Positions 1 through 64,000 of a stretch of 64,000 bases of DNA are shown here, in pieces. The notes below the pieces were generated by a model that worked only from the letters and a program-made list of their open reading frames with translations, had not been told where the DNA came from and searched no databases. Source of the stretch: Streptococcus australis. Its GTDB lineage: Bacteria; Bacillota; Bacilli; Lactobacillales; Streptococcaceae. The stretch covers positions 1,674,001 through 1,738,000 of the forward strand of contig NZ_LR594040.1 of assembly GCF_901543175.1 (NCBI RefSeq), read 5' to 3'. The position numbers and the translations under genes are program-made. Each line of letters starts with the position of its first letter. Within the stretch, counting starts at the first letter, position 1.

Positions 1-58
1 CTGAAAGATTTGAAGTATCTACTTGTCTATAATCTGAAATTGTCAAAGTTCTGTTCAT
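1..58 (-). CDS. 5' end of an unknown gene of the mobile element (runs off the window)
   Basis: Only the first 19 codons are inside the window, beginning ATG AAC AGA ACT on the minus strand at position 58. A good ribosome binding site (AAAGGAG) sits at the usual distance upstream. The peptide starts MNRTLTISDYRQVDTS and matches no family I recognise from so short a piece. It is the next gene downstream in the minus-strand operon of the element, after the small protein at 120-287, with a 61-base gap between them. Confidence 0.5.
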   Translation of the reverse strand, partial: MNRTLTISDYRQVDTSNLS

Positions 59-119
59 GTGTTTTTCTCCTTTTGGAGTTCACACACCTTATGCTTCTAT
101 TATACCATTTTTACTACTG

Positions 120-287
120 TTAAAGTAGTGATTTATCGCTTAAAATCAACCTTTCTAGGACATTTTCAAGATTGCGATTTCCAGTAAAACGGTGACGGAT
201 TAAGTAAGTCGTTCGACCAATTCGACAAATTTCATCGGCGGTGCGTGAGGGCTGGTTTGAGTCTCTATCTTGATTCTTTTGATTCAT
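120..287 (-). CDS. small TnpW-like element protein (55 aa)
   Basis: This 55-residue ORF begins with ATG at 287 behind a strong GGGAGG ribosome binding site. It overlaps the last codons of the replication-relaxation gene by 23 bases, which implies translational coupling. The core reads RIGRTTYLIRHRFTG followed by a short NLENVLERLI segment. The pattern of 'GxTTY..., basic/aromatic strand, then K/ERLI' resembles the short TnpW-type proteins carried by Gram-positive transposons and integrative elements, whose function is unknown. The family assignment is from memory and tentative. The overlap, RBS and codon structure support that it is a real gene. Confidence 0.55.
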   Translation of the reverse strand: MNQKNQDRDSNQPSRTADEICRIGRTTYLIRHRFTGNRNLENVLERLILSDKSLL

Positions 288-1068
288 TAGCTATTCCTCC
301 CTTGATATAATCTGAATATTCGTCCAAAGTAATCACGGTGAATAGTTCCCAAAAGTTATATAGTTCTTTTTGAATCACTTTCGAGATAGTGAGTTTGCGC
401 TTGTCATCTGGCACAACCCACAAAACATAGGGAAAAACTTCCTTTTGGCGCTGTTCAATACCTGAGCGATAATATTCAATATATTTCTTACAAGTATTTG
501 CAATACGCGCAAGACTTTCCGTGCTTCGGTCTATTTCCAGAAAATAATGGTCTTCGTAATCGTGATTGACTAGCTCTAAATAAGCGTCTGGTTTCAAAGT
601 CATTCCAACACCAGAAAGTTTTTGGTAGCTTCGCCAAGAGTTTGGCTCAAAGGAAAAAGTTTCAAGCGACAGTTTTTCTGAATTTCGAACAGCCTCTAGT
701 GTCTCAACAAAGATTTCTATAATTGCTAAAGTATGTTCAACATGATGTTGAGTTGGCTCGTATTTATTTTTATAGCGCAAAACAACTGTTTCATCTTGGT
801 TTTTAAGAAATTTTAGTCCCTGAAAAGTAATTTGCCAAACATAAGAAGCTGAACCGCGGCGTGCGCCACCGACTCGCCGTTTCAAGTGTGAAACCAATCC
901 AGCTTTCTTCAGACTTTGTAGTGCAAAATTAGCACGGCGAATGGCGGTTTCAGTTCTCACGCTACTGGCAAAAAAGAGTCTGGCTAGTTGGTTAGTTGTC
1001 GCAAATCTTGCTTGGCTCAAAAAGTAAAGAATTTGCGTGTCGTTATCTGTTTTGTAATTCCATTTCAT
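265..1068 (-). CDS. replication-relaxation family protein
   Basis: A 267-aa protein of the replication-relaxation type found on plasmids and conjugative elements, usually next to a coupling ATPase and thought to act in replication or transfer initiation. The N-terminal ~75 residues form a winged-helix-like region (ATTNQLARLFF ... ALQSLKKAGLV). The middle has the family's EHTLAIIEIFVE helix and an acidic FLEIDRSTESLARI motif near residue 175, which is nuclease-like in appearance. The C-terminal third is a beta/alpha region ending close to the next small ORF, which it overlaps. It lies directly downstream of the VirD4/TraG-like ATPase (93-base gap) in one minus-strand operon. The family match is good; the biochemical role is inferred from context. 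Confidence 0.75.
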   Translation of the reverse strand: MKWNYKTDNDTQILYFLSQARFATTNQLARLFFASSVRTETAIRRANFALQSLKKAGLVSHLKRRVGGARRGSASYVWQITFQGLKFLKNQDETVVLRYKNKYEPTQHHVEHTLAIIEIFVETLEAVRNSEKLSLETFSFEPNSWRSYQKLSGVGMTLKPDAYLELVNHDYEDHYFLEIDRSTESLARIANTCKKYIEYYRSGIEQRQKEVFPYVLWVVPDDKRKLTISKVIQKELYNFWELFTVITLDEYSDYIKGGIANESKESR

Positions 1069-1161
1069 CTGTTTTGTTCTCCATTAAAATTTAAAGGGGG
1101 TGCTCCCGTAAAATGTGCTTAGTTACGGAGTAAGTCGTGTGAGTGAAAATCCTGAAAACCT

Positions 1162-3384
1162 TTATTTGTCAGGGGTGGACGGATTTTCTTCATCAACACG
1201 ATTCGAAGAGCGATTGGAACGCTTCTTTCGCCCTAAATCTGTTAATTTCTGGTTAGAATTTTCATTTTTCAAAGTAGATTTGTCAAAAATACAGTTTTCG
1301 AATTGGCTTTCAATTTCTGAAATATCTTGTCCGTATCGGCTCAAGCTATTCAAAAATGGCACACGACTATCTCTAATTTTTGGTTTAGGTGGGTAGGTTT
1401 TACCAATAATCCATCGATAAGCATTGGGTGAAACTTCTGTCCTGATATATGCCCAAAATGGGGGCAAGCTGTAAAAATCTTCTTTATCAATCTCCAGAGT
1501 ATATTTTGCCATTTCGCGGGCTTCATCAAGATTCAAGCCAAAAACGATTTTATTCGCAACATTAGATTCAATTCCAGCTTTTAGCTGAGGCGACATCTGG
1601 GCGAGGTGTTGGAAGCCAATATTCCAGCCAACATTAAATTGGCGAGATTGCGAAAGTGCTTCGTCTAAGTTAGCGTTAGGGATTCCTAGGAAACTCGGTG
1701 TTTCATCAATATAGATAAAGACCGATTGGCGTTTGCTTGGCTCAACCGAAGACTGGCGCAAAATTAACATCCATAGCATTGAAGTGATTAGGCTACCGAT
1801 AAGTTTGGCAGATTCTGAACCAATTATCGCTTTATTTAGTGGAATCAATACGATTTTTCGACTTTTGAAGATTTCCACAAGACTGAAATTTGGATTAGTT
1901 TGTCCCAACATTGCCCGAAGTTGCGGTCGAAGCAAAAACTGGCGGAATTTATTCAAAATGGGGTTTAACATCTGATGACGTTGGGCTTCACTAAGCAGTT
2001 CAAACCAGTTCCAGAAACTTTCCAGCCCAATTGGGTCTTTTAACTCTCTTAATAGTTTGTTTCGAAAGGACTGGTTAGTGAGTAAACTCGGTAACATGAC
2101 TAAAGAAGTGTTTGGAATTCTAGCAAGTGTTAGAAAACTATGTGATAGAATATCCAGTGAGTAAATTCCAAAATGTTCAGGATAAAGTCCTTTAAATAGC
2201 TCCAACAGATAGTCTGCGATAACTTCGGGTTCAATACCATATTTAGTTAGTTCAAAAGGATTGACACCAACAACTCGTTTGGCGATTGGTGAGATGACTA
2301 CTATATCTTCATCGTGTTCAGTTGATGTGCGCTCTAATAGTTCATGAGTTAGTTGACCCTTTGCATCAACTACAACCATGCTGTGACTTTTCGACTGTAT
2401 ATCTGATAAAATCAAATGACTCATAGAAGTGGTTTTGCCGCAGCCAGTTGAGCCGAGAAAAACGGTGTGCTTTTTGCCAGCTTGAGCTGAAATTTGAATT
2501 GGTCTTGATTGACTTTCAACCGTTTGTGCCAAACTTCGCTGAATTTTTCGATTAACATTGTAGCCCAAAGGTGGCGCTACTAATTTAGGGTGAACATTTG
2601 GCACACCTGTAATATTTTCTTCACCAATTGGCAGAAGTAGAAAACAAGCGAGGTCTGAAACTCCCAAACTATAGGGATAAGTCCAAGAAGGTTGCGCTTG
2701 ATTGAGTTTTTGGATAGCTAATGGTTTTAATTCAATTGTTGCATTTGATTCCATCATGCGAAAACTACTAAGCAGGCTAGTAAGAAATTCCTTTGTTCGC
2801 AAAATACTGCGAGATTGGACACCAAGACGAATTTCACACTTAAAAGTAGATTGATTTAATTTTTGTTTCATCAGCTTTTTGGAATTTTCGGAAAGCTCAG
2901 GAACATTATTTGTAATCAATTGATACCATTTAGCAGATAAATTCGGCAAATCTTTTGGCTGCGGGCGAGGTGGTGAGCCTGCACCAATAACCAACTGAAC
3001 AACCACTGTCTCATCTTGCTGAAGTATTTTTGAAATTGCAAGACTTGAACGTATCATATTTTCTGCAGAGTCTATTTTTAAAGCATAGTGAGATTCTTTG
3101 ATATTCACTAACCGTGCAACCGAAAGTAGTTTTTCACGCTTTGAGGCCCTTGAAAACTGAATAGCTCGGTGCGATTGAATTAGTTGGCTTATATGTCGTT
3201 TGTCCTGTTCTTCCGTTCCTAGCAGATAGCGCACGCGATTCTTAGATAATCGAATTTCAAAGATAACTGCTTTGCGCCGACTTAGTCCCACCAGTTGACC
3301 CAACATAGATTTCACATCATCTATCTCAAACGGGCGCATCCAGTTGAATTCACTCCAAGATAGTGCTTCGAATTTTCTTTTCAT
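1162..3384 (-). CDS. VirD4/TraG-like conjugative coupling ATPase
   Basis: A ~740-aa P-loop ATPase of the FtsK/VirD4/TraG class that would couple DNA to a type IV secretion channel. A Walker A motif (GSTGCGKTTS) lies near residue 310, followed by VVVDAKGQLT. Walker B is the hydrophobic run ending YIDETPSFLG near residue 557, and a late SQSRQFNVGWNIGFQHLAQM segment fits the sensor region of TraD/TraG proteins. The N-terminal 300 residues are not recognisable. An in-frame TTG four codons upstream (3396) lies before the GGAGGT ribosome binding site, so I place the start at the ATG at 3384. It starts two bases after the stop of a two-helix membrane protein (3387-3554), which may be its membrane partner. 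No VirB4-like ATPase or relaxase is visible in the window; they may lie to the left. Confidence 0.8.
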   Translation of the reverse strand: MKRKFEALSWSEFNWMRPFEIDDVKSMLGQLVGLSRRKAVIFEIRLSKNRVRYLLGTEEQDKRHISQLIQSHRAIQFSRASKREKLLSVARLVNIKESHYALKIDSAENMIRSSLAISKILQQDETVVVQLVIGAGSPPRPQPKDLPNLSAKWYQLITNNVPELSENSKKLMKQKLNQSTFKCEIRLGVQSRSILRTKEFLTSLLSSFRMMESNATIELKPLAIQKLNQAQPSWTYPYSLGVSDLACFLLLPIGEENITGVPNVHPKLVAPPLGYNVNRKIQRSLAQTVESQSRPIQISAQAGKKHTVFLGSTGCGKTTSMSHLILSDIQSKSHSMVVVDAKGQLTHELLERTSTEHDEDIVVISPIAKRVVGVNPFELTKYGIEPEVIADYLLELFKGLYPEHFGIYSLDILSHSFLTLARIPNTSLVMLPSLLTNQSFRNKLLRELKDPIGLESFWNWFELLSEAQRHQMLNPILNKFRQFLLRPQLRAMLGQTNPNFSLVEIFKSRKIVLIPLNKAIIGSESAKLIGSLITSMLWMLILRQSSVEPSKRQSVFIYIDETPSFLGIPNANLDEALSQSRQFNVGWNIGFQHLAQMSPQLKAGIESNVANKIVFGLNLDEAREMAKYTLEIDKEDFYSLPPFWAYIRTEVSPNAYRWIIGKTYPPKPKIRDSRVPFLNSLSRYGQDISEIESQFENCIFDKSTLKNENSNQKLTDLGRKKRSNRSSNRVDEENPSTPDK

Positions 3385-3386
3385 CT

Positions 3387-3554
3387 CTACCTCCAATCTT
3401 TAGATTTAATAATCCGAAAGGCAAGCCAGCCAATGAAAATAACTGCAGTCATCAAAATCAAGAACCACCAAACTTCTAGAATTAGTTTCACCGCCCAGTT
3501 AATAAGCCAAGCAAAAGCAACAAATCCAAGAATGTATGCTATTAGTTTTTTCAT
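3387..3554 (-). CDS. small two-helix membrane protein (55 aa)
   Basis: Begins ATG AAA AAA CTA behind an AAAGGAG ribosome binding site and ends TGG AGG TAG immediately before the coupling ATPase, whose ribosome binding site lies inside this stop region. Two hydrophobic stretches (about residues 3-22 and 29-48) with a basic C-terminus (RIIKSKDWR) predict a hairpin membrane protein. Tight coupling to the VirD4-like gene suggests a transfer-channel accessory or membrane anchor. No family is recognised. Confidence 0.7.
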   Translation of the reverse strand: MKKLIAYILGFVAFAWLINWAVKLILEVWWFLILMTAVIFIGWLAFRIIKSKDWR

Positions 3555-3711
3555 AGCTGGTCTCCTTTCTGCCTCTATTTATACAAGAAAATTGGTAAAA
3601 AGTTAAATTTCGCTACCTTCAGTTTTTAGAGCGATTGGAATGAATTTTAGGCAATGAAACAGTAGTATATTTGAACATATTTTGACCGTTTGTCTAGTCT
3701 AAACAATCCTT

Positions 3712-3912
3712 TTATTTTCTTGAAATTTTTCGCATTTCTGCTTTAGCAACCAAAAAAAGTTGATTGATTTCTTGCCGCTTTTCCAGAAATTCTGCCAGGG
3801 CGATTTCTTCTTCACTACAGTGTTTTTTGTCTTCTGGTCTTGGTTTTTCGAACCAATCCCAAATAAATATGGCAACGACGATAATCATAAAAGCTATAAG
3901 GTAATCTATCAT
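3712..3912 (-). CDS. small membrane-anchored protein of the element
   Basis: A 66-aa protein with one N-terminal transmembrane helix (MIDYLIAFMIIVVAIFIW) followed by a charged, helical cytoplasmic tail rich in Glu and Lys. It begins 9 bases after the stop of the 86-aa gene upstream; the sequence around that stop (TGAGGTAG) supplies a GAGG ribosome binding site, so the two are co-transcribed. Function is unknown. Position between the operon promoter and the coupling ATPase suggests a role in transfer. Confidence 0.6.
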   Translation of the reverse strand: MIDYLIAFMIIVVAIFIWDWFEKPRPEDKKHCSEEEIALAEFLEKRQEINQLFLVAKAEMRKISRK

Positions 3913-3921
3913 AAAGCTACC

Positions 3922-4182
3922 TCATTTCATCTTTTCAGTAGCGTAATAAGTGAACGCTTTGAGGATATAATCTGTATATGCTTTAGCTTCTGGCGTATTT
4001 TTGAGTATTTCAGACTGAGTAAGCGCCAGATTGCCCACTTTATATAAAATGTCGCTAGCGAGAAGCTCCAAGGCTTGATTATCTGCCATCGCTTCACTCA
4101 GTGTTTTAGCCACTTCTAACTGATAGGGGCTAACAAGTTGAGGAAGGTCTACTTTTGGGGTTGACTTTTGAATATGATTCAT
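3922..4182 (-). CDS. hypothetical protein, first gene of the transfer operon
   Basis: An 86-aa soluble, mainly helical protein (MNHIQKSTPKVDLPQLVSP...). It is the first gene after the divergent control region at 4183-4313, with a GGAG-type ribosome binding site just upstream. It has no helix-turn-helix that I can see and no recognised family. As the leading gene of a minus-strand operon that ends in replication-relaxation and TnpW-like genes, it is an element-encoded protein of unknown role. Confidence 0.6.
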   Translation of the reverse strand: MNHIQKSTPKVDLPQLVSPYQLEVAKTLSEAMADNQALELLASDILYKVGNLALTQSEILKNTPEAKAYTDYILKAFTYYATEKMK

Positions 4183-4217
4183 GAGATTTCTCCTTTGATT
4201 TTGGTATAATTTAGGTT

Positions 4218-4241
4218 ATAAACATTGTCGACTTTGTTTAT
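4218..4241. promoter_or_regulatory. 24-bp palindrome, candidate operator in divergent promoter region
   Basis: The left arm ATAAACA and right arm TGTTTAT are perfect inverted repeats. They surround a central GTCGAC palindrome with two unpaired bases on each side, so 20 of 24 positions are symmetric. It sits between the divergent genes at 4182 (minus) and 4314 (plus), next to -10-like sequences (TATAAT at 4205-4210, TATAGT at 4245-4250). That is the expected place for a repressor controlling both arms of the element. The binding protein is unknown. Confidence 0.5.
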
Positions 4242-4313
4242 GATTATAGTGTAGCGAATATATTTATCTCATTCATCAGGTAAAAAATCTCAGAAATCTC
4301 AAGGAGAAATCGT

Positions 4314-5417
4314 ATGACTGAATTTAGATTAGGATGGTTTTGCTATATTTTGCAAAAATCTGAAAAGAAAAAACGAAACCAAGAAGATTTCGTCAATAGT
4401 GTTTTGAATAGATTGGTGGGTGAAAATAACCCTAAAATTTCATTTATTCCAGAAATTAACCGTGTTTCTAGCAACCGCATTTTTACGGGCGATGAAGAAG
4501 TTCCAGAATTTTACCGCGAAGCTTTGCCGATTAGTGATTTAAGTTTTCAGTCTCAAAGGATAGCTGATATTTTGAAAGATTTAAACCGTGATGAAACTTT
4601 CGATTATAATCAAGCTGTTTTTAAAATCAAATCCGCTCTTTTAAACCAAGCCAAAAAAGCTACCGTTGTTTTTGGTAGCGAAAAAATAGAATTGCTTAAT
4701 CATTGTCAAGAAAATGAATTTTACTTGGCGACCCTTTTGATTTTCTTGGTGAATCTTTCGAATATTCCTTCCAAAAACTCAGAAGAATTAAGACAAGCGC
4801 AAATCATTAACCAGCACATTTTTAAGTATCTTGAAAATGAGATTCTATTAACGCCATATTCACATAGAAAAGCTATTGAGGAAGCTTTAAAAAGTCAACA
4901 ACAGATTTTTTATTTTGATTTATATAAGCCTGAAGCGTTAAACGATAATAAAAATCTCGTTTCATCCACTTTAAAAGTTTTGATTCAAGATTCTATTTCC
5001 AAAATGCCAATTATCCAGAATGGTTTTATAATTCAAAATGAGACCATCAATGAGCGAATCGCTCAGTTTATTGAAAGCAATTTTAAAGATAGCAACAAAT
5101 TAACCTTAATTGCTGGCTTTTGTAAAAATGAAGATGAATTTCATGAAGTTATTGATAGACATTTACCCAAAGAAGCTATCAATAAAATTTTTAAAGTTAA
5201 AAGTTTCGCTTTATCTATAAAAGCCAGTTATGACTATACCGCTTCGAAAATGAAAAATATGGTAATCTTAACAGAAAATGTTGTAAATTATCTAGAAAAT
5301 AGAGCTTTCACAACACAAGATAAAATTGAGCTTACTGTAGGTGGAAGTAATAATTTGGAAAATGATGAAATTATTTTTTATTTACTAATTGATTTTACTT
5401 TATCTATCAAAAGATAA
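4314..5417 (+). CDS. unknown 367-aa protein encoded next to an AAA ATPase
   Basis: A long soluble protein (MTEFRLGWFCYILQK...) with no family I recognise. It looks alpha/beta: an N-terminal region up to about residue 120, a helical middle with many charged residues, and a C-terminal third with alternating hydrophobic stretches. No P-loop, zinc ligands, signal peptide or transmembrane helix is visible. An RBS (AAGGAG) precedes the ATG. It is the first plus-strand gene after the palindromic control region and is followed 30 bases later by an ATPase gene, so the two may form a functional pair. The codon use is AT-rich, like the rest of the element. Confidence 0.65.
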   Translation: MTEFRLGWFCYILQKSEKKKRNQEDFVNSVLNRLVGENNPKISFIPEINRVSSNRIFTGDEEVPEFYREALPISDLSFQSQRIADILKDLNRDETFDYNQAVFKIKSALLNQAKKATVVFGSEKIELLNHCQENEFYLATLLIFLVNLSNIPSKNSEELRQAQIINQHIFKYLENEILLTPYSHRKAIEEALKSQQQIFYFDLYKPEALNDNKNLVSSTLKVLIQDSISKMPIIQNGFIIQNETINERIAQFIESNFKDSNKLTLIAGFCKNEDEFHEVIDRHLPKEAINKIFKVKSFALSIKASYDYTASKMKNMVILTENVVNYLENRAFTTQDKIELTVGGSNNLENDEIIFYLLIDFTLSIKR

Positions 5418-5447
5418 ATGATATAATAAAAAATGAAAGGGGATACA

Positions 5448-6176
5448 ATGGATGCTTTTATCAAAGAAATAAGGATAAAACCTATACCTAAAGGTAAATA
5501 CTACTCTGAAATTCCATCAATAAATTCCATTGATTCTTTAAATTTGTCTTCTCCCATTACCTTTTTTATGGGCGAAAATGGGAGTGGTAAATCAACTTTA
5601 CTTGAAGGTATTGCGGTTTCTTTAGGATTTAACCCTGAGGGTGGAACTGTTAATTTTAATTTTGCAACTAAAGAAACTCATTCAAACCTTAGCGAATATA
5701 TTCAGATTGTTAGAGGAGCTAAGCGACCACGGGATGGATTTTTCTTGAGGGCTGAAAGTTTTTATAATGTAGCTACTTATCTGGAAGATATATACAGTAG
5801 AGAGATTGCTATGGGCTATAAATTAGATTCTTACGGCGGAATCCCTCACGAACGCTCGCACGGTCAGGCATTCTTAGGTCTGGTTTTAAATAAATTTAAA
5901 CCTAATGGATTATATATCTTAGATGAACCAGAAGCTGCTCTTTCGCCACAAAATCAATTAGCCTTTATGGCAAAGATATATGAACTAACGCAAAGCGGAG
6001 CTCAATTCATCATAGCTACTCATTCCCCTATTATTACAGCTTTACCAAATTCAAAAATATACAATTTTAATGAATCTATTCAAGAAATTGATTATCACGA
6101 TTCAGAAAGCTATCAAATTACAAAACTTACTTTAGAAAATCCTGAACTTATATTGCGAAATCTTTTGAAGAAATAA
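5448..6176 (+). CDS. AAA/ABC-type ATPase, COG3910-like
   Basis: A compact ~242-aa ATPase. It has Walker A (GENGSGKST) near residue 45, an ABC-like signature (SHGQ) near residue 140, Walker B (LYILDEPEAALSP) near residue 160, and a switch histidine in ATHSPI near residue 190. This is the short, stand-alone 'predicted ATPase' architecture used by many housekeeping and mobile-element genes, not a membrane transporter. An ATG exists at 5433, but AAAGGGG at 5436-5442 is a proper ribosome binding site for the ATG at 5448, which I chose. TATAAT at 5422-5427 could give it its own promoter. The partner may be the unknown protein at 4314-5417. Confidence 0.8.
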   Translation: MDAFIKEIRIKPIPKGKYYSEIPSINSIDSLNLSSPITFFMGENGSGKSTLLEGIAVSLGFNPEGGTVNFNFATKETHSNLSEYIQIVRGAKRPRDGFFLRAESFYNVATYLEDIYSREIAMGYKLDSYGGIPHERSHGQAFLGLVLNKFKPNGLYILDEPEAALSPQNQLAFMAKIYELTQSGAQFIIATHSPIITALPNSKIYNFNESIQEIDYHDSESYQITKLTLENPELILRNLLKK

Positions 6177-6197
6177 AAATAAAAAAGGAGGTTCCTT

Positions 6198-6380
6198 ATG
6201 GCTCAATGTGGTGTTTGCAATGGAACTGGAATTTGTCGTTTCTGCAATGGAACTGGTGATGACAGAATGAATAATCCTCACCCCAATCCAAATAATGTTT
6301 TTTCTGGTGGAGGTAGTCGTTGTATACAGTGTGACGGGAATGGTAAATGTATAGAGTGTAATGGCTCTGGTGAAGTCTAA
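6198..6380 (+). CDS. DnaJ-type zinc-finger microprotein (60 aa)
   Basis: Four CxxC-type knuckles: CGVCNGTG, CRFCNGTG, CIQCDGNG and CIECNGSG. These are the CxxCxGxG repeats of the DnaJ central zinc domain, here forming the entire protein and expected to bind two zinc ions. A strong AAAGGAGG ribosome binding site lies upstream and the gene follows the ATPase by 21 bases. There is no J-domain or membrane segment. Small proteins of this kind are scattered in Firmicutes without known function. Here it is the first of several Cys-rich small proteins on the element. Confidence 0.75.
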   Translation: MAQCGVCNGTGICRFCNGTGDDRMNNPHPNPNNVFSGGGSRCIQCDGNGKCIECNGSGEV

Positions 6381-6404
6381 GTCGGAGTATAGAGGTTTGA
6401 TATA

Positions 6405-6803
6405 GTGGATTTAAAATTTAAAGATAAAACCATTCAGCAATTATCTAATTCGGATAGAGTATACTATTATTCTATCGTTAAACATGAGGGAAGCTCTTTA
6501 CATAGTTTATTAGAGTTTGCGGAATGGCTTCGTTCAGAGGGATTTGAATTAGATGATGTTTTCAATTCAGCTTACGATATATGTTTAGCTATGTATAAAA
6601 GAACGGGTATAGCAGATATTAGCTATTTTGAGGGTCTATATGGTGTATTTATTCCTATTTTTCTAAACGGTCAATGGCAAGCTTGCGTGCAGGCAGAGTC
6701 ACCTCAAAAACTTGTATTAGCCTTATATTGGATTCAAGAACAAGGAGCTAATGCTGATGAGTTATATAATAAGTTACTTGATTTAAAAGTAATCAGTTTA
6801 TGA
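6405..6803 (+). CDS. hypothetical 132-aa protein
   Basis: A soluble protein starting with GTG at 6405 (MDLKFKDKTIQQLSNSDRV...), weakly preceded by AGAGG. The sequence is mostly helical with many aromatic residues, a pattern reminiscent of small immunity or regulatory proteins, but no family is recognised. It is followed immediately by a hairpin terminator at 6809-6829, so it closes the plus-strand transcription unit that begins at 4314 or 5448. Confidence 0.55.
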   Translation: MDLKFKDKTIQQLSNSDRVYYYSIVKHEGSSLHSLLEFAEWLRSEGFELDDVFNSAYDICLAMYKRTGIADISYFEGLYGVFIPIFLNGQWQACVQAESPQKLVLALYWIQEQGANADELYNKLLDLKVISL

Positions 6804-6808
6804 TATTG

Positions 6809-6829
6809 AGAGCCAAATGGCTCTTTTTC
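6809..6829 (+). terminator. intrinsic terminator
   Basis: The inverted repeat AGAGCC / GGCTCT with a 4-base loop is followed by TTTTT. It sits 6 bases after the stop of the gene at 6405-6803. Confidence 0.7.
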
Positions 6830-6879
6830 TATATTTCTCCTCTTTTATTCCTGCTACAATAGTAAAGAAAGGAGAAATT

Positions 6880-7524
6880 TTGACAAACCATCACAAGAAC
6901 AAATTAGAAAACATCAAAACCATGACTATCGGCTATGCTCGCGTTAGCTCAACAGATAATCGGCAAGAATTGGGGCTGTCTGTTCAAAAAGAGGCGCTCA
7001 GCTTTTGCGACAAGCTCTATATTGAAAAAGATTCTGGTGGCAATCAAGAACGCCCTCAACTTGATAAGGCTTTGAAACTTGCGAAAAAATACGCTCAACA
7101 AGGCATTAAAACAAATTTTGTCGTATACAAATTAGATAGACTTACGAGAAAGATGCTTCACCTCTCTGCTATTATTGAAGATTTAACCAAGAATAACATT
7201 CGTCTACAATCTATTCATGAGAATATTGAGACAGATTCTTTAACTGGAAAGTTCTTTTGTTTGATGTTAGGTTATGTGGCAGAATGGGAGCTCCAAGCTA
7301 TTTCTGAACGCACTAAAGATGGACTCCGTAAAGCTAAAGAGCGAGGTGTAAAACTAGGAAATAAAGGGTTGTCTAAAGATACCGAAAAACAAATAATTGA
7401 GCAATACCTACAAAAAGAAAATTCTGTTCGAAATATAGCCAATCAACTGGAAATTTCCACCGCAACCATTTATAATGTGCTAAAGCGCAATGGTATTCAA
7501 ATAAATAGAAGAAATCACCTATAA
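6880..7524 (+). CDS. serine recombinase (resolvase/invertase family)
   Basis: A ~214-aa small serine recombinase. The catalytic domain starts IGYARVSSTDNRQELG (nucleophile serine in the RVS motif) and continues with YKLDRLTRK and the long dimerisation helix region GYVAEWELQAISERTKDGL. The C-terminus has a helix-turn-helix (VRNIANQLEISTATIYNVLKRNG). The longer frame back to 6817 runs through the preceding terminator. The TTG at 6880 has an AAAGGAG ribosome binding site 5 bases upstream and a TACAAT -10 box at 6855-6860, so I prefer it. An ATG at 6922 is the alternative. The size fits resolvases and invertases, not large integrases. Two 28-bp inverted sites lie just downstream and are its likely substrates. 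Confidence 0.85.
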   Translation: MTNHHKNKLENIKTMTIGYARVSSTDNRQELGLSVQKEALSFCDKLYIEKDSGGNQERPQLDKALKLAKKYAQQGIKTNFVVYKLDRLTRKMLHLSAIIEDLTKNNIRLQSIHENIETDSLTGKFFCLMLGYVAEWELQAISERTKDGLRKAKERGVKLGNKGLSKDTEKQIIEQYLQKENSVRNIANQLEISTATIYNVLKRNGIQINRRNHL

Positions 7525-7570
7525 TTGATTGACAAATCCTTAGAAAAATAGTAAATTAAACCTATCAACA

Positions 7571-7598
7571 GTTTTAGCAAACGGTCGTTTGTTAAAAC
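7571..7598 (+). other. candidate recombination site 1 (28-bp palindrome, central GT)
   Basis: The 13-base arms GTTTTAGCAAACG and CGTTTGTTAAAAC differ from perfect symmetry at one position and flank a central GT. This is the 28-bp crossover-site format of small serine recombinases. It lies 47 bases after the recombinase stop and has an inverted partner at 7686-7713. Confidence 0.6.
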
Positions 7599-7627
7599 AA
7601 TCAAAGTTATCAATAAAAATATTTAAA

Positions 7628-7680
7628 ATGCTGATTTAATAAGGTTTTAGTTACCTTGTTGAATTGGCATTTTTATTTTT
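7628..7680 (+). terminator. long hairpin plus T-tract between the two recombination sites
   Basis: Imperfect 18-bp arms (7628-7645 and 7653-7670, 14 of 18 Watson-Crick pairs plus wobble pairs) enclose a 7-base loop and are followed by a T-rich run (7671-7680). It would stop plus-strand transcription from the recombinase gene before the downstream small genes. Its position between two inverted sites means its orientation could be switchable. Confidence 0.6.
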
Positions 7681-7685
7681 TCATT

Positions 7686-7713
7686 GTTTTAGTTGACGAC
7701 CGTTCACTAAAAC
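7686..7713 (-). other. candidate recombination site 2 (inverted copy, central GT on minus strand)
   Basis: Read on the minus strand it starts GTTTTAGTGAACG, has central GT, and ends CGTCAACTAAAAC, with AAT following as in site 1. It matches site 1 at most positions in the outer and inner arms and is in inverted orientation. Centre-to-centre distance is 115 bases. Confidence 0.55.
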
Positions 7714-7836
7714 AAGCTCAGCCCCTATTGTAGCAGGGATTTTTGAGTGAAAATAAAAAAGGAGGTTTTTCGTATTGAGATAGATACGATTTTTGAGGAC
7801 GCTACAAATACTCATAGATTTTATTAAGGAGAAAGT

Positions 7837-8235
7837 ATGGGTTTAATTTTTATAATCGCAATTATTGGCGGAATTTTATGGTTTATCAGAAAATCTGCCA
7901 TTGATAAATACACTAAAAAACAGGAATTAGCAATGAAAATTCTTGAAAAATCGAAAAGAATTCGCTTAGAAGTAATGGCTGATATTAACGAGCTGGGTGG
8001 ACGAATGGCTTCGGCAGACCGTGAACAATACATCAGTCTAACTCAAGAAAGAGAATCGCTTCAAGAAACTTTAGAGACAATTGAAGCAAGTATTCGAGCT
8101 ATGGAATCAATTTTGCAGTGGAGAGTTGATTCTTCAGGTGGAAGACTGGAAATCGATAAGGAACTTTTGAACCTACGACGGTATTCTGGACTTACATTAG
8201 AAGAATTAGCACAAGATTGCGGTATTGTGCTATAA
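7837..8235 (+). CDS. membrane-anchored coiled-coil protein (132 aa)
   Basis: One N-terminal transmembrane helix (about residues 2-16) is followed by a long charged helical region (about residues 25-110: KKQELAMKILEKSKRIRLEV ... LTQERESLQETLETIEASI) that predicts a coiled coil, and a short helical tail. A TAAGGAG ribosome binding site precedes the ATG. It is the first gene after the recombinase-site region. No family is recognised; a structural or regulatory membrane role is possible. Confidence 0.6.
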   Translation: MGLIFIIAIIGGILWFIRKSAIDKYTKKQELAMKILEKSKRIRLEVMADINELGGRMASADREQYISLTQERESLQETLETIEASIRAMESILQWRVDSSGGRLEIDKELLNLRRYSGLTLEELAQDCGIVL

Positions 8236-8264
8236 AATATTGTAAATAGAAAGAGGTTTTTATT

Positions 8265-8408
8265 ATGGGAAACCCTAATGAATGGTATTGTGCTTGTGAA
8301 CGTGCTTTAAGTGGTAATAAATGCGATTGGTGTAAAGAAGCTATTTACCACAATCTTTCTTACCATAGGTGTGATTATGGAACTTGTCAAAAGAAATCTG
8401 GATGGTAA
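8265..8408 (+). CDS. Cys-rich microprotein (47 aa)
   Basis: Starts ATG GGA AAC CCT with an AAGAGG ribosome binding site. It contains seven cysteines with CAC, CDWC and CDYGTC spacings plus three histidines, the ligand composition of a zinc-binding fold. It has no transmembrane helix and no known family. It is the second of four short Cys-rich proteins in this arm of the element and lies only 5 bases before the next one. Confidence 0.6.
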   Translation: MGNPNEWYCACERALSGNKCDWCKEAIYHNLSYHRCDYGTCQKKSGW

Positions 8409-8413
8409 TCATT

Positions 8414-8524
8414 ATGATTAAACAAGTTAAAAAAATTCTTACAGCAACTATTGAGTGCCCAACTTGCGGACGAGAAACAAGCGACCGACCAGAACGGTGT
8501 AGTCATTGCGGTAATAAACTATAG
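8414..8524 (+). CDS. zinc-ribbon microprotein (36 aa)
   Basis: A 36-residue peptide (MIKQVKKILTATIECPTCG...) with paired knuckles CPTCG and CSHCG, 12 residues between the two pairs, which is a minimal zinc ribbon. It starts five bases after the previous stop and ends 10 bases before the next start, where TAGGAG provides the next ribosome binding site. The tight packing with its neighbours is the main argument that it is real. Confidence 0.55.
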   Translation: MIKQVKKILTATIECPTCGRETSDRPERCSHCGNKL

Positions 8525-8534
8525 GAGTTTTGAT

Positions 8535-8672
8535 ATGACTGAAAAATGTACAAAATGCCACGAGGTTCTTTGGTTCTACGCGGCAGACGACGCCCGTGGT
8601 AAAGTTATAAAAGTTTGCAAAAATCCTAATTGCACAATGTATAATTTTAAAGTTTCATTTAGTGAACGATAA
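8535..8672 (+). CDS. zinc-ribbon microprotein (45 aa)
   Basis: Starts at ATG 8535 (MTEKCTKCHEVLWFY...), with a GGAG ribosome binding site 7 bases upstream. The reading frame is open further back to 8451, but that part overlaps the previous gene. It has a CTKC knuckle and a CKNPNC knuckle separated by about 20 residues, as in short zinc ribbons. It is the last gene of the element before the terminator at 8685-8712 and the chromosomal pepC. Confidence 0.6.
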   Translation: MTEKCTKCHEVLWFYAADDARGKVIKVCKNPNCTMYNFKVSFSER

Positions 8673-8684
8673 TTGAATATATGA

Positions 8685-8712
8685 AAAAGACGGCTCATTT
8701 GAACCGTCTTTT
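8685..8712. terminator. bidirectional intrinsic terminator at the element/chromosome junction
   Basis: AAAAGACGG ... CCGTCTTTT forms a stem with A-tract and T-tract on opposite sides, so it can act on both strands. It ends the plus-strand small-gene cluster and faces the 3' end of pepC. Confidence 0.75.
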
Positions 8713-8797
8713 AACTCGCTTATAAGATGCATGAACTCAGATTATTTTAGAGTGCTGAGTGTCAGCCAGTCTTTCCCTAACCTTTTTTCTTGATATT

Positions 8798-10132
8798 TTA
8801 TTCTGCCAAGGCTCCCATTGGATCCCATGGTGCGAGCACGATTGGTTCTGCTTCATAGGCAGCTTGTTCTTCTGCTGTCAGCAGTTCTTTGCGAACAACG
8901 ATTTGGTAGGTGTATTCGTCCATCCAAGCGTCTGAGGCAACAAAGTAACCATCTGTACCGACCTTGTCTCCCCATGAATTTTCAACCTTCCACTTGATTG
9001 ATTTGCCGTTTTCGTCCAGGTCCACACCTGTCAAGACCATGGCGTGGGTCATCAAGCTTTCGCTGTAGTCCAAACGTCCAGCCTTGTCTTGAGTCAGTTT
9101 AATGTCCATGCTTGATTCAAAGTCATAAACATCTGTCGCAAGGATTCCAGCTTTACGGTTGCTGAGCTGACCGACATCTGAACCAAACCAAACAGTCTCT
9201 CCTGTTTGCATTTGGGCAATCGCCAATTCTTTCAAGCGCTCCATTGGAACGTTGATATAACGAACCGCACGGCTACCAACGACATTTCCCAACATCTCAA
9301 CTGTGTAAGATTTGCCATAAGGCTTGTCAGCAGTTGGAGCATTGATCACAGAAACATAATCTTCTAGAGGCAGATTGACATATTTCTTGTAAAACTCTTG
9401 TGGTGTGATACCCTTTTCGCTTTGATAGTTGTTATCCTTATCGCGATAAGCAAAGTCAAATTTACGTGGCGGAAGCCCTAATGACATGGCAAGAAAGTTA
9501 AAGATTTCCTGCAAGAGGTCTTCTTTCTTGGCTTGAACAGTCGCTTGGTCAGCCCCAGAAGCCAACAAATCACGCAAAATTTGGGCATCCTGGCGAAGCA
9601 ATTTGTTGAGGATAGCATTGAGTTCACGGCTATTGCTAGATGAGATAGACTCAGGATAAACAGACTTAGGAACGACACCGTATTTCTCAAAGAGGGACAC
9701 TACCATATCCCACTGACCGCCATCTTGTTGTGGAGTTTGGAGTAGGAAACTAACCTTGCGGCTAGTTAAGTCTTGGTCTGCAGTCGCAATGACTTGCTCC
9801 AAGAACCAGTTAGATTTTTCATACTTATCCCAGAAGAAGGTGTGGGCTTGTGACAACTCAAAGTTTTCTAGTTTGTATTGCGAGATGAGTTTGTGGCGGA
9901 AAGTGTTGAGAGCCGCAAACATCCAGCAACGACCAGATGCTTTCTGATTGGTCACCTTGTCCTTGGTCAAATCAAGCGAGAAAACAGGTGTGTTATCCAC
10001 ATGGCTCTGACGACGTTCTAGGGCTGCAAAAATTCCGTTGTGGCTTGCAGCGTTTTCGATAGCTTGGTATTTTACATTTGCTTCATAGTTGGCAAATAAT
10101 TGATCCGTAAATGATTCTTGAATCGCGTTCAT
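8798..10132 (-). CDS. pepC: aminopeptidase C (bleomycin-hydrolase family, C1B)
   Basis: A 444-aa cytosolic cysteine aminopeptidase that trims peptides from the N-terminus, forming a self-compartmentalised hexamer. The catalytic Cys lies in QKASGRCWMFAALN near residue 70, the His in LMTHAMVLTGVD near residue 362, and the Asn in KVENSWGD near residue 383. Length and C-terminus (ending ...PMGALAE) fit lactic acid bacterial PepC. It has an AGGAGG-type ribosome binding site before ATG at 10132. The gene order pepC-rsuA-glsB-pepS is the pneumococcal order. The mobile element lies immediately downstream of it. Confidence 0.95.
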   Translation of the reverse strand: MNAIQESFTDQLFANYEANVKYQAIENAASHNGIFAALERRQSHVDNTPVFSLDLTKDKVTNQKASGRCWMFAALNTFRHKLISQYKLENFELSQAHTFFWDKYEKSNWFLEQVIATADQDLTSRKVSFLLQTPQQDGGQWDMVVSLFEKYGVVPKSVYPESISSSNSRELNAILNKLLRQDAQILRDLLASGADQATVQAKKEDLLQEIFNFLAMSLGLPPRKFDFAYRDKDNNYQSEKGITPQEFYKKYVNLPLEDYVSVINAPTADKPYGKSYTVEMLGNVVGSRAVRYINVPMERLKELAIAQMQTGETVWFGSDVGQLSNRKAGILATDVYDFESSMDIKLTQDKAGRLDYSESLMTHAMVLTGVDLDENGKSIKWKVENSWGDKVGTDGYFVASDAWMDEYTYQIVVRKELLTAEEQAAYEAEPIVLAPWDPMGALAE

Positions 10133-10195
10133 AGATTCCTCCTTTTATTCTACTGTCTATTATAACTCTTTTCACAAAGGAAGCAACTGAAAAAC

Positions 10196-10231
10196 ATAAA
10201 AGGCAAGGACATTCTCCTCACCTTTTTACTA
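10196..10231 (-). terminator. intrinsic terminator after rsuA
   Basis: On the minus strand AAAAGGTGAGGA pairs, with wobble pairs, with TCCTTGCCTTTT, lying just after the rsuA stop at 10244 and before pepC. Confidence 0.5.
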
Positions 10232-10243
10232 AAGTAAATTGAC

Positions 10244-10966
10244 TTAAGCAACGCTAGCAAGGAGAACTTCTAACTCCTTCTTGGTCAAGCGACGCCATTC
10301 TCCTCGTTTTAGATTCTCATCCAAAACTAGAGTCCCCATAGTCAAACGTTGTAGGTCCACTACTTCCTTACCACAGTAGGCCACCATGCGTTTGACTTGA
10401 TGGAATTTCCCTTCTGCTATGGTCACACGAACCTGGCTCTCACCCTTATCTGAATCCACTGACAAAATCTCCAGTTTGGCCGGCTGGCAGGTAAAGTCCT
10501 TAAGTGGAATACCCTTGCCAAATGTTCCCACATCTTCTTGGGTCATGATTCCCTTGACCTGAGCCAGATATGTCTTGTCCACATGACGTTTAGGTGAAAG
10601 AAGGGTATGGGCCAGCTTTCCATCATTTGTCAAGAGTAAGAGTCCATGCGTATCGATATCCAAACGCCCTACAGGAAAGACTTCTTTGGCACGTCCATAG
10701 TCGTCCAACAAGTCCAGAACCGTTCTATGCTTGGGATCCTCAGTCGCCGAAATGACTCCTTGGGGCTTGTTCATCATGTAGTAGACAAACTCTTCATACT
10801 CCAGCACTTGACCGTCAAAACGAATCTCATCTATCTCTTCATTGATCTGCAGTTTAGCTGACTTTTCTTTTTTACCATTTACCGTCACGCGCCCAGCTTT
10901 AAGCAAATTTTTGACCTCAGTTCGACTCCCTACAGCGCAGGCAACTAAAAATTTATCTAATCTCAT
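10244..10966 (-). CDS. rsuA: 16S rRNA pseudouridine synthase, RsuA family
   Basis: A 240-aa protein with an N-terminal S4 RNA-binding domain (MRLDKFLVACAVGSRTEVKNLL, residues 1-60) and a pseudouridine synthase domain. The catalytic aspartate is in the motif VGRLDIDTHGLLLLTNDG near residues 101-120. It would convert a uridine in 16S rRNA to pseudouridine during small-subunit assembly. It sits between glsB and pepC as in pneumococci. RsuA cannot be separated from RluB/RluE relatives on motif alone, but length and order favour RsuA. Confidence 0.88.
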   Translation of the reverse strand: MRLDKFLVACAVGSRTEVKNLLKAGRVTVNGKKEKSAKLQINEEIDEIRFDGQVLEYEEFVYYMMNKPQGVISATEDPKHRTVLDLLDDYGRAKEVFPVGRLDIDTHGLLLLTNDGKLAHTLLSPKRHVDKTYLAQVKGIMTQEDVGTFGKGIPLKDFTCQPAKLEILSVDSDKGESQVRVTIAEGKFHQVKRMVAYCGKEVVDLQRLTMGTLVLDENLKRGEWRRLTKKELEVLLASVA

Positions 10967-10987
10967 AGAACTATTATATCATACTCA

Positions 10988-11022
10988 AAAGGAGGCTGGC
11001 CCAAGTGACCAACCTTCTTTTT
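10988..11022. terminator. imperfect bidirectional terminator between glsB and rsuA
   Basis: GGAGGCTGG pairs, with wobble pairs, with CCAACCTTC and is flanked by AAAA and TTTTTT. It lies between the glsB stop and the rsuA start. Confidence 0.5.
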
Positions 11023-11039
11023 TCTAATTTTTCAAGAAA

Positions 11040-11270
11040 CTAACTTCCTCGTCTCCAGAAAATAGCCAAGACAATCATAGCTCCTAAAATAGCTGGGATA
11101 ATGGCCGTTCCTGCTATAATTGGACCCCAAGTTCCGAAAAGCAAGTGGCCCAAAAAGGCACCAATCCAGCCGAGAAACATTTTTCCAAAGCATCCCATAC
11201 TCTCCCCACGATTGGTCAAAGCACCTGCCAAGAGCCCCACTAGGAGACCAACAAACATACTTCCAAGCAT
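11040..11270 (-). CDS. GlsB/YeaQ/YmgE-family stress membrane protein
   Basis: A 76-aa, very hydrophobic, Gly-rich protein with three predicted transmembrane helices (about residues 1-18, 28-48, 51-70) and the short polar loop NRGESMGCFGK. This is the profile of the transglycosylase-associated / GlsB family of general-stress membrane proteins; the biochemical function is unknown. It starts 9 bases after pepS ends, so pepS and this gene are probably co-transcribed. Confidence 0.8.
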   Translation of the reverse strand: MLGSMFVGLLVGLLAGALTNRGESMGCFGKMFLGWIGAFLGHLLFGTWGPIIAGTAIIPAILGAMIVLAIFWRRGS

Positions 11271-11279
11271 AGCTTCTCC

Positions 11280-12521
11280 TTAAATTGCCCAGTCTCCATT
11301 ACGGAAGAGAGGTACGCGTGTTCCATCCTCATGGATACCATCGATATCCATTTGGTTAGAGCCAATCATAAAGTCCACGTGAGCATCTGAACGGTTAAGC
11401 CCCGCAGCTTCAAGCTCTTCTTCACTCATCTCTGCACCACCAACAACGCTAGTCGCATAGGCAGCACCAATAGCCAAGTGGTTTGAGGCATTTTCATCGA
11501 AAAGGGTATTAAAGAAGGTAATGCCTGACTGAGAAATTGGGCTTGGATCTGGTACCAAGGCACATTCGCCTAAGGCACGCGCGCCAGCATTTTCAAAGAC
11601 AAGGTCTTTCATGACCTGATTACCCTTCTCAGCAGTTATATCAACGATTTGACCATCCTTGAAGGTTACTTTAATCCCTTTAATGATATTTCCGTTGTAG
11701 CTAAGTGGTTTTGTAGAGGTTACATAACCATCTGCACGACGGAAGTCAGGCGCTGTGAAAACTTCCTCTGTCGGCATATTTGGCAAGAACCCTTCTCCCT
11801 GTGCATTGACAGCACCAGCTGATTCCCAAACGTGGTTCTTTGGCAAACCAAGTGTCAAATCTGTCCCTGGCGCTGTGTAATGAAGGGCTGAAAATTGCTC
11901 CTTATTAAGCATATCTGCCTTGCTCTTCAAGATAGCTGCATGTTCTTCCCAAGCCTTAACGGGATCTTCTTCGTAGACACGGCAAGTCTTGAAGATTTGA
12001 TCCCAAAGGAGATCCACTGCTTCTTCATCGCTTGCAGCATTTGGAAAGACCTTCTTAGCCCACTCGAGTCCAGCAGCAGCAGCCACAGTCCAGCTAACCT
12101 TGTTGGATTGTGTTGCGATACGCATTGGCTTCATGGCAAGACCCATCGCTTTGGCAGAAGCTGAAAGCTTATCCGCATCCACTCCGTTCAAGGCACCTGG
12201 GTCAGAAGAACGGACACCGAGACGGCTAGCCTTATTCTCCAAGAGATAGTTCATCTCAGCAATCTTGTATTCTGGCACATTGTCCAAACGCTCCATCGGC
12301 GCGTGGAGGAATTTCTCGCGATTGATGACATCATCTGTCCACTGAACGATAACTTCATGTGCTCCAAGTGCATATGCTTCTTTAACGATTAAGTGAGCCA
12401 ACTCACGTTGCTCCACATCGATAGAGAGTGCCAAGGTGTGACCAGGTTGCACATTAATTCCGTTCGCAACCAACAATTTCGCATATTTTTCTAGATTTTC
12501 TTTAAAATTTGGTAAAACCAT
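11280..12521 (-). CDS. pepS: aminopeptidase PepS (M29 family)
   Basis: A 413-aa metallo-aminopeptidase of family M29 (PepS / AmpS type), cytosolic, releasing N-terminal residues from peptides. The N-terminal segment (MVLPNFKENLEKYAKLLVANGINVQPGHTL) and the C-terminal metal-site region with EEVFTAPD, EKGNQ and IGSNQMDIDGI are characteristic. Length matches streptococcal PepS. Downstream it runs into the small GlsB-like gene. Confidence 0.93.
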   Translation of the reverse strand: MVLPNFKENLEKYAKLLVANGINVQPGHTLALSIDVEQRELAHLIVKEAYALGAHEVIVQWTDDVINREKFLHAPMERLDNVPEYKIAEMNYLLENKASRLGVRSSDPGALNGVDADKLSASAKAMGLAMKPMRIATQSNKVSWTVAAAAGLEWAKKVFPNAASDEEAVDLLWDQIFKTCRVYEEDPVKAWEEHAAILKSKADMLNKEQFSALHYTAPGTDLTLGLPKNHVWESAGAVNAQGEGFLPNMPTEEVFTAPDFRRADGYVTSTKPLSYNGNIIKGIKVTFKDGQIVDITAEKGNQVMKDLVFENAGARALGECALVPDPSPISQSGITFFNTLFDENASNHLAIGAAYATSVVGGAEMSEEELEAAGLNRSDAHVDFMIGSNQMDIDGIHEDGTRVPLFRNGDWAI

Positions 12522-12542
12522 TTTGTTTTCTCTTTTCTATAT

Positions 12543-12695
12543 TTATTTTTCTTTCAAAGCAGAGAATAATCCTGCTAAAGCAATGGCACCAGACAAGAGT
12601 ACTGTTGATAGGATGATTGTTTCGTCTGCCAGCTCTAACTGATAGTCAAAGAACTTTTCAGCAGGTTTGTCTTCCGCAAAAATTCTTAGTTTCAT
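12543..12695 (-). CDS. small single-helix membrane protein (50 aa)
   Basis: Begins ATG AAA CTA AGA at 12695 with a GGAG ribosome binding site and ends TAA at 12543. The first 25 residues are charged (KLRIFAEDKPAEKFFDYQLEL), then comes a transmembrane helix (about residues 27-45) and a short basic tail. It lies between the toxin gene yafQ and pepS. No known function. RBS, codon pattern and location support a real gene. Confidence 0.55.
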   Translation of the reverse strand: MKLRIFAEDKPAEKFFDYQLELADETIILSTVLLSGAIALAGLFSALKEK

Positions 12696-12715
12696 ATTGA
12701 ACTCCTTAAAATTTA

Positions 12716-12994
12716 TTAAAATAAATCGCTATGACTGCCCGTCCTCAGCAAGTTTAAAACCAATTCTGACTTGTCTACTTTATAGACCAAAAGCCAATCT
12801 GGTTGGATATGACACTCACGAACTCCTTGAAAATGCTTAGATGCCGTTAATTGATGATCACGATATCTAGCAGGAAGTTCTTTTTCTTTAACAAGAAAAT
12901 TCAAAACTTCTTCTAATAATTCTGCCCTCAAACCACGCTTCATAGCCAACTTAAAATCTTTTTTAAACTGTTTATGATAACGAATCTTAAGCAC
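12716..12994 (-). CDS. yafQ: YafQ-type mRNA endonuclease toxin
   Basis: A 92-aa toxin of the RelE/ParE superfamily, YafQ branch. The conserved positions are present: YRDHQLTAS, GVRECHIQPDWLLVYK and the C-terminal LLRTGSHSDLF, which contain the catalytic-site histidines and acidic residue of YafQ enzymes. Such toxins cut mRNA on the ribosome. The start overlaps the end of the antitoxin gene by 8 bases, the standard coupling of type II toxin-antitoxin operons. Confidence 0.88.
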   Translation of the reverse strand: MLKIRYHKQFKKDFKLAMKRGLRAELLEEVLNFLVKEKELPARYRDHQLTASKHFQGVRECHIQPDWLLVYKVDKSELVLNLLRTGSHSDLF

Positions 12995-13250
12995 GTAAGT
13001 CCTCCATCAAGTCTGAGACTGATTCAAAGGATTGGCTCATATTACGATTTTGATTTAAATCCCTTAATACCTCAAGTAACTTCCGATTCTCATCAAGCCT
13101 AACATCAAAAGGCAAACCCTGATATTGAATAGCCTGACGAAGGAAAATATTGATAGCTGTGGTCATATCCATTCCCAGATTATTAAAAACCTGTTGGGCC
13201 TGCTCCTTAACCTCACTATCCAAACGGATACTCATACTCGTCTTTGACAT
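12987..13250 (-). CDS. dinJ: RelB/DinJ-family antitoxin
   Basis: An 87-aa antitoxin with an N-terminal ribbon-helix-helix (MSKTSMSIRLDSEVKEQAQQ ... MDMTTAINIFLRQA) for DNA binding and autoregulation, and an acidic C-terminus that would wrap the toxin. It overlaps yafQ. The pair lies between pepS and the Lamassu-like operon, beside the terminator of that operon. Confidence 0.88.
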   Translation of the reverse strand: MSKTSMSIRLDSEVKEQAQQVFNNLGMDMTTAINIFLRQAIQYQGLPFDVRLDENRKLLEVLRDLNQNRNMSQSFESVSDLMEDLRA

Positions 13251-13285
13251 ATTTTCACCTTCTTTCTATTTATTATTTTAACAAA

Positions 13286-13331
13286 AAAGAGGGCTAATGT
13301 AAATCTTTTGGATATACATTAGCCTCTTTGT
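13286..13331. terminator. hairpin terminator after the Lamassu-like operon
   Basis: Arms AGGGCTAATGTA and TACATTAGCCTCT flank a short AT-rich loop, with a poly-T (minus strand) after the AGCCCTC arm. It separates the three-gene operon from the toxin-antitoxin pair. Confidence 0.65.
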
Positions 13332-13395
13332 TATTGGATATTATTGTAGCGCGGAAGATTCACAGAGAAAACAAGGAAAAGAAAAAATTTACATA

Positions 13396-16044
13396 TTATC
13401 CTTGCAAGTCACTAACCTTTTCATATTTTATATTTACTTCCGAATTTGAATTTGCAAATTTATAACCCATGAACAAAGCATTAAAATCGCTATAAGTTGA
13501 TAAAATGATCTGATACTTATCTATAATTCCATGACGTAAAATTTCAATAAAAGATAGTACATTCATAGCATCCATGTCTTGAACTGGATCATCTATCATT
13601 AAGAAATTCAAATTATCAGATAGCTTAAACATCGTATTCAGTGAAAGAGTAAATGCTAGAGACACAACAGCCAACTGCCCTGTACTCAGCTGATTCATTA
13701 CATCATGATCATTATTAGTGTCGGATTTAAATCTAATAATTGCTACTTTCCCATTATCACTACTCGTTGTTTTCTTGTACGTTAAGAAAATTCCCATACC
13801 TTGTTGATAATTTTGTAACATTTTTGCTGAATATATAAAGAATGGGATACGTAGTTTTTTAACAATATCTATTTTGAACTGTTTTACTTCTTCTTTATAT
13901 ATAGTATTAATTTCTTCTAATCGCCCCACAGTTGCTCTCAATGTTTCTATCTGACTTGATAAATCTTGAAGTTGCTGATTTTGAACTAGTTTATGCTGTC
14001 TATCAAGATAAAGTTTCTTATTCTCTAAATCTCCAATACGAATATCCTCTAATACTTCCACTTTACTTTGAAAATATGTAGGAAATATGTTCTCAGCGTC
14101 TGCTATCAGATTCTCATTAATAGCATATTTATTATCAACTGCCGAGTGAATAGCATTTTTTAATTCAAGCAATTTACTATCAATCATCGCCATATTTATC
14201 TTCGAATATGAGCTTGATTCCAATTGGTACGTTTCAAACTGTAATTCAGAAAATTCTTCTCTTAAATCACCCAGTTGCCTCTTTATATTTTCCAGATTAT
14301 TAATATCTAGTAACCGATAAACATCATTATCAACTACTAATTTTGATTGAAATTCTTTCAAGTTTAACTGGTACTGCTGGTTATAGTCTTTAAATTCTAA
14401 CCTTCCCAACTCATATGGTACCATAATTGTGTACGACTGAATAAAAGTTTTAAAACCTTCGACATTTCGAGAATAACTTTGATACAAATTTTTTAATTCT
14501 TGTAATCTATCTAATAAATTTTTATCTACATCCGTAGAGAAGCTATTTATTTCATCAATGATTTTCTTCTTCAGTTGCTGGATCAGTTCATTCAGCAATA
14601 ATTGAACTTCTTGCAATTGCAGACTATTTTGAGACGAAATTTCAGTTAGATAATTTTTATAACTATCATAAGCTTGCTTCAATTCTTCAAATGTTTGGAA
14701 CTGTGAATTACAGAATGGACATTTGTTTTCATCAATATGTCGATGTCTCAACTCATCAAACTTATTACCTAAGTTACTCCTTAATTGTCGTAGTTCACTT
14801 AAATTTTTGTCTACCTGGCTAGCATTATTCCTCAGACTTTGGAATTTAACTACTTGTATTTTAAGCAATTCAAAATCACCTGACAATCTATCATTTTGAG
14901 TATAAGTAATGGACTGTTCTGTCATCTCAGTAATATCCGCTGATAAATTAGTCAAGTAGGTATTTAGTTGCTTTCTTCGATTGCAATCATGAACAACTCT
15001 CTCATATGATTGTAGGTAATTCTCTAAAAGCACATATTCAAATAATTTTGGATTGTCTAATGAATACTTTTCCCACAGCCATTGAGAATTTGATCTAAGA
15101 ATATTGGGAGATAATATTGAAAAATATAATGCTTGTTTGACAGCCGTATCATCAGCAATATCTTTTTTTCTTTTATCTCTTTCCCTCTTTCTATTATACT
15201 CTTCTATCGAGAAATTCTTCTTAAAATCAATAATATTTTGTAAAGTATTTTGATAAGTTAATAATTTGTCAAGATTAGCAATAGAAAAAGGAGTTTCACA
15301 ATCAAATACAAATTCCTTATGATTAAATAATCTATGATAAGGGACATCCGATAGTTCTTGCTGTTTTAAGTTTTTTAATTGTCCCTCTAAATCACTAATC
15401 TTTCTATTAATAACGTTTGTTACTGTATTAATCTCTTTTATTTTCTTCTCTACTTTATCCGTTTTTACTAAAAAAGATAAACTATCGCCTCTTTCTTGTT
15501 CCGTTTGCTTTAGAAAAAAGGTTGTTTCTTCCTGTTGAATATAATTAAATAGATTGAAAATTTTTTCTATCTCATATTTCCCATTAATACCTAAAAATGC
15601 GTCAATAGAACTTTGAGTAATCTCTTCCAGACTAGTATTATCTATAGAACTAAAATTTGTCTCGCTTACTTCCACTTGTCTAAATAACTTAAACTGACTG
15701 GCAGACTTCAAAGGTGCAAATGAATTTCTACTATCAGTAGAACTATTTACTAATTTTCTTACAATTACAAGTTGGTCACCATTCATTTTTTCTAGCCACA
15801 ATTTTATAATTACCGGCTGACCAATTTCATTCTGAAAGAAGGGCTTATTATACACAATATTTTCAGCAGTAACTTTATTAATGCGAGAAAGATTACCAGT
15901 CAATCCTAACTCTATTGCATCAAAAATAGTTGTCTTTCCATATCCATTTGGTCCCACTAAAAATGTTATTCCATCACTAAAATCAATAACTGTTTCATTT
16001 CTAAAGTTCTTGAAATTATAAAGTAAAATTTTCCTAATCTTCAC
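13396..16044 (-). CDS. Rad50/SMC-like ATPase with zinc hook (Lamassu LmuB / DdmC / ABC-3C ATPase)
   Basis: An 882-aa SMC-family ATPase. Walker A GPNGYGKTT is at residues 31-39. Long coiled coils fill the centre, with a CPFC zinc-hook motif near residues 440-443 where two arms would dimerise. An ABC signature-like LSTGQLAVVSLAF is near residue 785 and Walker B LMIDDPVQDMD near residue 818. In Lamassu/Ddm systems this subunit senses foreign or replicating DNA and controls a nuclease effector. It starts 4 bases after the middle component ends, as third gene of the operon. The codon use is AT-rich compared with flanking core genes, suggesting acquisition. A stand-alone repair protein is the alternative, but the operon argues against it. 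Confidence 0.82.
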   Translation of the reverse strand: MKIRKILLYNFKNFRNETVIDFSDGITFLVGPNGYGKTTIFDAIELGLTGNLSRINKVTAENIVYNKPFFQNEIGQPVIIKLWLEKMNGDQLVIVRKLVNSSTDSRNSFAPLKSASQFKLFRQVEVSETNFSSIDNTSLEEITQSSIDAFLGINGKYEIEKIFNLFNYIQQEETTFFLKQTEQERGDSLSFLVKTDKVEKKIKEINTVTNVINRKISDLEGQLKNLKQQELSDVPYHRLFNHKEFVFDCETPFSIANLDKLLTYQNTLQNIIDFKKNFSIEEYNRKRERDKRKKDIADDTAVKQALYFSILSPNILRSNSQWLWEKYSLDNPKLFEYVLLENYLQSYERVVHDCNRRKQLNTYLTNLSADITEMTEQSITYTQNDRLSGDFELLKIQVVKFQSLRNNASQVDKNLSELRQLRSNLGNKFDELRHRHIDENKCPFCNSQFQTFEELKQAYDSYKNYLTEISSQNSLQLQEVQLLLNELIQQLKKKIIDEINSFSTDVDKNLLDRLQELKNLYQSYSRNVEGFKTFIQSYTIMVPYELGRLEFKDYNQQYQLNLKEFQSKLVVDNDVYRLLDINNLENIKRQLGDLREEFSELQFETYQLESSSYSKINMAMIDSKLLELKNAIHSAVDNKYAINENLIADAENIFPTYFQSKVEVLEDIRIGDLENKKLYLDRQHKLVQNQQLQDLSSQIETLRATVGRLEEINTIYKEEVKQFKIDIVKKLRIPFFIYSAKMLQNYQQGMGIFLTYKKTTSSDNGKVAIIRFKSDTNNDHDVMNQLSTGQLAVVSLAFTLSLNTMFKLSDNLNFLMIDDPVQDMDAMNVLSFIEILRHGIIDKYQIILSTYSDFNALFMGYKFANSNSEVNIKYEKVSDLQG

Positions 16045-16048
16045 AAGT

Positions 16049-16762
16049 TCAGTCTCCTAAAATTTGATTTAAGCTATCCAGCAAACCACTAGCTTCATCT
16101 TCAAGTTGTTTCCTAATATCAACTCCACTAAAAATTTCTAAAATATTATCTACCTGCTTTTTATGATCATTTAACCCTTCCATTTCAATTCGTGCTTGGA
16201 TTTTATTTTCAACTATTTCAAAATGATTATCAGAATGATGAAGAGAAGCAAATGGTAATTTAATAATTAGTTGTATAGCAATAAAATAAGAAGTATCAAA
16301 AAACATGTCACTCTCAAATTTATCAAATAAATACTCACCCTCAGGAGATATAGACTGAATATAATTTAGCAAGTCTTCAATATTCGAGTTCAATCTGCTC
16401 AATCCTTCCTCGGTATATAGTATGACATACTTTCTAAAGTAATATTCATCTTCTTCAACTTTCATAATCATATTTCTAAGACTTTCATATGATTGCTTCA
16501 GTTCATCAACTTTTATGGTTACAAATAAAGAGGTATTTTTCTTAATTTTATTATCATTAAGTTTTTCAAAGCAAGATATCAACTTATTTGTTTGCTCACA
16601 AGTAAAAAAATCTGACCCTCCTTCGCTACTAGATTTAAAATCCTCCCTACTATATTCTTGAATAAGGAAAAATTCATTTCCTTCCCCTCCCCACAATTCT
16701 AAATGCTCATCACATTTATGAAAATTATGTTGTTCTAAGATCTGTTGCAAAAAACTATCCAT
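16049..16762 (-). CDS. ABC-3C / Lamassu middle component (LmuC / DdmB-like)
   Basis: A 237-aa acidic soluble protein with no catalytic motif, placed exactly between effector and ATPase genes: it starts one base after the effector stop and ends 4 bases before the ATPase start. It has the charged segment EEDEYYFRKYVILYTEEGL typical, as I remember them, of 'middle component' proteins of three-component ABC-ATPase systems. In Lamassu/Ddm complexes the small subunit bridges the SMC dimer and the effector. Assignment depends mostly on operon position and size. Confidence 0.7.
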   Translation of the reverse strand: MDSFLQQILEQHNFHKCDEHLELWGGEGNEFFLIQEYSREDFKSSSEGGSDFFTCEQTNKLISCFEKLNDNKIKKNTSLFVTIKVDELKQSYESLRNMIMKVEEDEYYFRKYVILYTEEGLSRLNSNIEDLLNYIQSISPEGEYLFDKFESDMFFDTSYFIAIQLIIKLPFASLHHSDNHFEIVENKIQARIEMEGLNDHKKQVDNILEIFSGVDIRKQLEDEASGLLDSLNQILGD

Positions 16763-16763
16763 T

Positions 16764-18038
16764 TCAATCCTCTTTCAATTTTTCAACAGTATTCACACAA
16801 TCAATATATTCTAAATTATTTGAAAATATTCTATTTTTTTCCTCGCCAAGGGCTCCTGCAAACAGCTTTTCTTTTCCACCTTCATGGATTGGCTTCTCTT
16901 CAAAAAACTTTTGTCCATTTATATTCATATTAATCAAATAATCAGTATCAAAACTTGCTTCTAGAAAGTTTATATTCTTAATAATTTCGTCGCTAACATT
17001 TCTCGCTGCCGCTTTGGGCGCATGAATCATGCTAAGTCTCAATGACTCATTGTTTTGATCATACCGTAAACTATCTAACAAAAGTCTTTCTTGTTTACAA
17101 TTTTTAAGAAATTCATATAGGATATATCCAATGCTATCTTTATCAATTAAATTATCTATATTATTTAATTGCTGAAGTTCAGCGATATTGTTATCTGGAT
17201 GCAAATCAATCAACAATTGTTCAAATTTGTCATCAGGTAAATTTAATATCTGATTTATAACAGTCGTATCAACATCATCTTCAACAATGTTATTCCAATA
17301 CATTTCAAAACTTAATTTCGCTCTTCTAATAGATTGTTTATGACGTTTTTCCTGTGAAATAATAATTTTTAAAATTTCTTGAAAATATATTACAGGATAA
17401 ACACCATTTCCATTATTATGTGCTTGACTAATCCGTCTAGAAACTAAATCTTTAATTTCACATAGCGTCTCCTCTATATGTTCAGAATCATCTTTTAAAG
17501 AACTATTAGAATATATCAAGATTTCCTTGATTTTTTCTTCGCAAAAATTATCAATAGGTGATTGGCCCCCTCTAACTAAATCACAATATTTTTTATTATC
17601 TGGATAGGTATATAGTTGAACTCGGCTCTTATTAGGTACATAACTTGCTCCTTTATAGGTTTGTTGGAACACTTCCTCATTCATATCCCATCCCTGAACT
17701 TCACAAATAACATGTAAAAATCTACTATCTTTAGTCGTTCCTGAAGTTTGATACCCAGAGGGGCATTTCTTAGAATTTATTGTTCTAACATTACGATAAT
17801 CATTCGGATATCTCCCCTTTTTCTTAGCTTTTACTTGATGCCTTGATATTACTCGCGTAGATTGACAAATCTCAACATCTTCACCACCATTTTTTTCAAG
17901 TATTAGTTTATAATCTTTATATGGATTTCCTTTTCCTATAAGTTCTTTAAGTTCGGTTAATGCTAAATATATTCCCACTTTTCCTTGATGATTATAACCA
18001 CTCCAACTAGACACCGCGTTTCTTCTATCAACTCTCAT
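16764..18038 (-). CDS. Cap4/DUF4297-like nuclease effector (Lamassu LmuA / DdmA-like)
   Basis: A 424-aa protein. Its N-terminal ~120 residues look like the dsDNA nuclease domain of Cap4/DUF4297 proteins: an SGYNHQGKVGIYLALTEL opening helix, then GGEDVEI (Asp54, Glu56) and RHQVKAK (Gln68, Lys70), which form the D...E...QxK pattern of the PD-(D/E)xK fold. The C-terminal half (from about residue 230) is helical with no known motif and would be the domain that docks on the ATPase complex. It begins with ATG at 18038 behind an AGGG-type ribosome binding site and is the first gene of the operon. Effector-middle-ATPase is the DdmABC order. Confidence 0.75.
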   Translation of the reverse strand: MRVDRRNAVSSWSGYNHQGKVGIYLALTELKELIGKGNPYKDYKLILEKNGGEDVEICQSTRVISRHQVKAKKKGRYPNDYRNVRTINSKKCPSGYQTSGTTKDSRFLHVICEVQGWDMNEEVFQQTYKGASYVPNKSRVQLYTYPDNKKYCDLVRGGQSPIDNFCEEKIKEILIYSNSSLKDDSEHIEETLCEIKDLVSRRISQAHNNGNGVYPVIYFQEILKIIISQEKRHKQSIRRAKLSFEMYWNNIVEDDVDTTVINQILNLPDDKFEQLLIDLHPDNNIAELQQLNNIDNLIDKDSIGYILYEFLKNCKQERLLLDSLRYDQNNESLRLSMIHAPKAAARNVSDEIIKNINFLEASFDTDYLINMNINGQKFFEEKPIHEGGKEKLFAGALGEEKNRIFSNNLEYIDCVNTVEKLKED

Positions 18039-18318
18039 TGCCCTAATATTACCCCAATAAATGTTCTTTCCCCAATTTCAACATATTTCCTAGCATTTTT
18101 TCCTTTTCTTTAATAACAAACCTTACAAAACAATCACGTTTAGATGAGTTAATATTTCTAGAGCCATATTGACCAAACCTAACTATTTTACTTATTCTAA
18201 TTACATAACACACCAAAATCATCAATAACAATACATAATCATATTTCGGTTGTCCATAATAAAGCTACTTACATTCGACTATCTTATCCTATAAAATATT
18301 TGACACACTGCTAAACAT

Positions 18319-21300
18319 TTAAAACAACTCATCAAACAAACTCAACTGATTATCCTCTGGCATATTGCCGAGAATCCCCATTTCATCCATCTTTTCAACC
18401 AAGGTTGAGGAAAGGCCTCCACGCTTGCGTAACTCGGTTTTAGAGAGGAATTCTCCCTCCTGACGAGCGCGCACCAACTGCTTGGCAACGTTCTCTCCCA
18501 GACCATCCATAGCCACAAATGGCGGAATGAGGGTATCCCCATCAATGAGGAACTCTGTCGCCTGACTACGGTAGAGATCGAGTTTGCCAAACTTAAAACC
18601 ACGTTCCCACATTTCATTGACAATCTCAAGAGTTGTATAGAGATCAATTTCTACATTGGACGCTTCATTGTTTTTCCGTTTTTCAGCAATTTCTGCCATT
18701 CTGCGTTTGATGGCATCCAAGCCCGCACCCATAGTCTTGATATCAAAGGCCTTGGCACGGATGGAGAAGTAAGCACAGTAGTAATAAATCGGATGGTGAA
18801 CCTTGAAGTAAGCTACACGAAGGGCCATCATAACGTAGGCTGCCGCATGAGCTTTAGGGAACATGTATTTGATTTTTCCACAAGATTCGATATACCACTC
18901 TGGTACCTTATTGGCCTTCATGGCTTCGATGTATCCATTTCGTTCTTCTTCAGAAATCTTGAGCCACAATCCCTTACGTACCCGTTCCATGATGGTAAAG
19001 GCCATCTTTGGTTCGAGACCAGCATGCATGAGGTAAACCATGATGTCGTCCCGACAACCGATAACGGTTGATAGGTCAGCAATTCCTTGCTTAATCAGAT
19101 CCTGGGCGTTCCCCAACCAGACATCAGTACCGTGAGACAGACCTGAGAGCTGAAGCAATTCCGCAAAGGTTGTCGGATGGGTTTCATCAACCATGCCTCG
19201 GACGAAGTTGGTTCCAAACTCTGGAATTCCCAGCATACCTGTCGGAGTACCGATTTGCTCAGGTGTCACACCCAAAACATCAGTTCCAGAGAAGAGGGCC
19301 ATAACACCTTCATCATCCATAGGAATTTCATTGGGATCAATACCAGACAAATCCTGAAGTTTCCGAATCATGGTCGGATCATCATGTCCCAGTACATCGA
19401 GTTTGAGGACATTCTCATCGATATCGTGGAAGTTAAAGTGAGTGGTCTGCCATTCAGCCGTCACATCATCCGCTGGATACTGGACAGGCGTAAAATCGTA
19501 GACATCCATGTAGTTCGGAATAACAACGATTCCCCCCGGGTGTTGTCCTGTAGTCCGCTTGACACCGGCAGCACCTTGGGCAAGACGTTCCACCTCTGCA
19601 TCACGATAAAACTTGCCATAGTCTCGCTCGTAGCCCTTGACAAAGCCATAGGCCGTCTTAGCAGCCACCGTACCAACCGTTCCTGCACGGAAGGCATACT
19701 CTTCACCAAAGATATCACGCACATCCAAGTGGGCGCTAGGTTGGTCTTCTCCCGAGAAGTTCAAGTCAATATCGGGAACCTTATCTCCATCAAAACCAAG
19801 GAAGGTCTCGAACGGAATATCCTGCCCATTTTTGCTGAGTTTATGACCGCAGTTTGGACAGTCCTTATTGGGCATATCAAAACCTGAACCGTAAGAACCA
19901 TCGGTGATAAACTCGCTGTACTGACACTGACCACAGACATAGTGAGGAGAGAGAGGGTTGACCTCTGTAATCCCAATCATAGTCGCAACGAAACTAGATC
20001 CGACAGATCCACGAGAACCAACCAAGTAGCCCCGTTCATTGGAACGTTGCACCAACATCTGGGAAGCTAGGTAAATCACGGCAAAGCCATTCCCCAGAAT
20101 GGAAGTCAATTCTTTTTCAATACGTAAGTCAACAATATCCGGTAAAGGATTTCCATAAATCTCAAAGGCCTTCTTGTAGGTCAGCTCAGCGACCGTTTCT
20201 TCAGCCTTGTCAATGAAAGGTGTGTACAAATCACCCTTAACAACCTCAACGGGTTCAAAGATTTCTGCCAAGGCATTAGTGTTTTCAATAACTAGTTTGC
20301 GTGCTAAATCTTCGCCCAAGAAAGCAAATTCATCCAACATCTCATTAGTCGTTCTGAAATGTGCCTTCGGTAAAGGAGCGGGTTGAGCATGTTCTCCATG
20401 ACCGATGGTTCGGTTAATCATCGCCCCCTGGCCTAAACTACGGACGATAATCTCACGATAAATCTCTTCTTCTGGTTCGATATAGTGGACATTTCCCGTA
20501 GCCAGAACAGGCTTGCCAAGACGGTCTCCAACCTCTATCAAACTCTTGATAATGGTATGGAGCTCTTCCATATCCTTGACCTGCTCCTTGGCAATCAATG
20601 GTGCATAGATAGCTGGGGGCATGACCTCGATAAAGTCATAATACTTGGCCACCTCAACCGCCGCATCAATACCTTGGGAAACAACTGCATCAAAAACTTC
20701 ACCTTCTGAACAGGCTGACCCTAATATCAAACCTTCCCGATGGGCATCTAAGACCGTTCTCGGAATCCGCGGCACTCCTTCAAAGTACTTAGTATTGGAC
20801 AAAGAAACCAGTTTAAAAATATTTTTCAACCCAACTTGATTCTTGACATAGATGGTCGCATGCTTGATCCGAGCTTTTTTATAAGAGTATGGACTGATCA
20901 AATCAATGTTGAGTCTAGCCAAATCCGTCACACCATGTTTTTCTGCCACCTCTTTGATAAAGATGAAGAGCAGACGACCAGTAGCTTCCGCATCGTAGTT
21001 GGCCATGTGGTGATGTTCTAGTGCCACACCAAAACGCTTAGTCAAAGGCCCCAAACCATGACGTTTATACTCAGGGTAGAGGTTTCTAGCAAACTCCAGC
21101 GTATCGATGACTGGCTGGCTAATCTTTGGCAGACCATGACGCTCATAATTGGCATTCATAAAGCCTACATCAAAGGTAGCATTGTGGGCAACTAGGACTG
21201 TATCCTTGCAGAATTCTTGGAATTCTTGCAAAACTTGTTCCAGTGGTTTGGCATTTTTGACATGGTCATCGGTAATTCCAGTCAACTCAGTAGTAAAAGC

Positions 21301-22710
21301 GGACAAGGGATGCCCAGGATTGATAAATTCATCAAATTCGGCAATGACATTGCCCTTGTACATCTTAGAGGCCGCAACCTGAATCAAGTCATTATAGATA
21401 GCTGAAAGACCTGTCGTTTCCACGTCAAAGACTACGTAGGTCGCTTCTGATAGTTCCATCTCTACTTCATTGTAGACAATCGGAACACGATCCTCAACAA
21501 TATTGGCTTCCATACCATAGATCAGCTGGATTCCCGCTTTCTTGGCCGCCTTGTAGCCATGTGGGAAGGACTGGACATTCCCATGGTCCGTGATGGCAAC
21601 CGCCTTGTGTCCCCACTTAGCAGCTGTCGCAACGATTTTCTCTACCTCAGGAAGAGCATCCATGGTCGACATGTTAGTATGAGCATGAAACTCAACCCGG
21701 CGCTCCCCTTCTGGCATGAGATCCTTTCTTTCATGATGCACCACTTCCTGCACATCCTGAACGTTCATGGTTAAATCTCGTGTAAAGTTATTCATCTCTA
21801 CATTCCCACGAACACGGAGCCAGGAATTCTTCTTGATGAGGTCAAATTTCTGAGCCTCTTCTTCATTCTTAACCCATTTTTGCATTGAGAAGCTCGAACT
21901 ATAGTCCGTCATCTTAAAGTTAATCAAGACACGCCCTGTTCTGGTCACTTTATGCTCGACATCAAAAACTACCCCTTCAAAGACCAAACGATTTTCCTCA
22001 GTCGTCACATCAATCATCTGGGTAACTTCTGCCTTATCTAACTTTGGCTTAGCGGCAGCCTTTTTAGCCTGAAAATCAAAGGCTGGTTTCTCTTCTACCG
22101 GTGGAGGAGCCATTTGTTCCAGTTGCTCCATAGCCCGCAGGGCTTCTTCGTTGGCAGCCTGAACAATCTGTTCATTCTCCGTATGGAAGGCTTCCTCCTG
22201 CTCTTGTGTAAGGGCATCGTTCTTTTCTATTTGGCAGACAAAGGCTGGGAAACCAAACTTTTCAAGTTGCTTCGCTAGATTAGGAAGATGATTCTTCTTA
22301 AAGTGTTCCTTATCAATCGCCTCTGAACCTTCAATGAAGAGCTGATTTCCCTCCGCACGAACTTGCAGGTTCTGGTAAAGAGATTTAAATCCTTGGCTTG
22401 CACACGCACCTTCAGAAAAAGCCTCCTTGTAGTAGGCCTGCAAGAGTTCATTAGAAAATTCTTGAGAAAGAGCCTTGATTTCAAAAACAGCTTGATTCCC
22501 AGTCTTAGAAAATTCTTCACTCAACCCTTTCTTTAATTCTAGAAAGATTTCAATCGGTAAAATTCTAGAAAAAACAAAATGAAATTCCCAAACCTTACTA
22601 ATTTTATGAACCACGACACGCTCAATGCTTGCACCAATAAGAGCAGGATCCTGTCTCAGCTGATCAGAGATTCCTAGTTGATTCATTAAAATTTCAAACT
22701 TACTTGACAT
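18319..22710 (-). CDS. polC: DNA polymerase III alpha subunit, Gram-positive PolC
   Basis: A 1463-aa replicative polymerase. From N to C: an N-terminal domain and OB fold (to about residue 320), a PHP domain ([13 protein letters not shown]) split by a 3'-5' exonuclease insertion ([12 protein letters not shown] near residue 430), then the polymerase core with a four-cysteine zinc motif (CGQCQYSEF ... CPNCGHK) and PDIDLNFSG holding catalytic aspartates. Length equals pneumococcal PolC. It copies the chromosome with DnaN and the clamp loader. It lies downstream of bglA on the minus strand; the three-gene defence operon follows it. Confidence 0.97.
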
Positions 22711-22852
22711 TCATTTCCCTCACATTATTCTCTTACTATTTTACCATAATTAAAGAAAATATATAGCTAGTACCATTTCCCTTGCGATTTAGATGGAAAG
22801 ATTTTATCATACTTGTAGTAGATAAAACTATACTGATCCGTAATCACATATT

Positions 22853-22892
22853 AAAAAGCGAGATGACATCTCACTTGGCATCTCACTTTTTA
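22853..22892 (-). terminator. terminator after bglA
   Basis: On the minus strand, AAAAAGTGAGATG pairs with CATCTCGCTTTTT around a loop, directly after the bglA stop. Confidence 0.7.
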
Positions 22893-22895
22893 TTC

Positions 22896-24275
22896 TTAAA
22901 ATCCATTATTGTCACTGAGTTCTTTGAACCAGTGTCCCGATTTCTTCAGACGTCGTTCTTGCGTTTCTAGGTCAAGCTCAATCAGACCATAGCGGTTTTT
23001 ATAGCTATTGAGCCATGACCAGCAATCGATAAAGGTCCAGATTAAGTAACCTTTACAGTTAGCACCGTCTTCAATAGCACGATGGAGTTCACGAAGATGT
23101 CCTTTGACAAAGTCGATACGATAGTCATCTTGAATTATTCCATTCTCACGGAATATATCTTCACCTTCAACACCCATGCCATTCTCTGTCAGCATCCACT
23201 CGATATTGCCATAGTTTTCCTTGATGTTTTGGGCGATATGGTAAATCCCTTGCTCATAGATTTCCCATCCACGGTGGGGATTGATCTTACGACCTGGCAT
23301 GACGTAAGACTCATAGAAATGTTCTGGCAGAAGCGGGCTGTCAGGATGTTTGGCAAAACGTGGAGCCATGACACGCAAAGGCTGGTAGTAGTTGACTCCA
23401 AGGAAGTCTACTGTATGCTGACGAATCAGCTCCAACTCCTCTGCTGTAGAATCTGGCAGCAAATCATGCTCAGCTAAAATTTCCACTAGTTCTTCTGGAT
23501 AAGTTCCCAAGACTGATGGATCTAGGAAAGACTGGGCTTGAAAGAGATCCGCAATACGAGCTGCTTTGACATCAGCAGGATGCTGGCTACGTGGGTAGGC
23601 TGGTGTCAAGTTGAGAACAATCCCAATCTTAGAGCCTGGCAAAACCTCATGACAGGCCTTGACCGCAAGACTACTAGCCAGTTGCGTATTATAAGCCACC
23701 TGAACCGCTGCTTTGGCATCTACCTTGTGTGGATAATGGGCATCATAAAAATAACCAAACTCAACAGGAACGATGGGCTCATTAAAGGTGATCCATTGGT
23801 CCACTAAATCACCGTAAGTCTCAAAACAGAAACGAGCATAGTCTTCATAGGCCTTGATAGTGGCCTTATTTTCCCAACCATCTCCGTCGTCTTGAAGGGC
23901 AAAAGGAAGGTCAAAGTGATAGAGATTGACCAAAAGGCGAATCCCCTTGGCCTTAATGGCTTCAAAGACCTGACGGTAGAAAGCCACACCTTGAGGATTG
24001 ATCTCTCCACGGCCTTGCGGGAAAAGTCGAGACCACTGGATAGAAGTACGAAAGGCTGTATGACCTGTTTCTACTAGAAGCTCAATATCCTTTTCCCAGT
24101 TTTCGTAAAAGGTTGATGTTTTATCAGGTCCAATCCCATTGTAGTAGCGATTGGGCTCCACCTGATACCAATAATCCCAGAGATTATCTCCTTTACCATC
24201 ACCAAGCACTCGTCCTTCTGTCTGTGGTCCAGAAGTGGAGGAACCCCAAACAAAATCCTTTGGAAATTTTAGCAT
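22896..24275 (-). CDS. bglA: GH1 6-phospho-beta-glucosidase / beta-glucosidase
   Basis: A 459-aa family-1 glycoside hydrolase that would split beta-glucosides or their 6-phosphates after PTS import. The acid/base glutamate is in TFNEPIVP near residue 165 and the nucleophile in LTENGMG near residue 360. An ATG exists 11 codons upstream (24308), but the GAGG site and homologous proteins favour the start at MLKFPKDFVWGSS (24275). It follows proS, as in pneumococci. Whether the true substrate is phosphorylated cannot be told from the sequence alone. Confidence 0.88.
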   Translation of the reverse strand: MLKFPKDFVWGSSTSGPQTEGRVLGDGKGDNLWDYWYQVEPNRYYNGIGPDKTSTFYENWEKDIELLVETGHTAFRTSIQWSRLFPQGRGEINPQGVAFYRQVFEAIKAKGIRLLVNLYHFDLPFALQDDGDGWENKATIKAYEDYARFCFETYGDLVDQWITFNEPIVPVEFGYFYDAHYPHKVDAKAAVQVAYNTQLASSLAVKACHEVLPGSKIGIVLNLTPAYPRSQHPADVKAARIADLFQAQSFLDPSVLGTYPEELVEILAEHDLLPDSTAEELELIRQHTVDFLGVNYYQPLRVMAPRFAKHPDSPLLPEHFYESYVMPGRKINPHRGWEIYEQGIYHIAQNIKENYGNIEWMLTENGMGVEGEDIFRENGIIQDDYRIDFVKGHLRELHRAIEDGANCKGYLIWTFIDCWSWLNSYKNRYGLIELDLETQERRLKKSGHWFKELSDNNGF

Positions 24276-24314
24276 AGCTTTACCTCTTCGTTTACTCATT
24301 TTTCCCATTATATA

Positions 24315-24358
24315 GAAAAAACAAGGTAAAAACTAGTTACATTTTTGCCTTGTTTTTC
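24315..24358 (-). terminator. terminator after proS
   Basis: The AAACAAGGTAAAAA and TTTTTGCCTTGTTT arms flank a short loop, with T-runs on both strands. It lies 16 bases after the proS stop. Confidence 0.7.
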
Positions 24359-24373
24359 TTCTGATTATAGTTT

Positions 24374-26239
<1,866 letters not shown>

Positions 26240-26243
26240 TTAT

Positions 26244-27500
26244 CTAAAAGAAGAGTCGCATAATGTCATTCCAGGTCACAGCTAGCATCAAGACAACCAT
26301 GATAACTACACCAGCCATGGTGACATAGGTTTCAATTTCTTGTTTAAGGGGTTTCCGGCGGATAGCCTCTAGGATGTTGAGCACAATCTTTCCACCATCC
26401 AAAGCCGGGATAGGAATCAAGTTAAAAATTCCAATATTGATGGAAATCATAGCTAGGAAGTAGAGGACATTCTCAAGACCATTTTTAGCAGCATCGCTAC
26501 TTGCCTTAAAAATAGCAACGGGACCACCGAGTTTGTTCAAATCTGGATGGAAAATCAAGTTTTTCAGAGCCGAAAGGATGCGAAGTCCTGAGTCAGCAGC
26601 AGTTGTAAATCCACCAACAAACATGGATAGAAAGTCTGACTTGACTCCCGGTTGAACCCCAAGAATATAACGTCCTTGATTCTCTTCTGGAGTCACCGTG
26701 ACTTGTTTTTCGCTACCATTTTCAGAAATGGTCACATCCAAGGTCGGGGCTGTCTTGTCCTTGGTATCTGCTTCCACAGCCTGGGTCAAGTCTTGCCAAT
26801 TCTTAACCTCATGCGAGCCGACCTTGGTGATTTGAGCTGTCTCAGCTACGCCCACCTTAGCCAAAGCTCCCTCTGGCATGACATGAAAGAGATTGGTCTG
26901 AGTATCTCTAACACCGCCTTGCAAAAAGATCAAGATCCAAAAAACAACAACACCTAAGATAAAGTTATTCATAGGACCTGCAAAGTTGGTGATGAGCTTG
27001 CCCCAGATAGAAGCATTTTGATACTGTACATCCAAAGGGGCAATGCGTACTTCGGTTCCATCTTCTTCAACAACCGTTGCATCATGATCGACTGTAAAAG
27101 TCTTTTCTTCTTCCAGGACCAAACCCTTGATAAAGAGCTTGTCTTCAAAGTCAAACTGGGTTACCTGCATAGGAAGAGCCGTTTGATCCAACTTCTTCCC
27201 TGAGAGGTTGATCCGTTTGACCTTACCATCGTCAGCAAGTGTTAAACTGACCGGAGTTCCTGTCTTAATTTCTGTCGCATCATCACCCCAGCCTGCCATA
27301 CGAACATAGCCTCCTAGAGGAAGGATACGAATTGTATAAGCAGTGCCATCCTTACCGATATGGGAAAAAATCTTGGGCCCCATACCAATGGCAAATTCAC
27401 GAACTAGAATGCCTGATTTCTTGGCAAAATAAAAATGTCCAAACTCATGCACCACCACAATAATCCCAAAAACGAGGATAAAGGTTAGCAATCCAATCAT
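26244..27500 (-). CDS. rseP: RIP metalloprotease RseP/Eep (site-2 protease)
   Basis: A 418-aa membrane metalloprotease. The zinc motif HEFGH is near residue 18 in the first transmembrane helix, a PDZ domain lies in the middle (about residues 200-300), and the C-terminal active-site motif [12 protein letters not shown] is near residue 355. It cleaves signal peptides or anchors inside the membrane; in Gram-positive cocci (Eep) it matures peptide pheromones. It is between cdsA and proS in the conserved operon. Confidence 0.93.
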
Positions 27501-27515
27501 TCAATATTCCTTTCT

Positions 27516-28319
27516 TTAAAACAGGCCAAATAAGTGCATCATTGGAAACACAATCAGCATGCTGTCAAAGCGATCCAACACACCGCCATGTCCAGGGATA
27601 AATTTTCCAGAATCCTTGACACCGAAATGGCGTTTCATGGCACTCTCAATCAAGTCACCAAACTGACCTGCCACACTGAAGAAGGCTGCAAAGAGACTCA
27701 TTCTATAAATCCCATAAGGAAGAGCAACTGTGCTGTCCACTAACATGAAAATCACTGTTATCAGTACCGCACCTAGAATACCACCGACAAAGCCCTCAAT
27801 ACTCTTATTAGGAGAAACTCTTGGTGCCAACTTATGTCTACCAAAATTCATCCCTGTCAGGTAGGCTGCGCTATCTGTCGCCCAAACGATAAAAAGGGCC
27901 AAAAGTACCTTGTCAAAACCTGCCACCCGAGCATCTAGTAAGGCATTGAAGCCAAAACCAACATAAAAACTCACAGCAATTGGAAAAGCGGCATCTTCAA
28001 TCGTATAGTTTTTACTGAAAACGGTCGTCCCTAGCATTATGGTAATCAAAACACTGTAGGCAACCACATTCCCATCAACAGGCAAAAATGTTAGGTAATT
28101 TTCTAAAGGAACTGTGAGAGCGAAGGTCGCAAAAAGAGTCAAAGCGCCCTCAATGGTCATAGTCTTTAGCCCCTTCATGTGCAAAAGTTCATGGACGCCT
28201 AGCATCGCTAACAAGCCAATCCCTATCTGCAACAAGAGCCCTCCTGCAAACAAGACTGGAAGGAAAATTGCCAGGGCCAATACCGCAAACAATGTTCTCT
28301 TTTGTAAATCCTTGGTCAT
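27516..28319 (-). CDS. cdsA: phosphatidate cytidylyltransferase
   Basis: A 267-aa polytopic membrane enzyme making CDP-diacylglycerol from phosphatidate and CTP, the entry to anionic phospholipid synthesis. The C-terminal CdsA signature (SxxKRxxGxKDSGxxxPGHGGxxDRxDS pattern) is present as SAMKRHFGVKDSGKF followed by IPGHGGVLDRFDS. About eight transmembrane helices are visible. It lies 8 bases downstream of uppS. Confidence 0.95.
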   Translation of the reverse strand: MTKDLQKRTLFAVLALAIFLPVLFAGGLLLQIGIGLLAMLGVHELLHMKGLKTMTIEGALTLFATFALTVPLENYLTFLPVDGNVVAYSVLITIMLGTTVFSKNYTIEDAAFPIAVSFYVGFGFNALLDARVAGFDKVLLALFIVWATDSAAYLTGMNFGRHKLAPRVSPNKSIEGFVGGILGAVLITVIFMLVDSTVALPYGIYRMSLFAAFFSVAGQFGDLIESAMKRHFGVKDSGKFIPGHGGVLDRFDSMLIVFPMMHLFGLF

Positions 28320-28327
28320 ATCTTCTC

Positions 28328-29086
28328 CTAAACTCCTCCAAAACGGCGATTGCGATGGTTAAAAGCAGCAATAGCTTCCTGCAAGGCGGCTTCATCAAAA
28401 TCAGGCCACAAGGTATCCGTAAAATAAAGCTCGCTATAGGCTGCTTGCCATGGTAAGAAATTACTTAAACGCAACTCACCACTCGTACGGATAATCAAAT
28501 CAGGATCCCGCAAATCCTTTGGCAGGTGTTGCGTGAAAAGATAGTCTCCAATCATATCTTCTGTGATGTCACCAGGGTTGATTTTAGCATCTAGAACATC
28601 TTGAGCCAAGCCCTTAAGAGCCTGCGTAATTTCAGCACGACCACCGTAGTTAAGCGCAAAATTGAGAATCAAGCCCGTATTGTTCTTGGTCAACTCCTCT
28701 GCTTTTTTCAAAGCTTCAAAAGTCGGCTTAGGCAGACGGTCTGTCTCCCCAATCATCTGAATCTTAACGTTATTTGCATGTAATTCCGGGACGTAGTTAT
28801 CATAAAACTCGACTGGTAAGTTCATGATAAACTTGACTTCTTGATCTGGGCGCGTCCAGTTTTCCGTTGAAAAGGCATAAACCGTGATGACCCTCACTCC
28901 CATCTTGTTAGCTGCCTTGGTCACCTTTTGGAGGGCTTCCATCCCTGCCTTATGACCAAAAACCCGTGGTTGCATCCGTTTTTTAGCCCAGCGGCCATTC
29001 CCATCCATGATGATACCAATGTGAGCAGGAACCTGTGTTGGAACCTCAACTTCTACAGCTTTATCTTTCTTAAAAAATCCAAACAT
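28328..29086 (-). CDS. uppS: undecaprenyl pyrophosphate synthase
   Basis: A 252-aa cis-prenyltransferase that makes the lipid carrier for cell-wall and capsule synthesis. HIGIIMDGNGRWA contains the catalytic aspartate near residue 33, and RTSGELRLSNFLPWQ near the C-terminus is the second signature. The frame is open up to a TTG at 29104, but ATG at 29086 (MFGFFKKDK) has the AGGA site and fits known proteins. It is the first gene of the envelope operon; a csRNA gene and its terminator lie upstream. Confidence 0.95.
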   Translation of the reverse strand: MFGFFKKDKAVEVEVPTQVPAHIGIIMDGNGRWAKKRMQPRVFGHKAGMEALQKVTKAANKMGVRVITVYAFSTENWTRPDQEVKFIMNLPVEFYDNYVPELHANNVKIQMIGETDRLPKPTFEALKKAEELTKNNTGLILNFALNYGGRAEITQALKGLAQDVLDAKINPGDITEDMIGDYLFTQHLPKDLRDPDLIIRTSGELRLSNFLPWQAAYSELYFTDTLWPDFDEAALQEAIAAFNHRNRRFGGV

Positions 29087-29180
29087 GATCTTATTCCTAT
29101 TCAAAAATCTATCGTTTCATTATACCATATTTCCCTCTATTCTTCTATTGCTAAGTTGCTGCCCCTGCTTACAGATAGAC

Positions 29181-29273
29181 AAAAAATAAGCCGCCTGATT
29201 GGGCGACTTAATTTTATAGGGAGATTATTATGAAAAAGTTTTAGGAGTTTAAGTTAAGTTTCTCTTAACTTAT
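29181..29273 (-). ncRNA. cia-dependent small RNA (csRNA / ccn family), copy 1
   Basis: The predicted transcript starts about 7 bases after the TATACT -10 box (29280-29285). It has a stem AAGTTAAG / CTTAACTT, then unpaired CU-rich segments (ACTCCTAA, ATCTCCCT) able to pair with ribosome binding sites, and ends in the AAGTCGCCC / AGGCGGCTT hairpin with a T-run. Organisation and CiaR-type promoter match pneumococcal csRNAs, one of which lies near uppS as I recall. The terminator also ends the ABC-transporter operon. Confidence 0.75.
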
Positions 29274-29279
29274 GAGCTT

Positions 29280-29312
29280 AGTATACACCTCCTAACTTAA
29301 ATTTTTCTTAAG
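29280..29312 (-). promoter_or_regulatory. CiaR-type promoter of csRNA copy 1
   Basis: On the minus strand CTTAAG-AAAAA-TTTAAG (29296-29312) is followed after 10 bases by TATACT. This fits the known CiaR direct repeat TTTAAG-N5-TTTAAG that activates csRNA genes under the CiaRH two-component system. Confidence 0.75.
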
Positions 29313-29505
29313 TTTTTTGAGAAATGAAAAATCTAAAATAAGATTGCCCACTTGTGTGTACGAAAAGTAGCTCAAATCATCTCAAATAGCCAATCTAAGT
29401 CTAAAACCTAGCTTTTTCTGAAAGTCATTTCAAGCTGACACCTTTTTCCATAGTTTATAGATTGAAACTTTGCTTCATAAGTTACTTTCATAATGCACTT
29501 ATCTA
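29313..29505. other. intergenic stretch without recognised feature
   Basis: Between the CiaR site and the stop of the transporter ATPase gene I see only AT-rich sequence and no ORF with a ribosome binding site. Confidence 0.4.
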
Positions 29506-30270
29506 TCAAATCATATATTCTACACTATAGGTGGCATCTGATAAGATACGAGCTAGAAACTGCTTGGTACGTTCTTCTTGTGGACGACTAAAGAAATCGT
29601 GGGGATTATTCTCCTCTACGATACGGCCTCCATCCATGAAAATAACGTGGTTAGCGACATCTCTAGCAAATCCCATCTCGTGCGTGACGACCACCATGGT
29701 CACACCTTCTCTCGCCAACTGTTTCAGAACCTCCAAAACATCTCCAACCAACTCAGGGTCTAGTGCTGATGTTGGTTCATCTAGCAAAATGACCTCGGGC
29801 TTGACGGCAATGGCACGCGCAATTCCTATTCGTTGTTGTTGCCCTCCAGATAGCTGAGAAGGGTAGTAGTCCTTATAGGCCAGTAAACCAACTTTTTCCA
29901 AGGCAGATTCTGCACGTTTAAGCGCTTCTTCCTTGGGAACTTTACGAGCCACGATTAGGCCTTCTAGAATATTTTCCAGAGCAGTTTTGTTTGCAAAGAG
30001 ATTGTAGTGTTGGAAAACAAAGGCTGTTTTTTGCCGGATTTCTAGAATATCTTTCTTGCTTAATTTGGCTAAGTCATAGGTCTTTCCTGCCAAGGTCAAA
30101 CGGCCATTGTCAGCTTTTTCTAAGTGGTTGAGACAACGGAGAAAGGTCGTTTTCCCCGAACCTGATGGTCCTAAAATAACAACGACATCACCTTGGTTAA
30201 CCTGAAGATTGACATCCTCCAGGACCTGCCTCTCACCAAATGTTTTTGCGATATGTTCTACTTGTAACAT
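29506..30270 (-). CDS. polar amino acid ABC transporter, ATP-binding subunit
   Basis: A 254-aa ABC ATPase of the GlnQ/HisP class. Walker [10 protein letters not shown] lies near residue 35, the Q-loop is FVFQHYNLF, the signature is LSGGQQQR, Walker B is [14 protein letters not shown] and the H-loop is VVTHEMGFA. It energises uptake by the two permeases encoded just upstream. It is the last gene of the operon, 9 bases after the second permease; its terminator is shared with the csRNA next to it. Confidence 0.92.
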
Positions 30271-30279
30271 CTTGTCCTC

Positions 30280-31002
30280 CTATACAAAACGCGCGCTAGA
30301 TGCTTTCGCTCTCTTTTCTTTTTTCACATAGCCTTTTTCTAACACAGAAAAGCCCCACTGAATCAAACCACAGATCAAAATATACTGCAAAAATATTACA
30401 AAATAAGACTCAAAATACTGGTAACCGTAGGACGCTTCAACACGGGCAATAGCTGTAATATCCTTAATGGTCATAACAAAAACCAAAGAGGTTCCTTTTA
30501 CAATATTTATGACTAAATTAGCAAGATTAGGTAGGGCTGAACGCAAGGCCTGTGGAAAAACAATCCTCACATAGGCCTGCCTATTGCTCAATCCAATCGC
30601 TTGTGCAGCTTCTAATTGTCCCTTATCCACAGTCAAAATAGCCGAACGTAAGATTTCTGATAAACTACCTGTTGTCATCAAGCTATAGATAATAAAAGCA
30701 TAATAGATGGGATTGAGTTTAAAGATGTCAACATCACTTCCTATGCTTTTGAGAAATTGATTGAGCAAACTCGGAAACAAACTATAGAAGAAAAGAATCA
30801 GTAAAATCGGAGGTGTTGCTCTTATAAAAGCTAGATACACGAGGGAGAATGTTCGGACACCTTTTACTTTATATATTTGCCCCAGCGCTAAAAACAAGGC
30901 TGGTACAAAACTTAAGACTATGGCTACAATCATAATGATCAAGGTGGTCGGTACCCCTTTTAAGGTCTCTAAAAAGGTTTTTGCAATATAGTCTAAATCC
31001 AT
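30280..31002 (-). CDS. amino acid ABC transporter permease (His/Glu/Gln/Arg family)
   Basis: A 240-aa membrane permease with about five transmembrane helices. The EAA-type loop appears as QLEAAQAIGLSNRQAYVRIVFPQALRSALP (residues roughly 130-160), the contact to the ATPase. It forms a heterodimer with the permease encoded 3 bases upstream. Confidence 0.9.
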   Translation of the reverse strand: MDLDYIAKTFLETLKGVPTTLIIMIVAIVLSFVPALFLALGQIYKVKGVRTFSLVYLAFIRATPPILLILFFYSLFPSLLNQFLKSIGSDVDIFKLNPIYYAFIIYSLMTTGSLSEILRSAILTVDKGQLEAAQAIGLSNRQAYVRIVFPQALRSALPNLANLVINIVKGTSLVFVMTIKDITAIARVEASYGYQYFESYFVIFLQYILICGLIQWGFSVLEKGYVKKEKRAKASSARFV

Positions 31003-31005
31003 ATC

Positions 31006-31698
31006 CTATCTCCCTTTCGTTTCCAAAGATTTTTCTAACAAGCGACTCAAGAAGGAAACAGCCAAGGCTACACTCCAATAAAGAATGGCAACCGCTGTAT
31101 AGGTTTCAAGAGAGTAATTCCCCAAATTGCGACTGATTAAGAGATTGCCAGCCCCCATGACATCTACAAAACCAATCGTATAGGCCAAGGCAGCATCTCG
31201 CATGAGATTGAGAATAGCGGTTGTTATATTGGGAAGAGCAACTTGAAAAGCTTGGGGAAAAATGATTCTCCAGAATATCTGACTAGGCGTCAGACCAATA
31301 CTAAGGCCGGCCTCTGTCTGCCCCTTCGGAATAGCTTGATAGGCCGCCTTGAAAACCTCGGCAACAATAGCTGCAAACAAGAGAATCATCGTCAGGAGAA
31401 CAAAAATAGTTTTAGACCAGTTGTTGATATCCAAACCAAGCCACCATTTTAGAAATTCTGGCAAGCCATAAAAGACTAGAAAAAGCAAGACAATCGGCGG
31501 TGTACAACGTAGGGTAAAGATATAGTCTTTGGAAATCGCTGCAAAACTCTTGTCTTCTCTTACTTGCGCCCAGGCCAAGAGACCTCCAAAAAGGGAACCA
31601 AGAAGAGTGGTAAAAAAGAGAATGGACAAGGTCATAGGAAGCGCCTGCCATAAGGTCGGCAAAAACTGAAAGACCTTGGAAAAATCATAAGAAACCAT
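31006..31698 (-). CDS. amino acid ABC transporter permease (His/Glu/Gln/Arg family)
   Basis: A 230-aa permease, paralogue of its downstream partner. The EAA loop reads QTEAGLSIGLTPSQIFWRIIFPQAF. About five transmembrane helices. Begins 32 bases after the substrate-binding protein ends. Confidence 0.9.
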   Translation of the reverse strand: MVSYDFSKVFQFLPTLWQALPMTLSILFFTTLLGSLFGGLLAWAQVREDKSFAAISKDYIFTLRCTPPIVLLFLVFYGLPEFLKWWLGLDINNWSKTIFVLLTMILLFAAIVAEVFKAAYQAIPKGQTEAGLSIGLTPSQIFWRIIFPQAFQVALPNITTAILNLMRDAALAYTIGFVDVMGAGNLLISRNLGNYSLETYTAVAILYWSVALAVSFLSRLLEKSLETKGR

Positions 31699-31730
31699 GC
31701 AAAACCCTTTCTAGCCTTGGAATTTCTGGT

Positions 31731-32609
31731 CTAGTCTTTGTCTACGTAACTAAAGACATCTTCTTTAAAGTATTGCTGAGATAGCTTAGCAAGCGTGCCA
31801 TCTTCTTTCAACTCTTTGATTGCTTTTTCGTATTCTTTAGCAAATTTCTCACCCTTTTCATCACGGTGAATCAAGGGATAAGTTGGAATGCCCTTGTATG
31901 GGAACCAGCCGAGTTTATCCGCATATTGGTGGTAAGGGCCATCTTCTGCGGTAACTGCTTTTTCAAAGGACAGTTTGATGTCAAAGAAGGCGTCATAACG
32001 TCCTTCCAAGACCCAGGCATAGGCATCTGCCACTTGGAAGGATTCAGCCGCTGTCAACTCAATCGGTGCATCCTTGTGCTTATCATTATAACTATTGATG
32101 ACATTCCACTGGGCATTTTGAGGAGAGATTGGTACTAATTTCCCTTTATTTTTGGCAAAATCATTAATATCCTTATATTTTGCTTCATCTTCTTTTCTGA
32201 CAGTAAAACCAATAATGCTGGCACCTACTGGCTCAGATGGAATAATAAATTTTTTAGCCCTTTCATCTGTATACCAAGCACCTTTTGTCCCAATATCATA
32301 CTTGCCAGACTCAAGTCCAATCAAGAGATCATCATCACTAGTTCCTGTATACTCAAATTTATAATCTGCTAATTTCTCATCAACCGCCTTTAAAACAGCG
32401 ACTTCATAACCATCTGATTCACCTTTTTCGTCAATAAAATCATAAGGGACATAGTTTTGGGTATGGGCAACCTTTAAAGTTGTCACTTGTCCAGATGAAG
32501 CTGCATCTGCACCTTTAGCAGATGATCCTGCCAAAGTTCTACCAATAATCGTTGCTCCAAGCACTGCTACAACCGCAACTCCACCAATAATCCATGTTTT
32601 CTTACTCAT
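31731..32609 (-). CDS. amino acid ABC transporter substrate-binding protein
   Basis: A 292-aa extracytoplasmic solute-binding protein (family 3). The N-terminus is a hydrophobic signal/anchor (WIIGGVAVVAVLGATIIG) after a KK pair. There is no lipobox cysteine, so it is probably held by an uncleaved signal anchor or released, unlike most streptococcal binding proteins, which are lipoproteins. The mature part has the family's VPYDFIDEKGESDGYEVAVLKAV opening. Ligand cannot be named; linkage to two methyltransferase-like genes hints at a sulfur or methylated amino acid. Confidence 0.88.
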   Translation of the reverse strand: MSKKTWIIGGVAVVAVLGATIIGRTLAGSSAKGADAASSGQVTTLKVAHTQNYVPYDFIDEKGESDGYEVAVLKAVDEKLADYKFEYTGTSDDDLLIGLESGKYDIGTKGAWYTDERAKKFIIPSEPVGASIIGFTVRKEDEAKYKDINDFAKNKGKLVPISPQNAQWNVINSYNDKHKDAPIELTAAESFQVADAYAWVLEGRYDAFFDIKLSFEKAVTAEDGPYHQYADKLGWFPYKGIPTYPLIHRDEKGEKFAKEYEKAIKELKEDGTLAKLSQQYFKEDVFSYVDKD

Positions 32610-32620
32610 ATTTTTCTCCT

Positions 32621-33619
32621 TTATTTAGCTAATGCTTCTCTCACCCACTGGATACGCTCCACTGCAATATCGCTCGGAATGGTACAATCTGCTCCAAGTA
32701 TGAGGCCATCTTTACCTGTTTCTTCTATCAAGCGTTTGGTTTCAGCTTGAATTTCTTCCTTACTGCCTCGATATAGAAGGCCCTCTTTTCCGTTTTCAAA
32801 TCCTCCCAAAACAGTACGACCCTTGAAAATCTCACGACCTTCTTTTAGACTAATCCCTTCTGGACCAACTGCCCAGTTAAAAACATGAGCTGGATAGTCA
32901 GCGAAGATATGAATATCGTTTCGGGCTCCTTCATAGCCACAGATATGAAGGATATTGAGCCCGCCAACCGATTTAGCTGCATTTAAAACGGTCAGTTCAC
33001 TCGGCGCAATAATCTCCTGATAATCTTCAACAGAAACACGCGCATCCTGAATGCTTTGCACACTGAGATAGATACCGTCTGCTCCTGCATCTCTAATAAT
33101 AGCTTGACTCAAACTAGCGATATCTTGCGCAATCACATCGAGGACTTTTTTTAATTTCTGAGGATCTTGAACTAAGAATTCTGCAATGAGATCATCTCCA
33201 CCAGACACTTCCCCAAGCAACCATTTGAGGTAGGTCACAGGAGCAAATATATTGTAAATGGCAACGATATCTTCTGTAAACTCTTGCTTGATTTTCTTAA
33301 CCAAGTCCACCTGCTCTTTTATCCAAGCGTGGTCTGGTCCGAGTGGTTGAATGCTCGCCAACTCTTGAAGTGATTTTCCTTTGGCAATCGCTGGATTTGG
33401 ATAAGCAAAGTAGCCATCACTCATGAGTTTGATAAAGTCTGGCTGAACTTCTCGGATAAAGCGCTTATGGCCCTCGATATTCTTCTCGATAATGGCTGGA
33501 TTTGAGAAACCGTGTAGCCATTCGTCTTCGGATGTGAAATGATGCCAAAAACCAACTGGCACACGATCAACCTTTTCACCTTTAAATGCTTTTAAAACCC
33601 ATTCTCTTTTTTCTGACAT
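32621..33619 (-). CDS. UROD/MtaA-like zinc methyltransferase homologue
   Basis: A 332-aa protein of the uroporphyrinogen decarboxylase superfamily (VPVGFWHHFTSEDEW near residue 22). Streptococci generally lack tetrapyrrole synthesis, so decarboxylation is unlikely. It has the zinc ligand pattern of MtaA/MtbA/CmuA thiol methyltransferases: His-x-Cys in LHICGYEG near residue 227 and a late Cys in LGADCTIP near residue 310. That predicts methyl transfer to a thiol (for example homocysteine). It is a paralogue of 33838-34842 and co-directional with the transporter genes. Substrate and methyl donor are unknown. Confidence 0.75.
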   Translation of the reverse strand: MSEKREWVLKAFKGEKVDRVPVGFWHHFTSEDEWLHGFSNPAIIEKNIEGHKRFIREVQPDFIKLMSDGYFAYPNPAIAKGKSLQELASIQPLGPDHAWIKEQVDLVKKIKQEFTEDIVAIYNIFAPVTYLKWLLGEVSGGDDLIAEFLVQDPQKLKKVLDVIAQDIASLSQAIIRDAGADGIYLSVQSIQDARVSVEDYQEIIAPSELTVLNAAKSVGGLNILHICGYEGARNDIHIFADYPAHVFNWAVGPEGISLKEGREIFKGRTVLGGFENGKEGLLYRGSKEEIQAETKRLIEETGKDGLILGADCTIPSDIAVERIQWVREALAK

Positions 33620-33621
33620 CT

Positions 33622-33825
33622 CTATTCTCCATTTCTTTCTTTTTCAATTAATAAAACACTGGCAATATCATTGGTTTGAATAAAAGGAAGACTTCCTTTC
33701 TGAAAATCCTGAACTCCGTGACATCTTGGATTTCCCTTACAAGTCAAACCCTTGCTAAGACTGATCACAAGTAATATTACAAAGCTGAGGACCATCCCTG
33801 CCAATAGCCACTTTCTTCTTTTCAT
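33622..33825 (-). CDS. small membrane protein between the two methyltransferase-like genes
   Basis: A 67-aa protein with an Arg/Lys-rich N-terminus and one transmembrane helix (about residues 6-24), then an extracytoplasmic-looking tail with two cysteines in CKGNPRC and no lipobox. It is packed between the paralogues (12 bases from one, 2 from the other), with GGAGG-type RBS. No family is recognised. Confidence 0.6.
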   Translation of the reverse strand: MKRRKWLLAGMVLSFVILLVISLSKGLTCKGNPRCHGVQDFQKGSLPFIQTNDIASVLLIEKERNGE

Positions 33826-33837
33826 AAGGACCTCCTA

Positions 33838-34842
33838 TTATAAAACAGCAGCTTGACGAATCCAGTCCAATCTTTCTAATTCAAAGTCATCTGGAACTGT
33901 GCAATCCGCTCCAAGAAGGACTCCTCTAGTCCCAGCCTCAGCTAACAATCGTTTGGTTTCCTCTTGTAGTTCAGCCTTGCTACCTCCATAAAGCAGGCTC
34001 TGCTTCCCATTTTCAAAACCACCCAAGACCGCTTTGCCATGGAATAGCTCCTGACCTTGAGGCAAACTGACTGCTTCATGGTGGGTTGCCCAGTTGAAAA
34101 CCTGGGCTGGATAATCTTTGAAAATAGTCACATCGTTACTGGCACCTTGGAAACCGCAGATATGCAGGATATTTACCCCGCCTACCTGATTAGCAGCTTC
34201 TAAAACTTTTATGTTGCTTGGCTCAATATAGGTCTGATACAATTCTGCTGTGATGCGCTCATCCTGAATTTCTTGTGTACTGAGGTAAATCCCATCTGCT
34301 CCACCATCCTGAATGATTGCCTTGGTTAGGATAGCGATATCCTCAGCTATCACACCTAAAATCTCCCTGAATAGCTCTGGATTTTCAAGAAAAAGATCTG
34401 CAACCTCCTTATCACCTCTAGAAGTTTCTGTACGAAACCACCGTTTCAGGTAGGAAATCGGAGAAAAGATATTGTAGAATGAAGCAATCTCCTCAGTGAA
34501 GGTTACTCGAATGGCTTGTACCACTTCTACTTGTTGCTGAATCCAAGGATGGTTTTCACCAATTGACTCAATAGAAGCCAACTCCTGAACACTTGAGACC
34601 AACGGACTATAGACATTACTTGGATAAATGAAAAAGCCGTCACTCATTATTTTGACAAAATCAGGATGAATTCTTTCAACGTATTTCCGATGTCCCTCTA
34701 CACTTTTTTGAAAGATACGTGGATTATTTAGACCTTGTCCTTTTTCCTCCAGTGTTACAAAATGAAACCAAAAGCCAACAGGAACCCGTTCCACCTCTTC
34801 TCCTCGGATGGCTCTAAAAACTAGTTCTCTTTTACTTGTCAT
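33838..34842 (-). CDS. UROD/MtaA-like zinc methyltransferase homologue (paralogue)
   Basis: A 334-aa protein similar along its length to the product of 32621-33619 (ERVPVGFWFHFVT, LHICGFQGASND, LGADCTVPDD). It keeps the HxC ... C zinc ligands. The frame is open to 34881, but AAGGAG lies just before ATG at 34842 (MTSKRELVFRA), which I take as start. It is the first gene of the operon that continues into the amino-acid transporter. Two paralogues could form a heterodimer or act on two related substrates. Confidence 0.75.
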   Translation of the reverse strand: MTSKRELVFRAIRGEEVERVPVGFWFHFVTLEEKGQGLNNPRIFQKSVEGHRKYVERIHPDFVKIMSDGFFIYPSNVYSPLVSSVQELASIESIGENHPWIQQQVEVVQAIRVTFTEEIASFYNIFSPISYLKRWFRTETSRGDKEVADLFLENPELFREILGVIAEDIAILTKAIIQDGGADGIYLSTQEIQDERITAELYQTYIEPSNIKVLEAANQVGGVNILHICGFQGASNDVTIFKDYPAQVFNWATHHEAVSLPQGQELFHGKAVLGGFENGKQSLLYGGSKAELQEETKRLLAEAGTRGVLLGADCTVPDDFELERLDWIRQAAVL

Positions 34843-34950
34843 ACTTTTCTCCTTCCATTTGGATTGAAACCATCTTACCACTCCTTTTCGCCTTTTCCCA
34901 ATATATATTGACTATCGACCTGATTGAGATTATTTATATCAATAGCGAAA

Positions 34951-34994
34951 AGAATCTCTGAAAAGCTTGATTTTACTAGCTTTTCAAAGATTCT
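34951..34994. other. long hairpin in the divergent intergenic region
   Basis: 17-bp arms (34951-34967 and 34978-34994) with one mismatch and a 10-base loop, with T-rich sequence following on the plus strand. It lies between the methyltransferase operon (minus) and the phosphatase gene (plus). It could be a leader structure or attenuator for the minus-strand operon, or a terminator relic. The rest of 34995-35149 shows AT-rich sequence only. Confidence 0.5.
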
Positions 34995-35149
34995 CTTTAT
35001 TTTTATCTATTTTTCAAAAAGGAACTGATATAGATTTTCTATCAAGCCGATTGAATTTTTTTATATACAACTTCATTCCCAAATTAAGTACATAATTTTA
35101 TCCTAATACCGAATTAGTACTGAAAAATTTATTTTCTCTCGATATTTCC

Positions 35150-35178
35150 TTGCACAAATCCCATGAAAACGCTACAAT
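35150..35178 (+). promoter_or_regulatory. promoter of the acid phosphatase gene
   Basis: TTGCAC (35150-35155), 17 bases, TACAAT (35173-35178). The AGGAGG ribosome binding site and ATG at 35210 follow at normal distances. Confidence 0.75.
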
Positions 35179-35209
35179 ATTAATAGACTATTATTAGGAG
35201 GATGGGATT

Positions 35210-36067
35210 ATGAAAATATCCAAAGTCACTATTACAATTACTTCTACACTTGCTTCCGTCATTTTACTGACTGGTTGTGGCACAAATTCGGCAAATTCAC
35301 AGACAACACAAAGTAGTACATCTGATAGTCAGGTTACAATGACCTACGATCAGTTGCGTTCAAGAGAGAACACTATGTCAACTCTTTGGTATCAAAAAGC
35401 AGCTGAAACCAAGGCACTCTATCTACAAGGCTATAATGTCGCTACTGATCGTTTGAAAGAACTACTAAAAACACAGACAGATAAACCCTACTCTATCGTT
35501 TTGGACTTGGACGAAACAGTATTAGACAACAGTCCTTATCAAGCTCAAAATGTCAAAGACGGAACAGCATTTACCCCAGAAAACTGGGATGTCTGGGTAA
35601 AAAAAGCCTCAGCCAAGGCTGTACCAGGTGCTAAAGACTTCCTCCAATTTGCAGACAAAAACGGTGTCCAAATTTACTATGTATCTGACCGCACGATAGA
35701 TCAGGTAGATGATACGATCAAAAACCTAGAAAACGAAGGAATTCCTGTACAAAGCCGCGATCATCTCATGTTCTTAGAAAAAGGCGTCAAATCTAAAGAA
35801 GGTCGTAGACAAGCAGTCCAAGAAAAAACCAACTTAGTCATGCTACTAGGAGACAATCTTGTGGACTTTGCAGAGTTTTCAAAGACCTCTGAAACTGAGC
35901 GCGACCAAAAATTAGAGGAACTACAAAAAGAGTTTGGTGAGAAATTCATCATTTTCCCTAACCCAATGTATGGATCATGGGAAAGCACTGTTTACAATGG
36001 TAATAAATTGGATGCCAAGGGTCAAACTGAAGAGCGCCAAAAAAACTTACAAGGTTTTGATAAATAA
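35210..36067 (+). CDS. 5'-nucleotidase / acid phosphatase lipoprotein, e(P4) family
   Basis: A 285-aa lipoprotein. The signal peptide ends in the lipobox LTGC, so Cys22-23 would be lipidated and the enzyme displayed on the membrane surface. The HAD-type motif VLDLDETVLDNS near residue 98 gives the catalytic aspartates, VSDRT is motif II, and LLGDNLVDF is the late acidic motif. These enzymes dephosphorylate nucleotides and other phosphomonoesters outside the cell, feeding nucleoside uptake. It is monocistronic, with its own promoter and a terminator-bearing repeat after the stop. Confidence 0.9.
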   Translation: MKISKVTITITSTLASVILLTGCGTNSANSQTTQSSTSDSQVTMTYDQLRSRENTMSTLWYQKAAETKALYLQGYNVATDRLKELLKTQTDKPYSIVLDLDETVLDNSPYQAQNVKDGTAFTPENWDVWVKKASAKAVPGAKDFLQFADKNGVQIYYVSDRTIDQVDDTIKNLENEGIPVQSRDHLMFLEKGVKSKEGRRQAVQEKTNLVMLLGDNLVDFAEFSKTSETERDQKLEELQKEFGEKFIIFPNPMYGSWESTVYNGNKLDAKGQTEERQKNLQGFDK

Positions 36068-36072
36068 AATAA

Positions 36073-36161
36073 GGGAGCTATATACCAGTTTACACCAACC
36101 ATAAGATATCGTATTTGCGAGAATATCAAAAAAGACGACTTCCAAGCGGAAATCGTCTTTT
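36073..36161 (-). repeat. terminator-bearing intergenic repeat, copy A
   Basis: Read on the minus strand: a hairpin with AAAAGACGAT / GTCGTCTTTT arms, a ~25-base spacer, then TTATGGTTGGTGTAAACTGG and TATATAGCTCCC. Copies B (39112-39202) and C (41475-41553) have the same parts. Resembles the class of pneumococcal terminator-like repeats (SPRITE) but I cannot confirm the family. On the plus strand it also ends the phosphatase transcript. Confidence 0.65.
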
Positions 36162-36502
36162 AATAAGGACTAAATTCCTCAGAGTGTTCGCTCATATAAT
36201 CTGCTAACCAGTTCATACCATAGACTATTTCAAGGGCTTCTAGATCCGCCATATATCTAGCAATTACTTTCCTATCTATTTTTGATACTTTCTTTTAACG
36301 CATCATAAACACAACCTTTGTTAATTGAGTTGAAAAACGATGATTTATAACAAAATCAGTACTTTCTATCGCAAAATTTCATGTATTTGTCGTAAAATAC
36401 TTCGGGCAGACTAGTCTGAACTTCAATCAATTTACCATCAATTCTTTGAGAAACGGACTTTTTCAATTCAAAATGTATTTCATTTAGTATAGATGTAGCC
36501 AT
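36160..36502 (-). pseudogene. degraded gene remnant
   Basis: Minus-strand ATG at 36502 opens MATSILNEIHFELKKSVSQR and stops at 36356. A second frame, ending at 36160, reads KVSKIDRKVIARYMADLEAL and continues to a C-terminus with coding-like composition. Together they look like the two ends of one small gene broken by frameshift or deletion. Family unknown. Confidence 0.4.
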
Positions 36503-36576
36503 AAATCATATTTTCTAAGTGGTTTATACACGACTATCCGTCAGGGAAAGCAAATATGCAAAATTTAGAAATTTTG

Positions 36577-36582
36577 ATATAA
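36577..36582 (+). promoter_or_regulatory. -10 box of the phase-variable leader/methylase transcript
   Basis: TATAAT with AT-rich upstream sequence, about 33 bases before the leader ORF start (36615). No strong -35 consensus is visible. Confidence 0.45.
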
Positions 36583-36614
36583 TAGAGCTATCAAAAAGTA
36601 AAGGAACGATTGGT

Positions 36615-36782
36615 ATGAAAGCAATCACAGCTCACAGCTCACAGCTCACAGCTCACAGCTCACAGCTCACAGCTCACGCTGATTATGTAATCAAGCGGAT
36701 TTTTTGTCAAGCCCTAAAACAGACTTTTTCACATTTTTGTGAGAAGGTCTTTTCTGTTGTGTATGAAAGTGAGGTGGCATAG
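36615..36782 (+). CDS. leader ORF containing the heptanucleotide repeat
   Basis: A 55-codon ORF from ATG 36615: MKAI, then the repeat-encoded TAHSSQL cycle, then an ordinary tail ending ...VYESEVA. Its TAG stop overlaps the GTG start of the methylase by one base (TAGTG), the geometry of translational coupling. Because the repeat unit is 7 bases, loss or gain of one unit shifts the frame and moves the stop: in one other frame it would stop at TGA 36770-36772, in the remaining one it would run past the GTG. The peptide itself is probably not functional; the reading frame is. Confidence 0.6.
   Translation: MKAITAHSSQLTAHSSQLTAHADYVIKRIFCQALKQTFSHFCEKVFSVVYESEVA
36625..36677 (+). repeat. heptanucleotide tandem repeat (TCACAGC x7 plus TCAC)
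   Basis: Seven perfect 7-base units and a partial eighth, inside the leader ORF. Short perfect repeats of non-triplet length are classic slipped-strand mispairing sites for phase variation. Confidence 0.95.
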
Positions 36783-39109
36783 TGAAACGTATTGAAATAA
36801 TACAAACTATTGGAAAAGAATACCTTACATCAAACATTGAAAATGATGAGTTTAGTTACCAGAAAGCTCTAAAAGAAGTCGGAAAAAATATAGCGGATTT
36901 TCAAAAAGAGCACTACAAACGAAAATACAAAGACTTAGATATTCGCTTTGAAAATGGTGGTCTGACAGTATTAGTAGAAACAAAAGCATCTTATAATGAA
37001 AAAGATTTCGAGCAGTTAGAAGCCTATGTAAGTTATGAAAAACAACTTACAAATAATAGAATAGTTGCTATACTTGCGAATACTAAAAACGATGATTTTC
37101 TAATCTGGACAGATGATAGTGGAATCATCAGTTCAAACAATGCCAATAAAAATGAGTATACCATACAGAATTTAGAGTATTATTTCGACTTGTTTTTCGG
37201 AACAAAAAATAATCGCCTGAAATTAGTTCAAAACACTTACTCATTAAATGAACTGCTACATAAATATGGAATAAACGAAAAAATTCGTAGTCAATTTGTA
37301 GGTACTTGTCTCTTATCTTTAAAATATAGTCTTACTTTTGAAGGGTTGGAAACAAAACAGATAATTTCAGGAATTGAAATTATCTTAACCAACTTGTTAG
37401 AAAAGGACTTAAACAAAGCCACAAAATTAACTATCTTAAAAAATAATGTACTTGATTCACAAGATGTAAGGGAGCTTCCCAAAGAAGATTTTTCCATAAT
37501 TTTGAGAAAAATCAAGAAGGATATATTACCATATATTAACGACAAAAATACAGCAGGACAAGATTTGCTAAACCTTTTCTTTACTACCTTCAATAAGTAT
37601 GTTGGTAAAGCAGATAAAAATCAGGCTTTTACTCCTGACCATATAGTACATTTCATGTGTAAGGTCGCAGGAATAAATAGAAATTCTGTGGTTTTAGACC
37701 CTTGTTGTGGTAGCGGAGCATTTCTAGTAAGAGCATTAACTGAAGCACTCGATGATTGTGATACAGAAGAAGAACGAAAGAATGTCAAGAAGCACCAGAT
37801 ATATGGTATAGAATTTGAAGATACTGCTTTCGGTTTATCAACAACCAATATGCTAATTCATGGCGATGGAAATTCAAATATTGTCAAAGGTAGTTGTTTT
37901 AATGAGGATAATTATGTTGATAAAGGTGTAAATGTTGTGTTAATGAATCCTCCTTATAATGCTCAAAGAAAACATTGTAAAAAAGAGTATGTTGCTGAAT
38001 GGTCTTCCAAAACAAACACCGACCCTTCTAAGGGGTTTCACTTTGTTTACGAAATAGCTGAAAAAGTCAAAACTGGAAAACTTGTTGTATTATTACCTAT
38101 GCAATGTGCTATTGGTAGCTCGAAAGAGAAGGAAATCAAACGCTATAAAAAAGAAATGATGAAAAAGCACACGCTTGAAGCAGTATTTTCACTACCTCCT
38201 GATGTATTTCATCCAGGGGCTAACGCTTCAGCTTGTTGTATGGTATTTAATCTAGGTGTACGACATTCAAAAGCTAATATCAAAGAAACATTTTTTGGTT
38301 ACTACAAAGATGATGGATTCATGAAAAAGAAAAACTTAGGACGAGTTGAAAAAACTGACCCATCTGGTAAAGGTGTATGGAAAGAAATAGAAAAAGAATG
38401 GTTAGAATTATTTTGGAATAGAACCAGTAAAATTGGAAAATCTATCGTAAAACAAGTTAATGAAACTGATGAATGGCTGGCAGAAGCATATATGGAAACT
38501 GATTATTCTGATACTCATAGTTTAGAATTCCAGAAGTCTATAAATGAATATCGAGCATACTCATTACGACACCAAGACCAAGCATTGAAAACAAATGGTA
38601 CTGAATTAGACACTTCCGATTGGAAGTATTTTAAGTTGGCAGGAAAAGGGGGGATATTTGAATTAGAAAGTTGTAAGTGTAAAAATGCCACAGAATTACT
38701 TGAAGAAGGCTCAGATATAGAATATATAGGGGCAAAAAAATCAGACGGTGGATTTATGGAATGGGTTAAAAACGTTCCAGAACTAACAACCAGAGGAAAT
38801 TGTATTGTTTTCATTTGTGATGGGCAAGGTTCAGTTGGTTATACTAATTATATAGACCATGATTTCATCGGCTCTACTACACTCTCTGTTGGAAGAAACA
38901 CTAATCTAAACAGATATAACGCTATGTTTATTGTAACTATTTTAGATAAAGAAAGATACAGATATTCATTCGGAAGAAAGTACAAGACAAACTTAACTAA
39001 AACAATGATTAGATTACCAGCTAAAAAAAATCCCAATGGGAAATATGAACCCGATTGGGACTTTATGGAAAAATATATCAAAACACTACCTCATGGCAAA
39101 AATCTATAA
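36782..39109 (+). CDS. type IIG-like restriction-modification enzyme (nuclease-methylase-specificity in one chain)
   Basis: A 775-aa protein with GTG start overlapping the leader stop. The N-terminal domain has LVETKA (Glu66, Lys68) after Asp51/53, a PD-(D/E)xK-like nuclease pattern. The N6-adenine methylase core has DPCCGSGAF (SAM site) near residue 305 and the catalytic NPPYN near residue 387. The last ~165 residues (from DWKYFKLAGKGGIFEL) look like a target-recognition domain of the type I S kind. One polypeptide would therefore methylate and cut; the target sequence cannot be read from it. AT-rich codon use and flanking repeats suggest acquisition. A solitary methylase is possible if the nuclease site is inactive. 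Confidence 0.8.
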   Translation: MKRIEIIQTIGKEYLTSNIENDEFSYQKALKEVGKNIADFQKEHYKRKYKDLDIRFENGGLTVLVETKASYNEKDFEQLEAYVSYEKQLTNNRIVAILANTKNDDFLIWTDDSGIISSNNANKNEYTIQNLEYYFDLFFGTKNNRLKLVQNTYSLNELLHKYGINEKIRSQFVGTCLLSLKYSLTFEGLETKQIISGIEIILTNLLEKDLNKATKLTILKNNVLDSQDVRELPKEDFSIILRKIKKDILPYINDKNTAGQDLLNLFFTTFNKYVGKADKNQAFTPDHIVHFMCKVAGINRNSVVLDPCCGSGAFLVRALTEALDDCDTEEERKNVKKHQIYGIEFEDTAFGLSTTNMLIHGDGNSNIVKGSCFNEDNYVDKGVNVVLMNPPYNAQRKHCKKEYVAEWSSKTNTDPSKGFHFVYEIAEKVKTGKLVVLLPMQCAIGSSKEKEIKRYKKEMMKKHTLEAVFSLPPDVFHPGANASACCMVFNLGVRHSKANIKETFFGYYKDDGFMKKKNLGRVEKTDPSGKGVWKEIEKEWLELFWNRTSKIGKSIVKQVNETDEWLAEAYMETDYSDTHSLEFQKSINEYRAYSLRHQDQALKTNGTELDTSDWKYFKLAGKGGIFELESCKCKNATELLEEGSDIEYIGAKKSDGGFMEWVKNVPELTTRGNCIVFICDGQGSVGYTNYIDHDFIGSTTLSVGRNTNLNRYNAMFIVTILDKERYRYSFGRKYKTNLTKTMIRLPAKKNPNGKYEPDWDFMEKYIKTLPHGKNL

Positions 39110-39111
39110 TC

Positions 39112-39202
39112 AAATAAAGACGATTTCCGAAAGGAAGTCGTCTTTTTGGTATCGTTGAAAATACTACATATTATGGTTGGTATAAACTGGTATATAGTTC
39201 CC
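39112..39202 (+). repeat. terminator-bearing intergenic repeat, copy B
   Basis: Hairpin AAAGACGATTTCC / GGAAGTCGTCTTTT with T-run (39116-39147) directly after the methylase stop, spacer, then TTATGGTTGGTATAAACTGG and TATATAGTTCCC. It is inverted relative to copy A, so A and B bound the cassette 36166-39111. Open helicase codons begin right after its end. Confidence 0.7.
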
Positions 39203-39203
39203 A

Positions 39204-41471
39204 AATGTAATTAATATTAAGTTTATTTCGATTCAGACGTTGACAAATGACCTATTCACACAGGCAGAAAATATCATGTCATTAAAAGATTACCAAAAGA
39301 CAAATATGGTTATTCTGGCGGATGAAGCCCATCACTATTCTGCTTCTACGAAAAAGAAAAATAAAACAGAATTGGAAAAAATCTCATGGGAAAAAAGCCT
39401 ATTTTCTCTTCTTCACGCACATGCTGATAATCTCTTGTTGGAATTTACAGCAACACTTGATTTTGACGATGAGACCATTTATCAAAAATATCGAGATAAG
39501 ATTATTTACCGTTATACCTTGGATTCATACATCAAAGAGCGATATTCAAAAAATGTAAGACGCATTCAGACAGGGAATTCCAATGAAGATAATATGCTTA
39601 GTACCGTTCTTCTGAGTGAATATCGTCGCAAATTTGCTCTAGAAAAATTTGGGATTGAGATAAAACCAGTCATTCTTTTCAAATCACATAAAATTGATGC
39701 TTCCTATGAAGCAAATAATCTATTCAATGGGATGATTGATAGTTTGACTGTGGAAAGTTTAAGATCGTTCCTTATTTCGCAATTGAGAAGTGTATCAGAA
39801 GAGCAAAGCCATACCCTACAGCTCGCTTACCAGTATTATCTCGAAAAGGATGATCTTTCAACTGTTGTTCGAGAAATTAAGCGTGGTTTTTCACCAGCTA
39901 GAATTCTAAATGCAAATGATTCAGACAGTAGTTCAAAAGGATTGCTAGAAACAGGACAGTATCAAGCCCTCAATTCGCTTGAATCGCCTAATAATCTGTA
40001 TCGTGTAGTCTTTGCCGTAGCAAAATTAACAGAAGGTTGGGATGTCCTCAATCTTTACGATATCGTTCGTATTAGCAACTTGGGAAAAATGAATGATAAA
40101 AGAAATGCTAAATCAACCAATTCCGAGGCTCAGTTGATCGGACGTGGGGCACGATACAATCCTTTCTCCTTAAATCAAAAAATTTCTTACCAAAGACGAT
40201 TTGATGAATCAGATGAAACAGCAAGTCTTTTGTTGGAAACATTACACTACCATACCCTTAATGAACCACAATACATCAAGAATTTGATGGCATCACTTGA
40301 CAAGATGAATCTTGCGACTGGAACTGATGAAAAAAATCCTCCAATTGAAATCAAACTAAAACCCTCTTTCAAGAAAACCCAAATCTTTCAAACAGGTAAG
40401 CTTTACTATAATGAAACTGAGGAAATTCCTGACAGTCACTATGTGAATTTACGTGCATATGGTATTGAAATTTCTAAGCTAGCCAATGTAACCTATTTTA
40501 AATCCACCTATGAAACAGCTTACCTTTCAGCTGAAGCAACAGAGTTAAAAACGTCCCAATTGAGGGGAATTGATATTCGTTATTTTAAAAAATCAATTAG
40601 CCGCTCTAACTTTTTCCGATTTGAAAATCTGAAAAGATATCTTCCAAATCTCAAGTCTATGGAAGATTTTTGGGGCGAAAATTGGCTAGATTTGCAAAAT
40701 CTTACACTCTCTGTCACAACAGAAAAAGAAACCATTGTAGAAGATTTTTCTGCTATGGAAAAGCTGAAAATTGTTGATAACTTTTTTAACCTACTGACTG
40801 CCCAAATAAAGGCGGGTTATCGCAAAGCAAGAGGTACAAACCGCTTTATCGGATATCCAATTACAGAATATCTCGTTAATTATCGCAAACGAATACCTAA
40901 TTATGATACAGCCAAACAGAGTGACTCCTACATTGAACAAAAAGTAGCTAATATTAGTTTTGAAAAATTTGACTTTTTTGCTTATCAATCAGCTATAATC
41001 AATAGAAATGAAGAAAATTTAGTTAATGCTATTGCCAATCATATTGAGGAACTAAGAGAACAATACGGTGATGTTTTCCTCGTTCGGATGGACGAAAACA
41101 TGCTAAAAGGTACAGATAAAGTTGAACAATTGAAATTGCACCAATTTGAAGAGAATCCACGGGAAATCAATTTTTCAGGATTTCAACCAGACTTTATCCT
41201 ACTTCTTCAAAATAAGTATTACTATCTTCAAATCTTCATTGAACCCAAAGGTGAACAATTGGCAGAAAAAGATAGATGGAAGGAGGAACTTCTTTCATAC
41301 ATCAACGACCATCAAGAAGATTTGATTTTCGAGGATGAAGTTGATGGAGTTATCATCAAAGGACTTAAATTCTATAATCAAGAAAATAGTAAACAAACAC
41401 TCAATCAATTAGCACAGGTGGCTCTTGAAAAACCACATTTTGGTGGAAATATTAGGCTGGACTTATTCTAA
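39204..41471 (+). pseudogene. 5'-truncated type III restriction (Res)-like helicase-nuclease
   Basis: The open frame continues upstream of the TTG at 39240 to repeat copy B (NVINIKFISIQTLTNDLF). It encodes the DEAH box (ILADEAHHYS) and C-terminal helicase motifs (KLTEGWDVLNLYDIVRIS ... QLIGRGARYNPF). The last domain holds a PD-(D/E)xK nuclease pattern (PDFILLL ... FIEPKG) near residue 665. The N-terminal part with helicase motif I (Walker A) is missing, and no Mod subunit precedes it. The truncation falls exactly at the repeat, so it is a broken res gene. An intact 743-codon frame from TTG could still be translated but could not hydrolyse ATP normally. Confidence 0.75.
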
Positions 41472-41474
41472 GTA

Positions 41475-41553
41475 GCAAAAAGACGATTTCCGCTTGGATA
41501 ATCGCCTTTTTTGCTATTTTATCTTGTACTTGGTATAAACTAATATATATTCC
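41475..41553 (+). repeat. terminator-bearing intergenic repeat, copy C
   Basis: Hairpin AAAAGACGATTTCC / GGATAATCGCCTTTTTT (terminator of the res-like gene) followed by ACTTGGTATAAACTAATATATATTCC, a more divergent copy of the A/B end sequence. Confidence 0.6.
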
Positions 41554-41795
41554 ACTAGATAGCATGCTCTATCCCTTGTATCAAAACTATAGTCCCCATT
41601 AATCTTTGTGTAGCTATCATAGTTTTTCATTAGAATGGAAGTTTTATCGCACTATCAAAAATCGTTCTTTCTATTCTTTTGATTCCCTCTAAGTTTGGGA
41701 CTAATCCAGCCTAGCATAGCAATAATACTTTATTTCTTTTCAGGATAAATAACTTAGTCATTAATACAGTGGCTCCTCACTCAAGTATAACAAGG
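41554..41795. other. intergenic stretch without recognised gene
   Basis: AT-rich sequence between the broken res gene and the glmS terminator. No ORF with a ribosome binding site and no clear repeat is seen. Confidence 0.4.
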
Positions 41796-41797
41796 AA

Positions 41798-41829
41798 GAG
41801 CAAAAAAGTCTAGGCGGACTAGACTTTTT
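41798..41829 (-). terminator. glmS terminator
   Basis: AAAAAAGTCTAG and CTAGACTTTTTT arms with a 5-base loop, directly after the glmS stop. Confidence 0.8.
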
Positions 41830-41833
41830 TAGC

Positions 41834-43642
41834 TTATTCTACTGTTACTGACTTAGCAAGGTTACGCGGTTTGTCCACATCAAGACCACGGTGGAGGGTT
41901 GCAAAGTAAGCAACCAACTGCGTTGGTACGACCATTGAGATTGGTGAGAGGTAAGGGTGTACGGTCGTAAGGACGATATCGTCTGTTTCTTTAGCAACAT
42001 TCTCTTCTGCGATGGTAAGGACTTTGGCACCACGAGCTGCGACCTCTTGGATATTTCCACGAGTATGGTTGGCAAGGACCGGATCTGACAAGAGGGCCAA
42101 GACAGGCGTTCCTTCTTCAATCAAGGCAATGGTTCCGTGCTTGAGTTCTCCAGCCGCAAAACCTTCACACTGGATGTAAGAAATCTCTTTGAGCTTGAGA
42201 CTAGCTTCCATGGCTACATAGTAGTCTTGACCACGTCCGATGTAAAAAGCGTTGCGAGTGGTTTCAAGAAGCTCACGAACTTTAGTATCAATCGTTTCTT
42301 TCTCAGAAAGAGTTGCTTCGATAGACTGAGCCACGATAGACAACTCACGAATCAGATCAAAAGCTTGTGCTTTAGCATTGCCATTTGCTTCTCCAACTGC
42401 TTTTGCAAGAAAGGCAAGGGCTGCAATTTGCGCTGTATAAGCCTTAGTTGAAGCCACCGCGATTTCAGGACCCGCGTGAAGGAGCATGGTATGGTTGGCT
42501 TCACGTGAAAGAGTTGATCCTGGCACGTTTGTAACTGTCAAGCTTGGAATCCCCATTTCATTGGCCTTGACCAAAACCTGACGGCTATCCGCTGTTTCAC
42601 CAGACTGGCTGATGAAGATGAAGAGAGGTTTCTTGCTGAGAAGTGGCATACCGTAGCCCCACTCAGATGAGATTCCAAGCTCCACTGGTGTATCCGTCAA
42701 TTCTTCCAGCATCTTCTTAGAAGCAAATCCTGCGTGGTAAGAAGTTCCAGCCGCAAGGATGTAGATGCGATCCGCCTCTTGAACAGCCTTGATGATAGCT
42801 GGGTCTACCACTACTTGACCCACCTCATCCGTGTAGGCTTGAATGAGTTTACGCATCACCGTTGGTTGCTCATCGATTTCCTTGAGCATATAGTAAGGGT
42901 AAGTTCCCTTACCGATATCAGACAAATCAAGTTCAGCAGTGTAGCTAGCACGCTCACGGCTATTGCCATCATAGTCTTGCACTTCAACACTGTCAGCCTT
43001 GACAATTACCAACTCTTGGTCATGAATTTCCATGTATTGGTTGGTCTCACGAATCATTGCCATAGCATCTGAGCAGACCATATTGTAGCCATCTCCAAGA
43101 CCAATCAAAAGTGGTGATTTGTTCTTAGCGACATAGATGACATCTGGATTTTCAGAGTCAATCAAGGCGAAGGCATAAGAACCACGGATGATGTGAAGGG
43201 CTTTTTTGAAGGCTTCAAGAACTGAGAGACCATCTTCTTCCGCAAATTTTCCAATCAAGTGAACGGCGATTTCCGTATCTGTTTGCCCCTTGAAGTGGTG
43301 ACCTGCAAGGTATTCTTCCTTGATTTCGAGGTAGTTCTCAATCACTCCATTGTGCACCAAGACAAAACGTTCAGTCTCAGAGCGATGTGGGTGAGCATTG
43401 TCCTCGGTTGGTTTCCCATGAGTCGCCCAACGCGTATGTCCGATACCAGTTGTTCCCTCAACGCCAGTAGTTTTAGCAGACAATTCTGCGATACGCCCTA
43501 CAGCCTTGACTAGGTGATTTTCAGCACCACCTAGGACAAAAATTCCCGCAGAATCATAGCCACGGTATTCGAGTTTCTCAAGCCCTTGAATCAAAATATC
43601 AGTTGCATTTGTGTTTCCAACAACACCGACAATTCCACACAT
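41834..43642 (-). CDS. glmS: glutamine-fructose-6-phosphate aminotransferase
   Basis: A 602-aa enzyme making glucosamine-6-phosphate for cell-wall precursors. It starts MCGIVGVVG, with Cys2 as the glutaminase nucleophile after Met removal. The N-terminal glutamine amidotransferase domain covers about residues 1-230 ([17 protein letters not shown]), followed by two SIS sugar-isomerase domains. The C-terminus [13 protein letters not shown] is the invariant family ending. No glmS ribozyme is recognisable upstream. Confidence 0.97.
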
Positions 43643-43809
43643 AGTATATACGACACAGACCAGCTGTGCTTTCCCCTTAAATTGGTATAGTCTGATTTTC
43701 CTTTTACAGGACCAGCAAAGACAGTATATACTTGTTTTTCTTTCTTGTCAAGCATAAAAATTGGTATAGCTTTTTAAAATGCCAGTAGAGCGCGATTTCA
43801 CTTGAGAAC

Positions 43810-43863
43810 TGACAAGTAGGACTCGATTACTTATATGACAAGTAGGACTCGATTACTTATAAT
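43810..43863 (+). promoter_or_regulatory. duplicated promoter module of the EamA gene
   Basis: Two perfect adjacent copies of a 26-base unit (43810-43835 and 43836-43861). The second gives ATGACA (43835-43840), 17 bases, TATAAT (43858-43863), a near-consensus promoter; the first carries CTGACA and a weaker -10 at the same spacing. The ribosome binding site GAGAGGAGG follows. Confidence 0.75.
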
Positions 43864-43883
43864 AGAGAGAGGAGGTAGTTACC

Positions 43884-44297
43884 ATGTGGTTTTTCTTCGC
43901 ACTTTTATCTGCTGTCTTTGCAGCCTTAACTTCTATTTTAGCCAAAATTGGGATTGAGGGAGTACCGTCCAATCTAGCAACAGCCATTCGTACGGTCGTC
44001 GTCATTCTTATGGCTTGGGCTATGGTTTTCCTGACCAATAGTCAGACTGAAATTGTCAACATCAGTAGAAAAAGTTGGCTCTTTCTCATCCTATCTGGAT
44101 TGGCAACAGGTGCCTCCTGGCTCTGCTACTACAAGGCCTTGCAGATGGGTAATGCGACTGAGGTATCTGCTGTCGATAAGTTTAGTCTCGTCATTACACT
44201 CGTTTTAGCCTTTTTCTTGCTACAGGATGTCCTGACGTTTAAAACAATCATTGGCTGTATCCTGATTACGATTGGAACCTTGGTGATGATTTTGTAA
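43884..44297 (+). CDS. EamA-family (DMT) transporter, single-domain form
   Basis: A 137-aa membrane protein with about five transmembrane helices, corresponding to one EamA repeat instead of the usual two, so it would work as a dimer. The start MWFFFALLSAVFAALTSILAKIGIEG and the end LGCILITIGTLV-type helix are characteristic of the short DMT proteins. Substrate unknown. Followed by a hairpin (44323-44352). Confidence 0.82.
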   Translation: MWFFFALLSAVFAALTSILAKIGIEGVPSNLATAIRTVVVILMAWAMVFLTNSQTEIVNISRKSWLFLILSGLATGASWLCYYKALQMGNATEVSAVDKFSLVITLVLAFFLLQDVLTFKTIIGCILITIGTLVMIL

Positions 44298-44322
44298 TCC
44301 TCTCCCCCTCCATATATGACCT

Positions 44323-44358
44323 TCCCCAAAAAAGTTAGATAGTTTTGGGGGTATTTTG
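44323..44358 (+). terminator. terminator-like hairpin after the EamA gene
   Basis: CCCCAAAA and TTTTGGGG arms with a 10-12 base loop, followed by TATTTTG. It might also be a remnant of an insertion-sequence end; no transposase is nearby. Confidence 0.5.
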
Positions 44359-44405
44359 TTACGTCTAAATTTATAAGTACAGGAAATCAGCTTCAAGCGT
44401 CTAGC

Positions 44406-44436
44406 AAAAAGGAGAGAACCAAATTGGTTCCCTCCA
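44406..44436 (-). terminator. terminator of the gtf3-like gene
   Basis: GGAGGGAACC / GGTTCTCTCC on the minus strand with a 5-base loop, then TTTTT. It is about 125 bases after the gtf3-like stop. Confidence 0.6.
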
Positions 44437-44560
44437 AGATGTGGTTTTTCATCACCCCACTACACAGTTGACAAAAAACTAATTATCTCAGGTGGCTAAC
44501 TTCGACTTGAAATTTTGCCTTTCTAAATCTGAATGTAGTAAACCGATGACCTACTTTTGG

Positions 44561-45565
44561 CTAATCTAAGAGCATCATGGAATCAATAAACAATTTCTTT
44601 GTGAAATAACCATTTTTTATTAAGTAAGCTGTATATTTTGCTCTTGTGACCATTTGATCATACTCTTCTGCCGTACATTCCTGAACCAGGCGGCTAGCTT
44701 CTTCCAAACTGGACACGACAAAGCCCAAACCTTTTTCACGGATGTAGTCCGCATTAGAAAGATAGTCTGGTACAACCACCGGAATACCCGCGGCTAGATA
44801 AGTTGTCAACTTATAAGAAACATTTTCTTTGTAGTAGTCACGCTCTTCCGCAGGATTTTCGGAATTTCCCCATACTAGGCCAAAGCCTCCTCCTTTAGAC
44901 AACTCCAACAATAATTCCTGCTGAGTTCGCCACCCTTCAAGATGGACTTTTGAATAATCTACTCCCTCTGCTCTCGTAGCATAAACATGAAGGGGGGTAC
45001 TGTGTTTCCAGTCAACAATATGTGGAAAACGAGATGGGTCTCCTGAGAAGATTAATTTTTTCTCAAATTTTGGAGTATAGAGTTCCAAACCATGGGGAAG
45101 ATCCCAAAGTTTTTGAACAACATAGTTCTTGACGGTTAATCCTTCTGAAACGAGTTTCTGGTACATTTGTTCTGATGGTACTACCACCACATCACACTTG
45201 TTATACATGTCAATGTGAGCCTTCATAAGATAATAATTGCTCTCAAACATTAGTGGCTGAACATCATGGATAAACATCACTATTTTTACATGAGAAAGCT
45301 TTAACTTTTCTACCAAGTGATTGTCCCATTCAACACTATTCCATGAAGGAGATTGGAAAAAAACGACATCTCCATAAGATACACCCGCGACAATTCCATC
45401 CATCCGCGAGTTCAGTTCTCCCCACGGTTCATGGCTTGCATCATAAAAATAGATCCCCAGCTCATTAACTCCAAACTCTCGAACAATTTTCATGACATTG
45501 TTCTGCGCCATTAAGGCCACACTCGTTGATGCTTGCCCAAATAAATTTGTGAAATGTACTTTCAT
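44561..45565 (-). CDS. Gtf3-like glycosyltransferase (serine-rich repeat protein glycosylation type)
   Basis: A 334-aa GT-B-like enzyme closely resembling streptococcal Gtf3, which adds the second sugar (glucose to GlcNAc) on serine-rich repeat adhesins. Recognisable blocks: MKVHFTNLFGQ start, DGIVAGVSYGDVVFFQSPSWN, VKIVMFIHDVQPLMFESNYYLM, SGDPSRFPHIVDWK, and SYKLTTYLAAGIPVVVPD near residue 265. No gtf1/gtf2 pair, adhesin or SecY2/SecA2 genes are nearby, so it is an orphan here and its acceptor is uncertain. A broken coding remnant lies upstream. Confidence 0.78.
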   Translation of the reverse strand: MKVHFTNLFGQASTSVALMAQNNVMKIVREFGVNELGIYFYDASHEPWGELNSRMDGIVAGVSYGDVVFFQSPSWNSVEWDNHLVEKLKLSHVKIVMFIHDVQPLMFESNYYLMKAHIDMYNKCDVVVVPSEQMYQKLVSEGLTVKNYVVQKLWDLPHGLELYTPKFEKKLIFSGDPSRFPHIVDWKHSTPLHVYATRAEGVDYSKVHLEGWRTQQELLLELSKGGGFGLVWGNSENPAEERDYYKENVSYKLTTYLAAGIPVVVPDYLSNADYIREKGLGFVVSSLEEASRLVQECTAEEYDQMVTRAKYTAYLIKNGYFTKKLFIDSMMLLD

Positions 45566-45728
45566 TGTTTTTTAAATCCTCGTCTCAGTAATTGCTCTAA
45601 ACATTATATCATAATTTACGACTTTTCAAAAGCGTTTATATGCCAATGTTCAAGCTTGAATTAGCTACTTGAAGTCATAATCTCATCATTTTAGAATAAT
45701 GCTGATCCAGCATTCTATCCGAGAAGAC

Positions 45729-45909
45729 TCATTTTCTAGTTATCAGTTTTAATCCTTTAAGTACAAATCTATAGATAAGGTGGCTAAGATTTTTATTGGT
45801 TCTTATCTTCCAAGAACAATAAGGATAGATCCAGTAGATATTTTTCTCACTTAATCTCACAAATTCGGTATTTTTGTTAGCTATGATAGATTGAATGAGT
45901 TGTTCCTGT
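45729..45909 (-). pseudogene. C-terminal gene remnant upstream of the gtf3-like gene
   Basis: A minus-strand frame of about 59 codons without a proper start. It reads EQLIQSIIANKNTEFVRLSE then IYWIYPYCSWKIRTNK and ends in a basic tail LKLITRK. It looks like the end of a longer gene, possibly a glycan-pathway enzyme; parent family not identified. The remaining parts of 45566-46010 show no gene. Confidence 0.4.
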
Positions 45910-46010
45910 TAAGTATATAATTTTTTGCACCTTTAGATTTCTCTGTTTATCTTGTGATGACTACAAGCTCACGTATCGAATTCTTATGTGATCAAGTCAC
46001 TCACTTCTTT

Positions 46011-46574
46011 TTAGAGATTTGAGAAAGTCAGATTTTTCCATTTTTCTTGCCATTTTTTCTTGAACAACCGCTCTTGATAGAGTTTCATTCGGTCTTCATT
46101 CTCTAGGAAATAAGGAGTCGGGGAAACCTGAAACTTTAAAATATCCTCTAGACCATAGGGGGCAAAGAGCTCTAAAGTTGCGTCAGCATGCAAGCGAAGG
46201 CCTACCGCCGTGCAGCTCTCGGGATACTTACTCATAGCATCACTAGAACTCGTGTAGGGTGCAGTGTGGGGACTGTGTAGGTGCATATAGACCTGATTTT
46301 TCAACTCCCACTGATACTGAGGGAAATCTTCTCTCAGCTTTTTCTCTAGGGATACTGTTTCCTCATAAGAAACATCTGGATCAAAGAAAATCACATCCAC
46401 ATCTGTTTCATGGTCAAAAGGGGTTTTGTCTGAAAAGAGATTCCAGATAAAATTTCGAACCGAGCCAGCTGCCAGCCAAGAGTCTTTCAAACCAAGGTTA
46501 CGGATGATGGTCAGAATAGCCATCATATCAGGATTTTCACTAACACTATCTAGGATTTCTTGTTCATTTTTCAT
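46011..46574 (-). CDS. nucleotidyltransferase family protein (DUF925/NTP_transf_9 type)
   Basis: A ~187-aa protein with the nucleotidyltransferase pattern: [11 protein letters not shown] (the GS motif) followed by [11 protein letters not shown] (catalytic acidic pair). Substrate is unknown. I place the start at ATG 46574, inside the end of ruvB (11-base overlap, ATGAAAAATGA), so it is translationally coupled to ruvB; upstream in-frame starts (46583, 46616) lie deeper in ruvB. Confidence 0.75.
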
Positions 46575-47562
46575 TGTACTCATAGCCCAAATGCTCATAG
46601 GCCTTAGCCGTTGCAACCCGTCCAGACCGTGTTCGCATGATAAAACCTTTCTGGATCAGGTAAGGTTCATACATATCCTCCACCGTCTCACGCTCCTCGG
46701 CAATATTAACAGAAAGAGTCCCGAGGCCTACAGGACCACCACCATACATCTCAATCATAGTACGAAGGATTTTCTGGTCCACATAGTCCAACCCTTCATG
46801 GTCTATATCCAGCATGGTCAAGGCCTTATCCGTAATGACATCATCGATTAAGCCATCCCCCATAATCTGGGCAAAGTCGCGCACGCGCTTGAGGAGACGA
46901 TTGGCAATACGGGGAGTCCCTCGACTACGGAGCGCCAACTCAGCAGCTGCCTCATGGGTGATTTCCATCTCAAAAATATTTGCTGTTCGCTCAACAATTT
47001 CCGTCAAGTCAGCGTGGGCGTAGTATTCCATATGACCTGTGATCCCGAAACGTGCTCGCAGAGGATTTGAGAGCATACCCGCACGGGTCGTCGCACCAAT
47101 CAAGGTAAAAGGTGGCAAGTCCAAATGGACACTGCGACTGCCTTCCCCTGCACCAATCATAATGTCGATGTAAAAGTCCTCCATGGCACTATAAAGTACC
47201 TCTTCCACCGACATGGGCAGGCGATGAATTTCGTCAATAAAGAGGACGTCTCCAGGTTCCAAATCATTCAAAATCGCTACCAGATCCCCCGCTTTTTCAA
47301 TGACAGGACCTGATGTTTGCTTGAGATTGACTCCCAGTTCATTGGCAATAACAAAGGCCATGGTCGTTTTCCCCAAACCTGGAGGCCCAAATAAGAGTAC
47401 ATGATCCAGTGCTTCATCCCGCATCTTCGCTGCTTCGATAAAGATTTGAAGCTGATTCTTGACCTTATCCTGCCCAATATATTCACGTAAATACTGAGGA
47501 CGGAGCGTACGTTCTACTAACTCCTCATCCCCCATGATTTCATTATCTAAAATTCTACTCAT
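46564..47562 (-). CDS. ruvB: Holliday junction branch migration helicase RuvB
   Basis: A 332-aa AAA+ motor that with RuvA drives Holliday-junction migration in recombination repair. Walker [10 protein letters not shown] near residue 60, Walker [13 protein letters not shown] near residue 110, arginine-finger region ([17 protein letters not shown]) near residue 165, and a C-terminal winged helix. Full length for the family. Confidence 0.97.
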
Positions 47563-47594
47563 GGCTCTATTATATCAAAAATCCAAGCCACAAA

Positions 47595-47796
47595 CAAAAA
47601 AGCCACCTGATTGGGTGGCCTCTTTAGGGAGATTATTATGAAAAAGAAAAGTTTAGGATTTCATTAAATAAAGGGTACTCAATGAAAATCGAAATCAGAC
47701 TAGGCAGATAGATGCAAGCATAACTATAGTTAGCTAAGTCGACTCTAACGAAGTATGGTGAGATTTTCGAAGAGTATTAGGAGGTCTTTATTTAAT
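47595..47796 (-). ncRNA. csRNA (ccn family) copy 2, split by a BOX element
   Basis: The CiaR-type promoter, anti-SD loop sequence and terminator (GCCACC / GGTGGC, then T-run) match copies 3 and 4. A ~103-base BOX-like element is inserted after the loop, in the 3' arm of the first stem: the sequence reads AAATAAAG on one side and TTAGGAGG on the other, joined without interruption in copy 3. Transcript length would about double and stem-loop 1 would be broken. Its terminator also serves the flavoprotein operon. Confidence 0.65.
47674..47777 (-). repeat. BOX element (boxA and boxC ends)
   Basis: On the minus strand it starts ATACTCTTCGAAAATCTC (boxA end) and finishes GATTTTCATTGAGTA (boxC end), with about 70 bases between. 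These ends are the hallmark of BOX repeats of S. pneumoniae and S. mitis. No boxB module is seen. Confidence 0.75.
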
Positions 47797-47802
47797 GATT
47801 AT

Positions 47803-47835
47803 ATAATACACAAGGAGACTTAAAATTTCCTTAAT
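47803..47835 (-). promoter_or_regulatory. CiaR-type promoter of csRNA copy 2
   Basis: Minus strand: ATTAAG-GAAAT-TTTAAG (47819-47835), 10 bases, TATTAT -10. Confidence 0.65.
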
Positions 47836-47849
47836 TTTTAAATCAATCA

Positions 47850-50261
47850 CTAACAATTTTCTTTAACAGCTGTTTGACCTGCAATACGTCCAAAAGTAAA
47901 GATATCCGTAAGCGAATTTCCTCCTAGACGGTTACCTGCATGGAGTCCACCTGCGACTTCGCCAGCAGCATATAAACCAGGGATAATCTGACCTTTTTCA
48001 TTCAAAACGTGTGTTGAAGTATCAATCTTGAGCCCACCCATTGTATGGTGAACAGCAGGTTTTCTCGGTGTTGCGTAAAATGGCGCAACCTCACACTTGA
48101 GATCAAAACTACCTTTATTAAATTCAGGATCAAAACCTGCATCTACATAGGAATTGTAATTCTTAATCGTTTCCACTAGAATTTGTGGATCCACACCAAT
48201 CTGAACCGCCAACTCTTCTATCGTATCTGCACGATATAGAGTGCCTGCTTTGACTTGGGCATCGATTTTTTCTTGGCTAGTATTGTAGGCAGTTTCCTTG
48301 ATACGTTCATCTGCGATTAGATAGAACAAGCCTCCATTATCAATCGCCGCTTGAGATAGCTTGTCTCGGCTACCGTACTCATCTACAAATCGCTTCCCTT
48401 CAGTATTTACCATGATGAAGTTTGCTGGAGGAACTTGAAGTCCTGAGAAGAGGGCTCCTGTCATTGGATCGGATACTGGCATCATTTGACTAAAGCCCAT
48501 ACCCACCAAATCTGCACCTACACTTTGCCCTAAAAGAATACCATCTCCTGTTACAGCCGGTGTATTAGATGTGGCAATATCATCTGCAATTTCAGTCCAG
48601 TAGGTATTGTATTTTTGTAGCATCTTGGTATTGGCACCAAATCCTCCAGAAGCTAGAACAACAGCATCTGCATTGACAATGATGGTTTGACCGTTTCGAC
48701 CTTCTGCTCTGACACCCTTGACAGCCCCGTCTTTTACAAGCAATTCTTTAACTGGAGAATCTGTCAAAATCTTGCCACCATGTTCTAGAACATATTTTTG
48801 TAGGACAGATATAAAGGCATACCCCATTGGTTGAACCGGCTTATGGCCACGACGCCAAAGGGCTCCAACTGGCATTGTCACTTCACTACGAACAAATTCA
48901 ACACCGATGTCTTCCAACCAACGAACAGACTCTAGGGCCCGTTCGGTTAAAACAGAAACCAAATCGTATTGGCCATGAATTTCATTTCCTTGTAAATCTT
49001 TTCGTTTCCCACCGATATAGGTTTGGATACGATAGAGCAAGGTAGAATCGAACAAATAGCTTGGGTCCTGCAAATACTGTTCAACCTCAATTTTCAAGGC
49101 TCTAAAGTCCTCTAAATATTCTGGGTCAATCGTTGATTCATCTGTCGCAATCAATTCTTGAAGCGTATGTGCCTCACCTGGATGAGCTGCGAAGGTTCCT
49201 TGCCATGCTGGATCTGGTGCATTCATTGGACCACCTGCACGAACAGTATTTCCTCCAATTGCAGGAAATTTCTCAACAACAATTGGCTTCTTACCAGCTT
49301 GTAAGACTGCAGCAGCCGCAGCTAAACCAGCTCCCCCACCTCCTACGACGACAACGTCTGCCTGATAGGTCTTATCTTCTTTATCTAGGGCAGATGGCGC
49401 TTTTGAACGCTTGCGTAAAACATCTGGATTTGCACCTGCTTGTTTGACTGCACGCGCAACTCCATCTAAAACACCATTTGAAGTCACAGAAGCTCCTGAC
49501 ACCGCATCAACATTTAATGTTTGCCCCTCAATGATTTCTGCTGGAATACGGGTAAAGACGACATCTGCGATTCCTGAAGATTCTCCAGAAGAATCGATTT
49601 CAATTTTTTCAATACGGTCCTCAGAAATCGTAACATCCATCGGCAATTTACCATTATGGCCTTCAGTTGTAACATGGTAAGTCCCCGGTTCAAAGCGAAC
49701 TTCTTCAGGAAGGTTTAGTTGGTTTGCAATAGATACAAAGCGAAGGAAGCGATAAAAACAACTATCTAGGAAATCAACGGTTCGCTCATCAATCAAATCT
49801 CCATTGTCATCAAACGCTCGATGCGCTCGACCAAGTAAAAACTCACTACCTGGCATAACTGTTGCATTTACCCCAGGAGCATCCAGAATCTGACGAAGAT
49901 GAAGTTGGGCACGTGAAGAACCTTGAATATCGTAGGAAGCTCCGACAATCATGGTCGGCTTTCCGTCTAGTGGATGAATGTTAAAAGACAACCACTCGAG
50001 CAAGCTATTCAAACTTGATGGAATCGTATGATTGTGCTCGGGTGTCGAGATAATGACACCATCAGCTTCTGAAATAGCTTTATTAAACTTCTGAATAATA
50101 GGTGTATCTGTTTGATCATCTGTTTCATTGAACATTGGTACATCTGTTATTTCTAAAATCTCAATATCCGCTTTCTGAGCAAAATGTCTTTTCATAAATT
50201 GCAACAGGTTGCGATTATAGGATTTTTTTGCATTAGTCCCAACAATAGCTACTAATTTCAT
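47850..50261 (-). CDS. FMN-reductase / fumarate-reductase-type flavoprotein fusion
   Basis: An 803-aa three-domain enzyme. Residues 1-180 are an NADPH-dependent FMN reductase ([30 protein letters not shown]). Residues about 205-290 are an FMN-binding domain with [10 protein letters not shown], the SGAS/T site for covalent FMN attachment by ApbE-type transferase. Residues about 300-800 are an FAD-binding fumarate reductase / urocanate reductase-like domain ([17 protein letters not shown], ending [10 protein letters not shown] and [19 protein letters not shown]). It would pass electrons from NAD(P)H via FMNs to a C=C bond of an unsaturated acid. No signal peptide, so cytosolic. Co-transcribed with a second FMN reductase; divergent to a transporter. 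Confidence 0.85.
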
Positions 50262-50286
50262 GGATTGTTCTCCTTTCTTGAAATAC

Positions 50287-50895
50287 TTATGCTTTCAACC
50301 ATTCTTCCCAGATGAATGATTTTTTTCGATTTGTATCTTCAGGTTTTACTAAAGCTTTTGTTAATTCAACAAAATTTTGAAACTCTGAAAAATGTTCTTC
50401 CAGTTCTGCAACCTTTTCAGGATTATTCAAATGACACTCATCATCTAGGACTTGCTCAGAATGACCTAAAAAGAACTCTGTACCAGGCATTACTCTCGCT
50501 TTAAGCTCCGGCGCATCTAAAATCTGACGTAAATGTGCCTGCGCTCTAGATGTTCCTAGCAAGCCTAGAGAAGCACCTACAATCATAGTTGGTTTATTGA
50601 TTAAGGCACGACTAGTATAAGCAATCCACTCCAAAGCAGAGGCCAAAGGTGCTGGTATTGTGTGATTGTACTCAGGTGTTGAAATAATCACACCATCTGT
50701 GGCAAGAATTTTTTCTGAAAAAGCTTGAACTTCAGCTGGCGCTTGCTTGTCCTCAGGTTCGTTAAATGCTGGCAATTGTTTGATTTCCAATACCTCAATG
50801 TCGGCTTTATCCGAAAAGTGCTTTTGCATAAATTTCAATAGTTTCCGATTGGTTGAGCGATCCGAATTGGTTCCAACGATAGCAACTAGTTTCAT
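50287..50895 (-). CDS. NADPH-dependent FMN reductase
   Basis: A 202-aa flavodoxin-like reductase closely related to the first domain of the fusion protein downstream ([37 protein letters not shown]). It would supply reduced flavin. It lies 25 bases before the fusion gene in the same operon, with a promoter at 50930-50957. Confidence 0.85.
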
Positions 50896-50929
50896 CTTGG
50901 TACCCCTTTCATTTATTTAATCTACTTTC

Positions 50930-50957
50930 ATTATACTACTTTAGAAAATCTTGTAAA
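50930..50957 (-). promoter_or_regulatory. promoter of the flavoprotein operon
   Basis: Minus strand TTTACA, 16 bases, TATAAT. Confidence 0.6.
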
Positions 50958-51047
50958 TCCTTGATAATAAAGACCGTGTTATTCTATCAGATTATCGTAC
51001 TTTAGTATAAGTTCGTGAAAAAATTAACAAAACATCTTCATAAACTA

Positions 51048-51076
51048 TTGACCATCTTCCTTAACTATGATATATT
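51048..51076 (+). promoter_or_regulatory. promoter of the OFA-type transporter gene
   Basis: TTGACC (51048-51053), 17 bases, TATATT (51071-51076); GGAGG ribosome binding site and ATG follow at 51101 and 51114. Confidence 0.65.
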
Positions 51077-51113
51077 TTTGGTGAAAAAATATACATTTAA
51101 GGAGGATGTTTTT

Positions 51114-52313
51114 ATGAAAGAGACATTCAATCGTTGGCGGATTTTAGTCGCGTCTACAGCCATTCTTCTTTGTACAGGTGCCGTCTATTCCTTTTCTGTT
51201 TTTGCCGGACCACTTAGCAGTTCAACAGGCTGGTCCATGTCTGATATTATGTTAGCATTTGCTATCAACTCTGCAATTGGTCCTATCCCCATGATTCTAG
51301 GAGGTTATTTAGTTGACAAAGGTTATGTAAAATGGACCATCGCCCTCGGTGCTCTCCTATTTGCTAGCGGATTTTACTTAACCGGCTATGCCAATTCACC
51401 AGCCATGCTTTATTTGACCTATGGATTAATGGCCGGGCTTGGTCAAGGTTTTGCCTATTCAGGTGCCCTCTCCAATTCACTTCGCCTCTTCCCTGATAAA
51501 CGTGGCTTAGCCTCTGGAATTCTGACAGGCGGCATGGGATTTGCCGCAGTCATCGCTTCTCCAGTCGCAAGCAATCTCATTCAACAACAAGATGCCTTCT
51601 TTGCTTTTCGTACAATTGGGCTAGTCTATATTGTTGTTATCATCTGTGCAATTTTCTTTATCAAAGCAGCTCCAAGTGGATACCAACCAGCAGGCTGGAA
51701 AGCTCCAGTACAAACTAAGCAAGGAGCTACTAATAAAAACTGGAAACAAATGCTACAAAGTCCTCTGTTTTACATTATCATTAGCATGTTTTTTGTCGGC
51801 GCCTTTTCTGGTTTGATGATTGCCTCTCAAGCATCACCAATCGGTCAATCAATGTTTGGACTCTCTGCAGGCACTGCAGCTCTCTATGTCTCTCTTTATT
51901 CAATCGCAAACTCTAGTGGTCGTTTTATCTGGGGATCACTTTCTGATAAAATTGGCCGTTCAAAGACCTTATTGATTATCTATTCTGTCATTGTCCTAGC
52001 TTTATTCTCCCTAACTATCGTTCCTGGCCAATTCGGGTTTACCTTAGGAATTATTGGGCTTGGTATCTGCTTTGGTGGTGTTATGGGGGTCTTCCCATCT
52101 ATCGTCATGGAAAATTACGGTCCTGCAAATCAAGGGGTCAACTACGGTATCGTCTTCACTGGATATTCTTTAGCAGCATTTTTCGCTCCTAAAGTCGCTG
52201 TTCAAATGGCAATGGCTAATAATGGAAATTATAGTGTAGCTTTTTATGTTGCTGTTGCTTTGGCCTTCATTGGACTTATGCTTACTATTTTTTATATGAA
52301 AAAGAAAGCTTAA
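51114..52313 (+). CDS. OFA-family MFS transporter (oxalate/formate antiporter type)
   Basis: A 399-aa, 12-helix major facilitator. The OFA signature blocks are visible: WRILVASTAILLCTGAVYSFSVFAGPL at the start, GLMAGLGQGFAYSGALSN, and SSGRFIWGSLSDKIGR in the middle loop. The open frame extends back to 51015 but the GGAGG at 51101 selects the ATG at 51114. Family members exchange organic anions; divergent coupling to a fumarate-reductase-like enzyme suggests it imports that enzyme's substrate or exchanges it for the product. A terminator follows at 52321. Confidence 0.85.
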   Translation: MKETFNRWRILVASTAILLCTGAVYSFSVFAGPLSSSTGWSMSDIMLAFAINSAIGPIPMILGGYLVDKGYVKWTIALGALLFASGFYLTGYANSPAMLYLTYGLMAGLGQGFAYSGALSNSLRLFPDKRGLASGILTGGMGFAAVIASPVASNLIQQQDAFFAFRTIGLVYIVVIICAIFFIKAAPSGYQPAGWKAPVQTKQGATNKNWKQMLQSPLFYIIISMFFVGAFSGLMIASQASPIGQSMFGLSAGTAALYVSLYSIANSSGRFIWGSLSDKIGRSKTLLIIYSVIVLALFSLTIVPGQFGFTLGIIGLGICFGGVMGVFPSIVMENYGPANQGVNYGIVFTGYSLAAFFAPKVAVQMAMANNGNYSVAFYVAVALAFIGLMLTIFYMKKKA

Positions 52314-52320
52314 AACTCGA

Positions 52321-52347
52321 AAACTTCCTAGATAAGGAAGTTTTTTT
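52321..52347 (+). terminator. terminator after the OFA transporter
   Basis: AACTTCCT and AGGAAGTT arms, 5-base loop, then a run of T. A TATAAT at 52349-52354 just after may start the AraC gene transcript. Confidence 0.8.
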
Positions 52348-52388
52348 GGTATAATAAAAGTAGTAATAGAATATTGGGAGGATTTACC

Positions 52389-53267
52389 ATGGCAGACCGT
52401 TCACGTTTCTTACGAGATAACCCATCTGACTTCCCATATGATTTTGAAAAACAAATCTTATCCAAAACGTCTCCTGACACAATCTATCATTGTCATCCTG
52501 AACTAGAGATTATTTATGTTACAAAGGGTTCTGCCATCGTTCATATCAACTCAGAACGCTTTGAAAGTCGTGAAGGAGATATTTTTCTTATCCAACCGAC
52601 CTCTCTCCATGCTATCTATTCTCACAAAGATCAAGAACTATTTTCTACCAACTTTCGGATCCATCTAGATTATCTTGGGAGAAGTCAAATTGATAGCTTT
52701 AGCCAACGCTATATCCAACCCATCCAATCTGGTCACTTTTACCTTACTCCTCGAATATCATCAGTCGATAAGGCCTATGATCAAATTCAACCCTGCCTTC
52801 TTTCCCTCTTTTCTATCCTTGAAGAAAAAGGCATATACTACGATCTACTCATAAAATCTAAACTATACGAATTGCTTCATCTTCTCTTTAAGTATAGATA
52901 TGTCAATCGACACTATACAGATGATACCTACCAAAAATACCAAAAACTAAAAGAAGTGATTTGCTACCTTGAACAGCACTACTCAGAAGCCATTCATATT
53001 GAACAACTGGCTGCAACATTTGGATATAGTAAAAATCACTTTATGAGTATTTTCAAGCAACATACTGGAGCCAGTTGTATGGACTACCTGCTCCAGTTAC
53101 GTCTTGAGAAATCCTGTGAGAAACTCGTCCAAACCAATCTCAGCATTCAAGAAATTGCAAGCCAAGTCGGTTTCACCAACCTTTCAAACTTCAACCGTCA
53201 ATTTAAGCAACACTATCATTTAACACCTAGACAGTATCGAAACCAACAACTTAAAAAGAAAACATGA
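52389..53267 (+). CDS. AraC-family transcriptional regulator
   Basis: A 292-aa regulator. N-terminal cupin sensing domain (residues about 35-130: YHCHPELEIIYVTKGSAIVHI) and C-terminal double helix-turn-helix (about 195-290: IEQLAATFGYSKNHFMSIFKQHTGASCMDYLLQLR ... IQEIASQVGFTNLSNFNRQFK). GGGAGG lies before ATG at 52389, five codons inside the open frame. As the neighbour of the transporter and flavoprotein genes it is their likely regulator, responding to the substrate. Confidence 0.88.
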   Translation: MADRSRFLRDNPSDFPYDFEKQILSKTSPDTIYHCHPELEIIYVTKGSAIVHINSERFESREGDIFLIQPTSLHAIYSHKDQELFSTNFRIHLDYLGRSQIDSFSQRYIQPIQSGHFYLTPRISSVDKAYDQIQPCLLSLFSILEEKGIYYDLLIKSKLYELLHLLFKYRYVNRHYTDDTYQKYQKLKEVICYLEQHYSEAIHIEQLAATFGYSKNHFMSIFKQHTGASCMDYLLQLRLEKSCEKLVQTNLSIQEIASQVGFTNLSNFNRQFKQHYHLTPRQYRNQQLKKKT

Positions 53268-53273
53268 TTCTTT

Positions 53274-53301
53274 CTCCTTAGTCTTTTCTAAGGAGTTTTT
53301 T
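53274..53301 (+). terminator. terminator after the AraC-type gene
   Basis: CTCCTTAG and CTAAGGAG arms, 6-base loop, TTTTTT. Confidence 0.8.
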
Positions 53302-53304
53302 CAA

Positions 53305-53404
53305 ACAAAAAAGCCACCTGATTGGGTGGCCTCTTTAGGGAGATTATTATGAAAAAGAAAAGTTTAGGATTTCATTAAATAAAGTTAGGAGGTCTTTATC
53401 TAAT
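53305..53404 (-). ncRNA. csRNA (ccn family), copy 3
   Basis: Intact copy. Stem-loop 1 (ATTAGATAAAG / CTTTATTTAAT) exposes ACCTCCTAA, an anti-Shine-Dalgarno sequence. A CU-rich single strand (AATCTCCCT) follows, then the GCCACC / GGTGGC terminator with poly-T. It is near-identical to the non-BOX parts of copy 2, implying recent duplication or gene conversion. csRNAs in pneumococci lower translation of targets such as comC under CiaRH control. Confidence 0.78.
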
Positions 53405-53410
53405 GACTAT

Positions 53411-53443
53411 ATGATACACGAGGAGACTTAAACTTTACTTAAG
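53411..53443 (-). promoter_or_regulatory. CiaR-type promoter of csRNA copy 3
   Basis: Minus strand: CTTAAG-TAAAG-TTTAAG (53427-53443), 10 bases, TATCAT. Confidence 0.75.
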
Positions 53444-53456
53444 AAAAATAATTATT

Positions 53457-53873
53457 TTATTTTTTTCGATCTACCCAAATCATTCCTGTGCAATCATAAG
53501 TAGATAAGGTTTCAAAACCCAAGGAACGGTAGAATCTCAAGTTTTTCTCTGTTTGGTCTGTCATCAGTTGAATCTGATAGGCATCTTTGTAATCCCCTAA
53601 AGCCTCTTTCACCAAGTCGCTACCAATTCCTTGGCGCTGATAGCTAGGCAATACGATCAAATCCTGAACAAAAACCGATGAAAAACCATCTCCGACCAAA
53701 CGAACCAAGCCCATAACAGCATCACCATCAAGTGCCAGATAAATCGCTAGTGAGTGAGACAAGGCCTTCTCCAGCATTTGGGGTTGATGTGTATAGTTTG
53801 TCCAACCGACTGCCTGATAGAGATGCAACACATCTCCTAACTTGACAACTTCTTGCTTTCTAACGCTAATCAT
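53457..53873 (-). CDS. GNAT-family N-acetyltransferase
   Basis: A 138-aa single-domain acetyltransferase with the acetyl-CoA loop VLPSYQRQGIGSDLVKEAL (Q-R-x-G-I-G) near residue 78. Substrate unknown. It begins 11 bases after the second GNAT gene; the two are probably co-transcribed and end in the csRNA terminator. Confidence 0.85.
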   Translation of the reverse strand: MISVRKQEVVKLGDVLHLYQAVGWTNYTHQPQMLEKALSHSLAIYLALDGDAVMGLVRLVGDGFSSVFVQDLIVLPSYQRQGIGSDLVKEALGDYKDAYQIQLMTDQTEKNLRFYRSLGFETLSTYDCTGMIWVDRKK

Positions 53874-53884
53874 GTCACCACCTC

Positions 53885-54580
53885 TTAGAGTTCTCTCAAA
53901 CTCTTGTACTGCTGCCCATTTTTATCAAAATTTTCAGGACGCAGCCATGCTTCCAAACGTGTTTTGACTTGAGGCCAGTCCTTATCAATCATAGCCAGCC
54001 AATCCGTATCTCTAGTTCGCCCCTTATAAACGACAGCCTGACGGAAGGTTCCTTCATAGACAAAGCCCAAACGTTCTGCTGCTCGTCTTGATGGCAAATT
54101 TAGAGCATCGCATTTCCACTCGTAGCGACGATAGTTGAGCTCCTCAAAAACATAGCGAGCTAGGAGATATTGAGCCTCTGTCCCTATCCTCGTCCCCTTA
54201 AGTGCTGGTGAAAAGGTGACGGCACCCACTTCTATTACTCGGTTATTCTGATCAATGCGCATGAGAGAAAAAGTTCCCAAGGCCTTACCAGTTGCCTTAT
54301 CTATAATCGCATAGTAAAAACGGTCCTTACGAGCCAACATCTGATTTAAAAGGCTGACCAGTTCCTCCCTATCTGCCACTGGTTCCTGAAAGAGGTAGGT
54401 CCACATCTCCCGAAGAGTATCAGGTCCATAAACAGCTAGCAAATCCTCTGCATGCTTTTCCACCGATAGAGCCTCGACTCGAGCATAACGTCCTTCTAAA
54501 AAATCAATGGAAGGCAATTCACCGGGTTTATAATCTTTCATTGTCTCCCCAACCATCTGACCATATTCATTTACTGGCAT
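53885..54580 (-). CDS. GNAT-family acetyltransferase, RimJ/RimL type
   Basis: A 231-aa protein of the RimJ/RimL-like group (AVTFSPALKGTRIGTEAQYLLARYVFEELNYRRYEWKCDALN pattern; SRRAAERLGFVYEGTFRQ near the end). Acts on an N-terminal amine or small molecule; exact substrate unknown. Confidence 0.85.
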   Translation of the reverse strand: MPVNEYGQMVGETMKDYKPGELPSIDFLEGRYARVEALSVEKHAEDLLAVYGPDTLREMWTYLFQEPVADREELVSLLNQMLARKDRFYYAIIDKATGKALGTFSLMRIDQNNRVIEVGAVTFSPALKGTRIGTEAQYLLARYVFEELNYRRYEWKCDALNLPSRRAAERLGFVYEGTFRQAVVYKGRTRDTDWLAMIDKDWPQVKTRLEAWLRPENFDKNGQQYKSLREL

Positions 54581-54650
54581 CGCTTTCTCCTTGTTTTGCT
54601 TTTCAAACTTTATAATTGCACATAGTATATCATACTTTCATGCAAACATT

Positions 54651-54688
54651 CAAAAAATCCTCCAGATTCTAACTCTGAAGGATTCATT
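54651..54688 (-). terminator. terminator after leuS
   Basis: AATCCTTCAGA / TCTGGAGGATT on the minus strand around a short loop, then TTTTTT. Confidence 0.65.
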
Positions 54689-54690
54689 TC

Positions 54691-54723
54691 TTATTTCACA
54701 ACAATATTAACCAATTTAGTTGG
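54691..54723 (-). other. relic of a second leuS 3' end
   Basis: On the minus strand these 33 bases read [14 protein letters not shown], nearly the same as the real LeuS C-terminus ([14 protein letters not shown] at 54777). There is no gene around it. It looks like the tail of an ancestral leuS left behind. Confidence 0.7.
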
Positions 54724-54750
54724 CTTCAATAGTCCAGTGGACTATTGAAG
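54724..54750. repeat. 27-bp perfect palindrome between the two leuS tails
   Basis: CTTCAATAGTCCA and TGGACTATTGAAG are exact complements around a single central base. No T-run follows, so it is more likely a recombination or mobile repeat than a terminator. Confidence 0.75.
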
Positions 54751-54776
54751 GTGGCAAGATAGAGCTAATAAACTCG

Positions 54777-57278
54777 TTATTTAACGACAATATTAACGAG
54801 TTTATTCGGTACCGCAATCACTTTCACAACTTCCTTGCCGTCGATCTCTGCTTTGACTTTTTCGTCAGCCAGAGCAATTTCTTGCAATTCTTCGCGTGAT
54901 AGGTCTTTAGCGACCATGAGTTTGGCACGAACTTTTCCTTGGATTTGGACGACGATTTCGATTTCGTCTTCAACCAATTTGCTTTCATCCCATGTTGGCC
55001 AAGCTACATAAGAAATAGATTCGCCTGTTGCTGCGAGAGTTTGCCAGAGTTCTTCTGCCAAGTGAGGCGCAAATGGTGCAATCAATTGGATAAAGCCTTT
55101 GGCGTAATCAACATATAGCTTGTCTTCCTTGTTAGCTGCGTTGACAAAAACCATAAGTTGAGCAATGGCTGTGTTGAATTTGAGGGACTCAATTTGTTCA
55201 GTAACAGCTTTGACTGTTTCGTTATAGACCTTGTCGAGGGCACCATTGTTCTCTGCAACAATTTCCTTGCTTGTAATCAAACGGTAAACACGATCCAAGA
55301 ACTTACGGCTTCCTTCCAAACCTTCTTCTGACCAAGCAATCGAAGTATCGAGTGGTCCCATGAACATTTCATAGACACGAAGGGTATCGGCACCGTATTG
55401 CTCCACAACATCGTCTGGGTTCACCACGTTCTTGAGCGATTTAGACATCTTGGCTGGCGCTTGCTCCAACTCCTCCCCTGTTTCCACATGGAAGAAGGAA
55501 CCGTCACGTTTTTCAACCTTGTCAGTCGCTACAAGTGCGCCACGGTGGTCACGGTAGCTTGTTCCCAAAATCATTCCTTGGTTAAAGAGTTTTTGGAATG
55601 GTTCTTTCGTAGGAACAACTCCAATATCATAGAGGAATTTGTGCCAGAAACGAGCGTAGAGCAAGTGAAGTACAGCATGCTCTGCACCACCCACGTAGAT
55701 ATCCACTGGCAACCATTGTTTGAGGAGATCCTCGTCAGCTAATTTTTCTGTATTGTGTGGGTCGATATAGCGAAGGTAGTACCAGCTTGAACCTGCCCAT
55801 TGCGGCATGGTGTTGGTCTCACGACGACCTTTGACGCCATCTTCACGAGTCACTTTAAGCCAGTTTATCAAGTTAGCTAGTGGACTTTCCCCTGTACCTG
55901 AAGGGCGAATGTTCTTGGTTACTGGCAAGACAAGTGGCAATTCATTTTCAGGAACAGCCGTTGAAGTCCCATCTTCCCAATGAATGATTGGAATTGGTTC
56001 ACCCCAGTAACGTTGACGGCTAAAGAGCCAGTCGCGGAGACGGTAGGTAACCTTCTTTTGACCACATTCTTTTTCTTCCAACCAAGCGACAATCTTAGCA
56101 ACCGCATCTTCTTTGTTCAGTCCATCTAGGAAGTCCGAATTGACATGAAGACCGTCTTCTGTATAAGCAGCTTCTGCCACATTACCACCTTCAAGCACTT
56201 CTACGATTGGAAGGCCAAACTGTTTGGCAAATTCCCAGTCACGTTGGTCGTGGGCTGGCACAGCCATGACAGCGCCTGTTCCATAGCTAGCAAGAACATA
56301 ATCCGCAATCCAGATTGGAATTTCCTTGCCATTGACAGGGTTGATGGCATAAGCACCGGTCCAAACCCCTGTTTTTTCCTTGGCAAGGTCGGTACGAGCC
56401 AAGTCAGACTTGAGACTAGCTTGGTGTTTGTAGTCAGCAACTGCTTCAGCTTGCTCTGGACTGACGATAGCATCTACCAAATCATGCTCAGGTGCAAGAA
56501 CGGTGAAAGTTGCACCGAAAAGAGTATCAGGACGAGTTGTAAAGACAGTGAACTCTTTGTCAGTTCCTTTGACTTTGAAGGTTACATTAGCACCAGTTGA
56601 TTTCCCGATCCAGTTGCGTTGCATATCCTTGATAGACTCTGGCCAATCAAGTTCATCCAAGTCATTGAGCAAGCGCTCTGCATAGGCAGTGATTTTGAGC
56701 ATCCATTGGCGCATTGGCTTGCGGACAACTGGATAGCCTCCACGCTCAGAAGTTCCGTCAGGAAGGACTTCTTCGTTGGCAATGGCCGTTCCCAATTCTT
56801 CGACCCAGTTTACTGGCACTTCCGCTTCATAAGCCAAACCTTTTTCGTAAAGCTTGGTGAAGATCCATTGCGTCCATTTGTAATAGTTTGGATCTGTTGT
56901 ATTGACTTCACGGTCCCAGTCGTAAGAGAAGCCAAGCGCATTGATTTGGCGTTTGAAGTTAGCAATATTTTCCGCTGTAAATTCTGCCGGGTCATTTCCC
57001 GTATCCATGGCGTATTGCTCTGCAGGCAATCCAAAGGCATCCCAACCCATTGGGTGAAGGACATTATAGCCTTGCGCACGTTTGTAACGGCTGAGAATAT
57101 CCGTTGCTGTGTAACCTTCTGGGTGTCCTACGTGCAGACCCGCTCCAGACGGATATGGGAACATATCGAGAGCATAAAACTTTGGTTTTGACGCATCTGT
57201 TCCTGTCTTAAATGTATGATGTTCTGCCCAGTAGCCTTGCCACTTAGGCTCGATTTCCTTATGATTGTAAAAACTCAT
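54777..57278 (-). CDS. leuS: leucyl-tRNA synthetase
   Basis: An 833-aa class I synthetase. HVGHPEG (HIGH box) near residue 48, editing CP1 insertion in the middle ([12 protein letters not shown]), KMSKSLKNV (KMSKS) near residue 615, and an anticodon-binding C-terminus. Charges tRNA-Leu. The 3' end is followed by a relic copy of its last codons. Confidence 0.97.
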
Positions 57279-57403
57279 GCTATTTCTCCAATTTTATGAT
57301 GTTACTATTATACCATTTTTGGGGGAATTTGAAAGTCGAGAAAGAATCTTTTCCCCTCCATTATCAAGAAAGATTGGCACCGAAAACAATCTTGCTAAGC
57401 AGA

Positions 57404-57437
57404 ATAAAAGATAGCTCCGCATAGGAGCTATCTTTTA
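57404..57437 (-). terminator. terminator after the phosphatase gene
   Basis: AAAGATAGCTCC and GGAGCTATCTTT arms, 6-base loop, T-rich on both strands. Confidence 0.75.
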
Positions 57438-58130
57438 TCAATACTTATTTTCTTCCATCTTCTTACGTCCCAGTTCCCGATAGCTACGGTCACCAACGAC
57501 ATCGACTGTAAACTGACCGTTCTCGTATTCTAGAATGGTCACACTACCATTATCCAGACCATGCGGATGCATGCCATTGATGAGATAAACCATTGTACCA
57601 ATGGTCATCCCGTGACTCACAACGAGAGCATTTCCGCCACCGTGTTCTTCCATTTCTTTAGCAATTGATTCAAAGCCTTCCTTGATTCGGCTACTGAGTT
57701 TTTCCCAGCCTTCAGCCCAACCAGCAGTATCAACCTCTACCAAACCTTCAGCTAGCTCGGCATAGGATAACTGATGAACATGATCCACCTTAAAAACACG
57801 AGGAATGACCCCCATAAAAAGATCCCCATCATAGGCTCCATCAAAACTACCAAAGCACCACTCACGGATTCGTTTATCCATACGGTAAGGGATTTTTCCT
57901 TGTAAGCCCAGTTCTTCTAGGATAATTCCCATGGTCTGAATGGTGCGCCCTGAATCACTAGAATAAGCTCGGTCAAACTGCAAACCAGACTCTCGTAAGC
58001 CAATTCCCAACTCATGGATTCCCAACTCACCTTCTGCAGTCAGAGGCGTATCACTCCATCCTTGAGCACGTCCAATCGTGTTAAACATCGTTTTCCCATG
58101 ACGGATCAAGTACAATCTTACTTTAGACAT
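57438..58130 (-). CDS. histidine phosphatase family protein (phosphoglycerate mutase-like)
   Basis: A 230-aa enzyme with the catalytic LIRHGKTMFN (phospho-histidine) near residue 8 and the second histidine in VVSHGMTIG near residue 168. The name phosphoglycerate mutase is often used, but without the glycolytic paralogue's insert it is more likely a broad phosphatase. Confidence 0.88.
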   Translation of the reverse strand: MSKVRLYLIRHGKTMFNTIGRAQGWSDTPLTAEGELGIHELGIGLRESGLQFDRAYSSDSGRTIQTMGIILEELGLQGKIPYRMDKRIREWCFGSFDGAYDGDLFMGVIPRVFKVDHVHQLSYAELAEGLVEVDTAGWAEGWEKLSSRIKEGFESIAKEMEEHGGGNALVVSHGMTIGTMVYLINGMHPHGLDNGSVTILEYENGQFTVDVVGDRSYRELGRKKMEENKY

Positions 58131-58214
58131 TTTCTATCCTCCATTTTCTTCTATTATATCATGGAACAAAGAAATATTCGGCTTTCAACAGTAAAGTCCG
58201 CTCTCGTAATTTCC

Positions 58215-58310
58215 CACAAGAAAAGCTACCCTAACGGTAGCTTTCCTAGGAGATTATTATGAAAAAGTTTAGGATTCTAATTAAATAAAGTTAGGAGATC
58301 TTTATTTAAT
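58215..58310 (-). ncRNA. csRNA (ccn family), copy 4
   Basis: Intact copy with a perfect 11-bp first stem (ATTAAATAAAG / CTTTATTTAAT) around the loop ATCTCCTAA, a CU-rich single strand, and the AAAGCTACC / GGTAGCTTT terminator. Lies between the DUF711 and phosphatase genes, a place where I recall a pneumococcal csRNA. Confidence 0.78.
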
Positions 58311-58316
58311 GATTAT

Positions 58317-58349
58317 AGTATACACAGTCATCCTTAAACTCAACTTAAA
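58317..58349 (-). promoter_or_regulatory. CiaR-type promoter of csRNA copy 4
   Basis: Minus strand: TTTAAG-TTGAG-TTTAAG (58333-58349), exact to the CiaR consensus, then 10 bases and TATACT. Confidence 0.8.
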
Positions 58350-58365
58350 TCGTCTCTCTTTTTTA

Positions 58366-59703
58366 TTAATTTTTAAAACTATGGATTGGAGCTGGGATTT
58401 GCCCACCGCGAGAGATGAAATCAACAGACGAAGCCCCGTTGACCTTCATTACTGGAGCTGTCCCTAGCAAACCACCAAGCTCAATCATATCGCCTTCTTT
58501 TCCCTTTGGAATAATACGGACGGCCGTTGTTTTCATGTTAATCACACCAATTGCCGCCTCATCCGCAATCATAGCCGCAATGGTTTCAGCAGGCGTATCT
58601 TCCGGAATGGCAATCATATCCAGTCCGACAGAACAGATAGCTGTCATGGCTTCTAGTTTCTCTAAATTCAGAGAGCCATTTTGCACCGCAGCAATCATCC
58701 CCTCATCTTCAGAAACGGGGATAAAAGCACCTGACAAGCCACCGACTTGGTTACAAGCCATCACTCCGCCCTTCTTAACTTGGTCATTCAAAAGAGCGAG
58801 GGCAGCCGTCGTCCCATGCGTACCAACTGTTTCTAGGCCCATTTCCTCAAGGATACGAGCCACAGAATCACCAACTGCAGGAGTCGGCGCCAAACTTAGG
58901 TCTACAATCCCAAAGTCGACTCCAAGCCGTTCACTTGCCATTTGACCAACTAGCTGACCAATACGAGTAATCTTAAAGGCTGTTTTCTTGACTGTCTCAG
59001 CTACTACATCAAAACTCTGACCACGAACTTTCTCCAAGGCGCGTTTGACGACACCAGGACCTGAAACTCCAACATTGATGATGACATCTGCTTCACCGAC
59101 ACCATGGAAGGCCCCCGCCATAAAAGGATTGTCCTCAACAGCGTTCGCAAATACGACCAATTTGGCAGCTCCCATATCTGATAAGTTCGCTGTTTCCTTG
59201 ATGATACGGCCCATATCTGCAACTGCAGTCATGTTGATGCCTGACTTGGTTGATCCGATATTGACGGACGAACAGACCTTGTCTGTCTCAGCAAGAGCAC
59301 GTGGGATAGAATTGATGAGAATCTCATCTCCTTTTTGGTAGCCTTTTTGTACCAAGGCCGAAAAACCACCAATAAAGTCAACACCAATCTCCTTGGCAGC
59401 CTTATCAAGTGCCTTTGCCAAAACGACATAGTCCGTCGCATCAGTCGCTGCTCCAATCAAGGAAATCGGAGTCACCGATACTCGTTTATTGACAATAGGA
59501 ATCCCTAGTTCTGCAGCAATTTCATCTCCTACAGCCACTAGATTTGCAGCTTTAGTTGTGATTTTTTGGTAAATTTTTTCAGCAGCACGTTCGATGTCTG
59601 GATCAATACAGTCCAAAAGGGAAATGCCCATGGTGATGGTTCTGATATCGAAATTCTGCTCCTCAATCATGGCAATGGTTTCAGTAACTTGTCTAATATC
59701 CAT
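58366..59703 (-). CDS. UPF0210 / DUF711 family protein
   Basis: A 445-aa protein of the PFL-like DUF711 family, conserved in Gram-positive bacteria with unknown reaction. Gly-rich catalytic-looking segments ([36 protein letters not shown]) are visible. It follows the ACT-domain gene by 9 bases, a pairing that is conserved widely and suggests the ACT protein senses an amino acid for it. Confidence 0.88.
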
Positions 59704-59712
59704 GATGACCTC

Positions 59713-59979
59713 CTAGATATTGTACATGGCATCAAAAATCGCTGCACTCTGGATATTGATTTTCACATTTAAGGTCTGCCCGAAAGCTTCAAACTCATTT
59801 CGCAAAGTTGTAAAATCCTGTTTTTCATCACTAGATACGACAGCCATCATGGTAAAATACTCATCCAGTACTGTTTGAGAAATATCGTCAATATTCAATC
59901 CCAACTCTGCAATCTTAGTAGACACACCTGCGACAATTCCAGCCTTATCCTTACCAACCACTGTAATAATAGCCTTCAT
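59713..59979 (-). CDS. ACT-domain protein (UPF0237)
   Basis: An 88-aa single ACT domain (MKAIITVVGKDKAGIVAGVSTKIAELGLNI), a ligand-binding regulatory fold. Streptococcal homologues have been solved structurally but have no assigned role. It is coupled to the DUF711 gene downstream. Confidence 0.9.
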   Translation of the reverse strand: MKAIITVVGKDKAGIVAGVSTKIAELGLNIDDISQTVLDEYFTMMAVVSSDEKQDFTTLRNEFEAFGQTLNVKINIQSAAIFDAMYNI

Positions 59980-60068
59980 CCTTATACCCCATTTCTACGA
60001 TTTTTAGAAAACCTGAACGTTTTTGATTTTCTTTTTCCCTAGTATAGCATATTTCCATAGAAAATACT

Positions 60069-60131
60069 AAAAAACGCCTGCTTACGAAGTTGTTCTTAAA
60101 CAAAAAACAATTTCGTAAACAAGCGTCTACC
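60069..60131 (-). terminator. long terminator of the ribosomal-protein operon
   Basis: A ~21-bp stem (minus-strand arms start ACGCTTGTTTACGAAATTGTT-like and its wobble complement) followed by TTTTTT. It ends the operon after rplQ and the L17 element. Confidence 0.75.
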
Positions 60132-60137
60132 CTATCA

Positions 60138-60230
60138 AATGATGATGAGTGTTCCCGCTAGGACCGAAGTCCCAGCGGTAGACCAGAGCTAGACTAAGAG
60201 CACAAGACTCCATCATCATAACACTCAACA
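60138..60230 (-). ncRNA. L17 downstream element (L17DE RNA)
   Basis: Directly after rplQ on the minus strand. Outer helix pairs GTTATGATGATGGAG with its complement near CACTCATCATCATTTG; the inner hairpin is ACCGCTGGGAC-TTCG-GTCCTAGCGGG. Location and architecture match the L17DE motif described downstream of L17 genes in Lactobacillales; it probably regulates L17 or stabilises the operon's 3' end. Confidence 0.75.
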
Positions 60231-60242
60231 AAATTGATGATT

Positions 60243-60629
60243 TTATACTAATTCGATGATCGCCATTGGCGCAGCATCACCACGACGTGGTTCAGTTTTA
60301 AGGATACGAGTGTATCCACCGTTACGTTCAGCATAACGAGGTGCGATTTCTGAGAACAATTTTTGAAGTGCTGTAGTAGAAGTGTACTTATCAGTTGCTT
60401 CATCATAGTTTTCAGATGCGATTTCATTACGTACGAAAGCAGCTGCTTGACGACGTGCATGCAAATCACCACGTTTACCTAGAGTAATCATTTTTTCAAC
60501 AGTTTTACGGATTTCTTTAGCACGAGCTTCAGTTGTCACGATTGATTCGTTGATCAAAAGGTCAGTTGTCAAATCGCGAAGCATTGCTTTACGTTGTGAG
60601 CTAGTGCGTCCTAGTTTACGGTAAGCCAT
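60243..60629 (-). CDS. rplQ: 50S ribosomal protein L17
   Basis: 128 aa, full length. [20 protein letters not shown] start and the [21 protein letters not shown] signature are typical. Last gene of the operon; starts 12 bases after rpoA. Confidence 0.98.
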
Positions 60630-60640
60630 GTATTCCTCCT

Positions 60641-61576
60641 TTATTTATCTTTTAATCCAAGACCCAAGTCAATGAGTTTGAGTTTCACTTCTTCCAAACT
60701 CTTGCGTCCAAGATTTCGTACTTTCATCATCTCTGCTTCAGATTTTTCTGTCAAATCATGCACAGTATTGATACCGGCACGTTTCAAACAGTTGTATGAA
60801 CGCACAGACAAGTCCAGTTCCTCAATCGTACGATCCAAAATACGATCGTCAGATTCAGTATCAGCTTCTTTCATCACTTCAGTTGACTTAGCAATCTCAG
60901 TAAGATTTGTAAACAAATCAAGATGTTCTGTCAAGATACGTGCTGAAAGCCCTAAAGCATCTTCTGGAATAATTGTTCCATTAGTCAAGATTTCAAGGGT
61001 TAATTTGTCAAATCCATCATTGCTACCTACACGAGCAGGTTCAACCTGATAGTTGACTTTTGTAACTGGTGTATAAATAGAATCTACAGCAAGTGTTCCA
61101 ACTGGTGCATTATCTTTTTTGTTTTCATCAGCAGGTACATATCCACGACCACTGTTAACAGTCATTGTCGCTTTTAGTGAAGAACCTTCACCGATTGTAA
61201 AGAGATAATGATCTGGATTTACAATTTCAATATCACTGTCAGTCAAAATATCTCCAGCTGTAATTTCAGCAGGACCTTCAACGTCAAGTTCAATGATTTT
61301 TTCGTCTTCAACGTATGATTTCACTGCAATCCCTTTAATGTTCAGAATGATTTGCATCACGTCTTCACGAACACCTGGAACTGTGTCAAACTCATGCAAG
61401 ACACCTTCAATGTTGATAGATGTCACTGCTGCTCCTGGTAGAGAAGCTAGTAGTACACGACGAAGAGAGTTACCAAGAGTTGTACCGTAGCCACGTTCAA
61501 GCGGTTCGATTACAAACTTGCCATAATCTTTATTTTCATCAATTTTTGTTATATTTGGTTTTTCAAACTCGATCAT
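60641..61576 (-). CDS. rpoA: RNA polymerase alpha subunit
   Basis: 311 aa. N-terminal assembly domain ([20 protein letters not shown]) and C-terminal DNA-binding domain ([22 protein letters not shown]) are both present. 42 bases downstream of rpsK. Confidence 0.98.
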
Positions 61577-61618
61577 TTAGTTACTCCCTCTTAAACGAAA
61601 AGCAGTGTAATGCAATGA

Positions 61619-62002
61619 TTATACACGGCGACGTTTTGGAGGACGAGCACCATTGTGTGGCACTGGAGTCACATCACGAATTGCTGTTACTTCAAGACCA
61701 GCGGCAGCAAGCGCACGAATAGCTGACTCACGACCAGAACCTGGACCTTTTACAGTAACTTCAACTGATTTAAGACCGTGTTCTTGTGCAGATTTAGCAG
61801 CAGCTTCAGAAGCCATTTGAGCAGCGAATGGTGTAGATTTACGAGAACCTTTGAAACCAAGAGCACCAGCTGATGACCAAGAAATTGCGTTACCATGCAC
61901 ATCAGTAATCATAACAATAGTGTTATTAAATGTAGCGTGAATATGGGCAATACCAGATTCGATATTCTTTTTCACACGACGTTTACGTGTTGGTTTAGCC
62001 AA
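61619..62002 (-). CDS. rpsK: 30S ribosomal protein S11
   Basis: 127 aa; signatures [17 protein letters not shown] and [18 protein letters not shown] at the C-terminus. 17 bases after rpsM. Confidence 0.98.
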
Positions 62003-62019
62003 GACTTTTACCTCCTATA

Positions 62020-62385
62020 TTATTTTTTCTTACCAGCAATCGCAACAGCTTTACCTTTACGAGTGCGAGCGTTGTTTTTAGTGTTTTGTCCACGGACAGG
62101 AAGTCCACGACGGTGACGGATACCACGGTATGAACCGATTTCCATCAAACGTTTGATGTTCAAGTTTACTTCACGACGAAGGTCACCTTCAACTTTGATT
62201 GCATCCACTTCACGACGGATAGCATCTTCTTGATCTGATGTAAGGTCACGTACACGAACATCTTCTGAGATTCCAGCAGCAGCCAAAATTTTCTTAGATG
62301 TTGCAAGTCCGATACCGTAAACGTAAGTCAATGAGATTACTACGCGTTTGTCATTTGGAATGTCAACTCCAGCAATACGAGCCAT
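62020..62385 (-). CDS. rpsM: 30S ribosomal protein S13
   Basis: 121 aa; [19 protein letters not shown] start and the late [19 protein letters not shown] signature. Confidence 0.98.
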
Positions 62386-62402
62386 GTTTTCTCCTTTCTA
62401 TC

Positions 62403-62519
62403 TTATCCTTGACGTTGTTTGTGTTTTGGATTTGCTGGGCAAATTACCATAACACGACCATTACGACGAATTACTTTACAGTATTCGCAAATTGGTTTGA
62501 CCGATGGTCTTACTTTCAT
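62403..62519 (-). CDS. rpmJ: 50S ribosomal protein L36
   Basis: 38 aa from ATG 62519 ([19 protein letters not shown]). The C-x2-C ... C ... H zinc ligands of the zinc-containing L36 type are present (CEYC, CPANPKH). Between infA and rpsM as expected. Confidence 0.97.
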
Positions 62520-62543
62520 TTCTTATCCCTCCAAGTTTTTCGA

Positions 62544-62762
62544 TTATTTAAAGCGGTAAGTGATACGTCCACGTGTCAAGTCATATGGACTCATCTCGAC
62601 AGTAACACGATCTCCCGCTAAAATACGAATATAGTTTTTACGAATTTTACCAGAAACTGTTGCTAAAATCTGATGTCCATTTTCAAGTTCAACCGTAAAC
62701 ATTGCGTTAGGCATTGTATCGACTACTTTGCCTTCAACTTCAATCACATCGTCTTTTGCCAC
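62544..62762 (-). CDS. infA: translation initiation factor IF-1
   Basis: 72 aa with a GTG start at 62762 ([14 protein letters not shown]) behind GGAGGTGC. The frame extends upstream to 62816, but length and the ribosome binding site fix the GTG. S1-type OB fold, ending RITYRFK. Confidence 0.96.
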
Positions 62763-62878
62763 GCAAAAGCACCTCCATAAATTTCGATTTGATGCCTCTA
62801 AACATAGAGACAACAATTATAAGTCAGACTATCTCAGTATAACATTTGTAGCGATTTTTTGCAAGTGTGAAAAACGCT

Positions 62879-63517
62879 TTATTTCAAATTTGTCAATACT
62901 TTTTCGATGTCTTTGAACACATCATTGATATCTTGATTTCCTTCGATATCGTGAACCAAACCTTTGACACGGTAGTGAGCAATGATTGGTTCACCTTGGG
63001 CGATGTTCACATCCAAGCGACGTTTCACTGTTTCAGGTTTGTCATCTTCACGTTGGTAATAATCTTCCTCTTTGTAGTCAACGGGTGGGTTGAAAACTTT
63101 GTGGAAGGTTTCGCCTGTTTCGCGGTGGATGATACGGCCACTCAAACGTTCCAAGAGACAATCTGGGTTCACTTCGATATTGATCACACCTTCTAGTTCG
63201 ATACCAAGTTCAGCCAATGTTTTATCCAAGGCATGAGCTTGTTCAATCGTACGTGGGTAACCATCTAACAAGAAACCTGTTTCTTTGATATCATCCTGTG
63301 AAAGGCGTTCTTTAACAATTCCATTTGTAACTTCATCTGGAACCAACTCACCTTTGTCGATGTATGACTTTGCAAGCACACCCATTTCAGTTTGATTTGC
63401 CATAGCAGCACGGAACATATCCCCAGTTGAAATGTGTGCCACGTGGAATTGTTCCACAATTTTAGCTGCTTGCGTTCCCTTACCTGCTCCAGGTAAGCCC
63501 ATAATCAAAAGATTCAT
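62879..63517 (-). CDS. adk: adenylate kinase
   Basis: 212 aa; P-loop [12 protein letters not shown] near residue 7, AMP-site [11 protein letters not shown] region and [10 protein letters not shown]. It is the short-LID type without the four-cysteine zinc site. Follows secY. Confidence 0.97.
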
Positions 63518-63591
63518 GATCTGATCTCCTTATTTTGTATTTAAATAGAAGCAGAAAACTGTTCTAACTCCTATTTAAAAACAAAATAGAA

Positions 63592-63616
63592 GAGGGGAGA
63601 CGAAAGTCTCCCTTAT
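63592..63616 (-). terminator. hairpin between secY and adk
   Basis: GGGAGAC-GAAA-GTCTCCC with a weak T-run; probably a partial terminator or processing site inside the operon. Confidence 0.55.
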
Positions 63617-63662
63617 AGATAGACTTTCATACTCCACTCTCTAAGCAAAAGTAGTCTTGCTT

Positions 63663-64000
63663 TTATTCTGTTTTGTCCATGAAACCAACATACTTACGTT
63701 TCAATAGGTAACCTTCTAGCTGTTTGATTCCTTCGATACCTGTCGAAATAATGATCAAAAGACTAGTTCCCCCAAAAGCAACCGCTTCTGAGAGCCCAAA
63801 GACATCTTTTGCTACAATCGGCAAGATTGAAATCACACCAAGGAAAAGGGAACCGACGGTTGCAAGGCGACGAAGAAGTTTTGACATAAACTCTTCTGTT
63901 CCTTTACCTGGACGGACACCGTGGATATAGGCTCCGCTCTTTTGCAAGTTTTCTGCTGCTTTCTCTGGATTGATCTGTACAAATGTATAGAAGAAGGTAA
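63663..64000 (-). CDS. secY: preprotein translocase subunit SecY (C-terminal part; runs off the window)
   Basis: The open frame continues past 64000. The visible ~112 residues include FFYTFVQINPEKAAENLQKSG, the last two transmembrane helices (VGSLFLGVISILPIVAKD and FGGTSLLIIISTGIEGI) and the cytoplasmic tail. This is the protein-conducting channel of the Sec system; placement before adk and infA is the standard order. Confidence 0.96.
   Translation of the reverse strand, partial: TFFYTFVQINPEKAAENLQKSGAYIHGVRPGKGTEEFMSKLLRRLATVGSLFLGVISILPIVAKDVFGLSEAVAFGGTSLLIIISTGIEGIKQLEGYLLKRKYVGFMDKTE

Follow-up and report, generated by a model that had tools for sequence, protein, structure and literature searches.

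A repeat-bearing leader as a probable portable phase-variable switch of restriction-modification genes in Streptococcus

How could a tandem repeat that lies outside a restriction-modification gene switch this gene on and off? The question is raised by one locus of Streptococcus australis. The window, that is the whole stretch of 64,000 nucleotides that was analysed within a 1.93-Mb genome, carries on its plus strand a leader ORF of 55 codons (36615-36782; ATG start, MKAITAHSSQL...ADYVIKRIFCQALKQTFSHFCEKVFSVVYESEVA, stop TAG), whose present frame is called ON. It is preceded by an extended -10 promoter element of the leader transcript (TGATATAAT, 36575-36583) and by a Shine-Dalgarno sequence (AAAGGA, 36600-36605), both read from the sequence; a TATAAT-like hexamer stands at a similar spacing 5' of most related leaders for which upstream sequence was printed. 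The leader contains a TCACAGC array (36625-36677) of 7.6 copies, seven full units plus TCAC, 100% identical, with a TRF score of 106, the highest of 18 rows; in its own genome an array of more than three units was seen at this site only. The Shine-Dalgarno sequence of the enzyme gene (GAGGTGG, 36771-36777, read from the sequence) also lies within the leader ORF, and the leader stop TAG (36780-36782) overlaps the enzyme GTG (36782-36784) in the string TAGTG (36780-36784). An earlier note on this DNA had placed seven TCACAGC units within the leader, outside the enzyme gene, and had described the TAGTG overlap; both descriptions are confirmed, the former by TRF.

The gene behind the leader (36782-39109, plus strand, GTG start) encodes a type IIG-like restriction-methyltransferase of 775 aa with an N6_Mtase domain, and its best PADLOC matches are type IIG models. 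The protein carries a nuclease motif (D53..E66-T-K68) and the methylase motifs DPCCGSG and NPPY, its C-terminal part being presumed to act in target recognition. In an alignment of 26 sequences (the window and the 25 relatives, from 31 loci, that passed a coverage filter), D53, E66, T67 and K68 (PD-ExK), D306 and C309-G310-S311-G312 (motif I) and N389-P390-P391 (motif IV) are invariant, and many of the enzyme relatives end near residue 600, short of the C-terminal region. Because these residues are invariant, the enzyme is best read as a nuclease-methylase fusion, assigned to type IIG by motif only. The self-contained type IIG restriction-methylase postulated in the earlier note is in agreement with the N6_Mtase domain, the PADLOC models and the invariant motifs. 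That the leader is a part of this enzyme family was considered and rejected: among the 30 enzyme-matching loci (31 surveyed, L042 having no enzyme match, and three of the 30 having less than 400 nt of upstream DNA), a TCACAGC array stands upstream in S. cristatus S22 only, L049 and L055 carry tetramers made of A and T alone, and the other 27 lack any array of at least three units of 4-9 nt. The entries L032 and L125 are one S. cristatus S22 contig and were counted once.

When a 73-nt probe from the post-repeat part of the leader was used in BLAST, it matched 47 places, window included, spread over 41 of the 284 Streptococcus genomes. A covariance model, built from 32 modules, gave 62 rows, of which 49, with E<1e-5, lie in 42 of the 284 genomes and the 13 weaker ones are probably generic terminators. 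Two loci, L247 and L248, were found later by this model and stand outside the alignment, geometry and phase counts. In a sample of the order, matches occurred in 9 of 395 genomes, all of Streptococcus (1 of 80 genera); spread beyond the genus was thus set aside, with no match in the other 79 genera of that sample. A phage- or plasmid-borne mobile element was likewise rejected, as neither the phage nor the plasmid collections contain a match (E<=1e-5) to a 72-nt leader probe, and no match to a 33-nt exact pattern was found in the viral contigs. One common 3' module follows tandem units of several kinds: TCACAGC, TCACAGT (L126), the 8-nt TCACCAGC (L134, L135), the 8-nt AGCTCACA (L163), CACAG (L148, L160, L247) and ATCAA (L162, L164-L167). 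None of the unit lengths (5, 7 and 8 nt) is a multiple of 3, so that all shift the frame. Pairing between the repeat and the Shine-Dalgarno region of the enzyme was considered as an extra lock and discarded, as it is impossible where the unit differs. In the open-licence PMC literature, no paper on this leader was recognised, and none for TCACAGC, the leader peptide or the repeat strings; other papers may describe it.

The genes that follow these leaders are diverse. At 35% identity, the 47 downstream ORFs form 14 clusters. Ten of them include one long ORF or more, and four consist of short pieces only (L153/L154, L159, L161 and L160, where the mod gene continues in another frame). L247, of different domain make-up, was not clustered and was counted as an eleventh group. 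Searches of representatives with Pfam and PADLOC returned type IIG-like N6 methylases, EcoRI-type adenine methylases, type III Mod proteins and a RAMA-domain DNA methylase, and several of the type IIG-like clusters share just 23-31% identity with each other. The largest cluster (16 loci, of the L128 and L146 types) has no match in Pfam, PADLOC or NCBIfam, and L128 none among solved structures; as the five members inspected carry NPPY, DRCAGTG and an N-terminal ExK, this cluster is probably an unrecognised IIG-like family. The fragments behind the leader at L153, L154, L161, L168 and L248 look like remnants of methylase genes, and the 33-residue piece at L159 may begin like the N-terminus of HsdR. 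By this grouping, the leader is a module shared by 11 or more methylase gene groups, and since it precedes so many different streptococcal methylase genes, it would be a portable switch and not a part of one enzyme family.

What the other two frames of the leader do was then read from the window and its relatives. One off frame ends at a TGA (36680-36682, plus strand, the column-6 stop) and the other at a TAA (36688-36690, plus strand, the column-14 stop), 38 and 30 nt, respectively, 5' of the hairpin described below. The early stop at column 6 is present in that off frame in 45 of 47 loci and the one at column 14, TAA or TAG, in 47 of 47, and the ON-frame stop ends -5 to +15 nt from the downstream start in 43 of 47 loci, against 0 of 47 for each of the other two frames counted past their early stops, all these counts being drawn from many related loci that are not independent trials. 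For this comparison the downstream start was picked by its Shine-Dalgarno sequence among the in-frame starts, and the loci that fall outside the range are L142, L149 (where the script took an upstream start), L159 and L168. The overlaps are mostly TAATG/TAGTG, ATGA, or a stop 7-8 nt inside the gene. At L160 and L161 one off-frame stop lies just 23 nt 5' of the hairpin, which counts against the model proposed below. The earlier note had expected a one-unit change to move the leader stop to TGA 36770-36772 or to make ribosomes read across the GTG; this does not hold, the other frames ending at TGA 36680 and TAA 36688. Its three expression levels must also be abandoned: since both off frames stop directly after the repeats, two states would be expected, with one ON frame and two similar OFF frames.

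Between the repeats and the enzyme gene, the leader ORF contains a terminator-like hairpin (36721-36750, plus strand) with a 13-pair stem and a 4-nt loop, followed by the U-rich TTTCTGTT; it was missed in the earlier note. The fold of 36710-36765 has an energy of -16.7 kcal/mol (z -3.92), and 0 of 200 shuffles was as stable. Among the terminator-like sites of 36000-39300 (6 on both strands vs 1.3 expected), it is the plus-strand site with the most pairs (13). Its conservation was followed in an alignment of 32 distinct modules of 35, from which L142, L163 and L168 were excluded for indels, L169 having yielded no module. The stem is paired in 97.8% of 416 cells of these 32 modules vs 49-73% in slid registers, a presence that is partly due to selection, as the BLAST probe included the hairpin. 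Thirteen cells carry a change in both partners of the pair (mean of the shuffles 1.0; none of 500 shuffles reaches 13), and these changes are confined to 3 of the 13 pairs (shuffle mean 1.0; 16 of 500 reach that), a point that counts against. When the 3' letters were redealt among the sequences, 96.6% of the cells were still paired and 5 of 500 shuffles reached the observed 97.8%; the number of further pair types was not above that of shuffles (121 of 500). The covariation, as read from these related sequences, is thus real but modest.

On average, the native hairpin is also more stable than synonymous sequences that encode the identical peptide (mean z -2.55 over the 32 modules). In 20 of the 32 modules, at most 3 of 300 recodings are as stable as the native fold; the L145 hairpin, barely more stable than its recodings (z -0.82), counts against. 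Columns 76-83 contain 5-7 T among 8 bases in all 32 modules. The stems of L160 and L161 are perfect and built from different letters, and L247, matched by the covariance model only, has a hairpin with its own loop. When known RNA families were searched in four loci, Rfam gave no match at gathering score. A search for Rho in this genome gave no protein above the family cut-off (two matches, of 39.8 and 21.3 bits vs 509); loss of translation alone should therefore not give Rho polarity, which would favour an intrinsic hairpin as the transcriptional step. In the proposal of the earlier note, phase variation by a repeat-bearing leader with stop/start coupling, instead of an in-gene frameshift, is supported by the geometry (43 of 47) and by the leader lengths given below (24 of 25 pairs). 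Coupling is probably not all: the conserved terminator-like hairpin points to a translation-dependent attenuation of transcription of the kind described for pil1 of Streptococcus gallolyticus. As to the phasevarion design named in the earlier note, in which a phase-variable methylase would alter the expression of a set of genes, the comparison bears on the putative switch.

The leaders differ widely in phase and length. A start was recognised by script in 31 leaders, which divide into 11 ON, 13 OFF by the TGA and 7 OFF by the TAA/TAG, a tally that excludes the 16 of 47 loci in which the script found no leader start (several begin at a contig end within the repeat), that includes L142 as ON though its hairpin is lost, and that is not far from the expectation under free phase drift. 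L148 and L163, outside the tally, read OFF, as does L247. The earlier note had asked whether the unit number is constant across isolates: among 25 pairs of loci with downstream proteins of 85% identity or more, 24 have leaders of unequal length, and 8 of the 25, which overlap and are not independent, are predicted to be ON in one member and OFF in the other. Since each genome stands for a different species, this variation was seen between species only. The enzymes of the window (7 units, ON) and of S. cristatus S22 (5 units, OFF) are 99.6% identical; the proteins of L126 (ON) and L127 (OFF) are 99.9% identical, and the 100% identical proteins of L165-L167 stand behind three leader lengths. The loci L146 and L149-L152 have four leader lengths and are all ON, so that the phase is not random there.

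The chromosomal slot of the window suggests a further role of the leader. An acid phosphatase gene (35210-36067) precedes it, and the enzyme gene is followed by a remnant of a type III Res helicase (39240-41471, plus strand), of which the N-terminal ~170 residues with the ATP-binding motif are missing. The same slot is found in G121 (L157), with 98% identity at 35750-36165 and 94% at 39203-43000; there a leader with 12 units, OFF, stands before an intact type III mod-res pair (res, 912 aa), and by comparison the IIG gene of the window replaces mod and the first ~170 residues of res. From promoter through enzyme (36570-39217), the window matches S. cristatus S22 at 97.4%, and at L139 an EcoRI-type methylase occupies this slot. 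At L153 and L154 the leader start is lost and a 55-aa ORF with the first enzyme residues is kept. The leader may thus act as a homologous edge for gene exchange. The enzyme is flanked by inverted repeats (36060-36160 vs 39116-39215), one copy of which forms a terminator-like hairpin on the minus strand; an invertible segment was considered and rejected, the three copies of the element that the genome contains all lying at this slot, with no evidence of inversion.

We propose that the leader is, quite probably, a portable phase-variable attenuator combined with start/stop coupling for restriction-modification genes, a reading drawn from comparison of sequences. Transcription would start some 25 nt 5' of the leader ATG. 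With 7 units, as here, or another number congruent to 1 modulo 3, the leader is in the ON frame, and ribosomes would translate all 55 codons and pass through the hairpin 36721-36750, which then could not stop transcription, and would end at the TAG overlapping the GTG, being so delivered to the enzyme start. If one or two units were gained or lost, translation would break off at the TGA (36680) or the TAA (36688), 30 nt or more short of the hairpin, which would then form; most transcripts would end, and the few read-through transcripts would be without coupled initiation. The repeat and its leader, the stops, the pairing of the hairpin, the stop/start geometry, the differences between genomes and the occurrence before many gene groups are seen in the sequences; we infer the termination activity, the antitermination by ribosomes, the slippage and the effect on methylation alike. 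In the E. coli pyrBI attenuator, ribosomes that translate the leader through the terminator hairpin relieve termination, as is proposed here, the control being exerted there by the UTP level and not by repeat number. For the phase-variable type IIG enzyme of Campylobacter jejuni, the tract is reportedly within the gene.

The closest known design is that of pil1/pil3 in S. gallolyticus, in which GCAGA repeats lie in a leader ORF with a stem-loop terminator downstream (Danne et al. 2014, PMC3894217). For pil1 it was shown experimentally that translating the repeat-bearing leader prevents termination, expression being higher in a frame that leads the ribosomes as far as the stem-loop; a stop 28 nt or more ahead of the terminator goes with a mainly low, mixed profile, and a stop directly before or beyond it with many high cells (PMC3894217). 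As far as the available part of that paper describes them, both systems have a leader ORF, a repeat that is not a multiple of three and a stem-loop with a U-run between repeat and gene, and in both one frame reaches the stem-loop, the off stops of the window lying 30 and 38 nt before the hairpin, compared with at least 28 nt in pil1. Unlike pil1/pil3, with GCAGA units and pilus genes, the present module precedes methylase genes, and it adds start/stop coupling, a leader stop overlapping the downstream start not being described for pil1/pil3 in that part of the paper. Common descent with the pil1 leader was looked for through GCAGA arrays, which occur in 7 of 279 Streptococcus genomes sampled: none of the nine GCAGA places, among which the pil1 locus itself was not identified, is among the covariance model matches, and the likeness is, on this comparison, one of design and not of sequence. 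At one of the nine (L211) the leader ends in TAATG on a type III mod-like gene; another (L204) is an ordinary in-gene repeat. The ModS methylase of Streptococcus suis, like the genes studied here, has a repeat tract of variable length before or at the start of a Streptococcus DNA methylase gene; its repeats are joined to mod in one ORF that is switched ON/OFF by gene frameshift, and a 119-bp piece between repeats and mod is required (PMC6265453). Its unit GAGCA is a rotation of GCAGA, and unlike for the window module, no leader or attenuator is described in the available part of the source (PMC6265453). Campylobacter jejuni likewise has a phase-variable type IIG restriction-methylase, which is not described as leader-controlled in the available text (PMC4889913).

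Translational coupling could act alone, ribosomes being delivered to the GTG in one frame and the hairpin having no role in termination or being the mark of an older terminator. The stop/start overlap, seen in 43 of 47 loci, and the location of GAGGTGG within the leader ORF are in agreement with such a mechanism, which we nevertheless regard as unlikely, since the hairpin is kept, is on average stabler than the peptide needs, has a U-rich stretch behind it in 32 of 32 modules and is preserved with different letters in L160, L161 and L247. One point touches the attenuator that we favour: in Bacillus subtilis, transcription and translation are reported to be uncoupled, and uncoupling of this type would weaken antitermination, though pil1 in Streptococcus shows that antitermination can work.

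Two other explanations would separate the repeat from switching by reading frame, and both appear far less probable. The repeat might vary while expression does not, the leader being a relic or a hitch-hiking repeat element carried with restriction genes in recombination. Its occurrence with unrelated genes, its recurrence with different genes at one chromosomal slot and the copies before broken or shortened genes (L124, L138, L152, L153, L154, L159, L160, L161, L168 and L248) would fit such an origin; the frame-exact placement before divergent genes, the conservation of the off-frame stops and of the hairpin, and the methylase-type gene or remnant found, to the extent examined, behind 48 of the 49 places with strong matches (the exception being the 33-residue fragment at L159), make it very improbable. 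We give the least credence to a gradual tuning of expression by repeat length, through promoter spacing or mRNA folding or stability and not by reading frame: the minimum-energy fold of the full leader does pair repeat units with the Shine-Dalgarno region of the enzyme, but the centroid does not, the repeat lies downstream of the -10 element and inside the ORF, units such as ATCAA have no complementarity to that region, and the frame-specific stops would be left unexplained.

Taken together, the attenuator with start/stop coupling would represent, on balance, a genus-wide plug-in module of phase variation: one leader with a promoter, a slippery repeat, two off-frame stops, an attenuator hairpin and start/stop coupling would have been taken up by 11 or more methylase gene groups, its unit being exchanged several times, with up to four systems per genome under independent stochastic attenuator switches and with a homologous handle for methylase-gene swaps in one slot. 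As phase-variable methylases are usually recognised by in-gene repeats, a leader outside the gene could escape such surveys. The leader also points to a methylase-like family for which Pfam, NCBIfam and PADLOC have no match, and with its naturally occurring ON and OFF variants the model can be tested directly. Should the switch work as we propose, about 15% of the sampled Streptococcus genomes (42 of 284) would carry at least one hidden on/off methylation/restriction system or a remnant of it, and G196 would carry four; this, if true, would matter for resistance to phages, the uptake of DNA and the epigenetic heterogeneity of streptococci.

The type IIG-like gene (36782-39109) is flanked by two of three copies of a repeated element of about 100 nt at most, the two being mutually inverted. 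All three copies found genome-wide, one of them partial, lie at the chromosomal slot of this gene (36060-36161, 39113-39215 and 41476-41549). A Res helicase remnant lacking the ATP-binding motif is located at 39240-41471, and comparison with the locus L157 of another Streptococcus genome showed an intact mod-res pair in the matching slot. Elsewhere in the window, the region upstream of glmS carries a perfect 26-nt tandem duplication (43810-43861).

In the genome G196, the leader was found four times (L134, L135, L148 and L247) with repeat units of 5 or 8 nt, each copy preceding a methylase-type gene, EcoRI-type in two of the four cases. In a separate search, leaders encoding MSRAEQ... were found around GCAGA arrays at three loci: at L211 the leader runs up to a type III mod-like gene and ends there in TAATG, and L209 and L212 show strong terminator-like hairpins upstream of other genes. 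The 24 GCAGA units of L204 are an ordinary in-gene frameshift repeat, lying within a coding sequence that looks acetyltransferase-like.

The largest of the 14 clusters of downstream proteins at 35% identity (16 loci) comprises proteins of approximately 770 aa (for example L128:793-3111 and L146:795-3083), with ExK, DRCAGTG and NPPY motifs in the five members read. Proteins of this type gave no match in Pfam, NCBIfam or PADLOC. The cluster is probably an unrecognised IIG-like family, pointed out by its leader.
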